Assembly: GCA_017548605.1 (NCBI GenBank)
Contig: JAFYZT010000036.1
Coordinates: forward strand, 186,001-250,000
Direction: 5' to 3'
DNA from: Prevotella sp.
Lineage (GTDB): Bacteria; Bacteroidota; Bacteroidia; Bacteroidales; Bacteroidaceae
DNA length: 64,000 bases
A model generated the notes under the pieces. That model searched no databases, was not told where the DNA came from, and worked only from the letters and a program-made list of their open reading frames with translations. Every line of letters starts with the position of its first letter. Positions within the stretch are counted from its first letter, which is position 1. Both the position numbers and the translations under genes were made by a program. Shown piece by piece: positions 1-64,000 of this stretch.

Positions 1-492
1 AGACTGGTTTATTCGTCCTTCACGAATAGCTGCATTTAGGAAATACTTCACTGCTTCTGGGGCGATGTCATCTATTGTTGCTGACTTTTCAGTTGCTGCA
101 TCCCATGTAATGTTCAGTTTCCGCATCAGGAAGTCTGTTAGGGCAGTTCCCGTCAGTTCCTGAAGGGTACTACCAGAGCGATAGTAATACTTCCCCCTAT
201 AGCTGACAGGAACATTAGATGGGACAATCGTCACCTCAAGATAGTCCAACCCGTCCTGTTCATGAAGGTCAACATCTACCACCAGTCCCATTGTCGTGGT
301 GATCTTGTTAGGAATGTCCTCCAACAGCCTCTTGGCATTCTGGAGACCATGCACTTCCAAATCGTCATCCACGCCGAAGAACATGGTGGCTCCTTGTGCA
401 TTTGCAAATCCACAAATCCACTTCAGATATTCGTCATTCCAGCTCCGCTTATACTCAACGTTCTGGCACTCTTTTGCTGTAATCTTACTCAT
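1..492 (-). CDS. AlbA_2 / Schlafen-like putative DNA- or ATP-binding protein (3' end cut by window)
   Basis: Reading the minus strand from the ATG at 490-492 gives 164 uninterrupted codons that run off the left edge, so the C-terminus is missing. The N-terminal part has the layout of the AlbA_2 (formerly AAA_4) domain: an E-Y-K-R-S segment near residue 13, a W-I-C-G-F-A-N-A helix near residue 25, a G-V-D-D turn, and an R-G-K-Y-Y-Y-R-S-G-S strand near residue 100. Full-length members are usually 400-550 aa with a C-terminal winged helix and are annotated as transcriptional regulators or putative helicases; many lie in defence islands. It is the last visible gene of a minus-strand island holding a restriction enzyme. 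The family call is fairly sure; its function is not known. Confidence 0.75.
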   Translation of the reverse strand, partial: MSKITAKECQNVEYKRSWNDEYLKWICGFANAQGATMFFGVDDDLEVHGLQNAKRLLEDIPNKITTTMGLVVDVDLHEQDGLDYLEVTIVPSNVPVSYRGKYYYRSGSTLQELTGTALTDFLMRKLNITWDAATEKSATIDDIAPEAVKYFLNAAIREGRINQS

Positions 493-532
493 ATCTCGTT
501 TACAAAGTTACTCATTATATTTCATTCAATCA

Positions 533-1597
533 TTATATCTTTTTGTATTTAACCGAATAATTGTATGACTTGTTGTCAATATACATTTGATACTCTTTGA
601 TTCCTTTTTCTTGTGCAATCAAATGCAACATTTTCTTATTGATTGCTGAAATACTCGTACCATAATATATAGCATTGGGTTTCAAATGGTATATGCAAGT
701 AGGAGTTTTATCCTGAAAGTCATTCATCTTGCTAATAATAAGTCTCCATTCCTTTTCATAACTCCATTGAGAAGACTTGTACAATTGGCACTTAGACACA
801 GCAAATGTGTCTGGATATTTTATGGGCAATCCAAAACTTTTACCAATGTAAAATGCCAAAAAATCTGTTGCATCATAACGCTGATTATCATATATTATGG
901 GGTAAATATTTCCAACTACAGCTTTTTTGCATTGCTTCAACTTATCACAATTCACACATTGCATTTGAAGCGCCCTTAAGTCATATTCCAAAGCGAATCC
1001 TTTATGAGAATTTGCATAATGTGACCACATCCTAACAGAATGAATGTCCTCACTAAAGCATGCAATGAAAGCCATTTGTTTTACTGTATTTACCGCTTCA
1101 TCTGTAAGTTTATCAATAGAACTTTTAATATTATCTTTAATATTATCCGTAATAGAGCCATATTCCTCAATCATGTCATCACCTGCATTTTTTATGGAGA
1201 CCTTTGCATTGTCTAATAGTTCTTTAGGATACACAGAATATAACAAATCGGGAAAATCGCCTCCAGAAAGGAAATGGCTTCTTAATGCATAAACTACATC
1301 CTTTGACATTCCCATCATTATTGAATTAAGCAATCCTTCTTTATCATATCTAAAAAGACAATCATAAGGATCATTAAATTTTTCTGACGTAACAGCAAAT
1401 AGTTTGTCTTCATTAAACGCATCCAAATTCATTTCAGAACAATCCCTATAGCGGAATAATCTTGATGGAATATGCTCAAGAAGATGTTTTGATAAAGGAA
1501 GAAGTTTTTCTTTCTGTTCTTCATCAGAAATTCCTTCCGGTAATTTGATTCCTTCCAACAAGTCTTTAAACTCTTGTCTGTAATGCTGTTTACCCAT
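533..1597 (-). CDS. DUF2971 domain protein
   Basis: 354 aa starting at ATG 1595-1597. Around residues 45-85 it has the pattern L-F-R-Y-R-D ... K-L-F-A-V-T-S-E-K-F-N-D-P-Y-D-C, and in the middle M-W-S-H-Y-A-N-S-H-K-G-F-A-L-E-Y-D, the two hallmarks of DUF2971. A late W-S-Y-E-K-E-W-R segment is also typical. The biochemical role of DUF2971 is unknown; its members are recurrent in phage-defence and mobile regions. Here it is downstream of the type IIG-like enzyme and the GIY-YIG protein in the same direction, with a 39-bp gap to the latter, so it may belong to the same transcript. No signal peptide or membrane segment is seen. Confidence 0.8.
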   Translation of the reverse strand: MGKQHYRQEFKDLLEGIKLPEGISDEEQKEKLLPLSKHLLEHIPSRLFRYRDCSEMNLDAFNEDKLFAVTSEKFNDPYDCLFRYDKEGLLNSIMMGMSKDVVYALRSHFLSGGDFPDLLYSVYPKELLDNAKVSIKNAGDDMIEEYGSITDNIKDNIKSSIDKLTDEAVNTVKQMAFIACFSEDIHSVRMWSHYANSHKGFALEYDLRALQMQCVNCDKLKQCKKAVVGNIYPIIYDNQRYDATDFLAFYIGKSFGLPIKYPDTFAVSKCQLYKSSQWSYEKEWRLIISKMNDFQDKTPTCIYHLKPNAIYYGTSISAINKKMLHLIAQEKGIKEYQMYIDNKSYNYSVKYKKI

Positions 1598-1636
1598 ATA
1601 TGATAGAATGCTTAAATTGATGTTTTATTATGAGAA

Positions 1637-2485
1637 TTATTCCAATTGCTTCCTATACACAGCATCTAAAGTTTGACCATCCTTATCTTTCCAAACGAGC
1701 CAACCGTTATTACTACTACCGATACAGAAGTCGGCAGCAGTACTGGGACTTGGGAATGTCTTATCTGACTCTAATTCCAACTTGTCACCATTGCTGACAG
1801 TATAATCCTTAAGAAGAGTCTCACGTTTCTCTTTCCAAGTAAACGATGGGACAGACGACTTTGCTATGAAGCTACCCTTTAATACGGTAAAGCCATTGGT
1901 GTCATAAAAGCCCCTTGCATCACAACCACGCCCTTTTGTATAGAACAAGTGTTCTTCTTTCGGCTTGGCTACATCAAAGATGTTACAACCAATAAAGGAT
2001 GTAAGGAACTTCACATCTTCAAAGAACCCCTCCATATCATCTTTTCTGTATTCAGGAAGATTAGGTGCTTTAGGCGTCTGTTTGTTTTCATTCAGCACAA
2101 ACGTATTTGAGACTTTTGCCTCTGCGATGGCCCGATGCTCTAAGTATTGCACATCAGCCTTTGTCATTGCTGCATCTTTTGATATAAAAAGCAGGGCCTT
2201 TTGCCAAAACGCCTTCTTGCTATCATGGTCTTTCACTCGCTCACGAAAGTTTTCCGTCTCACCAATATAAGCCTTTGGTTTTGTGGACTCATCCTCACCC
2301 AACAAGATATAGAATGCTGGCGTCTGCAACTCCTGTCGCTCATTCAGAATAGAAAGATTAGAACGAGGAATCACATACATCTGGCAAATTTTATTGCTGA
2401 TGAACACATACTGAGTCCCTTTCGGATCTCCGTCTATCAAATATGTTGTTACTGTCTTGCCCATATATTTATTATCTTTAGCCAT
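1637..2485 (-). CDS. GIY-YIG nuclease-domain protein with C-terminal DUF4357
   Basis: 282 aa. A GIY-YIG-type core is visible at about residues 55-125: F-Y-I-L-L-G, then A-Y-I-G-E-T, an Arg in R-E-R-V-K-D-H, and the metal-binding Glu in Y-L-E-H-R-A. The last ~60 residues fit DUF4357 (P-S-P-S-T-A-A-D-F-C-I-G then N-G-W-L-V-W-K). This architecture is common in bacteria next to restriction-modification genes; it is thought to be a nuclease or DNA-binding accessory, but its substrate is unknown. Its ATG overlaps the stop of the upstream restriction-modification gene by one base (TAATG), so the two are very likely translationally coupled. Confidence 0.85.
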   Translation of the reverse strand: MAKDNKYMGKTVTTYLIDGDPKGTQYVFISNKICQMYVIPRSNLSILNERQELQTPAFYILLGEDESTKPKAYIGETENFRERVKDHDSKKAFWQKALLFISKDAAMTKADVQYLEHRAIAEAKVSNTFVLNENKQTPKAPNLPEYRKDDMEGFFEDVKFLTSFIGCNIFDVAKPKEEHLFYTKGRGCDARGFYDTNGFTVLKGSFIAKSSVPSFTWKEKRETLLKDYTVSNGDKLELESDKTFPSPSTAADFCIGSSNNGWLVWKDKDGQTLDAVYRKQLE

Positions 2486-5400
2486 TAAGGCTCAATGAAT
2501 ATTGGCGTACCTTTTGCGTTATTTGAATCTATCTCGATAAGTCTCTCAATTAAATAATGCTCAACCAAGAAAGTCAAATCCTTTTCAAGAGGAACAATGT
2601 CAAATGCCATATAGCTCTTTCTGGGTTTCTTGTTGGGGTAATCCATTTTTATCAATTCATCTTTGCTTATCTCATGATGGCCAGTAATCTTGTATGCACT
2701 CAACTTGTCAGGTTTTCCTAATTCATAGAGAACCAATAAAGATGTACTATCAAAGAGTTCTCGGTTTCCCTCCATAGAGCCTTTAGTTTTACCTAACCTT
2801 ATATTATACATATTGTGGGAGTGAATCCATTCTTGATAATCTTTTCCCTTGTAACATCCTATAAGGATAGTTTGATTACCGCCAAAGAAATCATTGATAC
2901 TTTGATCGAAGCCTTCCCATTTGTAACGATTGAAAGGCTCAGCAGCCATAAGGAGTTCTGGTTCCTCTTCTTCAGAATAATTGGTTTTAGATTCCATTAT
3001 CTCAGTTTTTACTATCTCCATTGACTGCTTATCCAGAACCTTACGATACATCTCTATCTCGTACTTACGTTCGGCTATGAGTTCATTTATGCGATTTTCT
3101 TCAAGTTCACGCATTTGCTTCTCAATAAAATCAAAATCTATTTTTCCCTCCAAAGTAACGGGTAAGAGGATTTTATCTTTTTTCATTTTATCCTTAGTCC
3201 ACTTATAACTATACCCATAACTTTTGCCTTTTCTAATAAACGGAGCTAAGAAGTAGAGTGCAATAAGTTCGTTCATTGGGAACTTCGGATATAGGACATT
3301 TACGTCATCAGAAGCCCAGAATGGTTCTCTTTGATAGAAAGCTTCACCTACAGAACCATTGTATGTTACAGTTATAGTGCCTGCTGGATGAATATGTCCA
3401 ACATTACCAATCTTTGCAGTCAGGCCATTATTGGCAGATGTGGCACCAATGAAGTTGATCTCCCCAGGAATCATGTTCGCCTTTGTCAAGCGCTTCCCTT
3501 TCTGAATATTAAAGAGGTCTCCTATCTTAAAATATTTATATCCACCTTCGGGATTCCACCTTTCCAGGGCAGGCCTTCCCACTTTTCCTTCATCTTGTTT
3601 GATAACTCCAGACACTCGCCAAGCAAGGTACTCTTTTACGATCTTGTAAAAATCCTCTTCCGTCGGTGTTGTTTCAATTTTCTTGTGTTGCCCATAAGTC
3701 CAATCGTTACCATTAAGTGTTATATGGTCTTCTATAAAAGAGCTACTGTAGTATTTAAGATTCTCATTATTGACTCCTTTGCCATATTGTACTAAACTTA
3801 CAACTTCAGCATAACGCTCGCGAGCATTATTGGTATCACGGAGATTTACACTTTGACTAGAATGACGGCGGTTTGTACGTGAATAATCATCATTTGAGAA
3901 GTCGATGAATCTTACCACTGCTTTTCTTGTGTGGGGTGCGCCTACCTTAAACACATAAATAGCTGTCTCTACTGATGATTTCCCAATGAACAAATCAATT
4001 GGCATCTTAATTGAAGCTACAAGCGTGTTTTCCTTAAGAATCTCTTTTGTAAATGGTAAACCATTGCCACTACCAGCATTTTCTTGTATAAGAACAGCTG
4101 CCATTCCTTTATGTGTCATCATCTGTAGAGCTCGTTTTACGAATACAAAACCCTTGCCAGGAGCGGAGTAAGGCGGATTCAGTAGAAATACATCAGCAGG
4201 GAAAGGTTTACCTTTCATCTCACCTTGTTCATAATTTCCTTTGAATTCTGTCAGCGAGTTACCATGTATGATGTTAGCAGAACCGTCCTTCATCAAAATC
4301 ATATTAAGCACTGCCAATAGATATATATCAGCTAGTTTTTCAATGCCAAGCAACTGTTCTGTTTTGATATGCAGAATCTTTTCAGCCCTTTCTTCTGGGT
4401 CTGTAATTTTGTTGGCATCTGCAATCATCAAATGCATAGCAGAAATAAGGAATCCTGCGGAACCTGTTGCAAAGTCCCATACGTATGAGTTCTTATCAAC
4501 TAGACAGAGTTTTGCCATTAGTTCAGTAACAGAACGTGGTGTGAGTACCACATCGTTCTTGTCTCCATCGGGAACGGAAACCCAAGCGTTGAGTACATTG
4601 AACAATCTGCCAGTGAAGTCTAGATTATGTAGTTCGCCAGTGAGAAAAGGGATAATATCTGATTTGATGTCGCGATACAATGTTTTTAGCTTGCTTTCTC
4701 CATTGTCTGGCTTCTCTAGACCAGAACCGATAAAAACAACTTTAAGTATGTCGACTATCATTTCTATCTTTTCCGATGGAAGACTCTTGTCTTTCAAGTA
4801 GGACTTAACTTTACTGATAATGACAGCACCATCGTTGTTCTCAGAGTCTTTATCACCACGTAGCTCATCTTCTTGTAAGGGATGTACTTTGTATGCGCCA
4901 TCATCATTCTTCACGCCAAGTCCAGCCATAATCAAGCCTGTGACAAGTTGAACACGTTGGTTAACTACGATACGCAGTTCGTCCTGCATCTTTTGGTTTA
5001 ATTCCTTAAGTTTTCGCTCAATATCATCCTCTAGATTGGATTTCTGCTGTTCTAATTCTTCTTCGGTAAGGTCGATATTAGCAATTTGTTTCAACAATGT
5101 CTGCCGATACTTTTTCAACAGGAAAGAAAGGTCATTGTAATGTCCCATCTCTTTGGGAACAAATAGATTTTTGCGCGAAAGATACCATGCGCTAACTTCA
5201 TAGACAATTTCATCAGCTTCGTCTTTATATCCATTCACGCCTATGGCAAGCACCTCTTTGTAGGTCGTATGACGAACGATAGCGTTAGCATAGTGAACAG
5301 CTCCATTGACAGCATACTTAGCTATATTCGTAAAATTCGGCTCGCTTTTTTTTGTCACATTGTCAGGCAATCCAGTTTCTTCATCAATTTTAATTAGCGC

Positions 5401-5640
5401 GCCTTTCGTTCCCTTTACTTCAATCATCACAGGAATGTCACCCTCCGCTGTCAAAATTATACATTTAATGTCGGGGTAATTGGGACCCTTGCCTCCTTTT
5501 TTGGAAGGGGCAGTTTTTAATGCCTTCTCAATTTGTGAATTGATGAAATCATTCTTGGCATAGAGCTTTATTCCTTTTAATTGCTCTTTTGCCCATTGCT
5601 CCACTAATTCCTCTATGCTATGTTTCTGTTTGCTTGCCAT
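2485..5640 (-). CDS. Type IIG-like restriction-modification enzyme (nuclease, N6-adenine methylase and specificity domains in one chain)
   Basis: 1051 aa. Domains in order: residues ~40-85 carry a PD-(D/E)XK-type nuclease motif (P-D-I-K ... V-M-I-E-V-K-G); ~200-650 is an N6-adenine methyltransferase of the HsdM/BcgI kind with the AdoMet motif W-D-F-A-T-G-S-A-G-F and the catalytic N-P-P-Y; ~720-880 is a type I S-like target-recognition domain (I-G-D-L-F-N-I-Q-K-G-K-R-L) followed by a helical dimerisation segment; the last ~150 aa are of unknown role. Combining cleavage, methylation and recognition in one chain is the BcgI/type IIG plan. The recognition site cannot be read from the sequence. 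No frameshift is seen. An XRE regulator lies 22 bp upstream and a GIY-YIG gene is coupled downstream. Confidence 0.85.
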   Translation of the reverse strand: MASKQKHSIEELVEQWAKEQLKGIKLYAKNDFINSQIEKALKTAPSKKGGKGPNYPDIKCIILTAEGDIPVMIEVKGTKGALIKIDEETGLPDNVTKKSEPNFTNIAKYAVNGAVHYANAIVRHTTYKEVLAIGVNGYKDEADEIVYEVSAWYLSRKNLFVPKEMGHYNDLSFLLKKYRQTLLKQIANIDLTEEELEQQKSNLEDDIERKLKELNQKMQDELRIVVNQRVQLVTGLIMAGLGVKNDDGAYKVHPLQEDELRGDKDSENNDGAVIISKVKSYLKDKSLPSEKIEMIVDILKVVFIGSGLEKPDNGESKLKTLYRDIKSDIIPFLTGELHNLDFTGRLFNVLNAWVSVPDGDKNDVVLTPRSVTELMAKLCLVDKNSYVWDFATGSAGFLISAMHLMIADANKITDPEERAEKILHIKTEQLLGIEKLADIYLLAVLNMILMKDGSANIIHGNSLTEFKGNYEQGEMKGKPFPADVFLLNPPYSAPGKGFVFVKRALQMMTHKGMAAVLIQENAGSGNGLPFTKEILKENTLVASIKMPIDLFIGKSSVETAIYVFKVGAPHTRKAVVRFIDFSNDDYSRTNRRHSSQSVNLRDTNNARERYAEVVSLVQYGKGVNNENLKYYSSSFIEDHITLNGNDWTYGQHKKIETTPTEEDFYKIVKEYLAWRVSGVIKQDEGKVGRPALERWNPEGGYKYFKIGDLFNIQKGKRLTKANMIPGEINFIGATSANNGLTAKIGNVGHIHPAGTITVTYNGSVGEAFYQREPFWASDDVNVLYPKFPMNELIALYFLAPFIRKGKSYGYSYKWTKDKMKKDKILLPVTLEGKIDFDFIEKQMRELEENRINELIAERKYEIEMYRKVLDKQSMEIVKTEIMESKTNYSEEEEPELLMAAEPFNRYKWEGFDQSINDFFGGNQTILIGCYKGKDYQEWIHSHNMYNIRLGKTKGSMEGNRELFDSTSLLVLYELGKPDKLSAYKITGHHEISKDELIKMDYPNKKPRKSYMAFDIVPLEKDLTFLVEHYLIERLIEIDSNNAKGTPIFIEP

Positions 5641-5662
5641 AATTAAAATCTTTTGCCGTTCA

Positions 5663-5956
5663 TCACTTTGTCATATTGGGCGTCATTAACGTCCGAACAT
5701 CCACATTAAGGACATTCGCAATCTCATTTAACTGCGCAACGGAGGGTTGCGATTTGTTATGACACCATCGGGAAATGGTGTGTTCGGTCTTACCTAATTG
5801 CTCTGCCAACCAGCGATTGGTCTTATCTTGCTCTGCAAGGACCACCCGCAAACGGTTTAATGCTTCATTCTGTTGATTATGTCTTCGGCTTTCACGACTC
5901 GACCTTTCAAGCAAGTTTGACGACTCTCGCTGTTCCATTAGTTCAATATTTGCCAT
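5663..5956 (-). CDS. XRE-family helix-turn-helix regulator (likely restriction-modification controller)
   Basis: 97 aa from ATG 5954-5956. The C-terminal half is an HTH_3 domain: L-A-E-Q-L-G-K-T-E-H-T-I-S-R-W as the helix-turn-helix, then S-V-A-Q-L-N-E-I-A-N-V-L-N-V-D. The N-terminal ~35 aa are charged and probably helical. A longer reading from a TTG at 5978-5980 is possible but that codon is part of the -7 promoter box, so the ATG is preferred. Position directly upstream of the restriction-modification gene, 22 bp apart and in the same direction, suggests that it controls that operon, like small C-proteins of other systems; this is inference. Confidence 0.85.
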   Translation of the reverse strand: MANIELMEQRESSNLLERSSRESRRHNQQNEALNRLRVVLAEQDKTNRWLAEQLGKTEHTISRWCHNKSQPSVAQLNEIANVLNVDVRTLMTPNMTK

Positions 5957-5977
5957 AAAATGTTCAGTATTTGAACG

Positions 5978-6005
5978 CAAATATACAAAAAAAAACTGAT
6001 ACCAA
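5978..6005 (-). promoter_or_regulatory. Promoter of the restriction-modification operon
   Basis: On the minus strand a TATATTTG box (5978-5985) matches the Bacteroidota -7 consensus TAnnTTTG, with a TTG at 6003-6005 seventeen bases upstream as the -33 element (slightly short spacing). Transcription would begin a few bases upstream of the XRE start codon, giving a short leader. Confidence 0.6.
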
Positions 6006-6046
6006 CTTAATAAAATGTATTAAAACTATTAAAAACTTGCGAAGTC

Positions 6047-6079
6047 AGTATTACCACTGTCATTGTCCCTGGTAATACT
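6047..6079. repeat. Perfect 10-bp inverted repeat between island and backbone
   Basis: AGTATTACCA at 6047-6056 is the exact reverse complement of TGGTAATACT at 6070-6079, with a 13-base loop. It lies upstream of the restriction-modification promoter in a 290-bp gene-free stretch (6006-6295). It could be an operator, a terminator-like hairpin without a T-run, or an edge mark of the island. One frame stays open for about 57 codons from roughly 6021 to 6193 without a start codon or recognisable product; I do not call it a gene. Confidence 0.5.
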
Positions 6080-6295
6080 ATACAAAGAAGCGCGTGATAC
6101 AGATAAGAGCAACACCACAGTCTTTATAATCGTGGCTCACAAGAGCAAGCTCTTTGAACATATTAAGGTCGACAACGATTATTCGTATCATTAGATAAGT
6201 TACCCCATCTCGGAATAAAAAAATAAGCAGGCATATTTTGTTCTTCCCTCTATTTTCCGTAACTTTGCATGAAAAATAAAAAGTAAACCTAAATC

Positions 6296-6901
6296 ATGAA
6301 AGTCTGGCATGCCATGATGGCGACGGCTATAGTCGCAGCCATCTCCTTCTCTTGCAGCAAGAAAAAAGAAACATCTACCATCATCATTCCTAAACAAGAG
6401 GTGGTAAAACCGTCCGACACCATCGCATGGATGGAAAGGTCGGAAGCGACAAAAGAAATCCCTTGGCTCAATGCCAACTATAAAATTAAGGTAGTACGGG
6501 AACGTGTCGACAGTCTACCACTGGCAAAAGATGAGATTGGAAATCGTTATTATGACAACAGTGTCTTCATTTGCATCACAAGGGCTGATGGTTCAACGTT
6601 CTTCGAAAAGAAACTCACCAAGAAATCATTCTCAGAATTTCTCGACGATGACATGAAGCAGAATGGTGCTCTCCTTGGATTTGTCTACGATGGCATAGAT
6701 AATAACAAATTGCGGTTTGCTGGAAGCGTCGGTTCCCCCGATGTGCAGAGCGATTCTTATGTGCCACTTGTCATGCTTGTCGACAGTGATGGTCATGCAT
6801 CTTTCCAGCGCGATACCGATTTAGACATGCATAACCATGCTGCTGACACCACCACTCTTGATGACAGTTACAAAAAAGATGACGAATACGACGGTGTATA
6901 A
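6296..6901 (+). CDS. DUF4738 family lipoprotein
   Basis: 201 aa. The N-terminus is a lipoprotein signal: short hydrophobic stretch ending in I-S-F-S-C at residue 20 followed by S-K-K-K. The body (residues ~60-175) fits DUF4738, a Bacteroidota-only family: R-V-D-S-L-P ... D-G-S-T-F-F-E-K-K-L-T-K-K-S-F and a Y-V-P-L-V-M-L-V-D-S-D-G end. The C-terminus is acidic. It is exported and anchored by lipid, probably on the periplasmic side or surface; the role is unknown. It stands alone, opposite in direction to both neighbours. Confidence 0.8.
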   Translation: MKVWHAMMATAIVAAISFSCSKKKETSTIIIPKQEVVKPSDTIAWMERSEATKEIPWLNANYKIKVVRERVDSLPLAKDEIGNRYYDNSVFICITRADGSTFFEKKLTKKSFSEFLDDDMKQNGALLGFVYDGIDNNKLRFAGSVGSPDVQSDSYVPLVMLVDSDGHASFQRDTDLDMHNHAADTTTLDDSYKKDDEYDGV

Positions 6902-7002
6902 CTCCCTTTTTTGATTTCGTGTTTTTTGATTTTGCTAAATCATTTAGTTTGTGAAAAAAACGAACTTACGAAAAATATAAATTTCTTATAGTATTATAAC
7001 CT

Positions 7003-7848
7003 CTATTTGTCCTTTATTTCGTGAACGAACGTGGCTATGTTGGTCTCAGCATTGTAAAAGATATAGCCATCAAGGGCAGTGCTGAGCACAGCCGTCTCCT
7101 TCATGTTACCATGATAGAGCAAGAAGTTGCAAATATCTGTCGGAGTGATGTACGGATTGTCTTTCAAATGAGAATGGAATGCGGTCTCGCCTTCATTGGA
7201 GATGGGTATGAATGAACGATGGTACTGCCGGAATGCTTTTACGTTGCAGTCATTGTCAAAGTCAAAGCTGGAGTCATTACCGAAAGGGATGATGCCGGAA
7301 CGCTCCACACCTTGCAGCATGTACATACGGGTGGTATTGGCATCGATTCGGACGAAGTCAAAGTTCGGGCGGCCATAGTCTGGGTTGTAACGCAGGCTGT
7401 CGCCGTATTGCTCAATGGCATTTTTAAGCATGAGGTTTTTCCTTTCCAATATTCCTCTTTCATTCTCCGAGATGGGACGCGAATCGTAGGAGACGGTCTG
7501 TTCCTTGCTGTTGAGGTCGTAACGGAATTCGAAAATACAGTTTTTCTGCTCCCTGTCCATGAAAATGACACTCCATGTATCGTTTGTAGGTTGCCATATA
7601 AAACTGCTTCCTATCTCATCAACATGGTAATGAGCCAGCAAAGAGTCGGATGACACCCAGTTGACATACTCAGCAACATACAGGTTATATCCCTCGGTAC
7701 AAATGCTGTCAAGTGCGTCTGTTATCACATCTGCTCTTTCGATCATCTCCTTTGTCGGACCTTGGCCGTACGTAGGGCAAGATGCCATACTGAGCAATGT
7801 GAATATGGCAATAGCTTTTGGTATGTTCCGTAAAAAAGACTTGCTCAT
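7003..7848 (-). CDS. Secreted protein of unknown function
   Basis: 281 aa from ATG 7846-7848, chosen because an Ala/Leu-rich signal peptide begins there (basic start, hydrophobic run, cleavage near T-Y-G-Q-G) and a promoter lies just upstream; the same frame is open for another 45 codons upstream but these overlap that promoter. The mature protein is mixed alpha/beta with no motif that I recognise. It contains W-S-V-I-F-M-D-R-E-Q-K-N and a D-F-D-N-D-C segment. Likely periplasmic. It lies downstream of ribH on the same strand but has its own promoter. Confidence 0.6.
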   Translation of the reverse strand: MSKSFLRNIPKAIAIFTLLSMASCPTYGQGPTKEMIERADVITDALDSICTEGYNLYVAEYVNWVSSDSLLAHYHVDEIGSSFIWQPTNDTWSVIFMDREQKNCIFEFRYDLNSKEQTVSYDSRPISENERGILERKNLMLKNAIEQYGDSLRYNPDYGRPNFDFVRIDANTTRMYMLQGVERSGIIPFGNDSSFDFDNDCNVKAFRQYHRSFIPISNEGETAFHSHLKDNPYITPTDICNFLLYHGNMKETAVLSTALDGYIFYNAETNIATFVHEIKDK

Positions 7849-7897
7849 ATTTTTAGCTGTTTTGCTTAAAAAGGTTCTGTTACTTATACAAACTGTG

Positions 7898-7928
7898 CAA
7901 ATATAAACATAAAAAACGACATAAGCAA
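7898..7928 (-). promoter_or_regulatory. Promoter for the secreted-protein gene
   Basis: Minus-strand TATATTTG (7898-7905) with TTG (7926-7928) twenty bases upstream fits the Bacteroidota TTTG-N19/20-TAnnTTTG pattern. It is 50 bp before the ATG at 7848 and is the reason for rejecting the longer upstream start. Confidence 0.65.
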
Positions 7929-7994
7929 GAAAAGCCGAAAAAAGGCGAGTGTCGTAAGACATCTCGCCTAATTGCAAGTGCAAGGTATGGTTGA

Positions 7995-8468
7995 TTAATA
8001 TTTCGCCATTTTAATGGCGACGACAGCACATTCGCTGCCCTTATTTCCGTAGGCCCCTCCACTACGAGCCTTTGCCTGCTCCATGGAGTCACAGGTCAAG
8101 AGACCGAACACCACAGGAATGGGGTTGCTCACGTTCAACTCAGCTATGCCATAGGTCACTCCCTGACAGATATAGTCGAAGTGGGGTGTCTCGCCGCGAA
8201 TCACACAGCCCAGAATGATAATGGCGTCATAATCCTTGTGGGTGAGCTGACTCGCACCATATATCAACTCGAAACTGCCGGGAACGGTCTTCACGTGGAT
8301 ATTTTCAGGCAATGCGCCGTGCGTCTTCAACGTGTCGACGCAACCTTCCAGCAAGGCACTCGTTATCTCTTTGTTCCATTCCGACACCACAATGCCGAAA
8401 CACATGTTGCTGGCATCGGGTATCTGATCAAAGCCTTCGCCAGAGAGATGGTGGGGTAGGGTGGCCAT
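7995..8468 (-). CDS. ribH: 6,7-dimethyl-8-ribityllumazine synthase
   Basis: 157 aa, the usual length for RibH. It joins 5-amino-6-ribitylaminouracil and 3,4-dihydroxy-2-butanone 4-phosphate to give the direct precursor of riboflavin, in the cytoplasm, as a capsid-like oligomer. Visible family landmarks are the substrate-binding S-E-W-N near residue 29, the V-P-G-S-F-E-L loop near 61, and the catalytic-His segment G-E-T-P-H-F-D near 91-97, then the conserved P-V-V-F-G-L-L-T end. The ATG overlaps the stop of the upstream TPR gene by one base (TAATG), so the pair is coupled. No FMN riboswitch is visible nearby. Confidence 0.95.
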
Positions 8469-9253
8469 TATTTCGATGCGTATTCGATGTATTTATCTAT
8501 CTCACTGCGCAACGGGGTTTGCACATACTTGGCCTTGATGTCCTTCAACAGCTGCAATGCCTCGTCTTTCTTGTTCTGCTTCAGCAATACGATACTAGCT
8601 TTCAACAGAGCGGTGGGCGACACACTGTTATTGACTCCGTCCTCGGTAGCCTTATCGGCTGTCTCGGCTGCTTTCTTGAATAGACTGACAGCTTTATCGA
8701 GGTCATTCACATTGGCGTAGGCGTCACCGGCGGCAACCAAAGCCATCGGACTGACCATCAGGTCACCCTTCTGGTCGAACTGGTCGAGGTAACGGATGGC
8801 TTCTTGCCATTTCTTCGATGCCTCGGCGGTGCTGTCGGCAGTGGCAAGGTTGGCATAGCACAGACCGGCATACAGATTGGCAAGGTTGCCGGCAGGTGTG
8901 TTGCTGTACTCATCGGCGATGGCAATAAAGCCTTTCACGCCGGTGCTGTCGCCCTTTAAAGCCTTGTCAAACTGACGCATACCGAATAACTCCTGGGGCT
9001 TAGACAGGGCGGTGTTGGCTTTCTCCAAACGGGGCTTTACCACAAATTCCTTGTACAGCATCCAACCGCCAACAATGATGATGACGGCGGCAAGGGCTGC
9101 CAAAAGCTGCTTCTTGTACTTCTCGAAAAATGCTTCAGACTTTGTAACGGCCTCTTTCATGTCGGCCTGGCCTTTCTTGGCCACTTTAGCAGTTTCTTTC
9201 TTCACTGCTTCTTTCTTGGCCGTCTCATTCTTGGCCATTTCTTTCTTTGCCAT
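8468..9253 (-). CDS. Membrane-anchored tetratricopeptide-repeat protein
   Basis: 261 aa. Residues 1-45 are a Lys/Ala/Glu-rich cytoplasmic arm (repeated A-K-K-E/T units), followed by one transmembrane helix ([14 protein letters not shown], about 50-68) and a periplasmic TPR-like domain with several helix pairs, as in the YfgM/BamD-like tetratricopeptide proteins of Bacteroidota. It probably acts as a scaffold at the inner membrane; the partner is unknown. The TPR-ribH gene pair lying near a divergent recF is an arrangement I recall from Bacteroidales. A TAATTTTG -7 box on the minus strand at 9310-9317 is the likely promoter. Confidence 0.8.
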
Positions 9254-9409
9254 TGATTATTTTGTTTTAATGTTTTATTCGTTTTTGGGGGTACACATTT
9301 TTTGCGCCGCAAAATTACTCATATTTTCCCACATACTGAAATTTATTGCCATCTTTTTTTCATCATCCCTAAAAATGCCACCCGCAAACCCCTTCTCACC
9401 TCTCACCCC

Positions 9410-10330
9410 TCACCTCTTCTTTTTCCCAATCAAATATCCTCCTCCTAACACCAAGGCACATAAAGCTAACAACATAACAATGGATATCGGTGCAATAAAC
9501 CTGTTATGGTTAGCCTGGATGGTAGAAGCGTTAGAAGAGAAATAAAATTTCCATACGACAATGAAACATATAACTACTAATAAAACTGCTAATAAACAAC
9601 CTGTTACACGCCATATCGTTCCCCACCAACCGTAGCCGAACAACTGATGATAGGTGATGACATAATAGCAGGGAACGAATATGAACAGCCAATCGCTCAG
9701 TGGTTCGGAAATGAGATTAACAACGCCAGAAATAAGAGTTAATAAAAGCATCAAATTGCTTATGAACACTTGGATGAAAAAACCTTCTGGTAATGTATGG
9801 TGCTCATAGCGGGGTGAAAAACGGAACAACATCCACGTGGGGAGAATGAATAATGAGTTGTAGAGCAACACAGCCCAACCAACGTTGGTTTCAAGAAAAT
9901 GCTCAATAATGCCCCAAAAATTGGTGGTGTCAATTGCGGTCGTGGACGTTTCCGGTGTGGAACTGCCGATAAAGTAATCTAACAACACAACGAAGAAGGC
10001 AATGATAAAAAGCATCTTCACAGGGGGAAAACTAACCTGTCTATGGCCACTTAAGTAGTCGTGGATAAAATAACCGGGGCGCCATAACAATTGCCATAGT
10101 GAATAGGGCATTGAACGGCTGTCCATGCCCCAAAGCAGCATGACACCCTGCCGAACAGTATGCCAGGTGATACGCCCCACACCACTTCTCTGACCGCATA
10201 CGGGACAGTACTCTGTGGTCACATCATGTCCACAGTTGGCACAGCGACAAGGCTCATGAAGCTTGTCCTCATATACCATGGGAGCCACTTGCCAACGACG
10301 AAAACGACGGTATTGTTCTTTGATATCCAT
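9410..10330 (-). CDS. DUF3667 family zinc-ribbon membrane protein
   Basis: 306 aa. The N-terminus has a zinc-ribbon: C-R-C-A-N-C-G-H near residue 28 and Y-C-P-V-C-G-Q-R near 42, followed by the DUF3667 segment (G-M-D-S-R-S-M-P-Y-S-L-W-Q-L ... P-G-Y-F-I-H-D-Y). Then about five hydrophobic helices fill residues ~115-300, ending in a basic G-K-K-K-R. An inner-membrane protein of unknown role. The final codons overlap a CTCACC-rich stretch that also occurs as tandem repeats at 16.9 kb. Confidence 0.8.
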   Translation of the reverse strand: MDIKEQYRRFRRWQVAPMVYEDKLHEPCRCANCGHDVTTEYCPVCGQRSGVGRITWHTVRQGVMLLWGMDSRSMPYSLWQLLWRPGYFIHDYLSGHRQVSFPPVKMLFIIAFFVVLLDYFIGSSTPETSTTAIDTTNFWGIIEHFLETNVGWAVLLYNSLFILPTWMLFRFSPRYEHHTLPEGFFIQVFISNLMLLLTLISGVVNLISEPLSDWLFIFVPCYYVITYHQLFGYGWWGTIWRVTGCLLAVLLVVICFIVVWKFYFSSNASTIQANHNRFIAPISIVMLLALCALVLGGGYLIGKKKR

Positions 10331-10491
10331 AAAGATGTTTTTTCTTGTCGTTCTATATAGATTGAATTGAACCCTGCAAATGTAAACAATTCTCAGTCAA
10401 TAACAAAGAATTCTTCTCACGTTTTGTTCCTATTTCGTATGGTATTATCAACTTTTTTCCGTATTTTTGCCCTTTGAATAACAGGTCACGT

Positions 10492-11631
10492 ATGATTCTT
10501 CGCAAAATATCCATTATCAATTATCGAAACATCGAGACGGCAAATATCGAACTGTCGCCGAAGTTCAACTGTTTCGTGGGTAAGAACGGAATGGGAAAGA
10601 CGAATTTTCTCGATGCCGTGTATTATCTCTCTTTCTGTAGAAGTAACATTACGACGGTCGATGCGCAAGTACTTCGGCACGAACAGGAGTTCTTTGTCAT
10701 CGAAGGCGATTATACTAATGAAACAGGCGATGACGAACGGATATACTGCGGCATGAAACGTGGACAGCGCAAGCATTTCAAACGAAACAAGAAGGAGTAC
10801 AAACGGCTGTCTCAACACATCGGACTTATCCCCATCATTTATGTCTCTCCCTACGACACGAATATCATTGACAGTGGCAGTGACGAACGGCGACGAATGA
10901 TGGACATGGTCATCGCACAATATGATAACGAATACCTGCAGGCACTCAACAACTACAATAAGGCACTGCAACAACGCAACGCGCTGCTCAAGGTCGAAGA
11001 AGAACCCGACCCGTTGCTCTTCGATATGTGGGAACAACAGATGGCGTCCGAGGGAACGACCATCTTCCAAAAAAGAACAGCATTTGTTGAACATCTGAAA
11101 CCTGTTTTCGAACGGATTTATAAAAAAGTGGCAAATGCTGACGAGACGGTATCGCTCAACTATTCATCGCATGGACAACGGGGCGACTTGCTTGAGGTCA
11201 TTCAGCGTGACAGGGCGAAAGACCGTATCATGGGTTTCTCACTACACGGCATACACCGCGACGAACTGGAAATGACCCTTGACGGATACCCTGTTAAACG
11301 CGAGGGAAGCCAGGGACAACACAAGACGTTCGCCATAGCGCTCAAATTGGCTCAGTTCGACTTCCTCAAGAACACCAATAGCAAGACGACGCCCATCCTC
11401 CTGCTCGATGATATCTTCGACAAACTCGATGCGTCACGCGTACAGCAGATTATTTCTCTCGTGGCAGGTGATGATTTCGGTCAGATTTTCATCACCGACA
11501 CCAACCGTCAGCATCTCGATGGACTCCTCCGACAAGGCGACTTCGATTACCGCCTCTTCTCTGTCGAAGACGGCAAAATCCAACTTGTGGAATCCCGCAT
11601 GTCTGAAGACAACAATATTCAACAAGAATAA
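10492..11631 (+). CDS. recF: DNA replication and repair protein RecF
   Basis: 379 aa from ATG 10492-10494 (a TTG at 10474 in frame is upstream but adjacent to the promoter box). RecF is the SMC-like ATPase that helps load RecA at gaps with RecO and RecR. It has Walker A G-K-N-G-M-G-K-T near residue 31, the signature S-Q-G-Q-H-K-T near 275, and Walker B P-I-L-L-L-D-D-I-F-D near 300. A -7 box TATTTTTG at 10462-10469 gives a leader of about 20 nt. The next gene (DUF721) is 46 bp downstream; that gap is filled by a hairpin repeat. Confidence 0.95.
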   Translation: MILRKISIINYRNIETANIELSPKFNCFVGKNGMGKTNFLDAVYYLSFCRSNITTVDAQVLRHEQEFFVIEGDYTNETGDDERIYCGMKRGQRKHFKRNKKEYKRLSQHIGLIPIIYVSPYDTNIIDSGSDERRRMMDMVIAQYDNEYLQALNNYNKALQQRNALLKVEEEPDPLLFDMWEQQMASEGTTIFQKRTAFVEHLKPVFERIYKKVANADETVSLNYSSHGQRGDLLEVIQRDRAKDRIMGFSLHGIHRDELEMTLDGYPVKREGSQGQHKTFAIALKLAQFDFLKNTNSKTTPILLLDDIFDKLDASRVQQIISLVAGDDFGQIFITDTNRQHLDGLLRQGDFDYRLFSVEDGKIQLVESRMSEDNNIQQE

Positions 11632-11646
11632 ACTCAAACTAATTCC

Positions 11647-11673
11647 TCTCCCCCTCTGAGGGAACGGGGTGGG
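11647..11673. repeat. Dispersed GC-hairpin repeat, copy A
   Basis: A CCCTC-T-GAGGG stem followed by a G-rich tail ending GGGGTGGG. It fills the recF-DUF721 gap and is a member of the same family as the copies at 12015-12041, 23541-23572 and 29802-29835. Confidence 0.65.
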
Positions 11674-11677
11674 TATC

Positions 11678-11968
11678 ATGTTCAAACGAAAAGTAGAACC
11701 TTTCGACGATGTCCTTGCCCAAGTGATGCGCTCACAAGGTCTGGAAACGCCCCTCCTTCAACGGCGTCTGGTGGAGGCGTGGGAGACTGTGGCAGGTCCC
11801 GTGGTGGCGCGTTATACGGCCGACAAGTTCATATCTAACCAAACACTGGTGGTGCATCTTCTCAACCCTGCTCTGAGGGCCGATTTGTCAATGATGCGAC
11901 AAAAACTGGTAAAACGTCTTAACGACACCGTAGGCTCCTACGTTATTTCCGACATAAAATTCTATTAA
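11678..11968 (+). CDS. DUF721 protein (DciA-like)
   Basis: 96 aa from ATG 11678-11680. A GTG at 11669 would extend into the hairpin repeat and is less likely. The fold is that of DUF721: M-R-S-Q-G-L then R-R-L-V-E-A-W-E-T-V-A-G-P-V-V-A, then a beta region V-V-H-L-L-N-P-A-L-R-A-D-L and a C-terminal helix-strand. DUF721 contains the helicase-loader DciA; short forms next to recF are usual in Bacteroidota and probably act in replication, but the exact role is not shown. It is co-directional with recF. Confidence 0.85.
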   Translation: MFKRKVEPFDDVLAQVMRSQGLETPLLQRRLVEAWETVAGPVVARYTADKFISNQTLVVHLLNPALRADLSMMRQKLVKRLNDTVGSYVISDIKFY

Positions 11969-12010
11969 CCAGTTGAGTATGTCACCATACTCATCCTCCT
12001 TCGGGCCTGG

Positions 12011-12598
12011 TTATCCCCTCCTTCGGAGGGGGAAGGGGTGGCTTCCTTCTATCACCTCATCCATCACAACATCCCTCTCGTCATACGGCACGCTTTCCCT
12101 CATCTGGAAATCAAAACAGATACCAATTTTATACGCATTCGTTAACTGTGGCAATAGCCGGTCGTAATAGCCTTTCCCTCTGCCCAGACGGTGCCCGTTA
12201 AGGTCGAAAGCCATGCCGGGAACAATCGCTAAATTGATGGAAGAATAGTCGGAAAACAATTCGCCGACAGGCTCCATGATTCCGAAGGCACCTTCCTTCA
12301 GACTTTCTGGTCCTTCGTAATGTCGAAGAACCATGGTCGAAGCACCCGTCACCTGCGGCAGAAGAACGGTCTTACCCATAGACAACAGACGGTCCAGCAG
12401 AATACGCGTGTCCACTTCGTCGGACAGACTGTGATAGGCCATGATCACCTTCGAGCCCAATACGCGGGGATGGGAGAGAAGACGGAAAGCGGTATATTGC
12501 GACTGGACCGCAAGGTCTTGTGGCGTCCTCTCACGCTTCAGACTGCGTATCTGGGTGCGTAATCTTTGCTTCGCCTCTCGGGGGTCTGTTATGCCCAT
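12011..12598 (-). CDS. 5-formyltetrahydrofolate cyclo-ligase family protein
   Basis: 195 aa. The enzyme converts 5-formyl-THF to 5,10-methenyl-THF with ATP. Family landmarks: a basic N-terminal R-x-x-x-R-x-L-K-R helix, the nucleotide/substrate-binding I-V-P-G-M-A-F-D-L-N-G-H-R-L-G-R-G-K-G-Y-Y-D-R segment in the C-terminal half, and a closing E-S-V-P-Y-D-E-R-D segment. The last twelve residues (G-S-H-P-F-P-L-R-R-R-G) are not part of the family: they are read from the hairpin repeat at 12015-12041, and the stop lies just beyond it. The first 10 bp overlap the end of the S41 protease gene upstream. Confidence 0.9.
   Translation of the reverse strand: MGITDPREAKQRLRTQIRSLKRERTPQDLAVQSQYTAFRLLSHPRVLGSKVIMAYHSLSDEVDTRILLDRLLSMGKTVLLPQVTGASTMVLRHYEGPESLKEGAFGIMEPVGELFSDYSSINLAIVPGMAFDLNGHRLGRGKGYYDRLLPQLTNAYKIGICFDFQMRESVPYDERDVVMDEVIEGSHPFPLRRRG
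12015..12041. repeat. Dispersed GC-hairpin repeat, copy B (inside coding sequence)
   Basis: CCCCTCC-TTC-GGAGGGG (12015-12031), a perfect 7-bp stem with a 3-base loop, followed by AAGGGGTGG. It codes the C-terminal residues of the 5-formyl-THF cyclo-ligase on the minus strand. Confidence 0.75.
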
Positions 12599-14298
12599 GA
12601 ACGGGTGGCTACTAAATGGGGTTGAAGGGGAAAGTGGTGACTTCCGACTACCATGGCTGTTCCTTTACTCTTGGCTTCTTGGCCTTCGGGTTTGGGAAAG
12701 GCTGCATTGCGCTTGAACACATCGAGGGCTTTTATCAAGGCAGGGTCATCGGCATTCAAATATTTCATCCACGCTTCTTCATTAAGCATATTGTAGATAA
12801 CCCTGCTGATGAGGTATTTCTCGAACAAGTTATGCGAGGTCTGCAACATGAGGTTTCTGCGCTTCAAGCCGTGTTTCTCGGCCCATGTGGCAAATTGCTC
12901 GGGCAAGCCCTGACTCTTCAGGTAGGAGATAAACGGTGTCAATTCATTATACTGCTTCAACTTCTGACGGTTGGCATCGGTATATTCGAAGGCGTATTGC
13001 AATATCAGACCGCGCATGGCAGCTTCCTTATAATAGGAGGTAATCTCCGACGTGTCCTCGGCAACGAAGATATCGGGCATGATGCCGCCACCGCCATAGA
13101 CCGTACGGCCAAGGACGGTATGGTAGGCAGGACCGCTCTGTTTGATGCTGTCCTGAGAGAAGAACTCTCCATGCTGGTAACGCAGCAGCAAATCTTCCTC
13201 ATAGTGACGGTCCTTGCCCAAAGTATAGGGCTTCTGGATGCAACGGCCACTGGGAGTGTAGTATCGGGCGATGGTCAGACGAATCATGCTCCCGTCGGGG
13301 AACTCAATGGGTTTCTGCACCAAACCCTTGCCGAAACTACGTCGGCCAATAACGGTGCCACGGTCGTTGTCCTGAATGGCTCCGGCTACAATCTCGGCGG
13401 CGGAGGCGGAGGTCTCGTTAATCAGAACGACAAGGGGAAGACGTTGGTAGCTTCCTCGACCACTGCTCACATAATCCTCGCGGGGAGACTTCCTGCCCTC
13501 GGTGTACACAATCATACGGCGAGCGGGCAAAAACTCATCGGCTATCTGAACGGCACTCAACATGTAACCGCCGTTGTTGTCACGAAGGTCGATGACCAAC
13601 TGCTCCATGCCGCTTGTCGATAACTGGGCTAAGGCCACCAACATCTCTTCATAAGTAGTTTCGCCAAAACTCTTAATGCGCATGTAGCCGGTCTTGTCGT
13701 CGAGCATGTAAGTTGCACTGACGCTGTGGGTGATAATATCATCGCGGGTGACCACAAACTGCTTCACTTCCTGGCTGCCATAACGGGTGATACCCACCTT
13801 CACCTTGCTGCCTTTAGGACCCTTCAGACGGTGCATGGCTTCCTCATTGGTAACTTCTTCGCCAACGAAAGGCTTGTCGTCTATCATCACAATCTTGTCG
13901 CCAGCTAACAGACCGGCACGCTCAGCCGGACCGTCGGAAATAACGTTCTGTACACGGACAGTGTCCTCGCGTATGATAAACTCAATACCAACACCGGAGA
14001 AAGAGCCGCGAAGGTCGTCGGTGGCCTGCTGAACGTCACGTGAACTGATATACACGGAATGGGGGTCCAACTCGGCCAATATCTCGGGCATGGCTTTCTC
14101 CACCAGGTTGTCAATATCGACGGTGTCCACATACTGGTCGTCGATGATACGTAACAGGTTGTTCAAACGGTTACTGCCTGAATTGATGATATTCAGACGG
14201 TTACCACCGAAATGCTTGGAGTAGAACGTGCCTATTATGATGCCGAAAACCACACTCAAGGCGAGCAGGATGGGCATGTAACGCTTATTGATGTTCAT
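12589..14298 (-). CDS. S41 family C-terminal processing peptidase with PDZ domain
   Basis: 569 aa. One N-terminal transmembrane or signal helix (residues 8-25), a PDZ domain at about 80-165 (G-V-G-I-E-F ... P-A-E-R-A-G-L-L-A-G-D-K-I), and an S41 catalytic core with the nucleophile in N-E-T-S-A-S-A-A-E-I (near residue 305) and the general-base Lys in F-G-K-G-L-V-Q (near 325). Ctp/Tsp proteases cut periplasmic or secreted proteins near their C-termini. The extreme C-terminus (G-S-H-H-F-P-L-Q-P-H) resembles the tail read from repeat copy B in the next gene, so it is probably a worn copy of the same repeat. Overlaps dCMP deaminase by 14 bp and the folate gene by 10 bp: an operon. Confidence 0.9.
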   Translation of the reverse strand: MNINKRYMPILLALSVVFGIIIGTFYSKHFGGNRLNIINSGSNRLNNLLRIIDDQYVDTVDIDNLVEKAMPEILAELDPHSVYISSRDVQQATDDLRGSFSGVGIEFIIREDTVRVQNVISDGPAERAGLLAGDKIVMIDDKPFVGEEVTNEEAMHRLKGPKGSKVKVGITRYGSQEVKQFVVTRDDIITHSVSATYMLDDKTGYMRIKSFGETTYEEMLVALAQLSTSGMEQLVIDLRDNNGGYMLSAVQIADEFLPARRMIVYTEGRKSPREDYVSSGRGSYQRLPLVVLINETSASAAEIVAGAIQDNDRGTVIGRRSFGKGLVQKPIEFPDGSMIRLTIARYYTPSGRCIQKPYTLGKDRHYEEDLLLRYQHGEFFSQDSIKQSGPAYHTVLGRTVYGGGGIMPDIFVAEDTSEITSYYKEAAMRGLILQYAFEYTDANRQKLKQYNELTPFISYLKSQGLPEQFATWAEKHGLKRRNLMLQTSHNLFEKYLISRVIYNMLNEEAWMKYLNADDPALIKALDVFKRNAAFPKPEGQEAKSKGTAMVVGSHHFPLQPHLVATRSWA

Positions 14299-14725
14299 GT
14301 TCGTCGGGATTGAGGTATATCACTTCTATATGGGCGCGTTTCAACAACTCGATGCCGTCGGTCAGACGGTATTGCTCGCCGTAAACTACACGCTTGATAC
14401 CAGCCTGGATAATCAACTTGGCACACTCGATACAAGGTGATGAGGTAACGTACAACGTGCTGCCGTCACTGTTGTTGCTGCTACGGGCCAGTTTGGTAAT
14501 GGCATTGGCCTCGGCATGGAGCACATAGGGCTTTGTGACGTTAGAATCGTCCTCGCACACGTTCTCAAAACCACTTGGCGTACCGTTGTAGCCGTCGCTG
14601 ATAATCATCTTGTCCTTGACGACCAACGCACCAACCTGCCGACGTTGGCAGTAACTGTTCTCTGCCCATATCTTGGCCATGCGCAAATAACGCAAGTCGA
14701 GCTTCTTTTGTTTATCGCTATGCAT
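14285..14725 (-). CDS. Deoxycytidylate (dCMP) deaminase family protein
   Basis: 146 aa, normal for the ComEB/dCMP-deaminase family. The zinc site is complete: H-A-E-A-N-A-I near residue 70 (His ligand and catalytic Glu) and S-S-P-C-I-E-C near 98-104 (two Cys ligands). It converts dCMP to dUMP for thymidylate synthesis; Bacteroidota members are annotated so, though the substrate is assigned by family only. The 3' end overlaps the S41 gene by 14 bp. Confidence 0.9.
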   Translation of the reverse strand: MHSDKQKKLDLRYLRMAKIWAENSYCQRRQVGALVVKDKMIISDGYNGTPSGFENVCEDDSNVTKPYVLHAEANAITKLARSSNNSDGSTLYVTSSPCIECAKLIIQAGIKRVVYGEQYRLTDGIELLKRAHIEVIYLNPDEHEHQ

Positions 14726-14759
14726 ATATTATCTTTTTGTAGGCAAATATAAGTTGTAA

Positions 14760-16880
14760 CTACTCCTTTCTCGCTTTGGGGAGGGGGCGGGAGTGGCGTT
14801 TCACACCATTGCGTTTCAACAGTGCATCAATAGTCGGCTCACTACCACGGAAACGACGGTATAGCACCATGGGATGCTCGGTGCCGCCACGCGACAGAAT
14901 TTCGTCGCGGAATCGCTGCGCAGTCTGCTGATTGAAGATGCCTTCTTTCTTGAACACGCTGAAGGCGTCGGCATCCAACACCTCAGCCCATTTATAGCTG
15001 TAGTAGCCGGCAGCGTATCCGCCTGCCATGATATGCGAGAACTGAACGGTCATGCATGTGTCTGCTAACTGCTCGCCGATGATGGCTTCCTTCCATGCCT
15101 CTTTTTCAAAAGCAAGGATGTCGGCATCGAATGGTTTGCGTAGGGTGTAGTAGGCCATGTCCAACAGACCAAAACTCACCTGCCGCAGACAACCGTATGC
15201 TACCATGAAATTACGGCTCTTGTGAATGCGGTCAATCAACTCATCAGGCATAGGCTCACCAGTCTGGTAGTGGAAGGCGAAAGTGCGGAGAAAGTCGCGC
15301 TCTGCGCCGTAGTTCTCCATGAACTGCGAGGGAAGTTCCACAAAGTCCCACCACACATTGGTGCCGGAGAGACTACCGAAGCGGGTGTTGGCGAACATGC
15401 CGTGAAGGGCATGTCCAAACTCGTGAAGGAAAGTCTCCACCTCGCCCAAGGTGAGCAGGGCTGGACGTTCGGGAGTGGGCTTGGTCAGGTTCATCACCAC
15501 ACTGACGTGGGGACGGACATTCACTCCTTTCCTGTCAATCCATTGACCTTGGTATTCGGTCATCCATGCTCCACCACGCTTGCCTTTGCGGGGGTGGAAA
15601 TCGGCGTAGAATACGGCAAGATAGCTGCCGTCACGGTCAAACACCTCGTAGGCTTTCACGTCTGGGTGATACACGGGTATCTCAGCATTCTCCTTGAAAG
15701 TGATGCCATATAGACGATGAGCCAGACCGAACACCCCGTCAATCACTCGTGACAACTCAAAATAGGGTCGCAACATCTCGGAGTCAAGGTCGTATTCCTG
15801 CATTTGCAACTTGTGAGAATAATATGATAAGTCCCAGGGTTGCATCTTGAAACTACGACCTTCCATCTTGCGAGCCAGACGCTTTACGGCCTCAATCTCT
15901 TTTTTTGCATAAGGCTTGTAGGCGCTGATTAAATCGTCAAAAAGACGATACACGCTCTTCACGTTGCTGGCCATGCGGCGTTTCAACACGTAATCGGCAT
16001 AGGTCTTGAAACCCAGTAATTGGGCTACCTCGCGGCGGAGATTTACGATGCGTTGGCAATTCGTGTAATTATTCTCGCTGTTGTCATGGGTACACAAGGT
16101 GTTGTAGGCCATGTAAACCTGTCGACGTAAATCACGACGCTCACTGTATTTCATGAAAGGACCCATAAGTGGAGCGTCGAGGGTAATTACCCAACCGTCC
16201 AAATTGCGCTCACGTGCAGCCTGTGCGGCGGCCTCGCGGGCACTATCGGGAAGACCGGCCAAATCATTTTCGTCGGTCAAATGAAGGACAAATGCATTCC
16301 GTTCTTTCAACAGGTTTTGGGAGAATTGCAAGGAACAAAGACTGGCTTCCTCGGTTAACGCACGGAGACGATCCTTGCCGGCTTCATCCAACAGAGCACC
16401 ACTACGGACAAAGCCTTGGTAGCTGTTCTCTAACAACACTTTCTCTTCGGGGGTGAGACGACGGTGGTGACGGTGTACCTTGCGCAGGCGGTCAAACAAA
16501 CGCTTGTCTAAGCGCATGTCGTTGGCATGTTGGGTCAGGATGGGTTGCATCTTCTGTGCCAAAGCATCCATCTCGTCGTTCGTCTCTGCACTCAGCAGAT
16601 TGAAGAAAACGGTCGACACACGTTCCAACAGGTCATAATAACCGTCGGGGTCGTCCTCGCTGGTAATCAAGGTGTTGTCGAAGGTGGGACGGGCTGGATT
16701 GTTGACGGTCTTCTCCAAGTATTCCTTGTCACGACGGATACCTTCCATGAAGGCTTCTTCATAATCCTCCATACGGATGCGGTCGAAAGGAACGGTGTCG
16801 TGTGGGGTATGGTAAGGCTCGAAAAAGGGATTCTTCCTCTCTTTCTCGTTTTTATATGCTCCAGTGTCGTTGCTTGTCAT
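14760..16880 (-). CDS. dcp: M3 family metallopeptidase, peptidyl-dipeptidase Dcp type
   Basis: 706 aa from ATG 16878-16880 (an in-frame TTG lies four codons upstream). Thermolysin-like zinc motif F-L-H-E-F-G-H-A-L-H-G in the C-terminal third, followed by the downstream substrate loop G-T-N-V-W-W-D-F-V-E-L-P-S-Q and a Y-A-A-G-Y-Y-S-Y-K-W segment typical of Dcp/oligopeptidase A. It removes dipeptides from peptide C-termini; no signal peptide is seen, so it is probably cytoplasmic. The last ~12 residues (R-H-S-R-P-L-P-K-A-R-K-E) lie in a GC-rich stretch (14763-14798) that looks like another copy of the dispersed hairpin repeat, so the C-terminus may be extended by repeat DNA. Confidence 0.93.
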   Translation of the reverse strand: MTSNDTGAYKNEKERKNPFFEPYHTPHDTVPFDRIRMEDYEEAFMEGIRRDKEYLEKTVNNPARPTFDNTLITSEDDPDGYYDLLERVSTVFFNLLSAETNDEMDALAQKMQPILTQHANDMRLDKRLFDRLRKVHRHHRRLTPEEKVLLENSYQGFVRSGALLDEAGKDRLRALTEEASLCSLQFSQNLLKERNAFVLHLTDENDLAGLPDSAREAAAQAARERNLDGWVITLDAPLMGPFMKYSERRDLRRQVYMAYNTLCTHDNSENNYTNCQRIVNLRREVAQLLGFKTYADYVLKRRMASNVKSVYRLFDDLISAYKPYAKKEIEAVKRLARKMEGRSFKMQPWDLSYYSHKLQMQEYDLDSEMLRPYFELSRVIDGVFGLAHRLYGITFKENAEIPVYHPDVKAYEVFDRDGSYLAVFYADFHPRKGKRGGAWMTEYQGQWIDRKGVNVRPHVSVVMNLTKPTPERPALLTLGEVETFLHEFGHALHGMFANTRFGSLSGTNVWWDFVELPSQFMENYGAERDFLRTFAFHYQTGEPMPDELIDRIHKSRNFMVAYGCLRQVSFGLLDMAYYTLRKPFDADILAFEKEAWKEAIIGEQLADTCMTVQFSHIMAGGYAAGYYSYKWAEVLDADAFSVFKKEGIFNQQTAQRFRDEILSRGGTEHPMVLYRRFRGSEPTIDALLKRNGVKRHSRPLPKARKE

Positions 16881-16910
16881 AATCTCTCTCAAATTCCTGT
16901 AATAGCTATT

Positions 16911-16995
<85 letters not shown>

Positions 16996-17134
16996 ATCAT
17001 GCAAAAATACGGCAAAACGCATACAACGCAAAATAATGCCTCATTTTTTTAATTTTCTTAATGCAATTTCCATTTATTTTTATCCCAATCAATTTTAATC
17101 TTCTATTTTTCTAATCTTTTAATTTTTTAATCTT

Positions 17135-17815
17135 TTAATCTTCCACGTTTTTCATTGGAAGACACACACTAATTTCCCCTCTCCGCATCTCCAATAGTCC
17201 CTCCTCTTCCAACTCATGCAGACAACGTGACAGGTTCAGACGACTCTCTCCTAAAACCTGGGCAAGATATGTCATGCGGATATGAAACGTCTTTTCGCCC
17301 AACGGACTGTCACACACGTCTTCCATCCAACGCACTAATTTGGCGACAATCCCCACAGGACGGATACGCCATGACTGATGACTCTTGCGCTGTGCACGGA
17401 TGCAGAGGGCGTTGATAAGGTTGAAACGGATTGTCTGGAACTGATGGACAAGGAAATCAACGTCACGCTTCTCAATGCGTAGCATCTGACAGGGAGTGAT
17501 GGCAGTTAATGAACGGGTGTAACGCTGATGCCAGCCGAAGAGATGTTCTGGCTGATGCATATAAGGGGCACGGACATGCTCGTCAAGTGACCACTCTTGA
17601 TCATCGGACTCGATATGGCTTAGGGCCTCACCATGGATAAGAAGTAACAGGGCGGTGCATGTACCGTCTTTGTCAACGATGTTGCTGCCCGACTCGTAGG
17701 TGGAGAAACCCAACGGGGTGTGAGCGGCCACTTCATGCAGGTCCGATTGACTCATGCCAAGGAAAAGGGGAAGGCTGAGCAAACGGTCGTACATCTGATT
17801 GCTCGCTCCTCTCAT
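17135..17815 (-). CDS. Crp/Fnr family transcriptional regulator
   Basis: 226 aa from ATG 17813-17815, which overlaps the stop of apbE by four bases (ATGA); a longer in-frame start 36 bp upstream would lie inside apbE. Residues ~15-130 form a cyclic-nucleotide-binding-like beta barrel (L-F-L-G-M-S-Q-S-D-L-H-E-V, then a D-G-T-C-T-A-L-L-L-L-I-H-G-E-A turn) and the C-terminal ~60 aa a winged helix (Y-L-A-Q-V-L-G-E-S-R-L-N-L-S-R-C-L). No Fnr-type cysteine cluster is seen at the N-terminus, so an iron-sulfur sensor is unlikely. Ligand and targets are unknown. Confidence 0.88.
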   Translation of the reverse strand: MRGASNQMYDRLLSLPLFLGMSQSDLHEVAAHTPLGFSTYESGSNIVDKDGTCTALLLLIHGEALSHIESDDQEWSLDEHVRAPYMHQPEHLFGWHQRYTRSLTAITPCQMLRIEKRDVDFLVHQFQTIRFNLINALCIRAQRKSHQSWRIRPVGIVAKLVRWMEDVCDSPLGEKTFHIRMTYLAQVLGESRLNLSRCLHELEEEGLLEMRRGEISVCLPMKNVED

Positions 17816-18846
17816 GGTTGCAACTTTTTTTCTAATGAAGGTGAATACCACACGACATAACTGCCATCAGGAGCGGCACTGATCAGATACGCCTCTAACT
17901 CGTTGTGCTCGGACAGCAACTCCTTGGCACGGTCTGCACCAAGAACCATGAAGGCGGTTGCCCATGCATCGGCTGTGGCGCAGTCGCGGGCAATAACGGT
18001 GGCGGACAACAGATTATGGTCTACTGGATAGCCGGTCTTCGGGTTGATAGTATGGGCATATTTTTTGCCACCCTTATAATAGAAATTGCGGTAGTTGCCA
18101 CTGGTGGCAAGAGCCCGATTAGTGAGACTCAGGATGGCTTGCTGCTCAGTATTTACAAGCAAAGTGTCATCGACGGGCTTACTCACACCGATTCGCCATG
18201 ATTGACCACGGTCGTTCTGACCGCGGACGACAATCTCACCGCCTATCTCAATCATGAAATTCTCCACGTCGTGGTTTCGCAACAGACGGGCCACAATATC
18301 ACAACCGTAACCTTTGGCCACGGCACTGCAATCTAACATCACACGCGGGTCGGTCTTTGTAAGATGACCCTGACGGTTGATGCTCACCTTGTCGTAACCG
18401 ACAAGCTGCAACAGACTGTCGATAGTGTCGCGTTCGGGGTCGATACCTTGCTTGAAGCCAAAACCCCAGGCGTTGACCAAAGGAGCAACGGTGATGTCGA
18501 AAGCCCCTCCGGTAGCTTCAGAAACATGCTTCGACAATTCAAACACTTCACGGAACATTTCGTCTGTCTTCATATCGCTGTTATCGTTGATATGGCTGAT
18601 GACGGATTGTTTATTGAAGGGCGATAACGACAGGTCCACCTGATGCAGGGCTGCTTCTATCTCTTCCTTGAGGTTGTCGCTATGCTGATAGGTGATGTTG
18701 TATATGGTGCCGAACACCATGCCGCGGTCGTGATGGTATGGCATCGATGCATGTTGGCGTACTATCAAGATAGTACCGATGATGAGAACTAACAAAAAGG
18801 GAAGATGCCACCAGCGGCGTAGTCGGTTGTTGCTCGGTTCGCTCAT
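17812..18846 (-). CDS. apbE: FAD:protein FMN transferase (ApbE)
   Basis: 344 aa. One N-terminal membrane or lipid-type anchor (L-P-F-L-L-V-L-I-I-G-T-I-L-I, residues 14-28), then the ApbE domain: G-T-I-Y-N-I-T-Y, D-L-S-L-S-P-F-N, D-I-T-V-A-P-L-V-N-A-W-G-F-G, D-C-S-A-V-A-K-G-Y-G, I-E-I-G-G-E-I, and H-T-I-N-P-K-T-G-Y-P-V. It attaches FMN covalently to Ser/Thr in periplasmic or membrane proteins such as NqrB/C and RnfG. None of those targets is in the window. It is followed by a coupled Crp-type regulator. Confidence 0.93.
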   Translation of the reverse strand: MSEPSNNRLRRWWHLPFLLVLIIGTILIVRQHASMPYHHDRGMVFGTIYNITYQHSDNLKEEIEAALHQVDLSLSPFNKQSVISHINDNSDMKTDEMFREVFELSKHVSEATGGAFDITVAPLVNAWGFGFKQGIDPERDTIDSLLQLVGYDKVSINRQGHLTKTDPRVMLDCSAVAKGYGCDIVARLLRNHDVENFMIEIGGEIVVRGQNDRGQSWRIGVSKPVDDTLLVNTEQQAILSLTNRALATSGNYRNFYYKGGKKYAHTINPKTGYPVDHNLLSATVIARDCATADAWATAFMVLGADRAKELLSEHNELEAYLISAAPDGSYVVWYSPSLEKKLQP

Positions 18847-18852
18847 AACAGG

Positions 18853-19551
18853 TCAAATCTCAATAATCACATTGAAAGTACCGCCAAGATTGCTCTTGTC
18901 TTCACGACCATAACCAGGAACGTACCAACAGTTGTCCATCTCGGCGACACTGCATTTCAAACGACGGCGGTAACGGACGGACCACCCCAGACGGACAGGT
19001 CCCCAAATCTTGGCATCGACGCCAAATACGGCTTCTAACCAATGGTAGGTACACTTGACGTCATTGGCACCGTACGACACCTCATCGCCCCAGTAGGGGT
19101 CGGTGACAGGGGGGTGGCTCACGTCGAACTTAAAAGAACTGAATCCGTAACGGGCACCACCGTACAGACGGTAAATGTCGTGTTTGTTCTTCATCAGATT
19201 GAAATCAATACCCACACGGAAATAGGGTGCACGTGTCTCATAATGTACCTGAGTGGCTTCCTCGTCGTGGTTGGCCACGCCAACGCCCAACTCCAAGATG
19301 GGGAAATAACGGTCTTTCATGTTCACACGCAAGGCGGCTTCATATTGCCCGTAACTGCTCACGGCCTTTTGGATAACGCCTACAAGATCGAATGACACCG
19401 ACAGACCCTGGAACCATTTCGTAGAGTCAACGGTTTCTTCTTCCAACACTTTCTTGCGGTGCTGGGCCTCCACAGGCTGCGACACAAATAGCAGGCCAAG
19501 GCTAATCGCCACTATGGAAATAAAGATAGATGTTGGTCTTCGTGGTGTCAT
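18853..19551 (-). CDS. DUF6048 family outer-membrane-type protein
   Basis: 232 aa with a signal peptide (basic start, L-G-L-L-F-V-S-Q-P-V-E-A-Q). The mature part is rich in aromatic/glycine beta strands (Y-R-L-Y-G-G-A-R-Y-G-F-S-S-F, W-S-V-R-Y-R-R-R) as in small beta-barrel proteins, and ends in alternating hydrophobic residues with terminal I-I-E-I. It matches the Bacteroidota family DUF6048, which travels with DUF6452. Function unknown. Its start overlaps the end of the DUF6452 gene by 50 bp. Confidence 0.78.
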   Translation of the reverse strand: MTPRRPTSIFISIVAISLGLLFVSQPVEAQHRKKVLEEETVDSTKWFQGLSVSFDLVGVIQKAVSSYGQYEAALRVNMKDRYFPILELGVGVANHDEEATQVHYETRAPYFRVGIDFNLMKNKHDIYRLYGGARYGFSSFKFDVSHPPVTDPYWGDEVSYGANDVKCTYHWLEAVFGVDAKIWGPVRLGWSVRYRRRLKCSVAEMDNCWYVPGYGREDKSNLGGTFNVIIEI

Positions 19552-19975
19552 AATTGACTGTGGGTTGGGCTATGCTGACAGAGTCAAGCATGTGATGGGT
19601 ACAACGCAATGTAGTCAACTGGTGGAAAAAAGTGGGACTGCAGTCCACAGACTCAAAATGGGGTTCGTTGGTCTTGCTCACATAGAGGGTGTCGAGAAAC
19701 ATGGAGTCTATAGTGTCTGTAAAACAGAATACCAAGGCGTCTGTATCATGGTCGTAACTCATAGGTAGTGTGAACGTGCTGGCCGAGGTCTGTCTGTTCA
19801 GTACAGTGTCTTTGCCGTTGTTGAGAATGGCCCACACGGTCAGGGTGTCGGTACTGCCTAACGACGATACCTTGCCGCCTAATGTGTACACCGCGGCCAC
19901 CGAGTTCAAAGGACAGTCAATCGATGAACAGGCAAAGAGAAACGGCAGAAGCAACACGACGACTATTTTTCGCAT
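19502..19975 (-). CDS. DUF6452 family lipoprotein
   Basis: 157 aa. Lipoprotein signal ending in F-L-F-A-C at residue 16. The mature part is a short beta protein with conserved Cys residues (D-C-P-L-N-S near the start, V-D-C-S-P-T and L-R-C-T-H-H later). It is the partner of DUF6048 in Bacteroidota gene order. It overlaps the GT2 gene upstream by 13 bp and DUF6048 downstream by 50 bp, so the three are one transcription unit. Function unknown. Confidence 0.78.
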   Translation of the reverse strand: MRKIVVVLLLPFLFACSSIDCPLNSVAAVYTLGGKVSSLGSTDTLTVWAILNNGKDTVLNRQTSASTFTLPMSYDHDTDALVFCFTDTIDSMFLDTLYVSKTNEPHFESVDCSPTFFHQLTTLRCTHHMLDSVSIAQPTVNYDTTKTNIYLYFHSGD

Positions 19976-20937
19976 CGGATGGCCTCCTCTATCTGATAAT
20001 CATTGCGGTTGGAAGAGGAACGGCTGATAAGGTCGCCTAAAAATCCGGCTAAAAATAGCTGAGTGCCGATAATCATCATTGTCAAAGCTAAATAGAAAAA
20101 GGGCGATGAGGTTATCAGACGCTGAGGTACATGGTTGGCTAAGGCTATCAATTTGTCGACACCAAGAATGACAACGGCAATGAGACCGATGAAAAACATG
20201 ATGCTTCCCAAAAATCCGAACACATGCATGGGCTTCCGACCGAATGTACTTAGGAACCAGAGAGTAATCAAGTCCAAATAGCCGTTGATGAAACGGTTCA
20301 AGCCGAACTTTGACTTGCCGTATTTACGGGCCTGGTGCTGCACCACCTTCTCGCCAATCTTATCAAAACCAGCATTCTTGGCAAGATAGGGGATATAACG
20401 GTGCATCTCTCCATAGACCTCGATGTTCTTCACCACGTCTTTGCAGTAGGCCTTCAAACCGCAGTTGAAATCATGTAGGTTCTTAATGCCGCTCACCTTA
20501 CGCGCAGTCCAGTTGAACAGCTTTGTAGGAATGGTCTTCGACAAGGGGTCGTAGCGCTTTTGCTTGTAGCCTGAAACCAAATCAAAGCCGTCCTCAGTAA
20601 TCATACGGTATAACTCGGGAATTTCGTCGGGAGAGTCCTGCAAATCGGCATCCATGGTGATGACTACATCGCCCTTCGATTCCTTGAAACCACAAAATAG
20701 GGCGGGACTCTTACCATAGTTCCTGCGAAACTTAATGCCGCGTACTTCAGGGTGCTCTTCGGACAAACGTTGAATAACGTCCCATGAATGGTCGGTGCTG
20801 CCGTCGTTCACGAAAAGCACTTCAAAACTGAAATGATGCTCGTCCATTACTCGTTCTATCCAGGCATACAACTCGGGCAACGACTCTTCTTCGTTGTATA
20901 GGGGAACAACTACGGATATGTCTATTTTTTCTTGCAT
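19963..20937 (-). CDS. Family 2 glycosyltransferase, polyisoprenyl-phosphate sugar transferase type
   Basis: 324 aa. GT2 domain first: V-V-P-L-Y-N-E-E-E-S-L-P near residue 10, N-D-G-S-T-D near 45, and D-A-D-L-Q-D-S-P near 95 (the metal-binding DxD). Two C-terminal transmembrane helices (about 230-260 and 270-300). This is the layout of DPM1-like/ArnC-like enzymes that move a sugar from a nucleotide donor to undecaprenyl phosphate at the inner membrane for envelope glycans. The sugar is not predictable. Start ATG 20935-20937. Confidence 0.9.
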   Translation of the reverse strand: MQEKIDISVVVPLYNEEESLPELYAWIERVMDEHHFSFEVLFVNDGSTDHSWDVIQRLSEEHPEVRGIKFRRNYGKSPALFCGFKESKGDVVITMDADLQDSPDEIPELYRMITEDGFDLVSGYKQKRYDPLSKTIPTKLFNWTARKVSGIKNLHDFNCGLKAYCKDVVKNIEVYGEMHRYIPYLAKNAGFDKIGEKVVQHQARKYGKSKFGLNRFINGYLDLITLWFLSTFGRKPMHVFGFLGSIMFFIGLIAVVILGVDKLIALANHVPQRLITSSPFFYLALTMMIIGTQLFLAGFLGDLISRSSSNRNDYQIEEAIRCEK

Positions 20938-20978
20938 GGGTATGATGTTTCTTTTTTGTTGACAATATTGAATCCGTT

Positions 20979-21536
20979 CTATTGTTGATAGGGCGGCGGG
21001 GTAGGGGCGGGACGACGCTTGGCCAAGGCGATGAGGGCACTGGCTATGGCACCAAGAAACACACTGTTTAAAATGGTTTGCAATGCTATGTCAATAGGAC
21101 GAACATTTTTCCATACGTCGATGGAGGCTTGTATCAATGATTCACTGTAACCTAACCGGCGGGCATAGGAACTTATCTCGGGCGACGAGAGCAACAGGTT
21201 GAACTGGTCGGCCACAAAACCGTGGTCGAAAAAGTGAAAATATGCAGCTACACCTACCGCCAAAAGGATGGAAGCGTAAAAAAATACATATAACGAATAG
21301 CCAAAGGCTCGACGGAAAGAGATGAATCCTTCCAATACCTGGTCGCGGAAACGCCCCACACGCATAGCAATGAGAAACGGGGTCATCAAGACAATAATCA
21401 TACACAACATACCACAGATGGGATAACGGAACATGCCAACGAAACAGGCAAAACCCAACAACCACAACACACCGACTACAACACCGTCGATGCGTGCGAA
21501 CGCTTTCATCTGGATATATGCTTCCGAAAATGTCAT
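20979..21536 (-). CDS. DUF4199 family membrane protein
   Basis: 185 aa with four hydrophobic helices (about residues 18-35, 38-57, 72-98 and 150-170) and a Pro-rich C-terminal tail (A-P-T-P-P-P-Y). The arrangement fits DUF4199, a Bacteroidota membrane family often beside a GT2 gene. Role unknown. It lies 41 bp upstream of the GT2 gene in the same direction. Confidence 0.78.
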   Translation of the reverse strand: MTFSEAYIQMKAFARIDGVVVGVLWLLGFACFVGMFRYPICGMLCMIIVLMTPFLIAMRVGRFRDQVLEGFISFRRAFGYSLYVFFYASILLAVGVAAYFHFFDHGFVADQFNLLLSSPEISSYARRLGYSESLIQASIDVWKNVRPIDIALQTILNSVFLGAIASALIALAKRRPAPTPPPYQQ

Positions 21537-21678
21537 GAATATGCAGTTTCAACCTGCAAAAATACATATTTTCCAGTAAATAAACACACAAATGTCGTAT
21601 TTTCGACTGCTTTCACTCGCTTTCCACGTCATTTTTTATATTTTAATTTTTTAATTTTCAATTTTTTAATTTTTTTAG

Positions 21679-21686
21679 TATTTTTG
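21679..21686 (+). promoter_or_regulatory. -7 box of the RNase P RNA promoter
   Basis: TATTTTTG matches TAnnTTTG and is 7 bp before the predicted RNA start. The upstream stretch is so T-rich that no -33 TTG stands out. Confidence 0.55.
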
Positions 21687-21692
21687 CAAACG

Positions 21693-22058
21693 GATAGCAG
21701 CGCCGCGGCTTGCCGCTGGCTCCACTATGGGGCGAGAGGAAAGTCCGGGCAGTCAGGGCACCCCACTTCCGAAAATAGAAGCTATTGGTGACAGTAGGTG
21801 ACGGCAGAAGAAAATAACCGCCCTCTTCGGAGGGTAAGGGTGAGAAGGTGGTGTAAGAGACCACCAGGCGATGGGTGATCATCGCGCTGTGCCGGCTGGG
21901 GACTGCAAATTCAAGTATACCGTCGTCTGAGGGAAGCCCGCCCGACTAATTCCGACGGAGGGTAGAACGCTCGAGCCCGAGGGTGACTTTGGGCCTAGAT
22001 AAATGGCAGGCAGCACAGCAATGTGTTACAGAACCCGGCTTATAGCGGCACTGCTTCC
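21693..22058 (+). ncRNA. rnpB: RNase P RNA (bacterial class A)
   Basis: The universal core is present: GAGGAAAGTCCGGGC at 21736-21750 and the matching 3' segment ACAGAACCCGGCTTA at 22028-22042. The ends pair as helix P1: AGCAG-C-GCCGC (21696-21706) with GCGGC-A-CTGCT (22045-22055). The middle holds the GGTAAGGGTGA-type segment and a GTGTAAGAGACCACCAGG loop as expected. It is the catalytic RNA that matures tRNA 5' ends. Boundaries are set from P1 and are good to a few bases. A T-run follows P1. The yihY gene starts about 20 bp downstream. Confidence 0.95.
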
Positions 22059-22080
22059 CTTTTTTCGTAACATCATTTCT

Positions 22081-23394
22081 ATGGGCTTCTTCAAGAAAAT
22101 AAGTGATTTCTTCGGAAAAGACCTGTGGCAAATCAATACGGATGAGTTGCCGTGGTGTAAACGCGCTTTGGTCAATGCGGCCAAGGTGATTATACTTACG
22201 ACCAAGGCGTTCATCGCTAAAAAGCATATTCGTACGGCGGCGGCACTCACTTATTCCACGCTGCTGGCCATAGTGCCCATAGCAGCAGTGGTTTTTGCCG
22301 TGGCCCGCGGATTCGATTATAGCAAATACATCGAGGAGTGGTTCAAGGATGCCCTTGCCTCGCAACCCCAGGTGGCTGACGCCATCATCGGTTTCGTCAA
22401 TTCATACCTCGTACACGCTCGTAGCGGCATTATCCTTGGTGTGGGTCTTATCTTTATGCTTTGGACGGTCATCATGTTGACCTCAAACATCGAGGAGGCA
22501 TTCAACGATATATGGCTCGTCAAGAAAACAAGGCCATGGTCAAGGACTATCATCGACTATACGGCTGTGTTCTTTCTCCTGCCCGTTGTCATTCTCGTCA
22601 CATCTGGCGTGTCTATTGTCTTTGCCACCATCTCTGATCGACTGAAAGAAGTGCTTCTCGTAGCACCAATCATGAAATTCCTGGTGGCCTTGGTGCCGTA
22701 TGTAATTTGGTCATTGGTGTTCATGGGGTTGTATGTCTATATGCCCAACACGAAAGTAAAATGGACGAAAGCGGTCATCCCCGGCATTATAGCGGGTGTA
22801 GCCATGCAACTCCTCCAACTCTTCTACATTCATTCACAAATTTGGGTGTCAAGCTACAACGCCATATACGGTTCTTTCGCAGCACTGCCGCTCTTTATGC
22901 TTTGGCTCCAGATATCATGGACTATATGCCTCTTCGGGGCAGAGATGTGCTACGTCAGCCAAAACCTGAAGGACAACATTTTCGACCATGATACAAGCCA
23001 GATAAGCCATCAGAACCAAACCCTCATGGCTGCCATGCTCCTCAGCGTTATCTGCAAAAGACATTATAAGGGACAAAGTGCATTCACGGCAAGGCAACTA
23101 CAGCAAACATCGGGATTGCCCTTGCAGGTGACTCTTGAATTGCTTGAACGGATGAAAAAAGCAGGCATCATCAACTGCAGGGGTGGTGCCAAAGGCGAAA
23201 ACGCCATCTACCAACCATCCATGGGAACAAACAACATCTCATTGGGATTACTGGTCGACAAACTGGAACGACAAGGGGAATGGAAACCAAAACTCAACAC
23301 ATCGGATTTCGACAGCAAACTTTGGAGAAAAATATTCAAAATAAGAAAAGACTACACCAAAGACCTACACGCCATCCTCATCCGCGACCTTTAG
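22081..23394 (+). CDS. YihY/BrkB family membrane protein (UPF0761)
   Basis: 437 aa from ATG 22081; the same frame is open from 22003 but that part is rnpB, so it is excluded. About six transmembrane helices lie between residues ~45 and 290, with the family signature A-A-A-L-T-Y-S-T-L-L-A-I-V-P near residue 52 and N-A-I-Y-G-S-F-A-A-L-P-L-F-M-L-W-L around 265. The C-terminal ~120 aa form a soluble winged-helix-like domain (Q-L-Q-Q-T-S-G-L-P-L-Q-V-T-L-E-L-L-E-R). The role of the family is not settled. It may be read through from rnpB. Confidence 0.88.
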   Translation: MGFFKKISDFFGKDLWQINTDELPWCKRALVNAAKVIILTTKAFIAKKHIRTAAALTYSTLLAIVPIAAVVFAVARGFDYSKYIEEWFKDALASQPQVADAIIGFVNSYLVHARSGIILGVGLIFMLWTVIMLTSNIEEAFNDIWLVKKTRPWSRTIIDYTAVFFLLPVVILVTSGVSIVFATISDRLKEVLLVAPIMKFLVALVPYVIWSLVFMGLYVYMPNTKVKWTKAVIPGIIAGVAMQLLQLFYIHSQIWVSSYNAIYGSFAALPLFMLWLQISWTICLFGAEMCYVSQNLKDNIFDHDTSQISHQNQTLMAAMLLSVICKRHYKGQSAFTARQLQQTSGLPLQVTLELLERMKKAGIINCRGGAKGENAIYQPSMGTNNISLGLLVDKLERQGEWKPKLNTSDFDSKLWRKIFKIRKDYTKDLHAILIRDL

Positions 23395-23414
23395 CCATTC
23401 CTCCTTCTCCGTAA

Positions 23415-23433
23415 GCAGCGGTTTTACCGCTGC
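23415..23433 (+). terminator. Hairpin after the yihY stop
   Basis: GCAGCGGT-TTT-ACCGCTGC, a perfect 8-bp stem 20 bp after the stop codon. It lacks a clear T-run, so it may be only a partial terminator or an RNA-stabilising stem. Confidence 0.45.
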
Positions 23434-23478
23434 ATCCCTCATCTTTACCCTTTCCATTTCCCAAAGAACCCTCTTTTC

Positions 23479-23572
23479 CCCCTCCTTTTCCAAAGCAAGC
23501 AAAGTAATTCCCCTCCTTTTCCAAAGCAAGCAAACTAATTCCCCTCCTTTTGTAAAGGAGGGGCAGGGGTGG
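23479..23572. repeat. Two 31-bp direct repeats plus dispersed GC-hairpin repeat, copy C
   Basis: Units 23479-23509 and 23510-23540 differ at one base; each starts with CCCCTCCTTTT and ends with TAATT. They are followed by CCCCTCCTTT-TGT-AAAGGAGGGG (23541-23563), a perfect 10-bp stem, and then CAGGGGTGG. The left arm of the hairpin is the start of a third direct-repeat unit, which suggests the array grew from a hairpin element. Confidence 0.8.
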
Positions 23573-23599
23573 TTTGAAAAAATACTGTCCTAACCGCTT

Positions 23600-24019
23600 T
23601 CAACGTTCAACGTTCAACGTTCCACGTTCAACGTCCTTCTTCAGCACCGCTTCCACAAACCTGCCGGCTCCCGACTCCCGCAACGCCCGCTCATGCCGTT
23701 TTTTACGCCAATTCTGAAACAGGTAAAAGCACAGGCATAACAAAGCACCAATGGCCAGACCAATAAAAAGGTATTTTTCATCGCCGGGAAACATCGAAAA
23801 CACGACCACGGGCATAATCAGAATCAAACCATAAATCGTATAGGTCTTTTTTGCTGCCTCCATAGGATCACCTACTATTTTCTGGTCGAAAAAATAGTCG
23901 TTCAGTGTCTCTTCGTCGATATCGAAATCAGACAACTGGGGAAAACCCGGTTCATCGCCATGTTCTTTCATCAACGTTTTCACACGCTCTTCCAATTCCT
24001 CAATGTTCTTGTCTACCAT
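23600..24019 (-). CDS. Small membrane protein of unknown function
   Basis: 139 aa. The N-terminal ~65 residues are acidic and soluble (E-E-L-E-E-R-V-K-T-L-M-K-E-H-G), followed by two transmembrane helices (about 66-82 and 86-105) separated by a short loop (M-F-P-G-D-E-K-Y). The tail is basic. The last ten residues (D-V-E-R-G-T-L-N-V-E-R) are read from the heptamer repeat at 23601-23635, so the ancestral C-terminus was probably at K-K-D or before. I do not recognise a family. Confidence 0.55.
   Translation of the reverse strand: MVDKNIEELEERVKTLMKEHGDEPGFPQLSDFDIDEETLNDYFFDQKIVGDPMEAAKKTYTIYGLILIMPVVVFSMFPGDEKYLFIGLAIGALLCLCFYLFQNWRKKRHERALRESGAGRFVEAVLKKDVERGTLNVER
23601..23635. repeat. Five tandem heptamers (CAACGTT)
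   Basis: CAACGTT x3, CCACGTT, CAACGTC. The array overlaps the 3' end of the minus-strand membrane-protein gene and supplies its stop codon. Length change here would alter the protein's C-terminus. Confidence 0.8.
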
Positions 24020-24104
24020 AAATATAGCTATGAATTTATACCGTTTGAAATACCACCTTTCATTTGCAAAGATACACCAAAAGTTGTTAACCCCAAAATA
24101 TTTT

Positions 24105-24135
24105 TTTGGAGTTTTCAGATTAATTCGTATCTTTG
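24105..24135 (+). promoter_or_regulatory. Promoter of the DUF1232 gene
   Basis: TTTG (24105-24108), 19 bases, TATCTTTG (24128-24135): an exact Bacteroidota promoter. The leader to the ATG at 24168 is about 25 nt. Confidence 0.75.
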
Positions 24136-24167
24136 CCGAAAATTTGTACTAACGAAGTATCTTGGGT

Positions 24168-24596
24168 ATGGAACTTCCCGATTTTATGTCTTATTCGAAC
24201 AAATTCTCAAAAAAAGGATTTGTCGAGAAAATATCACGCATAGCAAAAAGAGCAGGGGCGAAATTGGTATATTCCGCTTTGATTCTTTATTATACACTCC
24301 AAAGCAAAAAGATTCCTGTCAAAGATAAGGCTATCATTATAGGTGCGCTGGGCTATCTCATTTCACCGCTTGACGCCATACCCGATGCCATACCCATTGT
24401 CGGACTGGGCGACGACATGGCTGTGCTGGCTTTTGTACTCAAGAAAGTATGGGATCAGGTCTCCGACGAGGTGAAGGACAAAGCCAGAAAAAAACTCAAC
24501 AACTGGTTCGATGAAGACGAAATGGCAGAAATCGAAGATATGCTCGACAAAACGCCCTCCCCGGAAGACAATCCTCAAAGCCCTGAAGTTTCCTAA
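24168..24596 (+). CDS. YkvA/DUF1232 family protein
   Basis: 142 aa from ATG 24168 (an in-frame TTG two codons upstream is less likely). The DUF1232 core is clear: I-P-V-K-D-K-A-I-I-I-G-A-L-G-Y-L-I-S-P-L-D, then D-A-I-P-D-A-I-P-I-V-G-L-G-D-D-M-A-V-L. The D-x-I-P-D pattern is the family's hallmark. One or two membrane-associating helices; C-terminal tail Pro/Glu-rich. Physiological role is not established. Confidence 0.88.
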   Translation: MELPDFMSYSNKFSKKGFVEKISRIAKRAGAKLVYSALILYYTLQSKKIPVKDKAIIIGALGYLISPLDAIPDAIPIVGLGDDMAVLAFVLKKVWDQVSDEVKDKARKKLNNWFDEDEMAEIEDMLDKTPSPEDNPQSPEVS

Positions 24597-24618
24597 AAAA
24601 CCTAGGCAAGGGTAACCT

Positions 24619-25842
24619 CTATTTTTTATACTTCTTCAGCAACTTGTCTATAGCCTTGTCCAAAGTCTCGGTAGGCTCAATAATGTTGTAGCCCTCCCAG
24701 AACTTGGTGTCGAGGAAATAATCCACCTTGTCATAAAAAGCATCATGCGAGTCGAACGAGTCGCGACCGCGTATTGACTCTATACCCTCTTCTTGGCGGT
24801 CGGTAACCACCATCTCGCAAGTAACAGAAAAATTCGTGGCCAATAATCTGCGCTTCCAGTCGCAATTGAAACGATAGGTGCAGCGCAGATAATTGATATG
24901 CGTCTTGCTGCCGTCTTGCTTGTAGTCAATAAGGATGGAAAATTCTTTCGGCTTGAAACGTACACCCTGAGGCTTCTTTCTTAACATATAACTGGTGGCA
25001 CGGGCCGCATCGCTCATGTCCAAAGACAATTCCGCACGACTGATTGACAGGTTTCTCCGGTCAATAAATAACTTGCCGTTAAACAAAGCCCATGGGGTCC
25101 AGACGCGCGGCGACAGCCTCACCACATACTGCACACGGTCATCAATCACCTCGAAACCGTCCATCTTAAATTCGTAATTGGCGAGGTCTTCCTCGTTCAA
25201 CAGGAAGTCGGTGTTCTTCACAAGGTCGAAATACAACGGCATCACCGGACCGCCGGCCACCTTCACGCCTAACGTGTCGCTCTCCTTGGGACTAAGCAGA
25301 CGGCGGCCTTTCTTGATGGCTACCCTGTCATGCAGCATATCATGCCTGTACGAGGTCTTATACATATCGACCACTCCCTCGGCTACATAGATATAATGCT
25401 TCCGTTTCATGGCCGCCTCACGGTAGAAACACTTATACAATACTGGCTTGGTGCTGTAATTCTCTGGCACCTTGCTAAGGGCAAGATAGACTAGGTCGCG
25501 GGGATTCTCAGTCCACACAATCACCTCCTGCAATTCTAACGATGTGGGTTTCAAACGGATAGATAGGGGAGATGTCGAAGACGAGGTGATGGGATGACGA
25601 AGCCTCTCATATCCCAAATGGGATACAATGAGCGCGGATGGTGTCTGGTCCAATTTCAATGTGAAAAACCCCTCGTCGTTGGTAATGACAGACGTACGTT
25701 CTCCCTCAGCGCCAACAGTAGCTTGAGGGATAACGGCTCCCGTACGAGCATTCGTCACCTTCCCGCTGACGACGAACTTCTGACCCCAAACATTCAAACA
25801 GGTCAAAAGCAATAACATAACTATACTGCTCTTCTTCATCAT
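24619..25842 (-). CDS. CarboxypepD_reg-like exported protein
   Basis: 407 aa. Signal peptide (M-K-K-S-S, Leu-rich core, cleavage near V-W-G-Q). Residues ~25-105 are a carboxypeptidase-regulatory-like beta sandwich (V-S-G-K-V-T-N-A-R-T-G-A-V-I-P-Q-A-T-V then G-F-F-T-L-K-L ... V-S-H-L-G-Y-E), the same unit found at the N-terminus of SusC-like and DUF5686 proteins. The rest (Y-L-A-L-S-K-V-P-E-N-Y ... C-F-Y-R-E) is DUF5686-like without the C-terminal barrel. Likely periplasmic or outer-membrane associated; function unknown. Confidence 0.8.
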   Translation of the reverse strand: MMKKSSIVMLLLLTCLNVWGQKFVVSGKVTNARTGAVIPQATVGAEGERTSVITNDEGFFTLKLDQTPSALIVSHLGYERLRHPITSSSTSPLSIRLKPTSLELQEVIVWTENPRDLVYLALSKVPENYSTKPVLYKCFYREAAMKRKHYIYVAEGVVDMYKTSYRHDMLHDRVAIKKGRRLLSPKESDTLGVKVAGGPVMPLYFDLVKNTDFLLNEEDLANYEFKMDGFEVIDDRVQYVVRLSPRVWTPWALFNGKLFIDRRNLSISRAELSLDMSDAARATSYMLRKKPQGVRFKPKEFSILIDYKQDGSKTHINYLRCTYRFNCDWKRRLLATNFSVTCEMVVTDRQEEGIESIRGRDSFDSHDAFYDKVDYFLDTKFWEGYNIIEPTETLDKAIDKLLKKYKK

Positions 25843-26166
25843 GCCACTAATACTAATTACAACAAAACCAATGACAACAAAACCAATATCGTATAATATC
25901 TTTAATCGTCTCTCCCTTTTTTATCCATTTCTTCCTTATGAGGGAATAAGAGGGATAGGGCGGTTTGCAAACCTATACCACCTCGCTACAAAAATAGCGT
26001 TTTTCCCCCTTATCTCCAAATTTTCATACACTTTTCTCAAAAAAAGACTGCCGCACGTCACCCGTGCAGCAGTCCCTAATGTTTTTCGAAAGCCTTATTA
26101 TTGACTTCCTATTGCCTTTATACTTTTTTTACCTTTTTACTCTTTTACTTTTTTACCTTTTTACCT
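25843..26166. other. Gene-free stretch with pyrimidine-rich repeats
   Basis: No gene is visible. 25931-25963 looks like a worn copy of the dispersed GC-hairpin repeat (TTCCTTATGAGGGAA, then AGGGATAGGGCGG). 26118-26168, just beyond the gdhA stop, is a run of CTTTTTAC-like units; read in the gdhA direction it is purine-rich (GTAAAAAG units), not a T-run terminator. Confidence 0.5.
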
Positions 26167-27501
26167 TTACAGCACTCCCTGTGCCATCATAGCCTTCGCT
26201 ACTTTCAGGAAACCGGCCACATTGGCACCCTTCACGTAGTTGATGTAACCGTCGGCCTCGGTACCGTATTTCACGCAGTTGGCGTGGATGTCGTTCATGA
26301 TGTCATGCAGTTTCTGGTCCACTTCCTCGCGGCTCCAACGCAGACGCTCGGAGTTCTGGCTCATCTCAAGACCCGACACGGCAACACCACCGGCGTTGGC
26401 AGCCTTACCCGGAGAGTACAGAATCTTGGCATCTTGGAATACCTTGATGGCCTCAGGAGTGGTAGGCATGTTGGCACCTTCGCTCACAGCAATCACGCCG
26501 TTGGCAACCAGAGCCTTGGCAGCTTCTTCGTTGATCTCGTTCTGAGTAGCGGAAGGAAGGGCGATGTCGGCCTTCTCAAACCAAGGCTTCTTGCCGGGAA
26601 CATATTTCAGACCGTATTCCTTGGCGTATTCACTGATACGACCGCGCTCCACGTTCTTCAACTCCATGATGAAGTCCAGCTTCTCACGGTCAATACCGTC
26701 GGGATCATACACATAGCCGTCGGAGTCACTCACGGTAACAACCTTACCGCCTAACTCGATACATTTCTCAATTGTATACTGAGCCACGTTGCCGGCACCA
26801 GACACCAAGATGGTCTTGCCCTTGATGGACTCGCCGCGGGTGGCCAACATATTGCAAAGGAAATACACATTGCCATAACCAGTGGCCTCGGGACGAATCA
26901 AAGAACCGCCAAATTCCAGACCCTTGCCGGTCAAAACGCCACTCCACTGATGGGTAAGTTTTTTGTACATACCGAACATATAGGCCACCTCACGACCACC
27001 AACACCGATATCACCGGCGGGAACGTCCTCATCAGGACCAATATGACGATACAACTCTGTCATGAAGGCTTGGCAGAAACGCATCACCTCTCCATTCGAT
27101 TTGCCACGGGGCGAGAAGTCGGATCCACCCTTGGCACCACCCATCGGAAGGGTAGTCAGAGAGTTCTTGAAAGTCTGCTCAAAAGCAAGGAACTTCAGGA
27201 TAGACAGGTTCACCGAGGCGTGATAGCGGATACCACCTTTGTACGGACCAATGGCATTGTTATGCTGGATACGGTAACCCATGTTGGTCTGGACGTTACC
27301 CTTGTCGTCAGTCCATGTAACGCGGAACTCTACCAGCCTGTCGGGGATGCACAGACGCTCAATAAGGTTCTGCTTCTCGAATTCGGGATGCTTGTTGTAC
27401 TCTTCTTCGATAGTTCCCAACACCTGACTAACAGCCTGAATGTATTCGGGCTCGTTCGGAAAACGCTGTTTTAAGTTCTCAATAACTTTTGCTGCATTCA
27501 T
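26167..27501 (-). CDS. gdhA: Hexameric glutamate dehydrogenase (NADP type)
   Basis: 444 aa, full length for the ~50-kDa hexameric class. Reversibly makes glutamate from 2-oxoglutarate, ammonia and NAD(P)H. Landmarks: G-P-Y-K-G-G-I-R-Y-H near residue 88, the catalytic Lys in L-P-M-G-G-A-K-G-G-S (near 125), D-V-P-A-G-D-I-G-V-G-G-R-E near 165, and the Rossmann G-x-G-x-x-A in V-S-G-A-G-N-V-A-Q near 238. The choice of NADP over NAD is by family resemblance. It has its own promoter at 27581-27611. Confidence 0.95.
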   Translation of the reverse strand: MNAAKVIENLKQRFPNEPEYIQAVSQVLGTIEEEYNKHPEFEKQNLIERLCIPDRLVEFRVTWTDDKGNVQTNMGYRIQHNNAIGPYKGGIRYHASVNLSILKFLAFEQTFKNSLTTLPMGGAKGGSDFSPRGKSNGEVMRFCQAFMTELYRHIGPDEDVPAGDIGVGGREVAYMFGMYKKLTHQWSGVLTGKGLEFGGSLIRPEATGYGNVYFLCNMLATRGESIKGKTILVSGAGNVAQYTIEKCIELGGKVVTVSDSDGYVYDPDGIDREKLDFIMELKNVERGRISEYAKEYGLKYVPGKKPWFEKADIALPSATQNEINEEAAKALVANGVIAVSEGANMPTTPEAIKVFQDAKILYSPGKAANAGGVAVSGLEMSQNSERLRWSREEVDQKLHDIMNDIHANCVKYGTEADGYINYVKGANVAGFLKVAKAMMAQGVL

Positions 27502-27580
27502 AATCTTTTTACTTTAAATTTGTTGTTTATTCTTTTTGCTTAATTATTTGCTGTTTTTGTCTGTAATAAAAATCTGGTTG

Positions 27581-27611
27581 CAAAATTACACACATTTTCT
27601 TAATTTGCAAA
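27581..27611 (-). promoter_or_regulatory. gdhA promoter
   Basis: On the minus strand TTTG (27608-27611), 19 bases, TAATTTTG (27581-27588): a textbook Bacteroidota promoter. The leader to the ATG is about 70 nt. The rest of the 27502-27836 gap holds no other gene. Confidence 0.8.
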
Positions 27612-27836
27612 CATTTTGAAAGAAATTTTTCAAATTTAATGTAAAAAAGTTAGATTTTTCTCAAAAATCACCCATTTTTGTGATTTTTGCAATCGATTTC
27701 GTGCTCGCACACAATCCTCTTAAAGGGATGTTATACCTATCATCTCATCCGTTTCTTTGTTTCCCATCCTATGTCATTCAGCACGATATCGTCAATACTC
27801 AACAGATAGTCGGCTAAAACCGGAAAGGTCTAATCC

Positions 27837-28715
27837 TCACCCTTTCCGATACTCCTTCGGACTCATGCCGTTCAGGCGAGAGAAGAACTTGCTGAAAGAT
27901 GGGGCGTCGGCGAAGTGGAGATGGTCAGCTATTTGGGCGATACTCATTTTGGAGGTTTTCAACAGAAACGTTGCTTCCATGATGAGCATCTGATTGATAT
28001 AGTAGACAACAGTGCGCTCCGTGACCTGACGAACCACCCGGGAGAGATAGACGGTAGAGATATGGAGCTTGTCGGCATAGAAGGCGATGTCGTGGTGTCT
28101 TGCGAAATGGTTGGGCAGCAGACGAATGAAGCCGATAAAGATTTCCTCAACACGCTGGGGCGTTTGGCGGTGTACGATGGCACTGTTCTGGGCATTTTGC
28201 AAGTCAAGCAGGAATATGGAATAGAGCATGCGCAACACCTCACCTTTATAGATATGGTCGGAATGAAGATAGCCGATGATTTCACGCATTTTCAAGAGCA
28301 GATGCTGTGCGGCATCTGATGCCAGTGTCTGTTTAGGCTCATGCAGTTGTACGATGGGCAGGTAGGCCAGATGTACGAGGTCGTGGACGGACGGTGCCTC
28401 GATGGTGACATGTTCATCGGCCATCAGGCAATATCCGTGAAAGTCGTCGGAAGTAGCGAGGACGGTGACAGGGAGGCCTGGCGAATAGATATACAGGTCG
28501 TTGGGACGAATCGTCAGTTCACGGCCGTTGTAATGAATCGTCATCCACCCTTTGTCAACTACCATAAAGGCGAAGCAGGACAGGAATCCATGTAGCAGGT
28601 TGGTACGAAGGATTTGCGCCCCATCTGTTTCCAGACAGTACATCCCGTCATCACAGCCTTTTTCGGGCAAATCGTCGCCTACAAATATAGGCAAATATTC
28701 ATTCAACGTGTACAC
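27837..28715 (-). CDS. AraC family transcriptional regulator
   Basis: 292 aa; the start at 28713-28715 is GTG, and no ATG is nearby. The N-terminal ~170 residues are a cupin-like sensor (H-Y-N-G-R-E-L-T-I-R-P-N-D-L-Y-I-Y-S-P-G). The C-terminal 100 residues carry two HTH motifs: I-A-F-Y-A-D-K-L-H-I-S-T-V-Y-L-S-R-V-V and I-A-Q-I-A-D-H-L-H-F-A-D-A-P-S-F-S-K-F-F, ending in the typical P-K-E-Y-R. A minus-strand -7 box TACCTTTG lies at 28762-28769. It faces away from the ferritin-like gene across about 280 bp, so it may regulate that gene; this is inference. Confidence 0.9.
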   Translation of the reverse strand: MYTLNEYLPIFVGDDLPEKGCDDGMYCLETDGAQILRTNLLHGFLSCFAFMVVDKGWMTIHYNGRELTIRPNDLYIYSPGLPVTVLATSDDFHGYCLMADEHVTIEAPSVHDLVHLAYLPIVQLHEPKQTLASDAAQHLLLKMREIIGYLHSDHIYKGEVLRMLYSIFLLDLQNAQNSAIVHRQTPQRVEEIFIGFIRLLPNHFARHHDIAFYADKLHISTVYLSRVVRQVTERTVVYYINQMLIMEATFLLKTSKMSIAQIADHLHFADAPSFSKFFSRLNGMSPKEYRKG

Positions 28716-28822
28716 CGCTTTATTTGACTATTTTACAATTTACGATTTCTTTTTCTGAGGTCAAAGGTACGAATAATAATTTAAAGTTGTATCGTTTCAG
28801 ACAATTTTTGTATTGTTTCAGA

Positions 28823-28854
28823 TTTGGATTCGTAGGAAATAAGTCGTAACTTTG
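28823..28854 (+). promoter_or_regulatory. Promoter of the ferritin-like gene
   Basis: TTTG (28823-28826), 20 bases, TAACTTTG (28847-28854). This predicts a long leader of about 130 nt before the ATG at 28995. Confidence 0.75.
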
Positions 28855-28863
28855 CAGAGGAAC

Positions 28864-28961
28864 TAGTCGTTTAGGGGGTTAGTCGTTTGGTCGTTTAGGA
28901 CTTATACCGTCGGCTAATGTGACTTCCCCAAACCACCAAACGACCAATATCCCAAACAACT
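28864..28961 (+). promoter_or_regulatory. Leader with inverted GTCGTTT/AAACGAC repeats
   Basis: The leader of the ferritin-like mRNA has three GTCGTTT units (28865-28896). The last sits in TTGGTCGTTT (28887-28896), the exact reverse complement of AAACGACCAA (28938-28947), so it can fold into a 10-bp stem. It may be a dispersed Bacteroidota repeat or a regulatory stem; sequence alone does not decide. Confidence 0.5.
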
Positions 28962-28994
28962 AAAAAATTTTTAACAACTAAAATCAAACGCACT

Positions 28995-29450
28995 ATGGAC
29001 AAGCAGAAATCTATTGAAGCATTACAGTTTTTCGTAACTCATCTGGCAGAAGGTGCCATCGTTCACAAGCAGCAGGGTATGATTTTCAAGGCTCAGGGCT
29101 TCACCAAGCTCGGACAGAAGTACATCGGCCACTTCGATGAGGAGATGGGCTGGGTAGAGAAGTTCACAGAGCGCATCCTCGACCTTGGCGGAGAGGTTAA
29201 GTTTGAAGGAATGAAGAGCCGCGACATTATTTGCGACCCCGTCGAGTATGTCAAGGCTGACCTCGCCATCCAAGAACCTGGCGTTGAGCTGCTGATGAAG
29301 TGCATGGAGGGTGTGAAGGACGATCCTACTACTTATGACCTGCTGAAGGACTACCTGAAGGACGAAGAGGAAGACCTCTACTGGAGCCAGGGCGCAGTGG
29401 AGCTCATCGAGAAGATTGGTACCCAGAACTGGCTGCTGTTGCAACTGTAA
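28995..29450 (+). CDS. Ferritin-like diiron protein (bacterioferritin/Dps-like)
   Basis: 151 aa, a four-helix-bundle protein. Helices carry E and H residues in ferritin-like spacing: H-L-A-E-G-A-I-V-H-K-Q-Q-G near residue 16, H-F-D-E-E-M-G-W-V-E-K-F near 47, and D-E-E-E-D-L-Y-W-S-Q near 123. Bacteroides relatives are annotated as bacterioferritin or Dps-like (DpsL) and store iron or protect from peroxide. The exact class is uncertain. It is transcribed from its own promoter, divergent from an AraC regulator. Confidence 0.75.
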   Translation: MDKQKSIEALQFFVTHLAEGAIVHKQQGMIFKAQGFTKLGQKYIGHFDEEMGWVEKFTERILDLGGEVKFEGMKSRDIICDPVEYVKADLAIQEPGVELLMKCMEGVKDDPTTYDLLKDYLKDEEEDLYWSQGAVELIEKIGTQNWLLLQL

Positions 29451-29486
29451 TAATATAACTGTATCGCCCGTCCGCTGCAAGGCATA

Positions 29487-30410
29487 ATGACATTTCATCC
29501 TTTGACGTTGTTCGACCGCGAGGCGATGCAGGCAGTTACGCTTCACTCGGGGAGGCGTAACTGCAACTACACCTTTGCTAACCTTGTGGGATGGCAGTTT
29601 TGGTACTACACCGAGGTGTGCGTGCTTGAAAACGCTGTGGTGCTGCGCTATACCTTCGATGGCCGGCGAGCGTATATGGTTTGCACTTCAGAAGGGTTGT
29701 CGTTGCAACTTATTGAGGCATTATTTGATGATAGTAATGGAGATTTGACGTTGATTGGGCTTGAAGACTCGCAAGTGGCACAACTCTCAACTATTAAAGT
29801 TCCCCTCGCCCTTTGGAGAGGGGTTAGGGGTGAGGCTTCTCCATTCTCTATTTCCGTTGAGCCGGTTCGTGACCAATACGATTACATCTATCGTCGCACT
29901 GATCTCGCAACGCTTCATGGCAGACATCTGGACGCCAAGCGCAATCACATCAATCGTTTCCGTGCAGCGCATCCCGATTTTGAATATCGTCCTCTTGCGC
30001 CGGAATTCTTCGACGAATGTCGCCGACTGACGGAAATTTGGCAGGAAGAAAAGGATGCTAGTGACACTATAGACGTTGAAAAATATGTGATGGAGACCAT
30101 TTTTTCGAATTGGGATGCTCTCGGCATGACAGGCGGAAGCATCTTTGTGGACGGTCGTATGGTGGCTTTCACATACGGCTCCGCTGTTACAACCGACACC
30201 TTGGACGTCTGTGTGGAGAAAGCCGATCGTCATGTGGAGGGTGCTTTTGCCATCATCAACCAGCAGTTCGCCGAGCATCTGCCTGAGCAATATATCTATC
30301 TTAACCGCGAAGAAGATATGGGAATACCAGGTCTTCGCCAAGCGAAATTGTCGTATCACCCTGAAATACTGTTGACCTACAATGTCGTACATATTACAAA
30401 GAATGACTGA
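29487..30410 (+). CDS. DUF2156 (phosphatidylglycerol lysyltransferase-like) protein with repeat-derived insert
   Basis: 307 aa. The GNAT-type fold of DUF2156 is recognised by N-Y-T-F-A-N-L-V-G-W near residue 27, K-R-N-H-I-N-R-F near 150, and L-N-R-E-E-D-M-G-I-P-G-L-R near 275, all typical of Bacteroidota DUF2156 proteins. About residues 106-117 (P-L-A-L-W-R-G-V-R-G-E-A) are read from the dispersed GC-hairpin repeat at 29802-29835, which sits in frame. The 3' end overlaps the next gene. The substrate is not known. Confidence 0.85.
   Translation: MTFHPLTLFDREAMQAVTLHSGRRNCNYTFANLVGWQFWYYTEVCVLENAVVLRYTFDGRRAYMVCTSEGLSLQLIEALFDDSNGDLTLIGLEDSQVAQLSTIKVPLALWRGVRGEASPFSISVEPVRDQYDYIYRRTDLATLHGRHLDAKRNHINRFRAAHPDFEYRPLAPEFFDECRRLTEIWQEEKDASDTIDVEKYVMETIFSNWDALGMTGGSIFVDGRMVAFTYGSAVTTDTLDVCVEKADRHVEGAFAIINQQFAEHLPEQYIYLNREEDMGIPGLRQAKLSYHPEILLTYNVVHITKND
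29802..29835. repeat. Dispersed GC-hairpin repeat, copy D, in frame within DUF2156
   Basis: CCCCTC (29802-29807) pairs with GAGGGG (29818-29823), followed by TTAGGGGTGAGG. Read on the opposite strand it codes the L-T-P-N-P-S-P-K-G-E-G peptide, a translation I recall as frequent in Bacteroidota annotations and which marks this repeat family. Confidence 0.75.
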
Positions 30411-30864
30411 ACATGACGTGTCGTTGACCGTCGACTGGATGGTGCGACAATACGGTTTTGACCGCGCTGAGGTGGAATCGTGGGTGCAAGACCTGCATTT
30501 CAACTGGCCATTGAGTGTCAAGGCCTTAGATGAAAACGGCAATGTAATGGGTCTGCTCAATATGAGTGATTATCGAATTGAGGAGGAGACGCCTCAGATC
30601 CTGAAAGACAAGCCGGAGCTGATAAAAAGCCTGAACGCTCAGCGTTATATCGCGGTCTTTTCGTTCATTGTCGCTGAAAAATATCGTGGTACACGATTGA
30701 ACTACGACATGCTGATGTCAATAATGCCTGAGTTGAAAACTAAATTCGATTTCATCTTCATTCCTGTGCTGTATCGCCTCAAAACTCATCGATACTGGCA
30801 ACGTTGGGGGGCAAAAGAGTTTTACCACGATGAGGATTGTGTGTGTTACAAATTGGATATTTAG
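30382..30864 (+). CDS. GNAT-like acetyltransferase family protein
   Basis: 160 aa from ATG 30382, overlapping DUF2156 by 29 bp; ATG 30403 (8-bp overlap) is an alternative start. The order of elements is GNAT-like: T-V-D-W-M-V-R-Q-Y at the N-terminal helix, central strands V-M-G-L-L-N-M-S-D-Y and Y-I-A-V-F-S-F-I-V, then A-E-K-Y-R-G-T-R-L-N-Y-D where the acetyl-CoA loop (R/Q-x-x-G-x-G/A) is expected, although here the loop reads K-Y-R-G-T-R. Very likely cotranscribed with DUF2156. Substrate unknown. Confidence 0.65.
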   Translation: MSYILQRMTEHDVSLTVDWMVRQYGFDRAEVESWVQDLHFNWPLSVKALDENGNVMGLLNMSDYRIEEETPQILKDKPELIKSLNAQRYIAVFSFIVAEKYRGTRLNYDMLMSIMPELKTKFDFIFIPVLYRLKTHRYWQRWGAKEFYHDEDCVCYKLDI

Positions 30865-30884
30865 TATCTACCTTTCTTTGTCAT

Positions 30885-32540
30885 TTATTCTGTTGTATAT
30901 TCAAACCAATCAAAATCTGCATATCCTTCATCGTCATTACCTTGGGCAAACAAGCCAAGCATAACGCCTGTAAAACCACCTATCACTTCAGTAGAAAGGT
31001 AGCGGAAGTCCATCTTGCCGAGTGTGGTAAATGATTTGCCGTCAACAGAAACTTGCATGTAATAATAGTCTTTGTCGGAACTGATGCGTATGTAAGCCTG
31101 AGAACCTTTCAGTTCAACGGCTTGGCCGGTATGGCTGAGTGCTCCCAAACGAATGTTTGACTTAGCAATTATCGTTCCGTTCTTTCGTTCTACAATAACA
31201 TCATAATGATTCAGTGGAGCAGCATAGGCCGTGATGCCTGCCTGAGAGCCTTCAGCAAATTGGGATGCATCGATGAGCGTGGTGGCGCAGAAGCGTAGCT
31301 CTGTTTGGCGTCTTGCTATAAAGGTCGGCGATGTGGCCGCATCGAGAGGCGTAGAGGTTGGATGCAGACGCAACCAGCCTTCTCGCTCGGTGAGTGAGTA
31401 GCGCGAATAATCGGGATTACCAATGCTCATCCATCCCCAGGGCAAGCCGATGCTACTGTAGCTGTCGGCAGGCACATCGCGCTTGATATATTTGAACTCT
31501 TCGCGAATAGGGTCAAGGATCATTTGTGTCTGGGGAAGGGTCTTGCATTTCATGTCAATGGCGATAGTGCCGTCGCCATTGACCACTGGCCAGGCATTAT
31601 TCTCCCAACACACGGGAGCGAGCATCGTCTCGCGTCCCATCACATGCAGAAGGTAACCGCTGGTGCGATAACCAAGGCATATCATCCACCATGAAGAGTC
31701 GGGGGCTTGAACGAGATCTGCATGTCCGAGTCCTTGTATATTGCTGTTCTGCATCTTCATGCTGAAATGCGTGAGAATGGGGTTGGCGGGATTCGGCTCG
31801 TAGGGACCGAACAGTGATTTACTGCGCAAGATGTTGACCTGATGGCCGTGTTCCGTGCCTCCTTCGGCAAGCATCATGTAGTAGTAGCCATCTTTCTTGT
31901 ATATGTGTGGACCTTCAGGATAGCGACCGCCGAGTCCTGTTCCTAGGTGATGGACATCGCCCGTACGCTTACCTGTATTAACGTCTATTTCGCAAATGTT
32001 GATTTCACCTGGCTTGATTCCTGGTCGTGTTTCGTCTGCTGCAGCTTTCCATAAGAAATAGCATCTTCCTTCGTCCCAGAAAAGAGTAGGGTCGCAACTG
32101 CCGATAGCGAAGTCTATGAATATAGGTTCCGACCACTCTTTGGCTGGGTCATCTGTCCATACATAGAAATGGCGGCGCGAAGGAAAAATGGTGGTCACCA
32201 TGTAATAACGGCCCTCGTGGTAGCGGATGGTAGGGGCATAGATGCCTGCATTAGTCCAACCAAGTTCTGGCTGGTTTTGACTGTAAAGCCCGGAGAGGTC
32301 GAGCTGGGATTTGCGTGATAGACAATTTCCCACCTGCTTCCAGTGTATCAAGTCTTTGCTGTGGAAAACAGGTACTCCTGGAAAAAATTGAAAAGAGCTG
32401 TTTACGAGGTAGAAATCCTCCCCGTTTGTACACACACTTGGGTCTGCATGAAAGCCCGGAAGTACAGGATTACGATAGCCTTGAGCTGGAATGTTCAGAG
32501 ACTCTACAATAGTGATAAGGATGAATAATATTTTCTTCAT
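30885..32540 (-). CDS. Glycoside hydrolase family 43 (beta-xylosidase / alpha-L-arabinofuranosidase type)
   Basis: 551 aa. Signal peptide (M-K-K-I-L-F-I-L-I-T-I-V, cleavage near I-P-A-Q-G), then a five-bladed propeller with the three catalytic acids: base Asp in G-F-H-A-D-P-S (near 33), pKa-setting Asp in G-S-C-D-P-T-L-F (near 150) and acid Glu in R-Y-P-E-G-P-H (near 212). The C-terminal ~200 aa are a concanavalin-like GH43_C2 domain. It acts outside the cytoplasm on arabinoxylan-type plant polysaccharide; the precise substrate is not fixed by sequence. No SusC/D pair is nearby, so it is not in a full PUL here. Confidence 0.9.
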   Translation of the reverse strand: MKKILFILITIVESLNIPAQGYRNPVLPGFHADPSVCTNGEDFYLVNSSFQFFPGVPVFHSKDLIHWKQVGNCLSRKSQLDLSGLYSQNQPELGWTNAGIYAPTIRYHEGRYYMVTTIFPSRRHFYVWTDDPAKEWSEPIFIDFAIGSCDPTLFWDEGRCYFLWKAAADETRPGIKPGEINICEIDVNTGKRTGDVHHLGTGLGGRYPEGPHIYKKDGYYYMMLAEGGTEHGHQVNILRSKSLFGPYEPNPANPILTHFSMKMQNSNIQGLGHADLVQAPDSSWWMICLGYRTSGYLLHVMGRETMLAPVCWENNAWPVVNGDGTIAIDMKCKTLPQTQMILDPIREEFKYIKRDVPADSYSSIGLPWGWMSIGNPDYSRYSLTEREGWLRLHPTSTPLDAATSPTFIARRQTELRFCATTLIDASQFAEGSQAGITAYAAPLNHYDVIVERKNGTIIAKSNIRLGALSHTGQAVELKGSQAYIRISSDKDYYYMQVSVDGKSFTTLGKMDFRYLSTEVIGGFTGVMLGLFAQGNDDEGYADFDWFEYTTE

Positions 32541-32645
32541 AAATGTTTATTCTTTTCCGTGATAAGATGGATGTTCATTATCCGGATTACACTCGTTTGC
32601 AAAGGTACTATTATTATTCCATTTCTTTTACCTGATACCTGTACT

Positions 32646-34319
32646 TTATTGGTTTACGAATCCAATTCTGGTAATTTTAGAATTCCTGATATTTTCACTG
32701 TGACAGTAAGCTCTAACGCTTGAAATATCTTGATGGTGTCCATAGAGAATACAGTCAACAGTCTGTTTTCGTGCAATGTTCTCAATCTGACCACCACTGA
32801 AATCATAGTCCCTGGCAAGACTTCTCGCTTCTTCATAACTAAGGAACGGTAACATGGATTTCCAAATTTGTCTTCTTGTGTCTATCGTCGGTTTGTCAAA
32901 ACAAATTTTATAAAGGAAGCGACGTTCAAATGCTGAATCCAAATTATTTGTGAGGTTGGTTGTGGCAATCATTATTCCTGTGAGATTTTCCATAGCCTGA
33001 AGAATAATATTCTGATAGGCATTCTCCATTTTGTCAACGGCAGCATCGACATTGTCTAAGCGTTTGCTGATAATGGCATCAGCCTCGTTGAAGAGTAGGA
33101 TGGGGCAGATGTCATACTTCTTGACCATGGCCTCATATTTACTGAAAAGTCCCTGTATTTTCTTCTCGCTCTCACCAACCCATTTTGATTTCATTTCGGA
33201 TACATTAACTTGGAAGATTGGACGTCCAGTTCTACGACCCAGCTGTAGCACGGTTTCTGTCTTGCCTGTACCAGGGGAGCCATAGAAGAGGCAAGCGAAA
33301 CCAGTACGCATATTCGCTTCTTTAAGACGCAGCTGAATATCTTTGAACCTGTCTATAGACAGTAGTTTGGTCAGGTGTTCTATCTCTTCTGATTCACGCT
33401 CATTGTAGTACATACGCTTTTCTGCAATGACATCTGGCATAAGTAATAAGTTGCTTATGCTTTCGTCCTTTGTATTTATGTATTCTTTAAGATCTTCAAG
33501 AGTTGTTTCTAGTGTCTTATCTGTAAGACAGAATTTGTCTGGTTCAACCATGCCGTTGACAGTGTAGTTTTCCATCCACCCCTTTTTTGTCAATATACAA
33601 GTGTTGGCATTTAGAACGAAGATGAAAGACTTTATGCCTGATTCTTCAGGAAGGATTCGCAGTATTTCTGAGGAAGCAATATACTCAGAGTTGTTTTCCA
33701 ACTTATCCTTCACTGTAAGAAGAATCACCATTATGGCAAGATTGTTCATTTCGGATGTAAGCAAGTCTTTTGAGAATGTCAGATGTCTTGTTGACTCCAA
33801 GAGTTGTCTGATGCTTTTAACAATGTCATCATAGAGTTCTTCATCGCGTTTAAGCATCTCTATCCATTTGCTAATCTTTGTATAGACATCGTATGTGGTG
33901 TAGTCTTCATATTTCTTTGGGGTATATGGTACATTATCTATGACAGCATCCATAAACTCATCACGAATGCGGTATTCTAAGGAGCATCTTACCATACTCC
34001 ATTGTATGAAGTGCCTATAATGCAAATCATCCAGTTCTCCCTTGTGTATGCGAAATCTGATAGGTGAACATTTCGTATAACGTGCCATATCGTTGAGAGA
34101 TATAGATTCGTCGCTATTAGCAAGTATGGCAAGCATAATCGATTGAAAAATAGTAACGTTTAGTTCATTGCGGACAAAGTTGATAGCGTCATTGCACGTA
34201 TTGTAGAATTCTGGTGAGAGTTTACTTTCACAAGACTCCTGATAAATTATCTCAAAGGCTGATGCAAGGGTATAATTCTCTGATTTCTTCTTTATTGTTT
34301 TCCTTTCTTTTTTTTCCAT
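32646..34319 (-). CDS. AAA ATPase with variant Walker B (FNEAD), in operon with an accessory sigma factor
   Basis: 557 aa. The first ~330 residues are alpha-helical with no family I recognise. The AAA module follows: Walker A G-S-P-G-T-G-K-T near residue 345, pore-like K-S-K-W-V-G-E-S-E near 377, Walker B L-L-F-N-E-A-D-A-I near 408, sensor 1 A-T-T-N, and an arginine-finger F-E-R-R-F-L-Y near 455. Asn stands where classic AAA proteins have Asp in D-E-A-D, while the catalytic Glu is kept. The gene is 28 bp downstream of the sigma gene. It may remodel a protein such as a regulator or anti-sigma; this is inference. Confidence 0.85.
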   Translation of the reverse strand: MEKKERKTIKKKSENYTLASAFEIIYQESCESKLSPEFYNTCNDAINFVRNELNVTIFQSIMLAILANSDESISLNDMARYTKCSPIRFRIHKGELDDLHYRHFIQWSMVRCSLEYRIRDEFMDAVIDNVPYTPKKYEDYTTYDVYTKISKWIEMLKRDEELYDDIVKSIRQLLESTRHLTFSKDLLTSEMNNLAIMVILLTVKDKLENNSEYIASSEILRILPEESGIKSFIFVLNANTCILTKKGWMENYTVNGMVEPDKFCLTDKTLETTLEDLKEYINTKDESISNLLLMPDVIAEKRMYYNERESEEIEHLTKLLSIDRFKDIQLRLKEANMRTGFACLFYGSPGTGKTETVLQLGRRTGRPIFQVNVSEMKSKWVGESEKKIQGLFSKYEAMVKKYDICPILLFNEADAIISKRLDNVDAAVDKMENAYQNIILQAMENLTGIMIATTNLTNNLDSAFERRFLYKICFDKPTIDTRRQIWKSMLPFLSYEEARSLARDYDFSGGQIENIARKQTVDCILYGHHQDISSVRAYCHSENIRNSKITRIGFVNQ

Positions 34320-34347
34320 AGTTCTTCAATTATTAGTAAAAGCTGTT

Positions 34348-35214
34348 TTACCTAATGTGTTGTACTAATATTCCAATCTTATTGGAGCGTCGAATTTTGC
34401 TGAGTGCATTTTCGCGTATCTGACGGACACGCTCTTTGGATAAACCAAGTGCAAAACCAATATCTTCAAGTCCTTCCTCCTTGCAATCAATGCCGAAGCT
34501 ACGCATTATGATTTCCCTTTCCTTGGCAGAAAGAATTTGGTTGAGCATGGTAATCATATCATGATGTAGAGAATCCTTGTCTGAGGATTCATCAGTTCTA
34601 TAACCAGAAGAGACAAGGTCGCCGACGGATGTTTCAGTATCTTCAGAGAGAGGTGCATCCATAGACAACGTCTTGTTGGTATGCTCAAGAAGCATCCTGG
34701 CTTTGTACTCACTGATATCAGCAAACTCTGCAAACTCCGCTACCGTTGGTTGCCTTTGTTCCGTCTGCATCGTCTCATTCGACAGTATGAAGTACATGTT
34801 GAGGAGTGCTTGCTGGTTTAGAGGCAATCTGATAGTTCTGCCATTATCACAGACAGCTGAAGAGATAGACTGACGTATCCACCATACGGCATACGATATG
34901 AACTTGAAACCTCGTGTGTCATCAAAACGTTCTGCTGCCTTGATAAGACCAATGTTTCCCTCAGAAATCAGGTCAGACAGGTCCATATTGTGCTGATGAT
35001 ACTGGTTGGCTACGGAAATAACGAAGCGAAGGTTTGCTTCTATTAGTCTTTGACGTGCCTTGTCTGCCTCCTTACCGCCTTGTCGTATCTTCTGTGCGAG
35101 TGCCACCTCTTCATCTGATGTTGCCATTGGGTAACGGCTTACTTCCTTGAGATAATTGTTTACTGAAATTTTGTTGCGTTCGGTGATGTGCTGGGTGCTT
35201 TTGAATTGTCTCAT
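34348..35214 (-). CDS. Accessory sigma-70 factor (RpoD/SigA-like)
   Basis: 288 aa with sigma regions 1.2 to 4 complete. Region 2 reads N-L-R-F-V-I-S-V-A-N-Q-Y ... L-I-S-E-G-N-I-G-L-I-K-A-A-E-R-F-D and A-V-W-W-I-R-Q-S-I; region 3 Q-P-T-V-A-E-F-A-E; region 4.2 has the -33-binding helix G-L-S-K-E-R-V-R-Q-I-R-E-N-A-L. It is like the Bacteroidota primary sigma (M-R-Q-x-K start) but diverged, for example in region 4.1 and in C-D-N-G-R-T-I-R. Its position in an accessory block, with an ATPase behind it, argues for a dedicated regulon. Confidence 0.88.
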   Translation of the reverse strand: MRQFKSTQHITERNKISVNNYLKEVSRYPMATSDEEVALAQKIRQGGKEADKARQRLIEANLRFVISVANQYHQHNMDLSDLISEGNIGLIKAAERFDDTRGFKFISYAVWWIRQSISSAVCDNGRTIRLPLNQQALLNMYFILSNETMQTEQRQPTVAEFAEFADISEYKARMLLEHTNKTLSMDAPLSEDTETSVGDLVSSGYRTDESSDKDSLHHDMITMLNQILSAKEREIIMRSFGIDCKEEGLEDIGFALGLSKERVRQIRENALSKIRRSNKIGILVQHIR

Positions 35215-35229
35215 ATATTCTTTCTATTC

Positions 35230-35694
35230 TTATGACTTTACCACTCTACGGATTACTATTCGATAGTTCTTCAGTTTGAGCATAGGCTGACCAAGGTATG
35301 AAGAAATCTCATAGCCATTTGCCTTCATCCAATCCACCACTTGGTTGCGGATTTCGTTGTCATAGGCGATTGTCACTTGCAGAGGCTGCTGTGCAGCGAA
35401 TATGTTTGGAACATAGGTGGCATTGTCCGGTTGAGTTGCGGTGATGCCAAGGATAAAGGGCATGAGGGAGCCATTCAGGGAGCACTTGTCTGCCTCCTGC
35501 TCGAAGCCTAGTTCCATCCGTATTCCTTCTACTATCTTCGCCAAGTCGAGCAAGGCATCCGTTAGGCAGTTTTGGCAGATGGCATCCAGTTCAGCGGTCA
35601 AGTGCTGTTCCATCCCCATAATGTCAATACCTTTTTGTTTTCTGGTGTATTCCACCTGAAAGCGGAATGATTCATTCTTTGCTCGTGTAGCCAA
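35230..35694 (-). CDS. Small protein of unknown function, first gene of the sigma/AAA operon
   Basis: 154 aa if started at a TTG (35692-35694); ATG 35617-35619 would give 129 aa. The frame stays open upstream through a Lys-rich stretch without a start, while an ATG at 35726-35728 in another frame opens M-S-K and then stops after eight codons. One lost or gained base would join that ATG to this frame, so the gene may be frameshifted at its 5' end or use TTG. The body has a helical centre (C-L-T-D-A-L-L-D-L-A-K-I-V-E) and a C-terminal strand-rich R-I-V-I-R-R-V-V. No family recognised. It lies 15 bp before the sigma gene. Confidence 0.55.
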   Translation of the reverse strand: MATRAKNESFRFQVEYTRKQKGIDIMGMEQHLTAELDAICQNCLTDALLDLAKIVEGIRMELGFEQEADKCSLNGSLMPFILGITATQPDNATYVPNIFAAQQPLQVTIAYDNEIRNQVVDWMKANGYEISSYLGQPMLKLKNYRIVIRRVVKS

Positions 35695-35761
35695 TTGCGT
35701 TTTACGCTTCTGATCTTTGTTTACTCATAGTCTTATAATTTCATATAGTTAAGAGGAATTG

Positions 35762-35859
35762 CCCCCATATATATGTATCTTTATACGATGAATAACACGA
35801 AATAACGGCGTTTTTGCAGGATGATGTGCAAAAACACCGCAGAAAAGAGTGCGAAAATG
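35762..35859 (-). promoter_or_regulatory. Duplicated control element, copy 1 (upstream of the sigma/AAA operon)
   Basis: Nearly the same order of blocks as copy 2 at 38207-38297: CCCATATAT, a TATACGA, AATAACGGC, a hairpin and GCGAAAATG. The hairpin (35806-35839) pairs CGGcGTTTTTGCA with TGCAAAAACaCCG around an 8-base loop. On the minus strand it precedes the first gene of the operon. It has no match to the usual TTTG/TAnnTTTG promoter, so it may be a promoter for a different sigma factor or an operator. Confidence 0.65.
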
Positions 35860-35918
35860 AAATTTTTTACTGATTTTAATGTGAAAAATCAGTTCTTTCA
35901 GTTCTTCGTAAGAAATTT

Positions 35919-37196
35919 TTAAGCATTAAAAGAATCTGCTTTCGGAACTGATAGCAGCGAAATAGGCTGGCCATCATAAAGCCTGATAACTGGCCATTCG
36001 TCGCAAAACTGTCTTACAAACTGTTCTGGACTATCTGTATGGATGGGAATAATGGCTTTAGGCTGGAGCAGGCGGAAGAGCTCACGCAAATCTTTCATGT
36101 CAACATGGCCACTTGTATGCATATAATCATATTCGCCATCCAAAGAGTTGGCCAAGTTCTCATTGTAGGCCTCGGTTCCCTCTTTAACATAGCCATCCCA
36201 CATGGACAGCACTTTCTGCTTCTCTCCTGGGATTTGTTCAAGAAGATCGTCAAATCGTTCACAGCTCCGAGCGACAAGCACATAACCTTTCTTATCAAGA
36301 TACTCTTTAAAACTGTCAGATACAAAGAACCGATTCTTATCAAACTTATGATACATCAGTTGCTCTGGCTTATATTTCCCATATTGATATAATGGGGATT
36401 TAGTCCATATAGAATTGCTGTTGACTACAACATCCATCATCTGTCTCTGATACCCATCGACATAGAAAGGTCTTCCTGCCTCTAAAGCCGCATGATACAA
36501 GGAAAATAACCTGTCAATATTAGTAGATGAAAGGTAGACCACCGTGGATTTCTTCTCCTGAAACAGAGACACGAAGTCACGTTGCAGTTCTGATTCCTTC
36601 TTGCTAGTTACACTTGGTCGGAGAATATTGGTAGCTTCACATATCACGTAGTCAACCCAGCCAACATATTGCTCTATCATTTTGAAAAACTTAACGCTTC
36701 TGAATCCATGCAAGCGGAAATCGCCTGTATGATAGGCTGACACGCCACCTGCTTCGATTCTGAATGCGTATGCGTCAAAAGCAGAATGATCCACCGTTAT
36801 CGGTTTAATGTTAAAAAGGCCAAATGTGAAATTCCGTCCTGCCTTAAAAGTTAGCATTTTTTGCAGGAGCTTCACCATATCTTGATGAGCGGGTATTACG
36901 TTCTTCAAATGGTTTGACAACACCAATTGTATGTCGCGCGCAACCTCACCCATGTATATGGGAAGGGTCTCTGACAACTTTGTTATATTGCCAATATGGT
37001 CTCCATGATAATGAGTGATTAGCAATGCGCTTTTCGACAAATCACCATGTGTCAAACCTTCGACTTGTAGTTCTCCTGTCTTAGGTCCACCCGGAAGTTC
37101 TTCACCGTAATCGACGAACAGATGCCAACCGTTATACTCGTATTCCGTGACGCAACCGCCTATCTGGTCTGTGCCACGATGAATGGTGATAGTCAT
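35919..37196 (-). CDS. Metallo-beta-lactamase-fold nuclease-like protein (RNase J/beta-CASP related)
   Basis: 425 aa. Metal site T-H-Y-H-G-D-H-I-G-N near residue 60; further ligands in H-T-G-D-F-R near 155 (Asp) and a C-terminal H-T-S-G-H-V-D followed by P-I-H-T-D near 375-395, the RMMBL motif of RNA-processing MBL enzymes. The middle segment (V-Y-L-S-S-T-N-I-D-R-L) sits where beta-CASP domains occur. RNase J processes RNA 5' ends; here the location in an accessory operon suggests a special role. The start overlaps the stop of the nuclease gene upstream by one base. Confidence 0.8.
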   Translation of the reverse strand: MTITIHRGTDQIGGCVTEYEYNGWHLFVDYGEELPGGPKTGELQVEGLTHGDLSKSALLITHYHGDHIGNITKLSETLPIYMGEVARDIQLVLSNHLKNVIPAHQDMVKLLQKMLTFKAGRNFTFGLFNIKPITVDHSAFDAYAFRIEAGGVSAYHTGDFRLHGFRSVKFFKMIEQYVGWVDYVICEATNILRPSVTSKKESELQRDFVSLFQEKKSTVVYLSSTNIDRLFSLYHAALEAGRPFYVDGYQRQMMDVVVNSNSIWTKSPLYQYGKYKPEQLMYHKFDKNRFFVSDSFKEYLDKKGYVLVARSCERFDDLLEQIPGEKQKVLSMWDGYVKEGTEAYNENLANSLDGEYDYMHTSGHVDMKDLRELFRLLQPKAIIPIHTDSPEQFVRQFCDEWPVIRLYDGQPISLLSVPKADSFNA

Positions 37197-38164
37197 TACA
37201 TTAACCGGTCTTTGAATGAGCCACTAAACTCAAATTTTACTCTTGAAAACAATGCGTCTTTATCAAAATATAATGTGTATGTCCGAAGAGTAAAGCTACC
37301 AACCTGATATTCCTCCTCAATAATAGTCTCTTCGCCCTTGGGGATTAATCCAACAACATCAATAGTATGAGGGCATTGTTCCTTATAACCAAATATCTTC
37401 ATCCAATCAGATCCTCCTTTGCTGTCCAAAAGTTTTGCAATAAATACAGCATAGCTGAGTGCTTGTTGAATAACATCGGACATAGGTTCTTCGGGCTTGT
37501 TTTGGTCCTTTAATTCAAAAACACCAAGATAAACCGTATTGTCTTTATGACGGGAACGAGCCATAATGTCAATACCCCCCCCCTTTTTGCTAAATGAAAC
37601 TATTCCCTTCTTTGATGCACTAAGGTTAGTGGTTAGTTGCACATACTCTCCTCCAAAGGTAATAGGCTGAATATTAATAAGAGATTTCTTCTTTGAATCA
37701 GTCTGATGGAACTCTCGCAAAAGAAGGTTCTCACATTTATGCTCAGGAGAGTGTGTCTCAGCATCTGCGACATCAATCTGCGACAAGAAAGATCTGAAAC
37801 GATTCATGTTGCTTCCATTCCACAATTCGCAAGGCTGCAATTTAGGAATGTTTGGGTATCTCTTAACCAAATCATTATACCCACTTGTACTTTTCTTAAA
37901 GAAACGTGAACCATCGGGCATGATAATGAGTGAGCCAATACTTTGGCCAAGATAGCGAATATCTGTTTCAACTTTCTTTCCTCTAAATTTTGTAATAGAA
38001 GTATATTTGGATAGAGGGAATTTTACTTTAGCCTTTTGGGTCAACTCTTTATGATATGCCTCATACTTTAGAATATCTTTTGCATATTTTGCGTACCGAG
38101 TTTCCCAATCGGAATCTTTTGATATTTCGATAAGGGCCTTTTTAATGATTTCTTCGTTTGTCAT
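37196..38164 (-). CDS. PD-(D/E)XK-like nuclease candidate containing a G9 tract
   Basis: 322 aa. No named family recognised. In the C-terminal half, G-I-D-I-M-A-R is followed fifteen or so residues later by L-G-V-F-E-L-K-D-Q-N and then Q-Q-A-L-S-Y-A-V-F, which is the D ... E-x-K ... Q/A-x-x-Y layout of PD-(D/E)XK nucleases. Just before the Asp the coding strand has nine G's (37575-37583) giving G-G-G. The gene precedes the MBL gene with one-base overlap and follows copy 2 of the duplicated control element by about 80 bp. Confidence 0.6.
   Translation of the reverse strand: MTNEEIIKKALIEISKDSDWETRYAKYAKDILKYEAYHKELTQKAKVKFPLSKYTSITKFRGKKVETDIRYLGQSIGSLIIMPDGSRFFKKSTSGYNDLVKRYPNIPKLQPCELWNGSNMNRFRSFLSQIDVADAETHSPEHKCENLLLREFHQTDSKKKSLINIQPITFGGEYVQLTTNLSASKKGIVSFSKKGGGIDIMARSRHKDNTVYLGVFELKDQNKPEEPMSDVIQQALSYAVFIAKLLDSKGGSDWMKIFGYKEQCPHTIDVVGLIPKGEETIIEEEYQVGSFTLRTYTLYFDKDALFSRVKFEFSGSFKDRLM
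37575..37583 (-). repeat. G9 homopolymer inside a coding sequence
   Basis: Nine consecutive C on the plus strand (G on the coding strand). Slippage by one base would cut the nuclease just ahead of its predicted catalytic Asp. In this copy the frame is open. Confidence 0.9.
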
Positions 38165-38206
38165 AATGATTCATTATTTATTAGTCATTTTTTATATAGG
38201 TAGTGT

Positions 38207-38297
38207 ACCCCATATATTTATATACGAAGAAGATAACACAATAACGGCTTTTTTGCAGGTTGATGTGGAAAAACGCCGCAGAAGAGGGGCGAAAATG
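38207..38297 (-). promoter_or_regulatory. Duplicated control element, copy 2 (upstream of the nuclease/MBL operon)
   Basis: Matches copy 1 block by block. The hairpin at 38245-38278 pairs CGGC-TTTTT-G-CA with TG-G-AAAAA-C-GCCG (11 of 13 positions), and its outer CGGC/GCCG pairs are perfect where copy 1 has one mismatch. It starts 43 bp, and the hairpin 81 bp, upstream of the nuclease ATG. The gene-free stretch 38165-38366 holds nothing else clear. Confidence 0.65.
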
Positions 38298-38366
38298 TTA
38301 TATTTCTTTACGAGATGGCTATTACTGTATGATGTAAATCATGAATGCATGAAAGAAGGAAAATCA

Positions 38367-39104
38367 TTATTGTACTCTTGTATACTCAGGAATGCTGATT
38401 TTAATCTTTTTTACCCAACAGAAAAAATCTTCCCCTTCAATTTTTCGTTGAATCATTCCCTGGTCATTTGCCCCAATATTATTTAAGAATTTGCAAAAGT
38501 CTTCGTCATTTTTTTTAATAACCTTATCATACGACTCTGTAGTCTCACCCCTGTTTAATGTAATTTCCCCAACAAATACGATTATAAGCAAAATAGCGTT
38601 TCTATACCCAGCTTTCATCGCAGAAATCATGGCTCCTCGAGTAGCAGTAAATAATTGATATCCTATCTCGTCAACATTATTACCAGGGGTCAGGAATTCC
38701 TTAAGTGCAAAAGCACGTGTATTATTATTGCCACCCTGTTCTTTATATACATCAATAAAATTGAGATCAAAAGTCTCAGACACTTTGGCCTCAACCCCTA
38801 TAACGCAATTTTTAGTGCCCACCATTAGCAAATCATGATTGCGAGGTCCACCTGTTTTCATTCCTTTTCCCAAACCGGCAGTTGCTTCTGGTTCGCAATG
38901 GAAATCTTGGATTTCTATACCACATTCTTTTAAAATCTCTGTTATTACGCCGTTGAATATGTTATTTTGATTTATTGCAAAATCAGCCATATGCCAAGCA
39001 CTCCGGCCTTTTACCCATTGTCTATCTTTTCCCTTAGGGGCAGCATATTTTTCCCAATCTTTAAACGTTTTTATCTTGTTATTTTTAACAAACTCTGTTT
39101 TCAT
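38367..39104 (-). CDS. Putative nuclease (PD-(D/E)XK-like, resembles DUF6946)
   Basis: 245 aa. After G-R-S-A-W-H-M-A-D-F-A (near residue 33) there is H-D-L-L-M-V-G-T-K-N-C-V-I-G-V-E-A-K-V-S-E-T-F-D (broken here only for reading: D then E-x-K), the expected Asp and Glu-Lys pair of a PD-(D/E)XK core; a Q-L-F-T-A-T-R-G-A segment later could be the usual helix. I recall DUF6946 proteins with the same S-A-W and E-A-K features but cannot check. It is co-directional with the WYL regulator upstream (8-bp gap). Confidence 0.5.
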   Translation of the reverse strand: MKTEFVKNNKIKTFKDWEKYAAPKGKDRQWVKGRSAWHMADFAINQNNIFNGVITEILKECGIEIQDFHCEPEATAGLGKGMKTGGPRNHDLLMVGTKNCVIGVEAKVSETFDLNFIDVYKEQGGNNNTRAFALKEFLTPGNNVDEIGYQLFTATRGAMISAMKAGYRNAILLIIVFVGEITLNRGETTESYDKVIKKNDEDFCKFLNNIGANDQGMIQRKIEGEDFFCWVKKIKISIPEYTRVQ

Positions 39105-39112
39105 GAAATCTT

Positions 39113-40027
39113 TTATTTGTAAAAGTTAAACATTTTATTGATTTTCTCTTTCATCTCTTCTCTCAGCACCTTTGGCTTCAGCACTTCAACTTTATCCCCC
39201 ATTGCAAGCAACTGGCTCACCAATTCTGGGGTTACGCATAAACGATAGGAGAACTCCGCGAACTCACGATATTTGGAACGGCCTTCCGATTGGCTTTTGT
39301 GAAGCGGGGTAGAGCGAAGATATTCAGCCTGAATGCCATAGGCGCGGATTTTAACTTTAGTGATGGGTAAATCTTTATTCACAAAGATGCCAACGACATC
39401 GGCAAAATACTTCCTCACATCAAAATCCTCAGGCAACTTAAAACTATTTTTAAGGACCTTCAAACCGAGTATTCGGTCCAATGCGATTGTGCGCAATCCT
39501 TCTTGTTTTTTTAGATAACCTAACAGATACCAACGGCGATTAAAGACTCTTAGCGCATAGGGCTGAATGTGAAACGTCTGAAGATGCTCTTCCTTCATGC
39601 TTTCATAGCGTTGATAATCAACTTGCAACTCCACGTTCTGTTTCATAGCCTCAATGATATCATTAAGGAAAGATGTTCCCAATGGAATTTCTTCCAACAA
39701 GATTCTGTCCTTCATAGCATTGAAGGTTGTAAAATCTTGTGGAATGCTGTAATTCCGCAACAGCCATTTCGATAGGCTCTGCTCGTCCAATACTTCAGGA
39801 TTCTTGACGTAATACACATTACCATGCGAGCGGTCGCATACTATCTCCACTCCAAACATCTCCTTGATTCCCTTGCGATGCTCGTGGAAAGTGCGTAGTG
39901 GTATAGGTCGTCCATCGCTGGCTGGACAATCCTCCCATAACATATTAATCTCATCGATTGTTAAGAGGTCGCTGTTCAGCAACATGTCGAGGAGCCAAAT
40001 GTATCTGTAATATGTTTTGCTGATCAT
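39113..40027 (-). CDS. WYL-domain transcriptional regulator
   Basis: 304 aa. An N-terminal winged helix-like region (L-L-T-I-D-E-I-N-M-L-W ... R-T-F-H-E-H-R) followed by a WYL domain with P-Y-A-L-R-V-F-N-R-R-W-Y-L-L-G-Y (residues ~155-172) and a C-terminal WCX region (V-T-P-E-L-V-S-Q-L-L-A-M-G-D-K-V-E-V-L). WYL proteins such as BrxR and CapW bind inverted repeats and repress defence operons until a ligand is sensed. A 20-bp palindrome 80 bp upstream of the start (40107-40126) is a likely operator. Confidence 0.85.
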   Translation of the reverse strand: MISKTYYRYIWLLDMLLNSDLLTIDEINMLWEDCPASDGRPIPLRTFHEHRKGIKEMFGVEIVCDRSHGNVYYVKNPEVLDEQSLSKWLLRNYSIPQDFTTFNAMKDRILLEEIPLGTSFLNDIIEAMKQNVELQVDYQRYESMKEEHLQTFHIQPYALRVFNRRWYLLGYLKKQEGLRTIALDRILGLKVLKNSFKLPEDFDVRKYFADVVGIFVNKDLPITKVKIRAYGIQAEYLRSTPLHKSQSEGRSKYREFAEFSYRLCVTPELVSQLLAMGDKVEVLKPKVLREEMKEKINKMFNFYK

Positions 40028-40106
40028 TTCAGATATTTTATGATAACTTTCTCAAAACAGGACTTACTTGCTCACGTTGGAAATAAAGGATATTGATACT
40101 CAATGG

Positions 40107-40126
40107 GTTAACACTTAAGTGCTAAC
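40107..40126. promoter_or_regulatory. 20-bp palindrome, candidate WYL operator
   Basis: GTTAaCACTTAAGTGcTAAC: the half-sites GTTA-n-CACTT and AAGTG-n-TAAC mirror each other with a single mismatched pair (positions 5 and 16). It lies 80 bp upstream of the WYL gene start. Confidence 0.6.
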
Positions 40127-40488
40127 ATATTTTACCAACATATAGCTTTGTCAGTTACAAATATACAGAAAATAATTTGAAATAGGCGTTTTTACAACCC
40201 TATTTTACACAGTCTTTTTTGAAAAGCACTTTTTGATGAGAAATGTGTGAACATATCTGGTAGAATTTCACGGGTGGCTATACTTCGAAGCATTTACTTA
40301 GGCTGAATGACTCGTGCTCTCCATGGAAGACATACCCCAACTGATTGGACACACATTTGGTGTTGCCTATCTCAACATCCACATTGTAGTGCGAGTACCC
40401 AAAAAGGCAAAGTCATTGCATCCACCAAGAGCAAAGGCAGACACAATACAAACCGCGACATAGACAGGAGATTGGGGATTCGCTTCAT
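40127..40488. other. Gene-free stretch with a short open frame
   Basis: No family is recognised. A 46-codon frame from ATG 40324 (M-E-D-I-P-Q-L-I-G-H) and an overlapping 79-codon frame read ordinary sequence with no motif. It could be the worn end of a mobile-element gene, but I see no terminal repeats. Confidence 0.3.
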
Positions 40489-40920
40489 TTATCTATCAAC
40501 CTCTATTATCATTTCACAATCTGTCCCACCATCCAAGATGGAATGAAAAAGCGTTACAGTGAAGTTCTTGTCTTTCCACAAACTGTGCAGTGAATAAATC
40601 ACACTTTGGCGTGAACATTCACAGAGCAAAGGCGTAGTGACATATCCCTTTTTACACAACTCACAGGTGCATTTTAAGAAGATAAGTCGATAAACATGAC
40701 CTTTCTCAACAACCTCACCTTTTACTCCTGGCACATCATTAGCTATCTGAAAGAACGCATCCATGTTCCCCTTGGCATCCTCATAGAGTTTCTTGTAAAC
40801 AGAAAGCGTGCCGCCATTTACACAGTTTTTCCCACATTCCGAGAAGAATGCAGACCGCTCCTCTGGAGAGAGCCGTGCTATACCTTTCTCGAAACCCTTA
40901 AACCAATTTGATATTTCCAT
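40489..40920 (-). CDS. Cysteine-rich protein of unknown function
   Basis: 143 aa. Cys residues fall in the pattern E-C-G-K-N-C-V near residue 29, K-C-T-C-E-L-C near 84, and L-L-C-E-C-S near 99, which suggests a metal or iron-sulfur site or a redox centre. N-terminal W-F-K-G-F-E-K-G helix; no signal or membrane segment. No family called with confidence. Its start lies within the end of the membrane-protein gene upstream (23-bp overlap). Confidence 0.6.
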   Translation of the reverse strand: MEISNWFKGFEKGIARLSPEERSAFFSECGKNCVNGGTLSVYKKLYEDAKGNMDAFFQIANDVPGVKGEVVEKGHVYRLIFLKCTCELCKKGYVTTPLLCECSRQSVIYSLHSLWKDKNFTVTLFHSILDGGTDCEMIIEVDR

Positions 40921-41317
40921 GATGATAAATATTTAAACCAGGATAATAGCACCACGCTAAAAAGGCAGGAATGACGGATGAAATAAATCGTAGCCAATTA
41001 AAATCCACCACACAAACCCAGCCTCCTGCCAAGGCACGAAGACTGTAGAGCACGATGATAACAATAATGGCTGTTCGAGTTAATGGGAGCCGCCGGATGT
41101 CACCAGAGACTGAGAGAGCATAGAGTCCTGCCAGAGTGAAGGCCAAAGCGAGGCAGATGGTCAGAGCATAAAGCATCCAAACATGGCCAGATACCAAATT
41201 ATACATTACGTCTTTGATGCCGTAAGCGACGAAGGCTTCATCCAAAGCAAAGAGACAGCCGAGATGGCCAATGGCTATGATAAAATGGAGAATCGCTCCG
41301 AGTCGTAGTCTTTTCAT
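40898..41317 (-). CDS. Small four-helix membrane protein
   Basis: 139 aa with hydrophobic helices at about residues 8-25, 45-67, 80-98 and 108-125, consistent with an inner-membrane protein with both ends on the same side. Short loops are basic (D-I-R-R-L-P-L-T-R). No conserved motif recognised. It overlaps the Cys-rich gene. Confidence 0.55.
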   Translation of the reverse strand: MKRLRLGAILHFIIAIGHLGCLFALDEAFVAYGIKDVMYNLVSGHVWMLYALTICLALAFTLAGLYALSVSGDIRRLPLTRTAIIVIIVLYSLRALAGGWVCVVDFNWLRFISSVIPAFLAWCYYPGLNIYHHGNIKLV

Positions 41318-41362
41318 TGTTGATTATCCTAGTAATTGTGCCAACTTCTATATCGTTGCCTT

Positions 41363-42946
41363 TCATTTTATCGTTGTGGAGTATGGCTTGTCGAAGTCGC
41401 TATATTGATAATAGGTGGCGGAGAGGGCCTTGCTGTCGAACACTACTGACCAGCGCGTCATTTCCTTAGAAGCCACGCGGCTGATAGACTCCACGACATC
41501 GTTCGTGTTCATCACTGGCAGACTATCCCTCATCTGCTGCATGCTGTCGTAACGTCGATGAGAATCCTCGCTGTAGAGGGAGTAGTCCTTCAGGCGACTC
41601 TCGGCCAGATAGTGGTTCGTGCAGAGCGGCGACTCCACAACAAGCATCTTGTCATCCACCCACTCCACGACGACACTGCGGCCCGTAGCATCACTGATGG
41701 CCAGATGATGAGAATAGTCAATATCAGAATGCATGTCGCAGGACTCCAGCAGCCGTAAGGCCTCCTCAACGTTAGCAGCCTTGTCGAGCAGTACGCGGAT
41801 GGCCGATGTCGTAGTCACATTCGTACGACCTGTATGCTGGTTGGTCTTCGTCTTGTCACCTGCTACGAGGTCGGCTACCACCAGTCCCTTTTCGTTCATA
41901 CCGTCGAGCGGAGCATAGATGGCTGCCAGCAGACCCATCTTGTCTGCCACTGCTTTGGGCTCCCATTCATTTCCGAAGCCAAGGAAGGAGATGCAGGAGG
42001 TAGATACCGACGCATAGTCTTTTTCAGGACGTGTTTGGATAACGGCAATGGGCGATTTACACTCAGGCCAGTCGAAGTTACGGCCTGTCAGCACGTTTCC
42101 ATCCTTGTCCTTAGTAGTGATGAAGCTGCATCCAAACTCAGTAGGCTGGACATCGGGCGGCGAAACCAGTCCGTAGAACAAATAACGGCAGACAAACGCT
42201 GCTATCTCGTTTGAAGAAGATGCACCTCCTTGCTCCAGGAACTCGTCAAGGCCATAGTCACCTTCATAGGTCATCGTGTACATCTTTTCGCCCACCTGTT
42301 CCACACTCTGTGCTGCTGCATATTGCTTGTGGAACATACAATACATGCTGCCTGCAGCCACTACAAGCATCGCCAATACTACACCAATCGTGATTTTTAC
42401 TGTTTTCTTTTTCATCTTACTTAAACCAAACATGTATGCTTCATTCAGGGCATCTGTATTTTTGATGTCACCCTTGTCCTTGACTCCTCTTACGAGAATC
42501 TTACCTGCATCTTCCAGATTGAAGAATTTCAAGCAGAGGTTATACTCCGTCAGAATTGCATCAAACAACTCTGGGAGCGTGGCGGCACCAACAAGCAGCA
42601 ATGCCATCTTCTTGATGTGGAACAAGTCGCGGATGGGATTGTGGAACCTATCGATGACGGCCTTCAACTGAGCACTGATACCATAGAAAAAGACGGGTGA
42701 TGCGATAACGAGCATATCCGCCTGACCCATCTTTTCATAGATGGCAGGCATATCGTCTTTTTGGGCACAGATATTCGCATCATTCTTAAAACAAGCGTTA
42801 CATCCCAAACATGGATTCACCTTGACATCACGCATAGAAATTATCTCCACCTGATGATGCTCTGCAGCCCCTCTGACAAAAGCATCCACCAGCAACTCAG
42901 TATTGCCTCCCTTTCGTGGACTTCCAGATAAAATCAGTATGTTCAT
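41363..42946 (-). CDS. Fusion of NADPH-dependent FMN reductase and Ntn-type linear amide hydrolase
   Basis: 527 aa from ATG 42944-42946 (M-N-I-L-I-L-S-G-S-P-R-K-G-G-N-T), because a flavodoxin fold starts right there. Residues 1-175 are a flavodoxin-like FMN reductase with C-L-G-C-N-A-C-F and S-P-V-F-F-Y-G-I-S. A transmembrane helix (I-G-V-V-L-A-M-L-V-V-A-A-G-S, just after residue 180) links it to a C-terminal choloylglycine-hydrolase/C45-like domain with the nucleophile candidate in E-F-G-C-S-F and the T-G-R-N-F-D-W motif. At the joint the frame reads K-M-K-K-K-T-V-K, exactly a normal start for the hydrolase, so two ancestral genes were joined by stop loss or frameshift. Confidence 0.75.
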   Translation of the reverse strand: MNILILSGSPRKGGNTELLVDAFVRGAAEHHQVEIISMRDVKVNPCLGCNACFKNDANICAQKDDMPAIYEKMGQADMLVIASPVFFYGISAQLKAVIDRFHNPIRDLFHIKKMALLLVGAATLPELFDAILTEYNLCLKFFNLEDAGKILVRGVKDKGDIKNTDALNEAYMFGLSKMKKKTVKITIGVVLAMLVVAAGSMYCMFHKQYAAAQSVEQVGEKMYTMTYEGDYGLDEFLEQGGASSSNEIAAFVCRYLFYGLVSPPDVQPTEFGCSFITTKDKDGNVLTGRNFDWPECKSPIAVIQTRPEKDYASVSTSCISFLGFGNEWEPKAVADKMGLLAAIYAPLDGMNEKGLVVADLVAGDKTKTNQHTGRTNVTTTSAIRVLLDKAANVEEALRLLESCDMHSDIDYSHHLAISDATGRSVVVEWVDDKMLVVESPLCTNHYLAESRLKDYSLYSEDSHRRYDSMQQMRDSLPVMNTNDVVESISRVASKEMTRWSVVFDSKALSATYYQYSDFDKPYSTTIK

Positions 42947-43039
42947 AACATTGTTTTCGTTCCCTATTATCCTATTTGTCTCTTTGACAGCCACACCAAA
43001 GTAAAAAAGGGATTTTATTGTTCAACAAACGATCCTATC

Positions 43040-43651
43040 TCAATGGGTGGCCTTGTTGTCGTTCGTAAACAATCCAACGGTGTTGAACTTAAATCGAGGC
43101 TGTATCTCCAATGGCATCATCACACCACATTGATAATCGGGCGACTGGATGTCTGTTCCTTGATACCACTCCATGCAGCAGGAATTCGGTACACATTTGT
43201 ACTCAGGATGTGCGGGCAACCACTCCTTATGGAACTTCTCGTACTGCTCTTGAAAGGCTTTCATGCCTCCCTCGAAATGCATCTTTAGCCACTTCCCGCT
43301 ATGAATGGGGAAGAGCTGCATACCTTCGGGCACGTCACCACATTTATAAATACCGCCAATGACGTAAGTAAAGGTGTTCTTGCTGCAAACACCAAAGTTA
43401 GCTTCCCAACAGGTAGCACAATTGTGGTTGGGAATATCGCAGGTACATAGACCGAACTCACCAACGCCATTGTCGAAAGCCGCTTTTTGGAAACTATTGG
43501 GTGCTTGTTTCTCAAACACCACAGGCTTTATAATCTTTTCCACATACTCACCCCAAAACTTAGGGCATTCTTCTTTCGCCTCATTGAAGGCAATCTTCTT
43601 GGCCATGCCAATGATCTGCACATTATGCAGTTCAATAATCTCGTGTTTCAT
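43040..43651 (-). CDS. GyrI-like/AraC effector-binding domain protein
   Basis: 203 aa from ATG 43649-43651 (M-K-H-E-I-I-E-L-H). It resembles stand-alone effector-binding (GyrI-like) proteins: an initial P/E-rich strand, A-F-N-E-A-K, the middle Y-V-I-G-G-I-Y-K-C-G and the typical P-I-H-S-G-K-W beta strand, and the late H-P-E-Y region. No HTH is present, so it is not a DNA binder. Several Cys residues (C-T-C-D ... C-A-T-C) are added, perhaps a metal site. Ligand unknown. Confidence 0.6.
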   Translation of the reverse strand: MKHEIIELHNVQIIGMAKKIAFNEAKEECPKFWGEYVEKIIKPVVFEKQAPNSFQKAAFDNGVGEFGLCTCDIPNHNCATCWEANFGVCSKNTFTYVIGGIYKCGDVPEGMQLFPIHSGKWLKMHFEGGMKAFQEQYEKFHKEWLPAHPEYKCVPNSCCMEWYQGTDIQSPDYQCGVMMPLEIQPRFKFNTVGLFTNDNKATH

Positions 43652-43950
43652 ATTTTCAATTAAAAAAAGCAGTTCACCAACAATCCGCCTCCAGCAATAA
43701 TGAAGACAATTAGAGTTTGACGCCGTAAAATTACGAAGAGTTGCGAATTTTACCAAATATCTGGGATATTCTGCTTAAAAATGTGATAAGTGGACAGTCA
43801 GAAAGTGAACCCAATGCTTGCCGTGATGGTGTACAAAAAGAGCTAAAATAACTAGGATTAACAAAACGTAATTAGAAGTTAAACAAAAAGCCCTCAAGAT
43901 GAGAGCTTTAGTTAAAGTTTATTTAAATAGTTGTAAATTGTTGAAATCAG

Positions 43951-44330
43951 TTACTTCCCCACGCAGAATCTACTTTCCGATGCAGAAAGTAATACCTGCA
44001 AATATAAATGATTGATAGTCAGTATAAATATGCCTGTTTGTGGGTGTCAAAAGTGACTCCTAGGGACAGTGGAGGGACGCAAAATAGGCAAAAATCTGCA
44101 AATATGGGTGCCGTCCAAAAAAAGAAAATGCAAACATCTGCAAAATCGATTTTCCAGTTCTTTGCACGTTTACACTTTTTAACGCAGATTTTTGCACATT
44201 CTTGCAATCGCTGTGAAGCGAGTGCATTTGTGTTTCAATTGCTGTCCCTCCAAATAGCCTTTTCATGCTCATTTCTTTTCAGTTCTTTGCAGATGTTTAT
44301 ATTTTAACGTAAAAACGAACCTTTTTATTG
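43951..44330. repeat. Long non-coding direct repeat, copy 1
   Basis: Begins with a 30-bp stretch (43958-43987, CCCACGCAGAATCTACTTTC...) identical to 49178-49207, then follows copy 2 through matched blocks (ATCTGCAAA, GAGGGAC, GCCG-CC-AAAAAAAG, TTAACGCA-ATTTTTG, GCAATCG) at a constant order. ATCTGCAAA is present at 44094 and 44136 and reversed at 44286. GTCCCTC/GAGGGAC heptamers occur nearby at about 44072, 44245, 44353, 44394 and 44418, the last three beyond the repeat. The gap 43757-44731 is otherwise gene-free. Confidence 0.75.
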
Positions 44331-44662
44331 CCATGAAGCACCGTTAAAACGTCTGTCCCTCGGGGGACACTATTGAGGTGTTATCTGTCCCTTTTTGTCC
44401 CTCGGCACTCTTCATCCTGTCCCTCAGAGTCCGTTAATTATATTATTTGCCGGAATAAAATGTTTAGTTTAGGTTATGGATATATTAAATGCAAATAAAC
44501 TAAACCGTGCCGAGTTCAATCCACTTTATACTTTCTCTTTTTCTTTTGGACGGCAATTGTATCTCTATTTTAGTTCTATGCTTATTTTTTGCTCTTAAAT
44601 TCGCTAAAAATATGAATTTGAAGACAAATTTCTATAAAAATCACCATTATTTGAGGAAAATA

Positions 44663-44694
44663 TTTGGCTTGGTAAAATAAAAAGAGTATTTTTG
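44663..44694 (+). promoter_or_regulatory. Promoter of the AbiE operon
   Basis: TTTG (44663-44666), 20 bases, TATTTTTG (44687-44694). The leader to the ATG at 44732 is about 30 nt. Confidence 0.7.
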
Positions 44695-44731
44695 CAACAA
44701 ATTTATGCTGGTATTCATAAAATAAACGAAG

Positions 44732-45493
44732 ATGGCTACAAAAATACAGCAAATATTAGAAGCAGCACCCAATGAGTCGGTCCTGTTTGGTTCGTGGCTT
44801 TCAAGTCAAGGCTTGGATGCTCGTGGTCAGTATGCTTATATGAAAAGCGGATGGCTTGACCGTATATCGAAGGGGGTTTATAAGATACATGGAACAGAAC
44901 CAAGTCTATTTGCTGCTATATCGTCATACAACACGCAACTTAGCAAGAGTTGCAATGTAGGTGCATATACGGCATTGGAACTTCGAGGATACTCCCATTA
45001 CCTGTCAATGGGGAAGCCTAAGGCTTATTTGTTTACAGACAAAAGCAATAAGTTACCTTTGTGGTTACTAAAAGAGGAGTGGGATATGACGATAAAATAC
45101 ATGACTACCTCTTTCTTGGGTGATGAACTGTTGGGTGTAGAATCAATGACTATCAATCAGCATGATTTGCTAGTGTCATCTCCAGAGCGTGCCATATTGG
45201 AGTGTCTGAACTTGCCAGATGCCTCTTCTTCTTTGCTCGATATCTATTATATCATGGAGGGTTTGACAACATTGCGTCCCAAATTGGTTCAGACATTACT
45301 GGAGGCCTGCACGTCTCAGAAAGTGAAACGACTGTTCCTCTATATGGCAGAAAAGGCTGGCCACTCCTGGTATAAGGCTTTGAAACTGGAAAATGTCAAT
45401 CTTGGTACATCCAGGTTTATGATCACGCCAATAGGAAAGTACATCAATAAGTATAATATGACAATCTCAAAAGAACTTGCAGAATATGAATGA
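44732..45493 (+). CDS. abiEi: Type IV toxin-antitoxin AbiEi family antitoxin
   Basis: 253 aa. N-terminal winged helix (L-F-G-S-W-L-S-S-Q-G-L-D-A-R-G-Q-Y-A-Y-M-K-S-G-W split over helix and turn) followed by G-V-Y-K-I-H and the antitoxin domain (A-Y-T-A-L-E-L-R-G-Y ... S-P-E-R-A-I-L-E-C). AbiEi represses its own promoter and counters the nucleotidyltransferase toxin AbiEii. It is followed by the toxin gene with 8-bp overlap, exactly as in AbiE systems. Confidence 0.88.
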   Translation: MATKIQQILEAAPNESVLFGSWLSSQGLDARGQYAYMKSGWLDRISKGVYKIHGTEPSLFAAISSYNTQLSKSCNVGAYTALELRGYSHYLSMGKPKAYLFTDKSNKLPLWLLKEEWDMTIKYMTTSFLGDELLGVESMTINQHDLLVSSPERAILECLNLPDASSSLLDIYYIMEGLTTLRPKLVQTLLEACTSQKVKRLFLYMAEKAGHSWYKALKLENVNLGTSRFMITPIGKYINKYNMTISKELAEYE

Positions 45494-46412
45494 TATAAGA
45501 TCAAGTGTTTATGCGCAGAAGGTTGAGTTGCTACTCCGTCTCATTCCGATTGTGATGGAAGAGGAGGTGTTTGCCATACATGGTGGCACAGCCATCAATC
45601 TTTTCTTGAAAGATTTGCCACGTTATTCTGTAGATATTGATTTGACCTATATCCTATTGGCTGACCGTCAGACAAGTTTGGACGACATTAATATGCATCT
45701 GAAGGCCATCGCAGAAAAGGCAAAGAAAGCATTTAAAGGAATGCTCATCGTGCCCAATTTCAATACTTGCAAACTGTTGTGTGAGTATCGAGGCAAGCAG
45801 GTGAAGATAGAGGTCAATCAAACCAAGAGAGGAATAGTAGACGGCGATGTTCAAACCTTACCATTGAGTGATAAAGCACAGGAAGAGTTTTCTCTCTTTT
45901 GTGAGGCAAGCGTTGTGCCCCTTACTCAATTATATGGTGGTAAGATTGCAGCAGCTCTATCACGTCAGCATCCTCGTGATTTGTTCGATGTAAAGTATAT
46001 GGATATACCATTGAGTGAATGCCGTGAAGGTCTCATTTTCTGTTTACTTGGTAGCGACAGACCAATCTATGAGTCTTTTGCTCCACGCCTGATTGACCAG
46101 CGCGAGGCAATGAATAACCAGTTTGCAGGTATGACGGATATTCCTTTCACATACGAGGAGTTTGAAGAAACCCGTACAAAACTCATTTCTGAAGTCATGT
46201 CGTTGATGACAGAAGCGGATAAGAAGTTCCTGATTAGTTTCGAATCTGGACAACCAGAATGGGACGGATATGAATTTGAATATTTCAAAGATTATCCATC
46301 TGTACAATGGAAGCTACTCAATCTGAAGAAACTGGCTAAGCAGAATCCTCTGAAGTTGCAGATGGAAGTAGATAAACTAAGAAATCTCTTTAATTTTAGT
46401 CTCAATAATTAA
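45486..46412 (+). CDS. abiEii: AbiEii/AbiGii nucleotidyltransferase toxin
   Basis: 308 aa from ATG 45486, overlapping abiEi by 8 bp. The catalytic motif is present: I-H-G-G-T-A-I-N-L-F near residue 33 and R-Y-S-V-D-I-D-L-T-Y near 50 (the two Asp of the nucleotidyltransferase). A K-I-A-A-A-L-S-R-Q-H-P-R-D-L-F-D segment near 158 is the family's second hallmark. It blocks growth when released from AbiEi and gives phage abortive infection. Confidence 0.9.
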   Translation: MNDIRSSVYAQKVELLLRLIPIVMEEEVFAIHGGTAINLFLKDLPRYSVDIDLTYILLADRQTSLDDINMHLKAIAEKAKKAFKGMLIVPNFNTCKLLCEYRGKQVKIEVNQTKRGIVDGDVQTLPLSDKAQEEFSLFCEASVVPLTQLYGGKIAAALSRQHPRDLFDVKYMDIPLSECREGLIFCLLGSDRPIYESFAPRLIDQREAMNNQFAGMTDIPFTYEEFEETRTKLISEVMSLMTEADKKFLISFESGQPEWDGYEFEYFKDYPSVQWKLLNLKKLAKQNPLKLQMEVDKLRNLFNFSLNN

Positions 46413-46425
46413 CAGTTCACTACTT

Positions 46426-47430
46426 ATGTCATACAAAGATTTTCAGCAGAAGGTTTATTCATACCTGATTAAATACAAGAAGGAAAGCCTTAATATAAAT
46501 GATAAAGGCATTTCTGCACGTGGAGTTGAACACGATTGTTTATTATCCAAGCCATATTGTGATGCCAAAATACCTGTTATGCTTTATAATGGTATAAAAG
46601 AAACAGTGAAAGACATTCAAGCAAGCAAGTATGCATATAAGGCTCACCTTGCAGCTTCTAAACATGTGGCAAGTTCTCAAACTGCATGTATCAACCTATT
46701 TGTGCCAATCTTGGAAAGTGAGTACGCAGACCAAATACTTATAGGGGCAGGAGTTGTACCTAAAGATTTTGACCATATTGACAGAAACCAGCTTCGCAAA
46801 GGATATTGCTTTGAGTATTGGGAGTCAACACTAGAAGGAGCAAAAGGGCTTCTTGGAGACCATTGTCCTCATGCTGGTACAGACTCAGATGTTGCCATTG
46901 CATATCGCAACAAAAACGATAAACTGTGCCTTTGGCTAATAGAGCACAAGTTAACAGAGCAGGAATTCACGACTTGTGGAGGCTACCGTTCAAAGGCAAT
47001 TTCTCACTCAGAGAAGGCATATTGCACTTCTTGTGGTATTGAAGAAATTTTGAAAAACCACGATAAGTGTTATTACCACAAGCATTGCGGTTACTTCTAT
47101 TGGAATATTATGGATGCCCAATCTTCATTCTTCTGTGGTAAATTTGAAGGCAATGGCTGTCCGTTTAGAGGCGGTATGAATCAACTTTGGAGAAATCAAA
47201 TGCTGGCTTTGGAACTTGAGAATAGAGGCGTATTTGAAGATGTCTATTTCTCGGTTGTCTCTCATCCAGATAATTCTTTTCTTGACAAGACTATGAATGA
47301 ATATCGGGCACTAACAAATAACTCTCCAAAGTTCTATGACTTCAAATCAAATGCGCTTGTGGATGTGGCAGTTGATTATTTGCCTGATTGGTCAAATTGG
47401 TACAAGAAAGTGTATTTGGGAATTGATTAA
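46426..47430 (+). CDS. PGN_0703-type putative restriction endonuclease
   Basis: 334 aa. I recall the PGN_0703 family for this layout: G-T-D-S-D-V-A-I-A-Y near residue 153 (catalytic Asp), then L-W-L-I-E-H-K-L-T-E near 173 (Glu-His-Lys in the E-x-K place), and a Cys pair C-T-S-C-G plus C-Y-Y-H-K-H-C that could bind zinc. Substrate and any partner methylase are unknown. It shares a TAATG overlap with the deiminase gene, so the two are translated together, and it lies 13 bp after abiEii. Confidence 0.75.
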   Translation: MSYKDFQQKVYSYLIKYKKESLNINDKGISARGVEHDCLLSKPYCDAKIPVMLYNGIKETVKDIQASKYAYKAHLAASKHVASSQTACINLFVPILESEYADQILIGAGVVPKDFDHIDRNQLRKGYCFEYWESTLEGAKGLLGDHCPHAGTDSDVAIAYRNKNDKLCLWLIEHKLTEQEFTTCGGYRSKAISHSEKAYCTSCGIEEILKNHDKCYYHKHCGYFYWNIMDAQSSFFCGKFEGNGCPFRGGMNQLWRNQMLALELENRGVFEDVYFSVVSHPDNSFLDKTMNEYRALTNNSPKFYDFKSNALVDVAVDYLPDWSNWYKKVYLGID

Positions 47431-48971
47431 TGTATCACCGTGATTATGACAATATACAAATGATAGAACAACTCCGACAATTAATGACTCTTGATGCTAA
47501 CATGAATACATCAGACATCGAAGAGCGTTTTGAACAAATAGCAAAGGTGCTATTTGAATGTTTTGCTTTTCAAAAGGGTGAGACGATGTATCTGTTTAAG
47601 GAGATTGAGTTTTACTTCTACAATAAGAATCATCGAGATATTATCACTTATCCACGTTCATCAAAACCGTTATGCTGGTACAACAATAGATTTGGGGGTG
47701 TTGATTTGAATTTTAAAAGTAATATAAAGTGTCGAGAATCAAAAAAATATGAACTTGATGATACTGCATACTTTGGTGGTATTCTCATACGTCAATTAGT
47801 TTGTGTCAATGAGGTTGGCAGTAGTAAGGTCTTGAGTGGACCTTTAAGGTGTGCTGAATTATTCAAACACAATGACACGACCAGCAGTTTCAATGAACCA
47901 CAACTTGTTAAGTACGACAATGGTATGGTAGGATACATTCGTAGACCTCGAATCAATATTCTGCAACCGAAGCAGATTGTCAAGGAAAAGGTGAGCGGTA
48001 TTCTTAACAATTATCATGTATATCCAGAGAAAGGAAAACTATGCGACGACTTTTCCACATTTAAGGGTAAACTCTATAGATATATACGATGTGATAAATT
48101 GATGCATGATGAAGATACTAATATGGTTTTTATCTCTCCTTGGTTGAAGGATAAGAACGGTGGTGGTCCTGAGTTTTATCAGCGTTTGGCTAATCTATTT
48201 GAACAATTGGGGATAGAGTATAAGGAGCTGAAATGTACAAATGATTATTGGGTACGTGATTATATGCCTATTCAATTGGGTAAAGATGAATTTATAAAAT
48301 ATCATTATTATCCAAATTATCTTGTAAATATGGATAATATTGAGACAATTACTGATGCAACCAAGGTCCTGCGTGGTATGGGCATCAGTTGCCGTTCAAC
48401 CAATCTCATCATTGATGGTGGTAATATGGTGCCATGCGGTCCATATATTGTGATGACAGATAAGGTGTTTTCAGAAAATAGAATAAAGAAAGATGATGCA
48501 GATTTTAAGGCTTTATTGGAATCAGAACTTGGTCATCCTGTTATCATTATTCCCTGGACTTCACATGAAGACGATGTTTATGGACATTCAGATGGTTTCA
48601 TCAAATGGTGTGGAGATAATCAAATACTGATGGGTAATCATGGTGATTGCTATCCAGAAGAAGCTGCATCTATCCGCCGGATTCTTGAAAGTTATGGCTT
48701 TGAAGTTACTGAAATGCGTTTCAAGGGCAACGTTGATAAACCTTGTTATGATCTCAACTGGGCATATATCAACTTTCTTCAGGTTGGTAAAAACATCATA
48801 ATGCCTAAATTTGATATTGACGAAGATGCAATAGCTCAACAATACATTCAAGAAGCATTCCAAGATTGTAATATCCGTCAAATAGAAATGGCAGAAATTG
48901 CAAAAAAAGGTGGCGCTTTACATTGTTTAAGCTGGAATGTTTATCTTCCAAAATCACATGTGAAAACGTAA
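47430..48971 (+). CDS. Two-domain protein: unknown N-terminal domain plus agmatine deiminase-like C-terminal domain
   Basis: 513 aa. The C-terminal ~290 aa are a PAD_porph/agmatine deiminase fold: W-V-R-D-Y-M-P near 273, D-G-G-N-M-V near 330, Y-G-H-S-D-G-F near 385 and the catalytic Cys in G-G-A-L-H-C-L-S-W near 499, so the active site looks intact. The first ~210 aa (L-F-K-E-I-E-F-Y ... Y-F-G-G-I-L-I-R-Q-L ... S-G-P-L-R-C-A-E-L) remind me weakly of methylpurine DNA glycosylases, but this is only a guess. Coupled to the nuclease gene. The small-molecule or protein substrate is unknown. Confidence 0.75.
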   Translation: MYHRDYDNIQMIEQLRQLMTLDANMNTSDIEERFEQIAKVLFECFAFQKGETMYLFKEIEFYFYNKNHRDIITYPRSSKPLCWYNNRFGGVDLNFKSNIKCRESKKYELDDTAYFGGILIRQLVCVNEVGSSKVLSGPLRCAELFKHNDTTSSFNEPQLVKYDNGMVGYIRRPRINILQPKQIVKEKVSGILNNYHVYPEKGKLCDDFSTFKGKLYRYIRCDKLMHDEDTNMVFISPWLKDKNGGGPEFYQRLANLFEQLGIEYKELKCTNDYWVRDYMPIQLGKDEFIKYHYYPNYLVNMDNIETITDATKVLRGMGISCRSTNLIIDGGNMVPCGPYIVMTDKVFSENRIKKDDADFKALLESELGHPVIIIPWTSHEDDVYGHSDGFIKWCGDNQILMGNHGDCYPEEAASIRRILESYGFEVTEMRFKGNVDKPCYDLNWAYINFLQVGKNIIMPKFDIDEDAIAQQYIQEAFQDCNIRQIEMAEIAKKGGALHCLSWNVYLPKSHVKT

Positions 48972-49170
48972 ATCACCACCCATGAGATATTCTTGTCCCT
49001 CGGCTATTTTTGACTATCTCGGGGGACAGACGGGGGACAAAACGGGCGAAAATCTGCAAATGTCGAGGTTAAAAATCAATAATCTGCAAAAATGGACGAA
49101 ATTTTAAATATCTGAAATTATGCGATTTACGAGCTATATTTGCAGATAGTATGCTTTTCTTTGCAAAAAA

Positions 49171-49480
49171 TCACTTTCCCACGCAGAATCTACTTTCCGA
49201 TGCAGAATCTAATATCTGCAAATATAATACGGTGATAATCAACGATATAACATTATTTTAGAGGGAAAAAAGTTATGTCGAGGGACGTTTGAGGGACAGA
49301 AAATTGGCAAGAATCTGCAAATGAAGTTGCCGCCAAAAAAAGAAAAAGCAAACATCAGAAAATATGGCGATGTTTTTTTGTATATTTACATCCGTTAACG
49401 CAAATTTTTGTAGATTTTTGGCAATCGTTGAAAAGCAGGTAAGGTGTAACTTTCATTTTTGGTCATTCTTTGCTCATATT
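49171..49480. repeat. Long non-coding direct repeat, copy 2
   Basis: Same block order as copy 1 (30 identical bases at 49178-49207; GAGGGAC at about 49279 and 49291; AATCTGCAAATGAAG; GCCGCCAAAAAAAG). ATCTGCAAA occurs at 49052, 49082, 49214 and 49313, and reversed at 49139. A GTCCCTC/GGGGGAC pair lies at 48994-49048. The gap 48972-49663 holds no gene. Confidence 0.75.
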
Positions 49481-49636
49481 TCCTTGTTGTTCTTTGTATA
49501 TCTTTATAATTATGCGACAATAACAAAATACATCAAATTGCCTGAAGTTGTAATGGTAAATGTTAAAACTGACACGCTTTGTGTTAATAATATGTTAAAT
49601 ATATTTTGTTCTGGCTCGTTGTTTCGAAATTTTTTA

Positions 49637-49644
49637 TATCTTTG
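49637..49644 (+). promoter_or_regulatory. -7 box upstream of the AAA-protease operon
   Basis: TATCTTTG matches TAnnTTTG; a TTG is at 49619-49621 but only 15 bases upstream, so the -33 element is weak. The ATG is 20 bp downstream of the box. Confidence 0.5.
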
Positions 49645-49663
49645 CAAAAAATAAGCAAGATAA

Positions 49664-50758
49664 ATGTATTCTGAAATATTACGAATAATAGAAGGAGGAC
49701 TAAGTAACGACAAAAGAAAAATTGTCAGTTACTCAAACAGGTTGGCGAATCGTTTTGAAAAAGACGGAGATTCTGCGATGGCCAAATGTATTTTGGACGT
49801 CGTGAATGATGTTAGCAGAAATGGAACTTCCACTATGGATGAATTTAGAAATATTCCTGTTGACAGTGAAAGTAGAATGAAAATAGTGGAAGTTATTCCA
49901 GAACCCCACGAACGTACAAAGGTCGTTCTTTCTGGTGTCGTAAAAAAACAAATAGAAGATTTCATAGAATTGATAAATCATCAAGATGATCTGGAAAAAG
50001 TAGGAATTGACATTTCTAAAACTTTATTATTGTATGGCAGGCCAGGTTGCGGAAAAACATCTATTGCTCATTATATATCAGAACAGACCAAGATGCCACT
50101 ATTAATTGCAAGGCTTGATACGTTAGTGTCAAGTCTATTGGGAAATACTGCAAAAAACATTAGGGCAATATTTGATTATGCTCAATCCAGACCGTGTATT
50201 CTCTTTCTTGACGAATTTGATGCGATTGCGAAAGCAAGAGATGACGCACACGAGTTGGGCGAACTAAAACGTGTTATCAATAGTCTTTTGCAAAATATCG
50301 ACTCTTTCCCGGCATCCAGTATATTGATTGCTGCTACGAACCACGCAGAACTATTAGACAAGGCTGTATGGCGTAGATTCCAAACATCAATTGAGGTTGG
50401 GCTACTCGATGATGATTTGATGAAAGAATTGGTTAGCCTACTAATTGATGATTTTGACTGTGATTTTAAGAATGATGAGAAAAGAATAGCATTTGTCGTT
50501 AAACTGTTGCAGGGCAACACGCCTTCTGATGTGAGAACGATATTTAATAAGGTAAAAGCTCTTAGTGTGATAAAAGGAATAAACAAAATCACATTGGAAA
50601 ATTTACTGGTTGGTATATACAATTTCAATCATAACAATGCGAGTGTTGCCGAATTGGTTTTATATTTGAGCCAGAACGGCATCTCGCAAGCATTGATTTC
50701 AGACACATTGGGTATATCCCAAAGACAAGTAAAAAACATTTTATCAAAGGAGAAATAA
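49664..50758 (+). CDS. AAA ATPase paired with a subtilisin-like protease
   Basis: 364 aa. The N-terminal ~85 residues are helical. The AAA domain has Walker A Y-G-R-P-G-C-G-K-T-S near 124-132, Walker B L-F-L-D-E-F-D-A near 180, sensor 1 A-A-T-N-H and an arginine-finger W-R-R-F-Q near 229. A C-terminal helix-turn-helix-like end (L-I-S-D-T-L-G-I-S-Q-R-Q-V-K-N-I-L) is unusual. It ends three bases before the S8 peptidase, so the pair is an operon. The same pairing of AAA and S8 genes is a recurrent defence-island feature from memory; its mechanism is not known to me. Confidence 0.85.
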   Translation: MYSEILRIIEGGLSNDKRKIVSYSNRLANRFEKDGDSAMAKCILDVVNDVSRNGTSTMDEFRNIPVDSESRMKIVEVIPEPHERTKVVLSGVVKKQIEDFIELINHQDDLEKVGIDISKTLLLYGRPGCGKTSIAHYISEQTKMPLLIARLDTLVSSLLGNTAKNIRAIFDYAQSRPCILFLDEFDAIAKARDDAHELGELKRVINSLLQNIDSFPASSILIAATNHAELLDKAVWRRFQTSIEVGLLDDDLMKELVSLLIDDFDCDFKNDEKRIAFVVKLLQGNTPSDVRTIFNKVKALSVIKGINKITLENLLVGIYNFNHNNASVAELVLYLSQNGISQALISDTLGISQRQVKNILSKEK

Positions 50759-50761
50759 AAT

Positions 50762-53086
50762 ATGGCAAAAGAACTTCCTATACAAATAGTAGAACTACGT
50801 CAGAATCAAGATGATTTTAAGCCTGAAGGTGGTGGTAGCAATCAACTCCCCCAATGGGTTACAGATGCCGCCGTAAAACGGAATGGAACAAATGTTAGTT
50901 TGCAACTGAATTTGCTGGAAGATGTTTTGTCTCGACGGCAGAATGCTAATATCCCGATATTGGTTGAGGCTAAACTGAATGACGAAGCAACCGCGAAATC
51001 ACATCGTGGTGGGGTTCGTTCTATGTTTGATGTTGCGAGGAAACGAAACGTAATTGGAATGACCGATTACAATAAAGTGTTAGTAAAGATTGACAACACT
51101 TCTGATTTGCATGAAATGAAGAGTCGTTTTGGAAAATATCGTAATGCAAAAATAAAAGAAGACGAAAAGAAAGCTATAGCAACAATAGAAGGGGTTACTC
51201 AATATCACGTATTTGTTGATGACGATATTGTAGATCAAGAAATTAAAGTACGTCTGGTTGATTATTGCGATGAGGTAATAAACTCATCTTTAGAGCAACA
51301 GTTCCTATCGTATTGTTCAGACAATGGTTTGGAAGAGTGTAAATTGGATTACTCAAAGAATCTAAAACTGTATAGTATAAAAAAGGCGAATAAACAAGTA
51401 CTTCAGAAATTAGCCACTATGGATGGAATCTTGTCTATTCGTAAAATGCCACATTTTATTATCACAAATCAGCCGGAAGATGCTGATGCCGATTTAGATG
51501 TTAAGGTACCAGAAGCGAATGCCGAATATCCTGTTGTTGGTTTACTTGACTCTGGGGTAGAAAAGATAGATCAATTAAAAAACTGGATTTTGTCAGATGA
51601 TGATTGTCCGTTTGATTCTGAAGACATAAGTCGACGTCATGGAACTTTGGTCGCAGGTATATTGCTTTATGGAGATGAATTGTTTGGCCGAGAGGTAACA
51701 GGTAGCTTACCTTGCAAGATTATGGATTGTCTGGTTAATACTCCAGAAATATCTGTTAGAGAAAGTGAACTGATTGCTTATATAAAAGAAAATGTACATA
51801 AGTATCCTGAAATTAAAATATGGAATTTATCTCAAGGATGTGATGTGCCTATTTCTGATAGTCAATTCTCTGATTTTGCAATAGCCTTAGATGAATTGCA
51901 AAGAGAGAATGACATTATCATTTGCAAATCGGCAGGTAATGGTGCCCCTGGGAGTCTTAACAGAATAACAGAAGGTGCCGATTCTATATATAGTTTAGTC
52001 GTGGGCTCATTATCCCACGAGAAACGAACAGATCGTGATGGTAAAGCAAATTGCAGGTCTCCTTTCTCTCTTGTTGGCCCAGGGCCTCAGAGTTTAATCA
52101 AACCTGATGTCGTACAGTATGGCGGCAATGTCAATACTGGTATCAAATCTTTCTCCATCTATGGGAATATTGCAGAAACATCTGGAACAAGTTTTTCCAC
52201 TCCCCGTATCAGCTCTTTAGCAGCTTCATTGAGATTCTTGTTAGATGATAAATATACGCCACTTTTAGTAAAAGCATTGATTGTACATAGTGCATCTTAT
52301 CCATCAGAAATGAAAATGGATGCCAAACAGCGTTTGGTAGAAGTTGGCTATGGTCTGCCTTCTACATGCATGGACATATTACACAATGATGAAGATGAAT
52401 GTACTATGGTTTTCGATTTGACATTCACAAATGAGAACAGTTATCAAGTCATTGATTTCCCTTACCCCGATAGTATGGTTAACGAGGATGGATATTATTA
52501 TGGTGATATAACAATAACCCTTGCAACAGCTCCAATTCTTAATCCTAACGAATCTGTTGAATATTGTCAATCTGAGGTTGACGTAAAACTTGAGACATTT
52601 AATTCGGTAGTACAGGTACAGCCAGGTGCTCCCTCTGTCGCAAAAACAATACGCAATGCAGATCGCCTTGTTGGTACAAATAATATCTTAACCCCCTCGA
52701 ACTATAATTCAAAAGCAAGAAAAAATCAAGATGACACTTTCTTAAAGGAAAGAACTTTGGTTTCTGATTATTTCAAGTTTCAGCCAATCAAGAAGTATCA
52801 TGTCTCGTTAGAGGAGATGACCAAAGGGAAGAAAGAGAACATCCTTACATCTGGTAAGAGATGGGCTTTAAAAATGAAAGCTTTATATCGTGATTCGCTT
52901 ATGACCAGCAAAGGGTTTGACCCTTCTGTAAGTTTGGAACAAAAGGCTATTCTAATTATAACAATTAGGGATCCCCAGAAGAAAGGAATTGCTTACAATG
53001 AGTGTATTCAGCAGTTAAGAAATAGAAATTTCAATCATAACAATTTGCAACTTACACAAAAGTTACAAGTTAGTAATGAGGGATAA
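50762..53086 (+). CDS. Subtilisin-like S8 serine protease
   Basis: 774 aa with no signal peptide, so probably cytoplasmic. The triad is complete: Asp in V-G-L-L-D-S-G near residue 262, His in R-R-H-G-T-L-V-A-G near 291, Ser in S-G-T-S-F-S-T-P near 476, with the oxyanion Asn in S-A-G-N-G near 390. The ~250 aa ahead of the domain and the ~200 aa behind are of unknown fold and may sense a trigger. With the AAA gene directly upstream it suggests an ATP-dependent sensor that switches a protease on; this is inference. Confidence 0.88.
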   Translation: MAKELPIQIVELRQNQDDFKPEGGGSNQLPQWVTDAAVKRNGTNVSLQLNLLEDVLSRRQNANIPILVEAKLNDEATAKSHRGGVRSMFDVARKRNVIGMTDYNKVLVKIDNTSDLHEMKSRFGKYRNAKIKEDEKKAIATIEGVTQYHVFVDDDIVDQEIKVRLVDYCDEVINSSLEQQFLSYCSDNGLEECKLDYSKNLKLYSIKKANKQVLQKLATMDGILSIRKMPHFIITNQPEDADADLDVKVPEANAEYPVVGLLDSGVEKIDQLKNWILSDDDCPFDSEDISRRHGTLVAGILLYGDELFGREVTGSLPCKIMDCLVNTPEISVRESELIAYIKENVHKYPEIKIWNLSQGCDVPISDSQFSDFAIALDELQRENDIIICKSAGNGAPGSLNRITEGADSIYSLVVGSLSHEKRTDRDGKANCRSPFSLVGPGPQSLIKPDVVQYGGNVNTGIKSFSIYGNIAETSGTSFSTPRISSLAASLRFLLDDKYTPLLVKALIVHSASYPSEMKMDAKQRLVEVGYGLPSTCMDILHNDEDECTMVFDLTFTNENSYQVIDFPYPDSMVNEDGYYYGDITITLATAPILNPNESVEYCQSEVDVKLETFNSVVQVQPGAPSVAKTIRNADRLVGTNNILTPSNYNSKARKNQDDTFLKERTLVSDYFKFQPIKKYHVSLEEMTKGKKENILTSGKRWALKMKALYRDSLMTSKGFDPSVSLEQKAILIITIRDPQKKGIAYNECIQQLRNRNFNHNNLQLTQKLQVSNEG

Positions 53087-53159
53087 GTATTCAATTAAGG
53101 GAGATTATTAGAAGGGGACTAATCTTGCTTTTTTATACTTTTACCAACAAATTGTAGAT

Positions 53160-53732
53160 ATGACAGGCTTTAACTCATATATTGATGGTCTTGACCTTTC
53201 AGAACTGAAAGCGTATTTTGTTAATCGCGGACGAGTGACACAATATGCTAAAGGTGATTATTTCGTCAAAGCAGGTGAAGAATCTCGGTTTATTGGGTTT
53301 GTTGATTGTGGATATTTCAATTACAAAGTACATAATTTCTCTGAAGGAAAAGGCTATATCACAGGCTTTGCTTTTGAGGGTGAGTTCGTGGGTGATTACC
53401 CAAACTGTCTTTCAGGTAAAACTTCAGAAGTGGCAATTGTAGCAGGAACTTCATGTAAGGTCTATATGTTAGAAGGAGGAGAATTATGTAAACTGTTGGA
53501 TTCTGATGATATGAGAAATCTCAAACAAACCATATTCGAACATCTCTTTTCTCAGGTCTATACACAATACCTTGATACCTATCGAGTGACAACCAGAGAA
53601 CGTTATAAGCGTTTACTCCTTCGTTGTCCTGAAATAGTACAAAGTATCAACCTAAAAGACATTGCCTCTTATCTAAAAGTTACACCTACAACTATCAGTA
53701 ATATACGCAGAGAGATAACTTTTGGGCTGTAA
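53160..53732 (+). CDS. Crp/Fnr family regulator
   Basis: 190 aa. A cyclic-nucleotide-binding-like barrel (residues ~25-110: Y-A-K-G-D-Y-F-V-K-A-G-E-E ... G-E-F-V-G-D-Y) and a C-terminal HTH (L-K-D-I-A-S-Y-L-K-V-T-P-T-T-I-S-N-I-R-R). Short and without Fnr cysteines. Likely controls the neighbouring SDR gene, 102 bp downstream. Confidence 0.85.
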   Translation: MTGFNSYIDGLDLSELKAYFVNRGRVTQYAKGDYFVKAGEESRFIGFVDCGYFNYKVHNFSEGKGYITGFAFEGEFVGDYPNCLSGKTSEVAIVAGTSCKVYMLEGGELCKLLDSDDMRNLKQTIFEHLFSQVYTQYLDTYRVTTRERYKRLLLRCPEIVQSINLKDIASYLKVTPTTISNIRREITFGL

Positions 53733-53834
53733 ATTCTCAAAATGTTTTGAGAGTTTGCTGTCATGTGAGTGTTTTAGCTTTGTTATGTGCATAGAGATAA
53801 TGGAGAATTATTAGCTTTGCACTAAAAAAGCTGT

Positions 53835-54548
53835 ATGAATATCGTTATCATTGGAGCTACCTCAGGTATTGGTAAAGCTCTTTTCGAGAAATATGCAAAT
53901 GAGAACAATAGAATCGGCATTATTGGCCGACGAGCACATTTGCTTGACGAATTGTATCAGAAATATCCATCCAAGACCATTCCTGCCAAAGCAGACATTA
54001 CCAAATCAGAAGAGATTGAACAACCCATTTGTACTCTCCATGAAACGTTAGGGCACATTGATCTTGCTATCGTGTGTGTTGGTACTGGTGAGATTAACGC
54101 CACTCTTGACTATGCCGTGGAGCGTCCAACTATTGATACTAATGTTGTAGGTTGGACATTTGTCATTGACATGCTTTATCATATCTTTGAGCGACAAAAT
54201 AGCGGTCATCTTGTTGCTATAACATCTGCTGGCGGTCTACGAGGTGAACCAATGGCTCCTGCCTATAGTGCGACAAAAGCCTATCAAATCAATTATATGG
54301 AAGCCCTACGCAAGAAGGCCTTCAAAAAAGGAAAGCATATAGGAGTTACAGATATTCGTCCGGGTCTTGTTGATACGGCAATGGCAAAAGGAGAAGGATT
54401 GTTTTGGATAATGCCTGTTGAGAAGGTTGCCAGTCAAATCATTACAGCCATTCGCAAAAAGAAGTCCAAAGCCTACGTTACCAAACGATGGCATATTTTA
54501 GCAACATTAAATAAAAACCTTCCTTATTGTCTCTACAAAAGAATGTGA
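53835..54548 (+). CDS. SDR family NAD(P)-dependent oxidoreductase
   Basis: 237 aa. Rossmann motif I-G-A-T-S-G-I-G-K near residue 6, a catalytic Ser in I-T-S-A-G and Y-S-A-T-K (Tyr-x-x-x-Lys) near 150, N-V-V-G in the middle and R-P-G-L-V-D-T near 178: a complete classical short-chain dehydrogenase. Substrate unknown. A -7 box TAGCTTTG lies at 53812-53819. Likely regulated by the Crp-type protein just upstream. Confidence 0.9.
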   Translation: MNIVIIGATSGIGKALFEKYANENNRIGIIGRRAHLLDELYQKYPSKTIPAKADITKSEEIEQPICTLHETLGHIDLAIVCVGTGEINATLDYAVERPTIDTNVVGWTFVIDMLYHIFERQNSGHLVAITSAGGLRGEPMAPAYSATKAYQINYMEALRKKAFKKGKHIGVTDIRPGLVDTAMAKGEGLFWIMPVEKVASQIITAIRKKKSKAYVTKRWHILATLNKNLPYCLYKRM

Positions 54549-54769
54549 TTTCTCAACATACAATATGGATTCTAGAAGTGCGAAAAGATATTGCCGTGGA
54601 TTTCTTGGGATGTGATGCGATGTTGAGCCTCAGGAGTATGCTTTTTGTTCCAAAAGACGACCCCAAATTGTTAAAAATGCCTTGAATAACCATATTTGTT
54701 GTTATAACATATCATAAAATAAAGAAATTGCTGTATCTTTGCGCTCGTAAATATAAGTTGAGTATCAAT

Positions 54770-55090
54770 ATGAGCAAGGCAACAATGGGCAATAAGTTGC
54801 CCCGAAAACTGGAACAGAAGATGCAGACCGTAGGTGAGCAAATCAAATTGGCTCGTCTGCGTCGTAATCTTAGTGTAGTACAGATGGCAGAACGTGCTAC
54901 CTGTTCTCCTCTGACCGTTTCGAGGATAGAAAAAGGTGCTCCGACAGTAGCGATTGGTATCTATCTCCGTGTGCTCTATGCACTCCAGCTGGATGATGAC
55001 ATCCTGCTGTTGGCGAAGAAAGATGAAATGGGCAGGGCCTTACAGGATCTTGCACTTAAACATAGAGAGCGTGCCTCGAAGAAGCAATAA
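54770..55090 (+). CDS. HipB-like helix-turn-helix antitoxin
   Basis: 106 aa from ATG 54770; the frame is open upstream but a -7 box TATCTTTG at 54734-54741 lies there. HTH_3 domain: I-K-L-A-R-L-R-R-N-L-S-V-V-Q-M-A-E-R-A-T and P-L-T-V-S-R-I-E-K-G-A-P. It is three bases upstream of hipA, and binds the operator and HipA in known HipBA pairs. The gene-free 54549-54733 holds no clear element. Confidence 0.88.
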   Translation: MSKATMGNKLPRKLEQKMQTVGEQIKLARLRRNLSVVQMAERATCSPLTVSRIEKGAPTVAIGIYLRVLYALQLDDDILLLAKKDEMGRALQDLALKHRERASKKQ

Positions 55091-55093
55091 GGT

Positions 55094-56350
55094 ATGAAGA
55101 CACTGTATGTATATGCGGACTTCGACTGGCTTGATGAGCCATTGCTGGTCGGTGAACTTGGCTATGAATCCCTTCGTGGCTCAGATTCCTATTCGTTCAA
55201 GTATGATAACGACTGGCTCCGTCAGTATGGTGGCCTTTTTCTTAGTGCCGATATCAACAACTATCCCGGTCAGCAATACACCCAGCCGAACAGGGACATA
55301 TTCGGCTGCTTCAGCGATGCCTTGCCTGACCGCTGGGGAAGATTGCTGCTTAACCGTCGCGAACAGATCCTTGCTACGGAAGAGAAACGCCCGGTACGTA
55401 AGCTTTCGTCGTTTGATTACCTCATGGGTATCGATGACTACTCTCGCATGGGTGGTTTTCGCTTTAAGGAGAAGCAAGATGGAGAGTACATCAATTGTGA
55501 GAAATCGCTTCGTATTCCTCCTTTGACCGACATCAGGGCTTTGGTGGCAGCCAGCATGGAGATTGAGAAGAGCGAAGAACTGAACCAGCTACCGGAGAAG
55601 AAATGGCTTCTTCAACTCGTTCATCCTGGCACTTCGCTTGGCGGTGCCCGCCCCAAGGCTGGAGTGATGAATGATGAAGGCTTGCTTTGTGTGGCCAAGT
55701 TCCCGTCAAGAAACGATGACTATGATGTAGGCCTTTGGGAACACCACAGTCATCTGCTGGCGAAAGAGGCTGGAGTTGTTGCTGCCGAGACGAGCATCAT
55801 TGAGACAGGCGTGAAATATCATGCCTTACTCTCCAAGCGTTTCGATAGGACAGTTGAAGGACGAAGAAAGCATTTCGCATCAGCCATAACCTTGCTGGGC
55901 TTGACTGATGGTTGTGATGCCAAGACGGGCAACGGCTATCTGGACATCGTGGACTTCATCCTCCAGAACTGCTGTGACGTGGAGCAGAACCTACGTCAGC
56001 TCTATCGTCGAGTGGCATTCAATATAGCCATCGGCAATAGTGATGACCATTTTCGCAACCACGGATTCCTGCTGACTCCACGTGGCTGGACGCTCTCACT
56101 GGCATACGACATGAATCCAACTCTGAATGAATATCAGGCTTTGCTCATCAACTCCACAACAAATCATGCTGACCTTCAGGTGCTGCTTGATTCCTCGGAA
56201 GAGTATATGATTGGCAAGGAAGAAGCCGAACGTATCATCGGAGAAGTGAAGGCAGGTGTGAAGCATTGGAAGTCCATAGCCACTCGCCTGGGTATAGCCA
56301 AGCGAGAAATAGATGTGTTTGAACAGGTGTTCCAACGAACACTTAAATGA
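55094..56350 (+). CDS. hipA: HipA-type serine/threonine kinase toxin
   Basis: 418 aa. N-terminal HipA_N-like region (G-E-L-G-Y-E-S ... S-Y-S-F-K-Y-D), the nucleotide-binding G-G-A-R-P-K-A near residue 192, L-S-K-R-F-D-R near 252, catalytic loop G-N-S-D-D-H-F-R-N-H near 320 and the D-M-N-P metal motif near 342. These are the marks of an active HipA kinase; E. coli HipA phosphorylates glutamyl-tRNA synthetase, but the target here is not known. It ends 150 bp before the nitroreductase relic. Confidence 0.9.
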   Translation: MKTLYVYADFDWLDEPLLVGELGYESLRGSDSYSFKYDNDWLRQYGGLFLSADINNYPGQQYTQPNRDIFGCFSDALPDRWGRLLLNRREQILATEEKRPVRKLSSFDYLMGIDDYSRMGGFRFKEKQDGEYINCEKSLRIPPLTDIRALVAASMEIEKSEELNQLPEKKWLLQLVHPGTSLGGARPKAGVMNDEGLLCVAKFPSRNDDYDVGLWEHHSHLLAKEAGVVAAETSIIETGVKYHALLSKRFDRTVEGRRKHFASAITLLGLTDGCDAKTGNGYLDIVDFILQNCCDVEQNLRQLYRRVAFNIAIGNSDDHFRNHGFLLTPRGWTLSLAYDMNPTLNEYQALLINSTTNHADLQVLLDSSEEYMIGKEEAERIIGEVKAGVKHWKSIATRLGIAKREIDVFEQVFQRTLK

Positions 56351-56501
56351 ACAAAATACGTAGCATGATGTAGCGGGACTGATACACAACGACTTACATG
56401 CTGTAACACTAACAAATCAATGTGGCGAAAATGTAGCGGTATGTATCTTAATGTAGCAAAGAAGACATATAATATATGAATAATAATAGTTCTTCAAAAA
56501 T

Positions 56502-57188
56502 ATGACAATACAAGAAGCTATTGAAGCCCGACATAGTGTAAGGGCTTACAAAGACCAGCCATTGAGCGAGGAAATCGTCAAGGTGCTTGAAGATGAAATA
56601 GTGAAGCTGAACCATGAGGGACAACTCCACATTCAGTTGATATGCAACGAGCCAAAGGCATTCCAAGGGACTATGGCCAAATATGGGAAGTTCCGTAATG
56701 CCAACAACTACATTGTTATGGCAGGAAAGAAAGCCGATGACCTTGATGAGCGTATAGGCTACTATGGTGAGCATATTGTCTTGTTGGCCTAGACGCTTGG
56801 GTTGAACACCTGCTGGGTAGGACTCAGCTACTCGAAGGTACCAGGAACGTATGTGCTTGATGAAGGCGAGAAGATTGCTTGTTATATTGCCATCGGTTAT
56901 GGTGAGACACAAGGAGTCAGCCATAAAATTAAGACCATCGAGCAAGTCAGCAATGCCAGTGACATCACTCCATCATGGTTCAAGAAAGGTGTTGAAGCAG
57001 CCTTGCTTGCTCCTACAGCCGTGAACCAGCAGAAATTTTCGTTTGAACACGTTGGGGTGAAAAACAACTGTCATCAGATAAGAGCGAAGAAGGGATTCTC
57101 AATGATTGGTTATACAAAGATGGATTTAGGCATTGCCAAATACCACTTTGAGATTGGTGCTGGAGAAGTCAACTTTGATTGGGTATGA
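56502..57188 (+). pseudogene. Nitroreductase family protein with one in-frame amber stop
   Basis: Reading from ATG 56502, the frame gives a nitroreductase N-terminus (A-I-E-A-R-H-S-V-R-A-Y near residue 6) and then TAG at 56790-56792, directly before T-L-G-L-N-T-C-W-V-G-L in the same frame. Intact relatives have Gln at that place, so CAG became TAG. The two parts together make ~228 aa, a normal length. The 3' end overlaps the next gene by ATGA. Unless a suppressor tRNA exists the product is truncated; the 3' fragment has only a TTG start. Confidence 0.8.
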
Positions 57189-57556
57189 ATATAGAAGAGC
57201 TCAGAGAGTACACGTTATCACTTCCAGGAGTGACCGAAGACCAGGCGTTTGGTGAAGACATCCTTAATTTCCGCTTGGAAGGAAAGATATTTGTCTGCCT
57301 ATGGTTAGGCGGTGGCAGATATGATATGAAGGACGGAGCTTCAAGAATTGCCTTGAAGTTATCTCCAGACAGGAATATCTAACTTAGAGAACAATTCTCT
57401 GCAGTGACACCTGCCTATCATTGGAACAAGACTCACTGGAGCGACGTTTATTACGAAGAAATGGACGAAGCATTAGTAGAGGGGTTAATTAGAGAGTCCT
57501 ATCAGCTCATAGCATCAAAGCTCCCTAAAGCCATTCGTCAGAAGTATATCAAATAA
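57185..57556 (+). pseudogene. MmcQ/YjbR family protein with one in-frame ochre stop
   Basis: From ATG 57185 the frame gives the YjbR start (L-R-E-Y-T-L-S-L-P-G-V-T-E) then K-L-S-P-D-R-N-I followed by TAA at 57380-57382. The next codons in frame, L-R-E-Q-F and then P-A-Y-H-W-N-K-T-H-W, are the family's normal continuation, where a Glu codon (GAA) is expected, so one substitution made the stop. The reading continues to TAA at 57554-57556. A second, intact member is at 60906-61256. Confidence 0.78.
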
Positions 57557-57601
57557 GAATGTAACATTAGAAGAAATATTTGGACATTAATAACATAAAC
57601 T

Positions 57602-58351
57602 ATGGGAGTTATAATTACAACAACTAATAATATCTCATGCTATTCTATTAAGGAATACAGAGGTGCTGTTTGTGCCAATCAAGTGCTTGGTGCAAATGTT
57701 TTTGCAGATTTTCTGGCAAGTTGGACAGACTTTTTGGGAGGTAAGTCTGGCGCATATCGCGACGTACTCGACGAATTGTTTGCAGACGTTAGAAAGCAAA
57801 TGATAGATAAGGCAACAGATGTAGGAGCGAATGCAATTTTGGGATTCCGGCTTAGCTTTAATGAACTGTCAGGAAAACAAAAAAGTATGCTCATGTTGTC
57901 TGGCTATGGCACATTAGCTTTAGTTGAACCGAACAAGTTTGAGCGTTTGGAAAAAATACAGAAACTCAAATCATTTTTATCTGAGGGTTTGCTAACCCAA
58001 GAAGAATACGATGAAGAAGAAAAGAAAATATCTTCAATGTACGAAAACTTCATATTTGATGATACAACCCAGAGCATTGAAGATTTCATTGACATGAATG
58101 TTTCTACTGAACAAGACGATTCAGAACTAATTTTCGACAATATTTGGAAACTTTCTGTTGAAGGAATTCAGGAAGCCGAATTGCCTTTTGTCTTAAAGGG
58201 TAATACCAGTAAAGAAGTCTTAGGCAATCTGCTTAAAGAAGAACGCTATAATGAGGCAGGGAAATACTACATGGAAAAATCCAAAGCAGATGCTAATGCG
58301 GCATATGAGTTTATTTTCAATATTATCTCTCAAGGCAGTCAATCTTTATAG
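57602..58351 (+). CDS. YbjQ-like domain protein with SHOCT-type short segment
   Basis: 249 aa. Residues ~1-105 fit the YbjQ/DUF74 heavy-metal-binding-like domain (Y-R-G-A-V-C-A-N-Q-V-L-G-A-N and D-K-A-T-D-V-G-A-N-A-I-L-G-F). Next comes L-K-S-F-L-S-E-G-L-L-T-Q-E-E-Y-D-E-E-E-K-K, a SHOCT motif used for oligomer contact. The C-terminal ~100 aa are helical and acidic. Function not established. It lies between disrupted genes yet is intact. Confidence 0.75.
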   Translation: MGVIITTTNNISCYSIKEYRGAVCANQVLGANVFADFLASWTDFLGGKSGAYRDVLDELFADVRKQMIDKATDVGANAILGFRLSFNELSGKQKSMLMLSGYGTLALVEPNKFERLEKIQKLKSFLSEGLLTQEEYDEEEKKISSMYENFIFDDTTQSIEDFIDMNVSTEQDDSELIFDNIWKLSVEGIQEAELPFVLKGNTSKEVLGNLLKEERYNEAGKYYMEKSKADANAAYEFIFNIISQGSQSL

Positions 58352-58402
58352 CAAGCAGAGGCGAAACCTCGTGACGAATCGAAAGTAAGATATATCAAAT
58401 AA

Positions 58403-58836
58403 ATGGCCAACATACAAATTATACAGGGAGACTTCAAAGAGAAACTGGAGTTACCTATTCCGAAGGGCTAAAGGCAGGTTTCCCATCACCTGCCGAAGAT
58501 TATAGTCATGAGACCATAGATTTCAACCGTGACATGATCCACAATCCTGAAGCCACGTTTTACGGCAAGGTTGAAGGAGATTCTATGATGGAGGTTGGCA
58601 TCTGTGATGGCGATATAGCCGTGATAGACCGTTCTATCGAGGCAAATAGCGGTGATGTTGTTGTGGGATGTCTGAATGGTGAGTTCACCATCAAGTTCCT
58701 TGACCTGCGTCACAAGAAAGACGGATATATTGAACTGCGTCCAGCCAACAAGGACTTTAAGCCCATCAAGATTACCCCAGAGGATGATTTTTTTGTTTGG
58801 GGCGTTGTTGTCTGGACTATTAAGCACTGGAGATAA
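58403..58836 (+). pseudogene. umuD: umuD-like (S24 peptidase) gene disrupted by a frameshift
   Basis: From ATG 58403 the frame reads L-E-L-P-I-P-K-G then TAA at 58469-58471. In another frame from about 58462 the UmuD body reads E-G-L-K-A-G-F-P-S-P-A-E-D-Y and on through G-D-S-M-M (catalytic Ser) and F-T-I-K-F (catalytic Lys). The switch near 58460 is best explained by loss of one base (or 4, 7 ...). The self-cleavage A-G site is in the second frame. A shortened product from ATG 58534 would keep both catalytic residues, so partial function is possible. umuC follows after 12 bp. Confidence 0.8.
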
Positions 58837-58848
58837 AACAAGAAAATT

Positions 58849-60144
58849 ATGTACGGCATCATTGACTGTGATAATTGCTACGTCTCATGTGAGCGTGTCT
58901 TTCGGCCAGACCTGAGAGATAAGCCAGTCGTTGTTCTATCGAACAATGACGGCTGTGTAGTTGCACGGTCGAATGAAGCCAAGAAAATGGGCATTAAGGC
59001 CGGAACACCTTATTTCCAGTTGGCAGAGCAATTTCCCAATCAGAAGATAGCCGTATTCTCATCGAACTACGAACTGTACGGCGAATTAACAGGTCGTGTA
59101 GTTTCTATCATTCGCAAGGAGGCACCGGCTTACTTCCGTTATAGCATCGACGAGTGCTTTGTCTATCTTGACGGTATGGAGCATCTGGACTTGAAAGCAT
59201 GGGGCGAAGATCTTCATAAGAAAATCAAGCAGAGTGTGGGAATGCCCGTCAGTATCGGACTTGCGCCCAACAAGACCCTTGCGAAGATGGCCAGCCACTT
59301 CGCCAAGAAATACCAGGGTTACCACCATTGCTGCATGATCGATTCCGACGAGAAGCGCATCAAGGCCCTGAAACTTTATCCCATCGATGAAGTCTGGGGT
59401 ATTGGCCGACGCTATGCAGCACGTCTCGAATCTCTTGGTGTGAAGACTGCCTACGATTTTGCTGAACATAACCAGAGCTGGGTACGCGCCACATTTAACA
59501 ACATCGTCATTGAGCATACTTGGCGTGAATTGAACGGCGAGGACTGTGTGCCCAATGAAGAAATGGCCAAGAAGAAATCCATCTGTACCAGCCGCTCCTT
59601 CAACGGAATGATAACAGAACTTGATGGCCTCCGTACCCATGTATCGAACTATGCTGCCCGGTGTGCAGAGAAACTTCGCCAGCAAGGTACAGTTGCGTCC
59701 ATCGTAGGCGTTTTCCTCAACACTAATGCTTTCCGTGAAGACCTGCCCCAGTACTGGAACTTTCAGGAAATGCGGCTCATCACGCCCTCCAGCTCGACAA
59801 TCACCATTGTCAAAGCTGCCAATGAAGTTCTTCAGAAGCTCTATCCCTCAGGCTATCACTATAAGAAAGCAGGTGTCATCGTCATGGGAATTGGGCCGAA
59901 CAGTCCCATTCAACAGGACTTGTTTGACACAAATGCTGAACAGTTTGAGAAGATGAAACGGCTGGATGCAGTCATTGACCGCATCAATAAGGTCAATGGA
60001 ACTGAAACCATTGTGCTTGGAAGTCAGCAATACACTCAAAAGGATGGCAAAGGTAAAGCTCAGGTCTTTGCCAATGCCATCAAGCATGATTTCAAGAGTA
60101 AGAATCCAACCACTCGTTGGAGTGACATTATCGTATTGAAGTAA
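58849..60144 (+). CDS. umuC: Y-family DNA polymerase UmuC
   Basis: 431 aa, full length. Catalytic acids are present in I-D-C-D-N-C-Y near residue 5 and S-I-D-E-C-F near 100; the DNA-binding thumb and little-finger regions follow, with W-G-I-G-R-R-Y-A near 185 as the HhH motif. It copies past DNA damage with UmuD'. Since umuD is frameshifted, its partner may come from another locus. Genes and spacing fit an SOS-type operon; no LexA box was identified. Confidence 0.93.
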   Translation: MYGIIDCDNCYVSCERVFRPDLRDKPVVVLSNNDGCVVARSNEAKKMGIKAGTPYFQLAEQFPNQKIAVFSSNYELYGELTGRVVSIIRKEAPAYFRYSIDECFVYLDGMEHLDLKAWGEDLHKKIKQSVGMPVSIGLAPNKTLAKMASHFAKKYQGYHHCCMIDSDEKRIKALKLYPIDEVWGIGRRYAARLESLGVKTAYDFAEHNQSWVRATFNNIVIEHTWRELNGEDCVPNEEMAKKKSICTSRSFNGMITELDGLRTHVSNYAARCAEKLRQQGTVASIVGVFLNTNAFREDLPQYWNFQEMRLITPSSSTITIVKAANEVLQKLYPSGYHYKKAGVIVMGIGPNSPIQQDLFDTNAEQFEKMKRLDAVIDRINKVNGTETIVLGSQQYTQKDGKGKAQVFANAIKHDFKSKNPTTRWSDIIVLK

Positions 60145-60156
60145 GGGAAATAAGAA

Positions 60157-60909
60157 ATGAGACTGACCTACATATTCCATAGTGGTTTCGTACTTGAAGC
60201 CGAAAAATCCATCCTGATATTCGATTACTGGATGGATCCAGGCAATGTTATGGAATCTGTTTTTCAGAGCGAGAAACCTCTCTATGTATTCTCCAGTCAC
60301 TTTCACGAAGACCACTTCACAAGAGAAATCTTCGAGTGGAGAAAGCATAAAGAGAATATCACCTATATCCTGAGCAAGGATATACTCAGGCATAGAAGAG
60401 CCAGCAAGGAAGAAGCCGATGCTTGGTTAGCCAAAGGAGCCTCGTGGTCTGATGAAATTGTTTCGGTTAAAGCATTAGGCAGTACAGACAGCGGTGTATC
60501 ATGGATAGTAGAAACGGAGGGCAAACGTATCTTCCATGCTGGTGACTTGAACAACTGGTATGCAAGATTCCTGCCCGAAGCTGTGCCAGGACAAACTATC
60601 TACAGTGAGGAGTTTGAAGAAGACATTGACCCGATAGCCCATGAAAAGCAATACTTGGGTGAACTGAAGGACATTCGCAAGGTGACAGATAGTTTTGACC
60701 TTGTGATGTTCCCAATAGACGGACGCATTGGCAATGGCTATACGCTTGGTGGCCGACAGCTCATCGAGCGGTTCAAGGTCGGAATGTTTGCCCCCATGCA
60801 CTTCGTAGCCAGTGGATTCGAATCCTCGTGGCGAATGAAGGAATTTACTGATGAAAAGAAAATTCCCTTTTGGGAGATAACTAAAGAGGGAGCAACTATT
60901 GAAATATGA
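60157..60909 (+). CDS. MBL-fold metallo-hydrolase
   Basis: 250 aa. Metal motif S-S-H-F-H-E-D-H-F near residue 47 (H-x-H-x-D-H), and further ligands H-A-G-D-L-N near 128 and M-H-F near 226. The motif H-F-H-E-D-H differs from the usual H-x-H-x-D-H-x-G by a missing Gly. Small UlaG/RomA-like hydrolases look like this; substrate unknown. It shares ATGA overlap with the next gene. Confidence 0.82.
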   Translation: MRLTYIFHSGFVLEAEKSILIFDYWMDPGNVMESVFQSEKPLYVFSSHFHEDHFTREIFEWRKHKENITYILSKDILRHRRASKEEADAWLAKGASWSDEIVSVKALGSTDSGVSWIVETEGKRIFHAGDLNNWYARFLPEAVPGQTIYSEEFEEDIDPIAHEKQYLGELKDIRKVTDSFDLVMFPIDGRIGNGYTLGGRQLIERFKVGMFAPMHFVASGFESSWRMKEFTDEKKIPFWEITKEGATIEI

Positions 60910-61256
60910 ATATAGAAGACTATCGTGAATATTGCCTGTCATTGGGCGATGACGTGGAAGAGAAATTGCCTTTTACGGCCTTCCGATATGCCAGTGGCGT
61001 ATTGGTGTTCTACATTCATGGCCACATGTTTTCCTTCTTTAATTGTGACAATTTCAGTGTTATTACGCTCAAATGTCAGCCAGAGCGTATCGACGAACTA
61101 AAAGCACAATATAGTTGCATTGTCAAGCCATTCAATCTGTCACCCAAGTATTGGATCGGCATTGATGTGAACACGGCTCCAGATAATCTCCTTCAGAAAC
61201 TTACACGCAACTCTTACGATATTGTAAAATTGAAGTATAATAAAGAAATAAGATAG
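60906..61256 (+). CDS. MmcQ/YjbR family DNA-binding-like protein
   Basis: 116 aa, complete. Y-R-E-Y-C-L-S-L-G-D near the start, K-C-Q-P-E-R-I-D-E-L in the middle, and S-P-K-Y-W-I-G-I-D near 78 are the YjbR/CyaY-like landmarks. Role unknown. It is coupled (ATGA) to the MBL hydrolase. A broken relative lies at 57185-57556. Confidence 0.85.
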   Translation: MNIEDYREYCLSLGDDVEEKLPFTAFRYASGVLVFYIHGHMFSFFNCDNFSVITLKCQPERIDELKAQYSCIVKPFNLSPKYWIGIDVNTAPDNLLQKLTRNSYDIVKLKYNKEIR

Positions 61257-61257
61257 T

Positions 61258-64000
61258 ATGACAGAAGACAGCCAAAAATCATCAAACATTAGGTTCCCTT
61301 TCGGGAAACGATTGTTTATAGGTGTTATCAAATTCTATAGTATTGAAAAGGGATTTGGTTATTTAATATCCAATAATCTTGGGATGTCAAACGATAAAAG
61401 ATTTGCTTCCCCAACTCTGAGTTTCTATATGGATAAGGATTCGTTTGTGGCTCTTCCCAACCTTAACAAGTTAGTCGTCTTTCAACCCTCATTCCAAAAT
61501 GGTAAGATAAAAGCTTTTAATGTTAGACAATACGATAGCGAAAAGCATAGAGAATTAGCTCTTACGTATTACAATAAAAGGAATTTCATTAACTATATAG
61601 AGAAGGAGAAGATACGTCATAGATATAAGTCTGACGAAATCATAGAGCATAAAGTAAGAATTAGTATATTATCCAAATCTGGTATATTTAGATATGAGTT
61701 AATATATGAATACTGTAGAGCATACAAAGAAGATGGTACAGCAGCCATTCTGCGTGGATTGAAAACACTCATAAATGCAGCGGGCGGAGAAAAGGAATAT
61801 TATCATACACTTGATGGAAATTATGGAAATAAAGAAAAGGAACATAATGCCATCAAATATATGTTTGATTTATTAGATATAGAAACTTCTAAACAAATCA
61901 TTTTGCAGCATCCCTCATTGCAATCATTTGCTCCACTTAGCATATTAAATGAAATAGCAGGAGAATTGAATCCTGATTTCAACATGCCCAGAGAATGTCT
62001 TGAAAGGCACAAAATATGCAAATTAGAAAAGATAATCAAAGAAAAAAGAACATTTGATTGTTATTATACGGAAGAAGAGAAGAATAGGAAATTGTGGAAG
62101 CATTATCTTCCTAAGACAAAATTCACTTCTCTGCTTGAATCATGTCCTGAAGAAATAAAAACTCTTTATTTGCAACAGATAAAAGAACAAATGCATGATG
62201 GCGTTAATACATACATCGATAGTATTGCGAGCGAAAACAAAAAAGGGAAAGAAAATTTTCTTATAATATACAAGGATTTTATAGATGCTAACCAAGAAAG
62301 TCAAATAATCCATTCAATTGATGACGATATAATTTGCGAATTCAATAAAGAAATATCTGATGTCTTGGAAACCAAGTGCGATATGTATGGATTGAGGAAC
62401 TTTGCTAATAGCGTTTCTAACAAATACTATCGATGCGATTCCTATGTACAAGATAGCGTAAGGAATAATCTTATTGACACCATTATCCAGGTTATTACAA
62501 AAGCAATAAATGAAATAACAATTACGGATTATGACAGATACAGTCATTCTAAATATAAAATATTGAAAGAAGTCATAGAGACAAACAAATTTATATCCGA
62601 AGAATGCCTAGAAAAAACAAAGAGTATAGTAAAAGATTGGTACCGCTCTTTATTTTGCAAACATATATTTGATTCAAAATATGAACAGATATTTGTTGAA
62701 GACTTTAAAGATGTCTTTGACAAAACAGAAAGTGATTTGTTAGTAAATCAAATGTCAGAAGAAGTCATAAATAAATCTTCTTTGAGGCAGATCTACAATT
62801 ATTTCCACATGTTTGCGGATAAAACTGTTCCTCTTACAACTGAACAATTAATTAAAACAAAAAGTATAGAAGATATTGTAGATTGCGGGCAAATATTTAG
62901 TGCTGAAACTGACAAAGGTCAATCTTTACTGGGGGAAGTTCTAATCATCATTAAGAACAATTGCAATTCAAAAGGAGATTTTATAATCGATTCAGTCCCG
63001 GATGGCAAAAGGGGATATTTTATTGGGCAATTCATTTACAATTTAAGGAAAACAAATATCATCAAAGATTTTATTAGTCAATTATCATCCCACGATAGAG
63101 TTGTTTTAAGCCAGTCTAGATATTTTGGTTTTGATTTTGCCACAAAAGATGATATAAAGAAGGAATTGCTTGAAATTGGAGTAAATGGTGACGCTTCACA
63201 CATATTACAAAGACTTCGTTATTGTAGCCATGCAATAGTTGATATTATCACTTCTACATCATGCTTAACAGAAAATGATGTTAGAGAAAAGATTCTTTGG
63301 TTGAGGAAATATTATGCAATAGATGAACGAGAATATCGTAACATCGAAGAACGTCTTGACTTCGAAAAAAAATTATTAGCATATTGGAGCAAGATTCAAA
63401 GCACGTATGGATTTGATGTCGCACCTCATGGAATTGATGTCAAAAGAATGCAAATTGCGCTTTCATATTCTGACTATAAGAAGCACTCAAATTTTTTATC
63501 TGTAATATGGAAAGCAACAATTATTGACGATCCAAACTTCATTCTTGAGTTTACAAAAGAGGATTTTGATGTTATTGACCAAAGTGATGTAAATCTGATA
63601 GAGCGGATTGTAGGAAGCCATTTTGAGGAAAATGGTAAAAATGTTAGAATCAAGTTGGCAAAAAGCAGCGACTTTAATATCAACACCGTCTTATCATATA
63701 TCACAGTTAATGTGTTAAACAATCTCTCATTAGAGAAAGAGCAGGAGGAAATCGTTATAATAAACAACCAAATAATAATAAGTTACATTTCCAGTATTAT
63801 CCATATGACAGCCAAAGATTATATGGAAGCATTTTGGCGCGTAGGGGATAGAGGGGATATTGAAGATTATTATAAAGATATTGTCATTGAGTTTGAGGAA
63901 GCACCCAATATACAAGTAAAGTCTATTCTTATGGATATTATTCCTGATTTAACTTGTAAGGATGATTCAAAGGTTTTTGAGTATCACTATCATGAATCGG
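61258..64000 (+). CDS. Giant AT-rich protein with N-terminal cold-shock-like segment (3' end cut by window)
   Basis: 914 codons are open to the right edge from ATG 61258, one base after the preceding stop. Residues ~15-35 read F-I-G-V-I-K-F-Y-S-I-E-K-G-F-G-Y-L-I, close to the RNA-binding core of cold-shock (OB-fold) domains (G-x-I-K-F-F ... K-G-F-G-F-I), with an extended loop before the next strand. The rest is helical, rich in Lys, Ile, Glu and Asn, with no motif I recognise. AT content is visibly higher than in neighbouring genes, suggesting transfer. Function unknown. Confidence 0.8.
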   Translation, partial: MTEDSQKSSNIRFPFGKRLFIGVIKFYSIEKGFGYLISNNLGMSNDKRFASPTLSFYMDKDSFVALPNLNKLVVFQPSFQNGKIKAFNVRQYDSEKHRELALTYYNKRNFINYIEKEKIRHRYKSDEIIEHKVRISILSKSGIFRYELIYEYCRAYKEDGTAAILRGLKTLINAAGGEKEYYHTLDGNYGNKEKEHNAIKYMFDLLDIETSKQIILQHPSLQSFAPLSILNEIAGELNPDFNMPRECLERHKICKLEKIIKEKRTFDCYYTEEEKNRKLWKHYLPKTKFTSLLESCPEEIKTLYLQQIKEQMHDGVNTYIDSIASENKKGKENFLIIYKDFIDANQESQIIHSIDDDIICEFNKEISDVLETKCDMYGLRNFANSVSNKYYRCDSYVQDSVRNNLIDTIIQVITKAINEITITDYDRYSHSKYKILKEVIETNKFISEECLEKTKSIVKDWYRSLFCKHIFDSKYEQIFVEDFKDVFDKTESDLLVNQMSEEVINKSSLRQIYNYFHMFADKTVPLTTEQLIKTKSIEDIVDCGQIFSAETDKGQSLLGEVLIIIKNNCNSKGDFIIDSVPDGKRGYFIGQFIYNLRKTNIIKDFISQLSSHDRVVLSQSRYFGFDFATKDDIKKELLEIGVNGDASHILQRLRYCSHAIVDIITSTSCLTENDVREKILWLRKYYAIDEREYRNIEERLDFEKKLLAYWSKIQSTYGFDVAPHGIDVKRMQIALSYSDYKKHSNFLSVIWKATIIDDPNFILEFTKEDFDVIDQSDVNLIERIVGSHFEENGKNVRIKLAKSSDFNINTVLSYITVNVLNNLSLEKEQEEIVIINNQIIISYISSIIHMTAKDYMEAFWRVGDRGDIEDYYKDIVIEFEEAPNIQVKSILMDIIPDLTCKDDSKVFEYHYHES

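Follow-up and report, generated by a model that had tools for sequence, protein, structure and literature searches.

Background

Transcription regulators of the WYL type bind palindromes of 19 - 24 bp in front of defence and stress genes (PMC9122588, PMC9122601, PMC10693628, PMC12340889), and both repressors and activators are described among them. CapW (CBASS) and BrxR (BREX) are repressors whose genes head defence operons and whose operators are dyads of ~20 bp; the CapW sites overlap the -10 region, the BrxR site lies downstream of the predicted -10, and two boxes occur within one island in the case of BrxR. The activators DriD and SiwR bind pseudo-palindromes of 19 - 20 bp, which overlap the -35 region in the case of DriD, a protein that works with the housekeeping sigma factor on poor promoters, and lie between -35 and -10 in the case of SiwR. 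At CRP class I promoters the activator site is centred at -61.5, and -72.5 is among the positions tested (PMC6301791). The promoter consensus of the primary sigma factor of Bacteroidetes is TAnnTTTG/TTTG (PMC7366714).

Here we analyse a locus in a stretch of 64,000 nucleotides of Prevotella sp. DNA (the window), in which a WYL gene stands at the head of two adjacent minus-strand operons, each preceded by a copy of the same element. The resemblance to the CapW and BrxR systems extends to the position of the regulator gene, the size of the dyad and, for BrxR, the presence of two sites within one locus. By contrast, CapW and BrxR repress from sites that cover the -10 region or follow it, whereas the dyad described here lies upstream, at two distances in helical phase, and sigma and DnaE-like genes are part of the operons. 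With CGTATAAT as the -10 region, the centre of the dyad would be at least ~25 bp farther upstream than the DriD and SiwR sites. This placement recalls that of CRP, an unrelated protein, and on our side depends on the assumed -10.

The element is conserved among relatives, keeps a fixed and helically phased spacing, is linked to a WYL gene and lacks TAnnTTTG. Judged from the sequences, it is probably a WYL-operated promoter of a kind other than TAnnTTTG, at which the WYL protein would activate both operons. Searches of the open literature retrieved no paper on this element, nor on Bacteroidales WYL loci with sigma and DnaE fragments, and the analysis provides a testable operator and promoter for a locus family with no described control element in the literature searched. 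The pairing of a phage-defence-type regulator with reduced sigma, Pol III alpha and DnaB proteins is likewise undescribed there.

The locus and its two element copies

Along the minus strand, the locus comprises the WYL regulator, a DUF6946 gene, element copy 2, a 322-aa nuclease-like protein, a metallo-beta-lactamase (MBL) protein, element copy 1, orf154, a sigma factor and an AAA ATPase (Table 1). The Pfam scan of the WYL protein matched the WYL and WCX domains and gave no match for the N-terminal wHTH. In several other loci the slot of DUF6946 is occupied by REase/PD-(D/E)XK genes. The 322-aa protein had no match in a Pfam scan and no close relative passed in a search of genome contigs, while a GIDIM...ELK stretch, judged by eye, suggests a PD-(D/E)XK fold. 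The MBL protein matches RNase J models at 1.4e-16, below the cut-offs of those models, and the AAA ATPase falls far below the cut-off of NCBIfam IteA. The genome carries a further RpoD-like gene, with which the sigma factor shares 47% identity. Scanned for defence systems, the seven window proteins yielded similarity of the AAA protein to IetA models, of the sigma factor to part of MzaA, and matches of WYL models, and no complete system was recognised among them. A search of the whole window with Rfam at the gathering threshold returned only RNase P RNA (21697-22058), i.e. the element matches no curated family.

Table 1. Features of the locus in the window
Feature	Position	Strand	Evidence
TATATTTG, fits ordinary Bacteroidetes -7 element, before the WYL gene	40158..40165	-	sequence; TAnnTTTG 138 nt upstream
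WYL-WCX regulator, proposed reader of the element	39113..40027	-	PF13280 2.8e-12, PF25583 1.1e-7
DUF6946 gene, between WYL and element copy 2	38367..39104	-	PF22187 2.1e-18
Element copy 2, before the nuclease-like/MBL operon	38206..38285	-	profile E 2e-17 (copy in training set)
Predicted dyad operator, copy 2, TCTGC-N9-CCACA	38264..38282	-	centre 47 bp from C of CGTATA
CGTATA, presumed start of -10 region, copy 2	38221..38226	-	fixed distance also in divergent loci
Nuclease-like 322-aa protein, first gene past copy 2	37196..38164	-	sequence
Metallo-beta-lactamase/RNase J-like protein with RMMBL	35919..37196	-	PF12706 1e-11, PF07521 1.3e-5
Element copy 1, before orf154/sigma/AAA	35760..35846	-	profile E 3.5e-18 (copy in training set)
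Predicted dyad operator, copy 1, TCTGC-N9-GCACA	35825..35843	-	pattern match G000:C32:221782-221843; centre 47 bp from CGTATA
Clade-specific hairpin (second dyad), overlaps operator, terminator-like	35806..35839	-	folding, scan
CGTATA, presumed start of -10 region, copy 1	35782..35787	-	pattern match
orf154, DnaE (Pol III alpha) palm-like, first gene past copy 1	35230..35694	-	fold comparison
Sigma-70 paralog, regions 1.2, 2, 3, 4	34348..35214	-	domain scan
AAA ATPase, IetA-like AAA domain	32646..34319	-	PF00004 9.2e-24, PADLOC IetA 2.4e-26

The original prediction took the blocks at 35762-35859 and 38207-38297 for a duplicated, hairpin-bearing control element placed upstream of the first gene of each operon. 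Indeed, when aligned on the minus strand the blocks agree in 81 of 99 columns; the local score is 101, and the best score among 1000 dinucleotide shuffles of one copy was 29. Each block stands before the first gene of a minus-strand operon. In copy 1 the hairpin pairs along its whole stem (one G-U, predicted dG -17.7), but in copy 2 it carries two mismatches (dG -7.1). Similarly, the operon described as sigma/AAA does hold both genes on the minus strand, but orf154 comes before the sigma gene. The half-site of copy 2 is one base off the consensus and is therefore missed by the dyad pattern that finds copy 1. Within the genome itself (3.25 Mb, 55 contigs) the hairpin pattern without mismatch matches only these two sites, matches at 1 - 2 mismatches resemble the control, and with the element model only these two sites reach an E-value below 0.01, so that no third copy is seen. 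Three features had gone unmentioned before: the WYL gene, the constant CGTATA, and the DnaE-palm-like gene at the head of the first operon.

Conservation of the element in related genomes

A relaxed pattern, consisting of CTGCGGNG, a T run and CGTATA, was used in one scan of 84,980 species genomes and found 46 further copies in 40 stretches, all in records titled Bacteroidales, Prevotellaceae, Bacteroidaceae or Prevotella. Together with the two copies of the window these make up a strict set of 48 copies in 36 genomes, counted on the named set plus the genome of the window, since several entries outside this set duplicate named ones, as judged from equal coordinates (e.g. G246/G284, G129/G281 and G063/G272); most are metagenome bins, and the copies are related by descent, so that the counts of genomes and copies do not represent independent events. 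No match to a near-identical pattern was found in viral contigs. Outside the bases fixed by the search pattern, the two T before CTGCGG are kept in 46 and 48 of the 48 strict copies, an A two bases past GCA (+17) in 47, and a T before CGTATA in all 48; the conserved bases outside the pattern are as the dyad predicts.

A model of the element (R1) was run on 251 family genomes with stricter filters that lose weak matches. At E <= 1e-6 it gave 16 matches in 11 genomes. Ten of these contain a WYL homolog with an identity no lower than 54%, present as a fragment in G246, and the eleventh, G183, represents the same locus as G260 by its coordinates. At E <= 0.1 some match appears in 156 of the 251 genomes, the weak ones being treated as background. 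Strong copies are thus not spread before unrelated genes; such a spread had been named at the outset as refuting the original prediction. The same result bears on the notion that the block is a mobile repeat or a chance duplication without regulatory role: up to four copies occur per locus, weak ones included, as such a repeat might produce, but in many genomes the copies remain next to one and the same set of genes and, because the strong model matches are confined to WYL loci, we reject this explanation as scarcely credible.

A divergent set of 26 loci was then examined, the majority of which surround WYL homologs of lower similarity to that of the window. In 14 of these loci the dyad TnTGC-N9-GCAnA is followed downstream by CGTATA (once CGCATA), at 17 sites in total, with 47 (5 sites), 48 (10), 49 (1) or 59 (1) bp between the dyad centre and the C. 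CGTATA, demanded by the relaxed pattern in the strict set, is hence found again at a fixed distance; the dyad pattern used for the divergent loci had itself been derived by eye from part of them, but the distance had not. The hexamer stands on the wrong (upstream control) side of three dyads, and 53 dyads have no CGTATA downstream. The WYL homologs at the 17 sites are 37 - 61% identical to that of the window, except for one site in G278 (83%). No site was found in the remaining 12 loci, namely G058, G118, G013, G093, G244 and G041 (WYL 37 - 45%), which account for most of the WYL loci in that identity range, and six others, of which four are distant or control loci and two lie near a sigma gene. 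The right arm of the hairpin is mostly gone from the divergent sites. In the strict copies the distance from dyad centre to C is 47 - 48 bp in 39 of 48 and 58 - 59 bp in nine, the long spacer being confined to a few lineages.

Finally, a hairpin-free pattern (the dyad with TTTT inside plus TATACG, with 25 gap lengths allowed) found 39 matches in 31 of 399 family genomes and none in reversed-pattern controls. The lengths of these matches fall at 62 - 64 (32 matches), 73 - 74 (6) and 71 (1; in G211, without a module gene nearby). For the 30 loci given, a WYL gene lies within ~1.5 kb in 20, a sigma-family gene in 22, and at least one module gene in 28.

The WYL regulator and the sigma factor as partners

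A WYL homolog at E <= 1e-60 is present in 32 of 35 element genomes, with best matches of 58 - 87% identity and, in one of the 32, only in two pieces. A 33rd genome (G284) has an 82% WYL fragment at a contig edge, and in the remaining two, G260 and G285, the sequence upstream of the outermost element copy breaks off at a contig end after 177 and 461 bases. The strict element and the WYL gene are on different contigs in two genomes, G270 and G278, the latter with a weaker element copy (C65:59-138) on the WYL contig. The WYL regulator, rather than the sigma factor, is the constant partner of the element.

In the original prediction, both copies are read by the accessory sigma factor that the first operon encodes, which would make a self-regulated regulon. 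A sigma or short sigma-like gene does occur in the element locus of 28 of the 36 genomes, a count that includes G285 (split into two frames), G259 (beyond the WYL gene, where it has a weak element to itself) and some genes cut by contig or stretch ends. The first gene past the 48 strict elements belongs to the sigma family in 18 cases, is orf154 in 17, which often precedes the sigma gene, and is another gene in 13. The departure of the presumed -10 from the housekeeping consensus also speaks for such a reader, as do sigma forms reduced to region 2 with region 1.2 (116 aa) or with a weak region 4 (132 aa), which would suit a promoter without a clear -35; a further short form (207 aa) has no region 3. 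However, the locus sigma is absent or broken in six genomes (G257, G260, G272, G275, G279 and G284), all of which keep CGTATA, so that the sigma factor is not a constant partner, and in G257 and G275 orf154 is followed directly by the AAA gene. In two more genomes, G266 and G281, the locus is cut before the expected place of the sigma gene. A whole-genome search of the six with the window sigma, which a very short sigma could escape, retrieved paralogs of 44 - 48% that are common to other genomes, plus weaker ones, and no intact sigma of the locus type. A sigma-read regulon would moreover leave the dyad, its phasing and the WYL linkage unexplained, and we regard it as possible but doubtful. 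The earlier proposal is thus partly supported: two adjacent operons appear to share a small local regulon, but one centred on WYL, which also accounts for the odd promoter that was noticed at the outset.

Promoter geometry and mode of regulation

The absence of a usual promoter from both copies, claimed from the window alone, extends to the whole strict set: TAnnTTTG occurs between the operator and 45 bases past CGTATA in none of the 48 elements (two in the reversed control). In contrast, 15 of 27 distinct WYL genes, that of the window included, have TAnnTTTG in the 250 nt before them (control 4 of 27). The WYL gene itself may fit the class of primary-sigma promoters to which the elements do not belong.

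From the end of the dyad to CGTATA there are 37 - 39 or 48 - 49 bp. These two distances are one helical turn apart, which argues for proteins facing each other on the DNA. If CG-TATAAT is taken as the -10 region, the dyad centre would lie at about -61.5 or -72.5. We also weighed, on the analogy of CapW and BrxR, whether WYL represses these promoters and leaves on a signal. The defence-type neighbours and the repressor role of both proteins would agree with this, but with CGTATA as the -10 the operator covers neither the -10 nor the start, unlike the CapW operators, which cover the -10, or that of BrxR, which is found past a predicted one, and the dyad ends well upstream at two distances one turn apart. 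Repression in this manner seems unlikely to us.

In the preferred reading, WYL-dependent activation, the WYL-WCX protein, whose gene heads the locus, would have the 19-bp dyad TnTGC-N9-GCAnA as its operator. The CGTATAAT-like sequence 37 - 39 bp (or one turn more) past this dyad would be the -10 of a promoter that departs from the usual sigma consensus of Bacteroidetes. A WYL dimer would bind the dyad and, as its position suggests, activate by recruiting RNA polymerase. The trigger may be a nucleic-acid signal sensed by WYL, e.g. single-stranded DNA when phages attack or DNA is damaged. The adjacent nuclease/MBL and orf154/sigma/AAA operons would make up the regulon, and the sigma factor, where present, may take over or strengthen the reading of the same -10 in a feed-forward manner.

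Two further observations concern the WYL gene and protein. As a candidate for autoregulation, a one-mismatch operator was found upstream of 10 of the 27 distinct WYL genes, compared with 5 of 27 in the reversed controls, which is not convincing; a convincing operator accompanies the WYL gene only where the element is divergent to it. Similarly, the N-terminal RTFHE of WYL accompanies most TCTGC operators, and RTFHQ (7 of 51 rows) occurs only with TGTGC or TATGC, with RTFHE in one TATGC locus (L140). As a match between residue and operator base this was set aside: the FHE/FHQ column is outside the 25 most associated columns, which span the whole protein, so that common ancestry explains the correlation equally well, and the rough agreement is no more than consistent with recognition by WYL.

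The hairpin

Over the 48 strict copies the hairpin has a mean dG of -15.9 and a z of -5.4, at least four T lie within 8 nt past the stem in 40 copies, and a terminator scan called 35840-35805 terminator-like, all of which would agree with a role as RNA, either as an intrinsic terminator for the gene upstream or as a structure in the leader. Of the 527 pairing cells 24 are G-U, and four are changed on both sides, a number reached by 8 of 500 shuffles. Nevertheless, covariation is weak and confounded by the search pattern, which largely fixes the left arm, so that most transitions in the right arm give G-U by default; the percentage paired (32 of 500) and the covariation score (23 of 500) barely exceed shuffles, and pair-level measures do not exceed them (369 and 361 of 500). 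The copies of the window have a weak T tract, in addition to the two mismatches of copy 2. ViennaRNA gave z values of -0.2 to -4.3 for the divergent elements and no common hairpin, and the divergent loci, mostly without it, keep the operator and the spacing. That distant relatives lose the hairpin and keep the dyad and CGTATA argues for a DNA operator with a promoter rather than mainly an RNA hairpin, and a primary function as RNA appears quite improbable to us. The hairpin is clade-specific, and the more widely kept part is the 19-bp dyad, whose length is typical of WYL binding sites. In terms of WYL-dependent activation the hairpin would be a second dyad, particular to its lineage, that covers the operator's right half, and with its T tract may also end transcription from upstream.

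Reduced replication and transcription proteins

Several proteins of the loci are cut-down versions of sigma, Pol III alpha and DnaB: besides the short sigma forms, they carry DnaE palm/finger pieces with replaced catalytic acids (PKFQFD), a PHP-like piece and DnaB helicase domains. One possible interpretation, though a highly speculative and improbable one, is that the WYL promoter drives a class of loci, as yet undescribed, that make stand-ins for core machines of the cell beside nucleases, an RNase J-like MBL protein and an AAA ATPase. The sigma, DnaE, PHP and DnaB pieces would in this case be baits for phage proteins that target transcription and replication of the host, and would trigger or guide the nucleases, with WYL and a region-2-only sigma as the switch. 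If they were baits or dead mimics, this would be a new way of guarding the core machinery.

The aspartates of PDxDxD are catalytic in DnaE. In a fold comparison orf154 matched the palm fold of C-family polymerases (with VIA-align 2 alone), at a length of 154 aa as against 900 - 1200 in the solved chains, and PDxDxD is replaced, the window member having PLQVTIAY there. This first gene past element copy 1 is hence a DnaE (Pol III alpha) palm-like protein without the catalytic acids, an identity that was unexpected.

The orf154 start and DnaE-like relatives

The initiator ATG that is conserved among homologs of orf154, the DnaE (Pol III alpha) palm-like protein lacking the catalytic acids, is also present in the window, and the reading frame that departs from it is broken there, the listed ORF beginning at a TTG further in; this could reflect either a sequence error or a real break. 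In related Bacteroidales, locus L100 (L246 is the same locus) encodes a 791-aa DnaE-like protein with PHP, palm and finger, in which the acids are kept, flanked by orf154 and a DnaB C-terminal domain. At L080, a DnaE palm-like domain and a sigma factor are fused in one 531-aa protein.

Sigma gene and element in related loci

L106 retains a remnant of the sigma N-terminus, with orf154 on one side and AAA on the other, and L076/L242 and L095 (two genomes) have no sigma gene at the orf154-AAA position. Following CGTATA, the presumed start of the -10 region, L076 and L095 share GAAA, whereas most close relatives have GATA. In L237 (G155:C8), three element-like sites lie in series, upstream of REase, unknown and orf154-like genes, and in two of them the interval that separates the operator from CGTATA contains a strong hairpin and a T run.

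Other features of the window

Within the 322-aa nuclease-like gene, nine consecutive C (read as G on the coding strand) adjoin the GGGIDIM motif and form a possible slippage (phase-variation) site.

Coordinates of features in the window and related loci
Feature	Sequence	Position	Strand
RNase P RNA (class A)	window	21697-22058	
orf154 start region (conserved ATG, interrupted frame)	window	35694-35740	minus
Nine-C run	window	37575-37583	
791-aa DnaE-like gene	L100	4860-7235	
Palm-like/sigma fusion	L080	2-1597	
Sigma remnant	L106	3014-3295	
Element-like sites	L237	1065-3420
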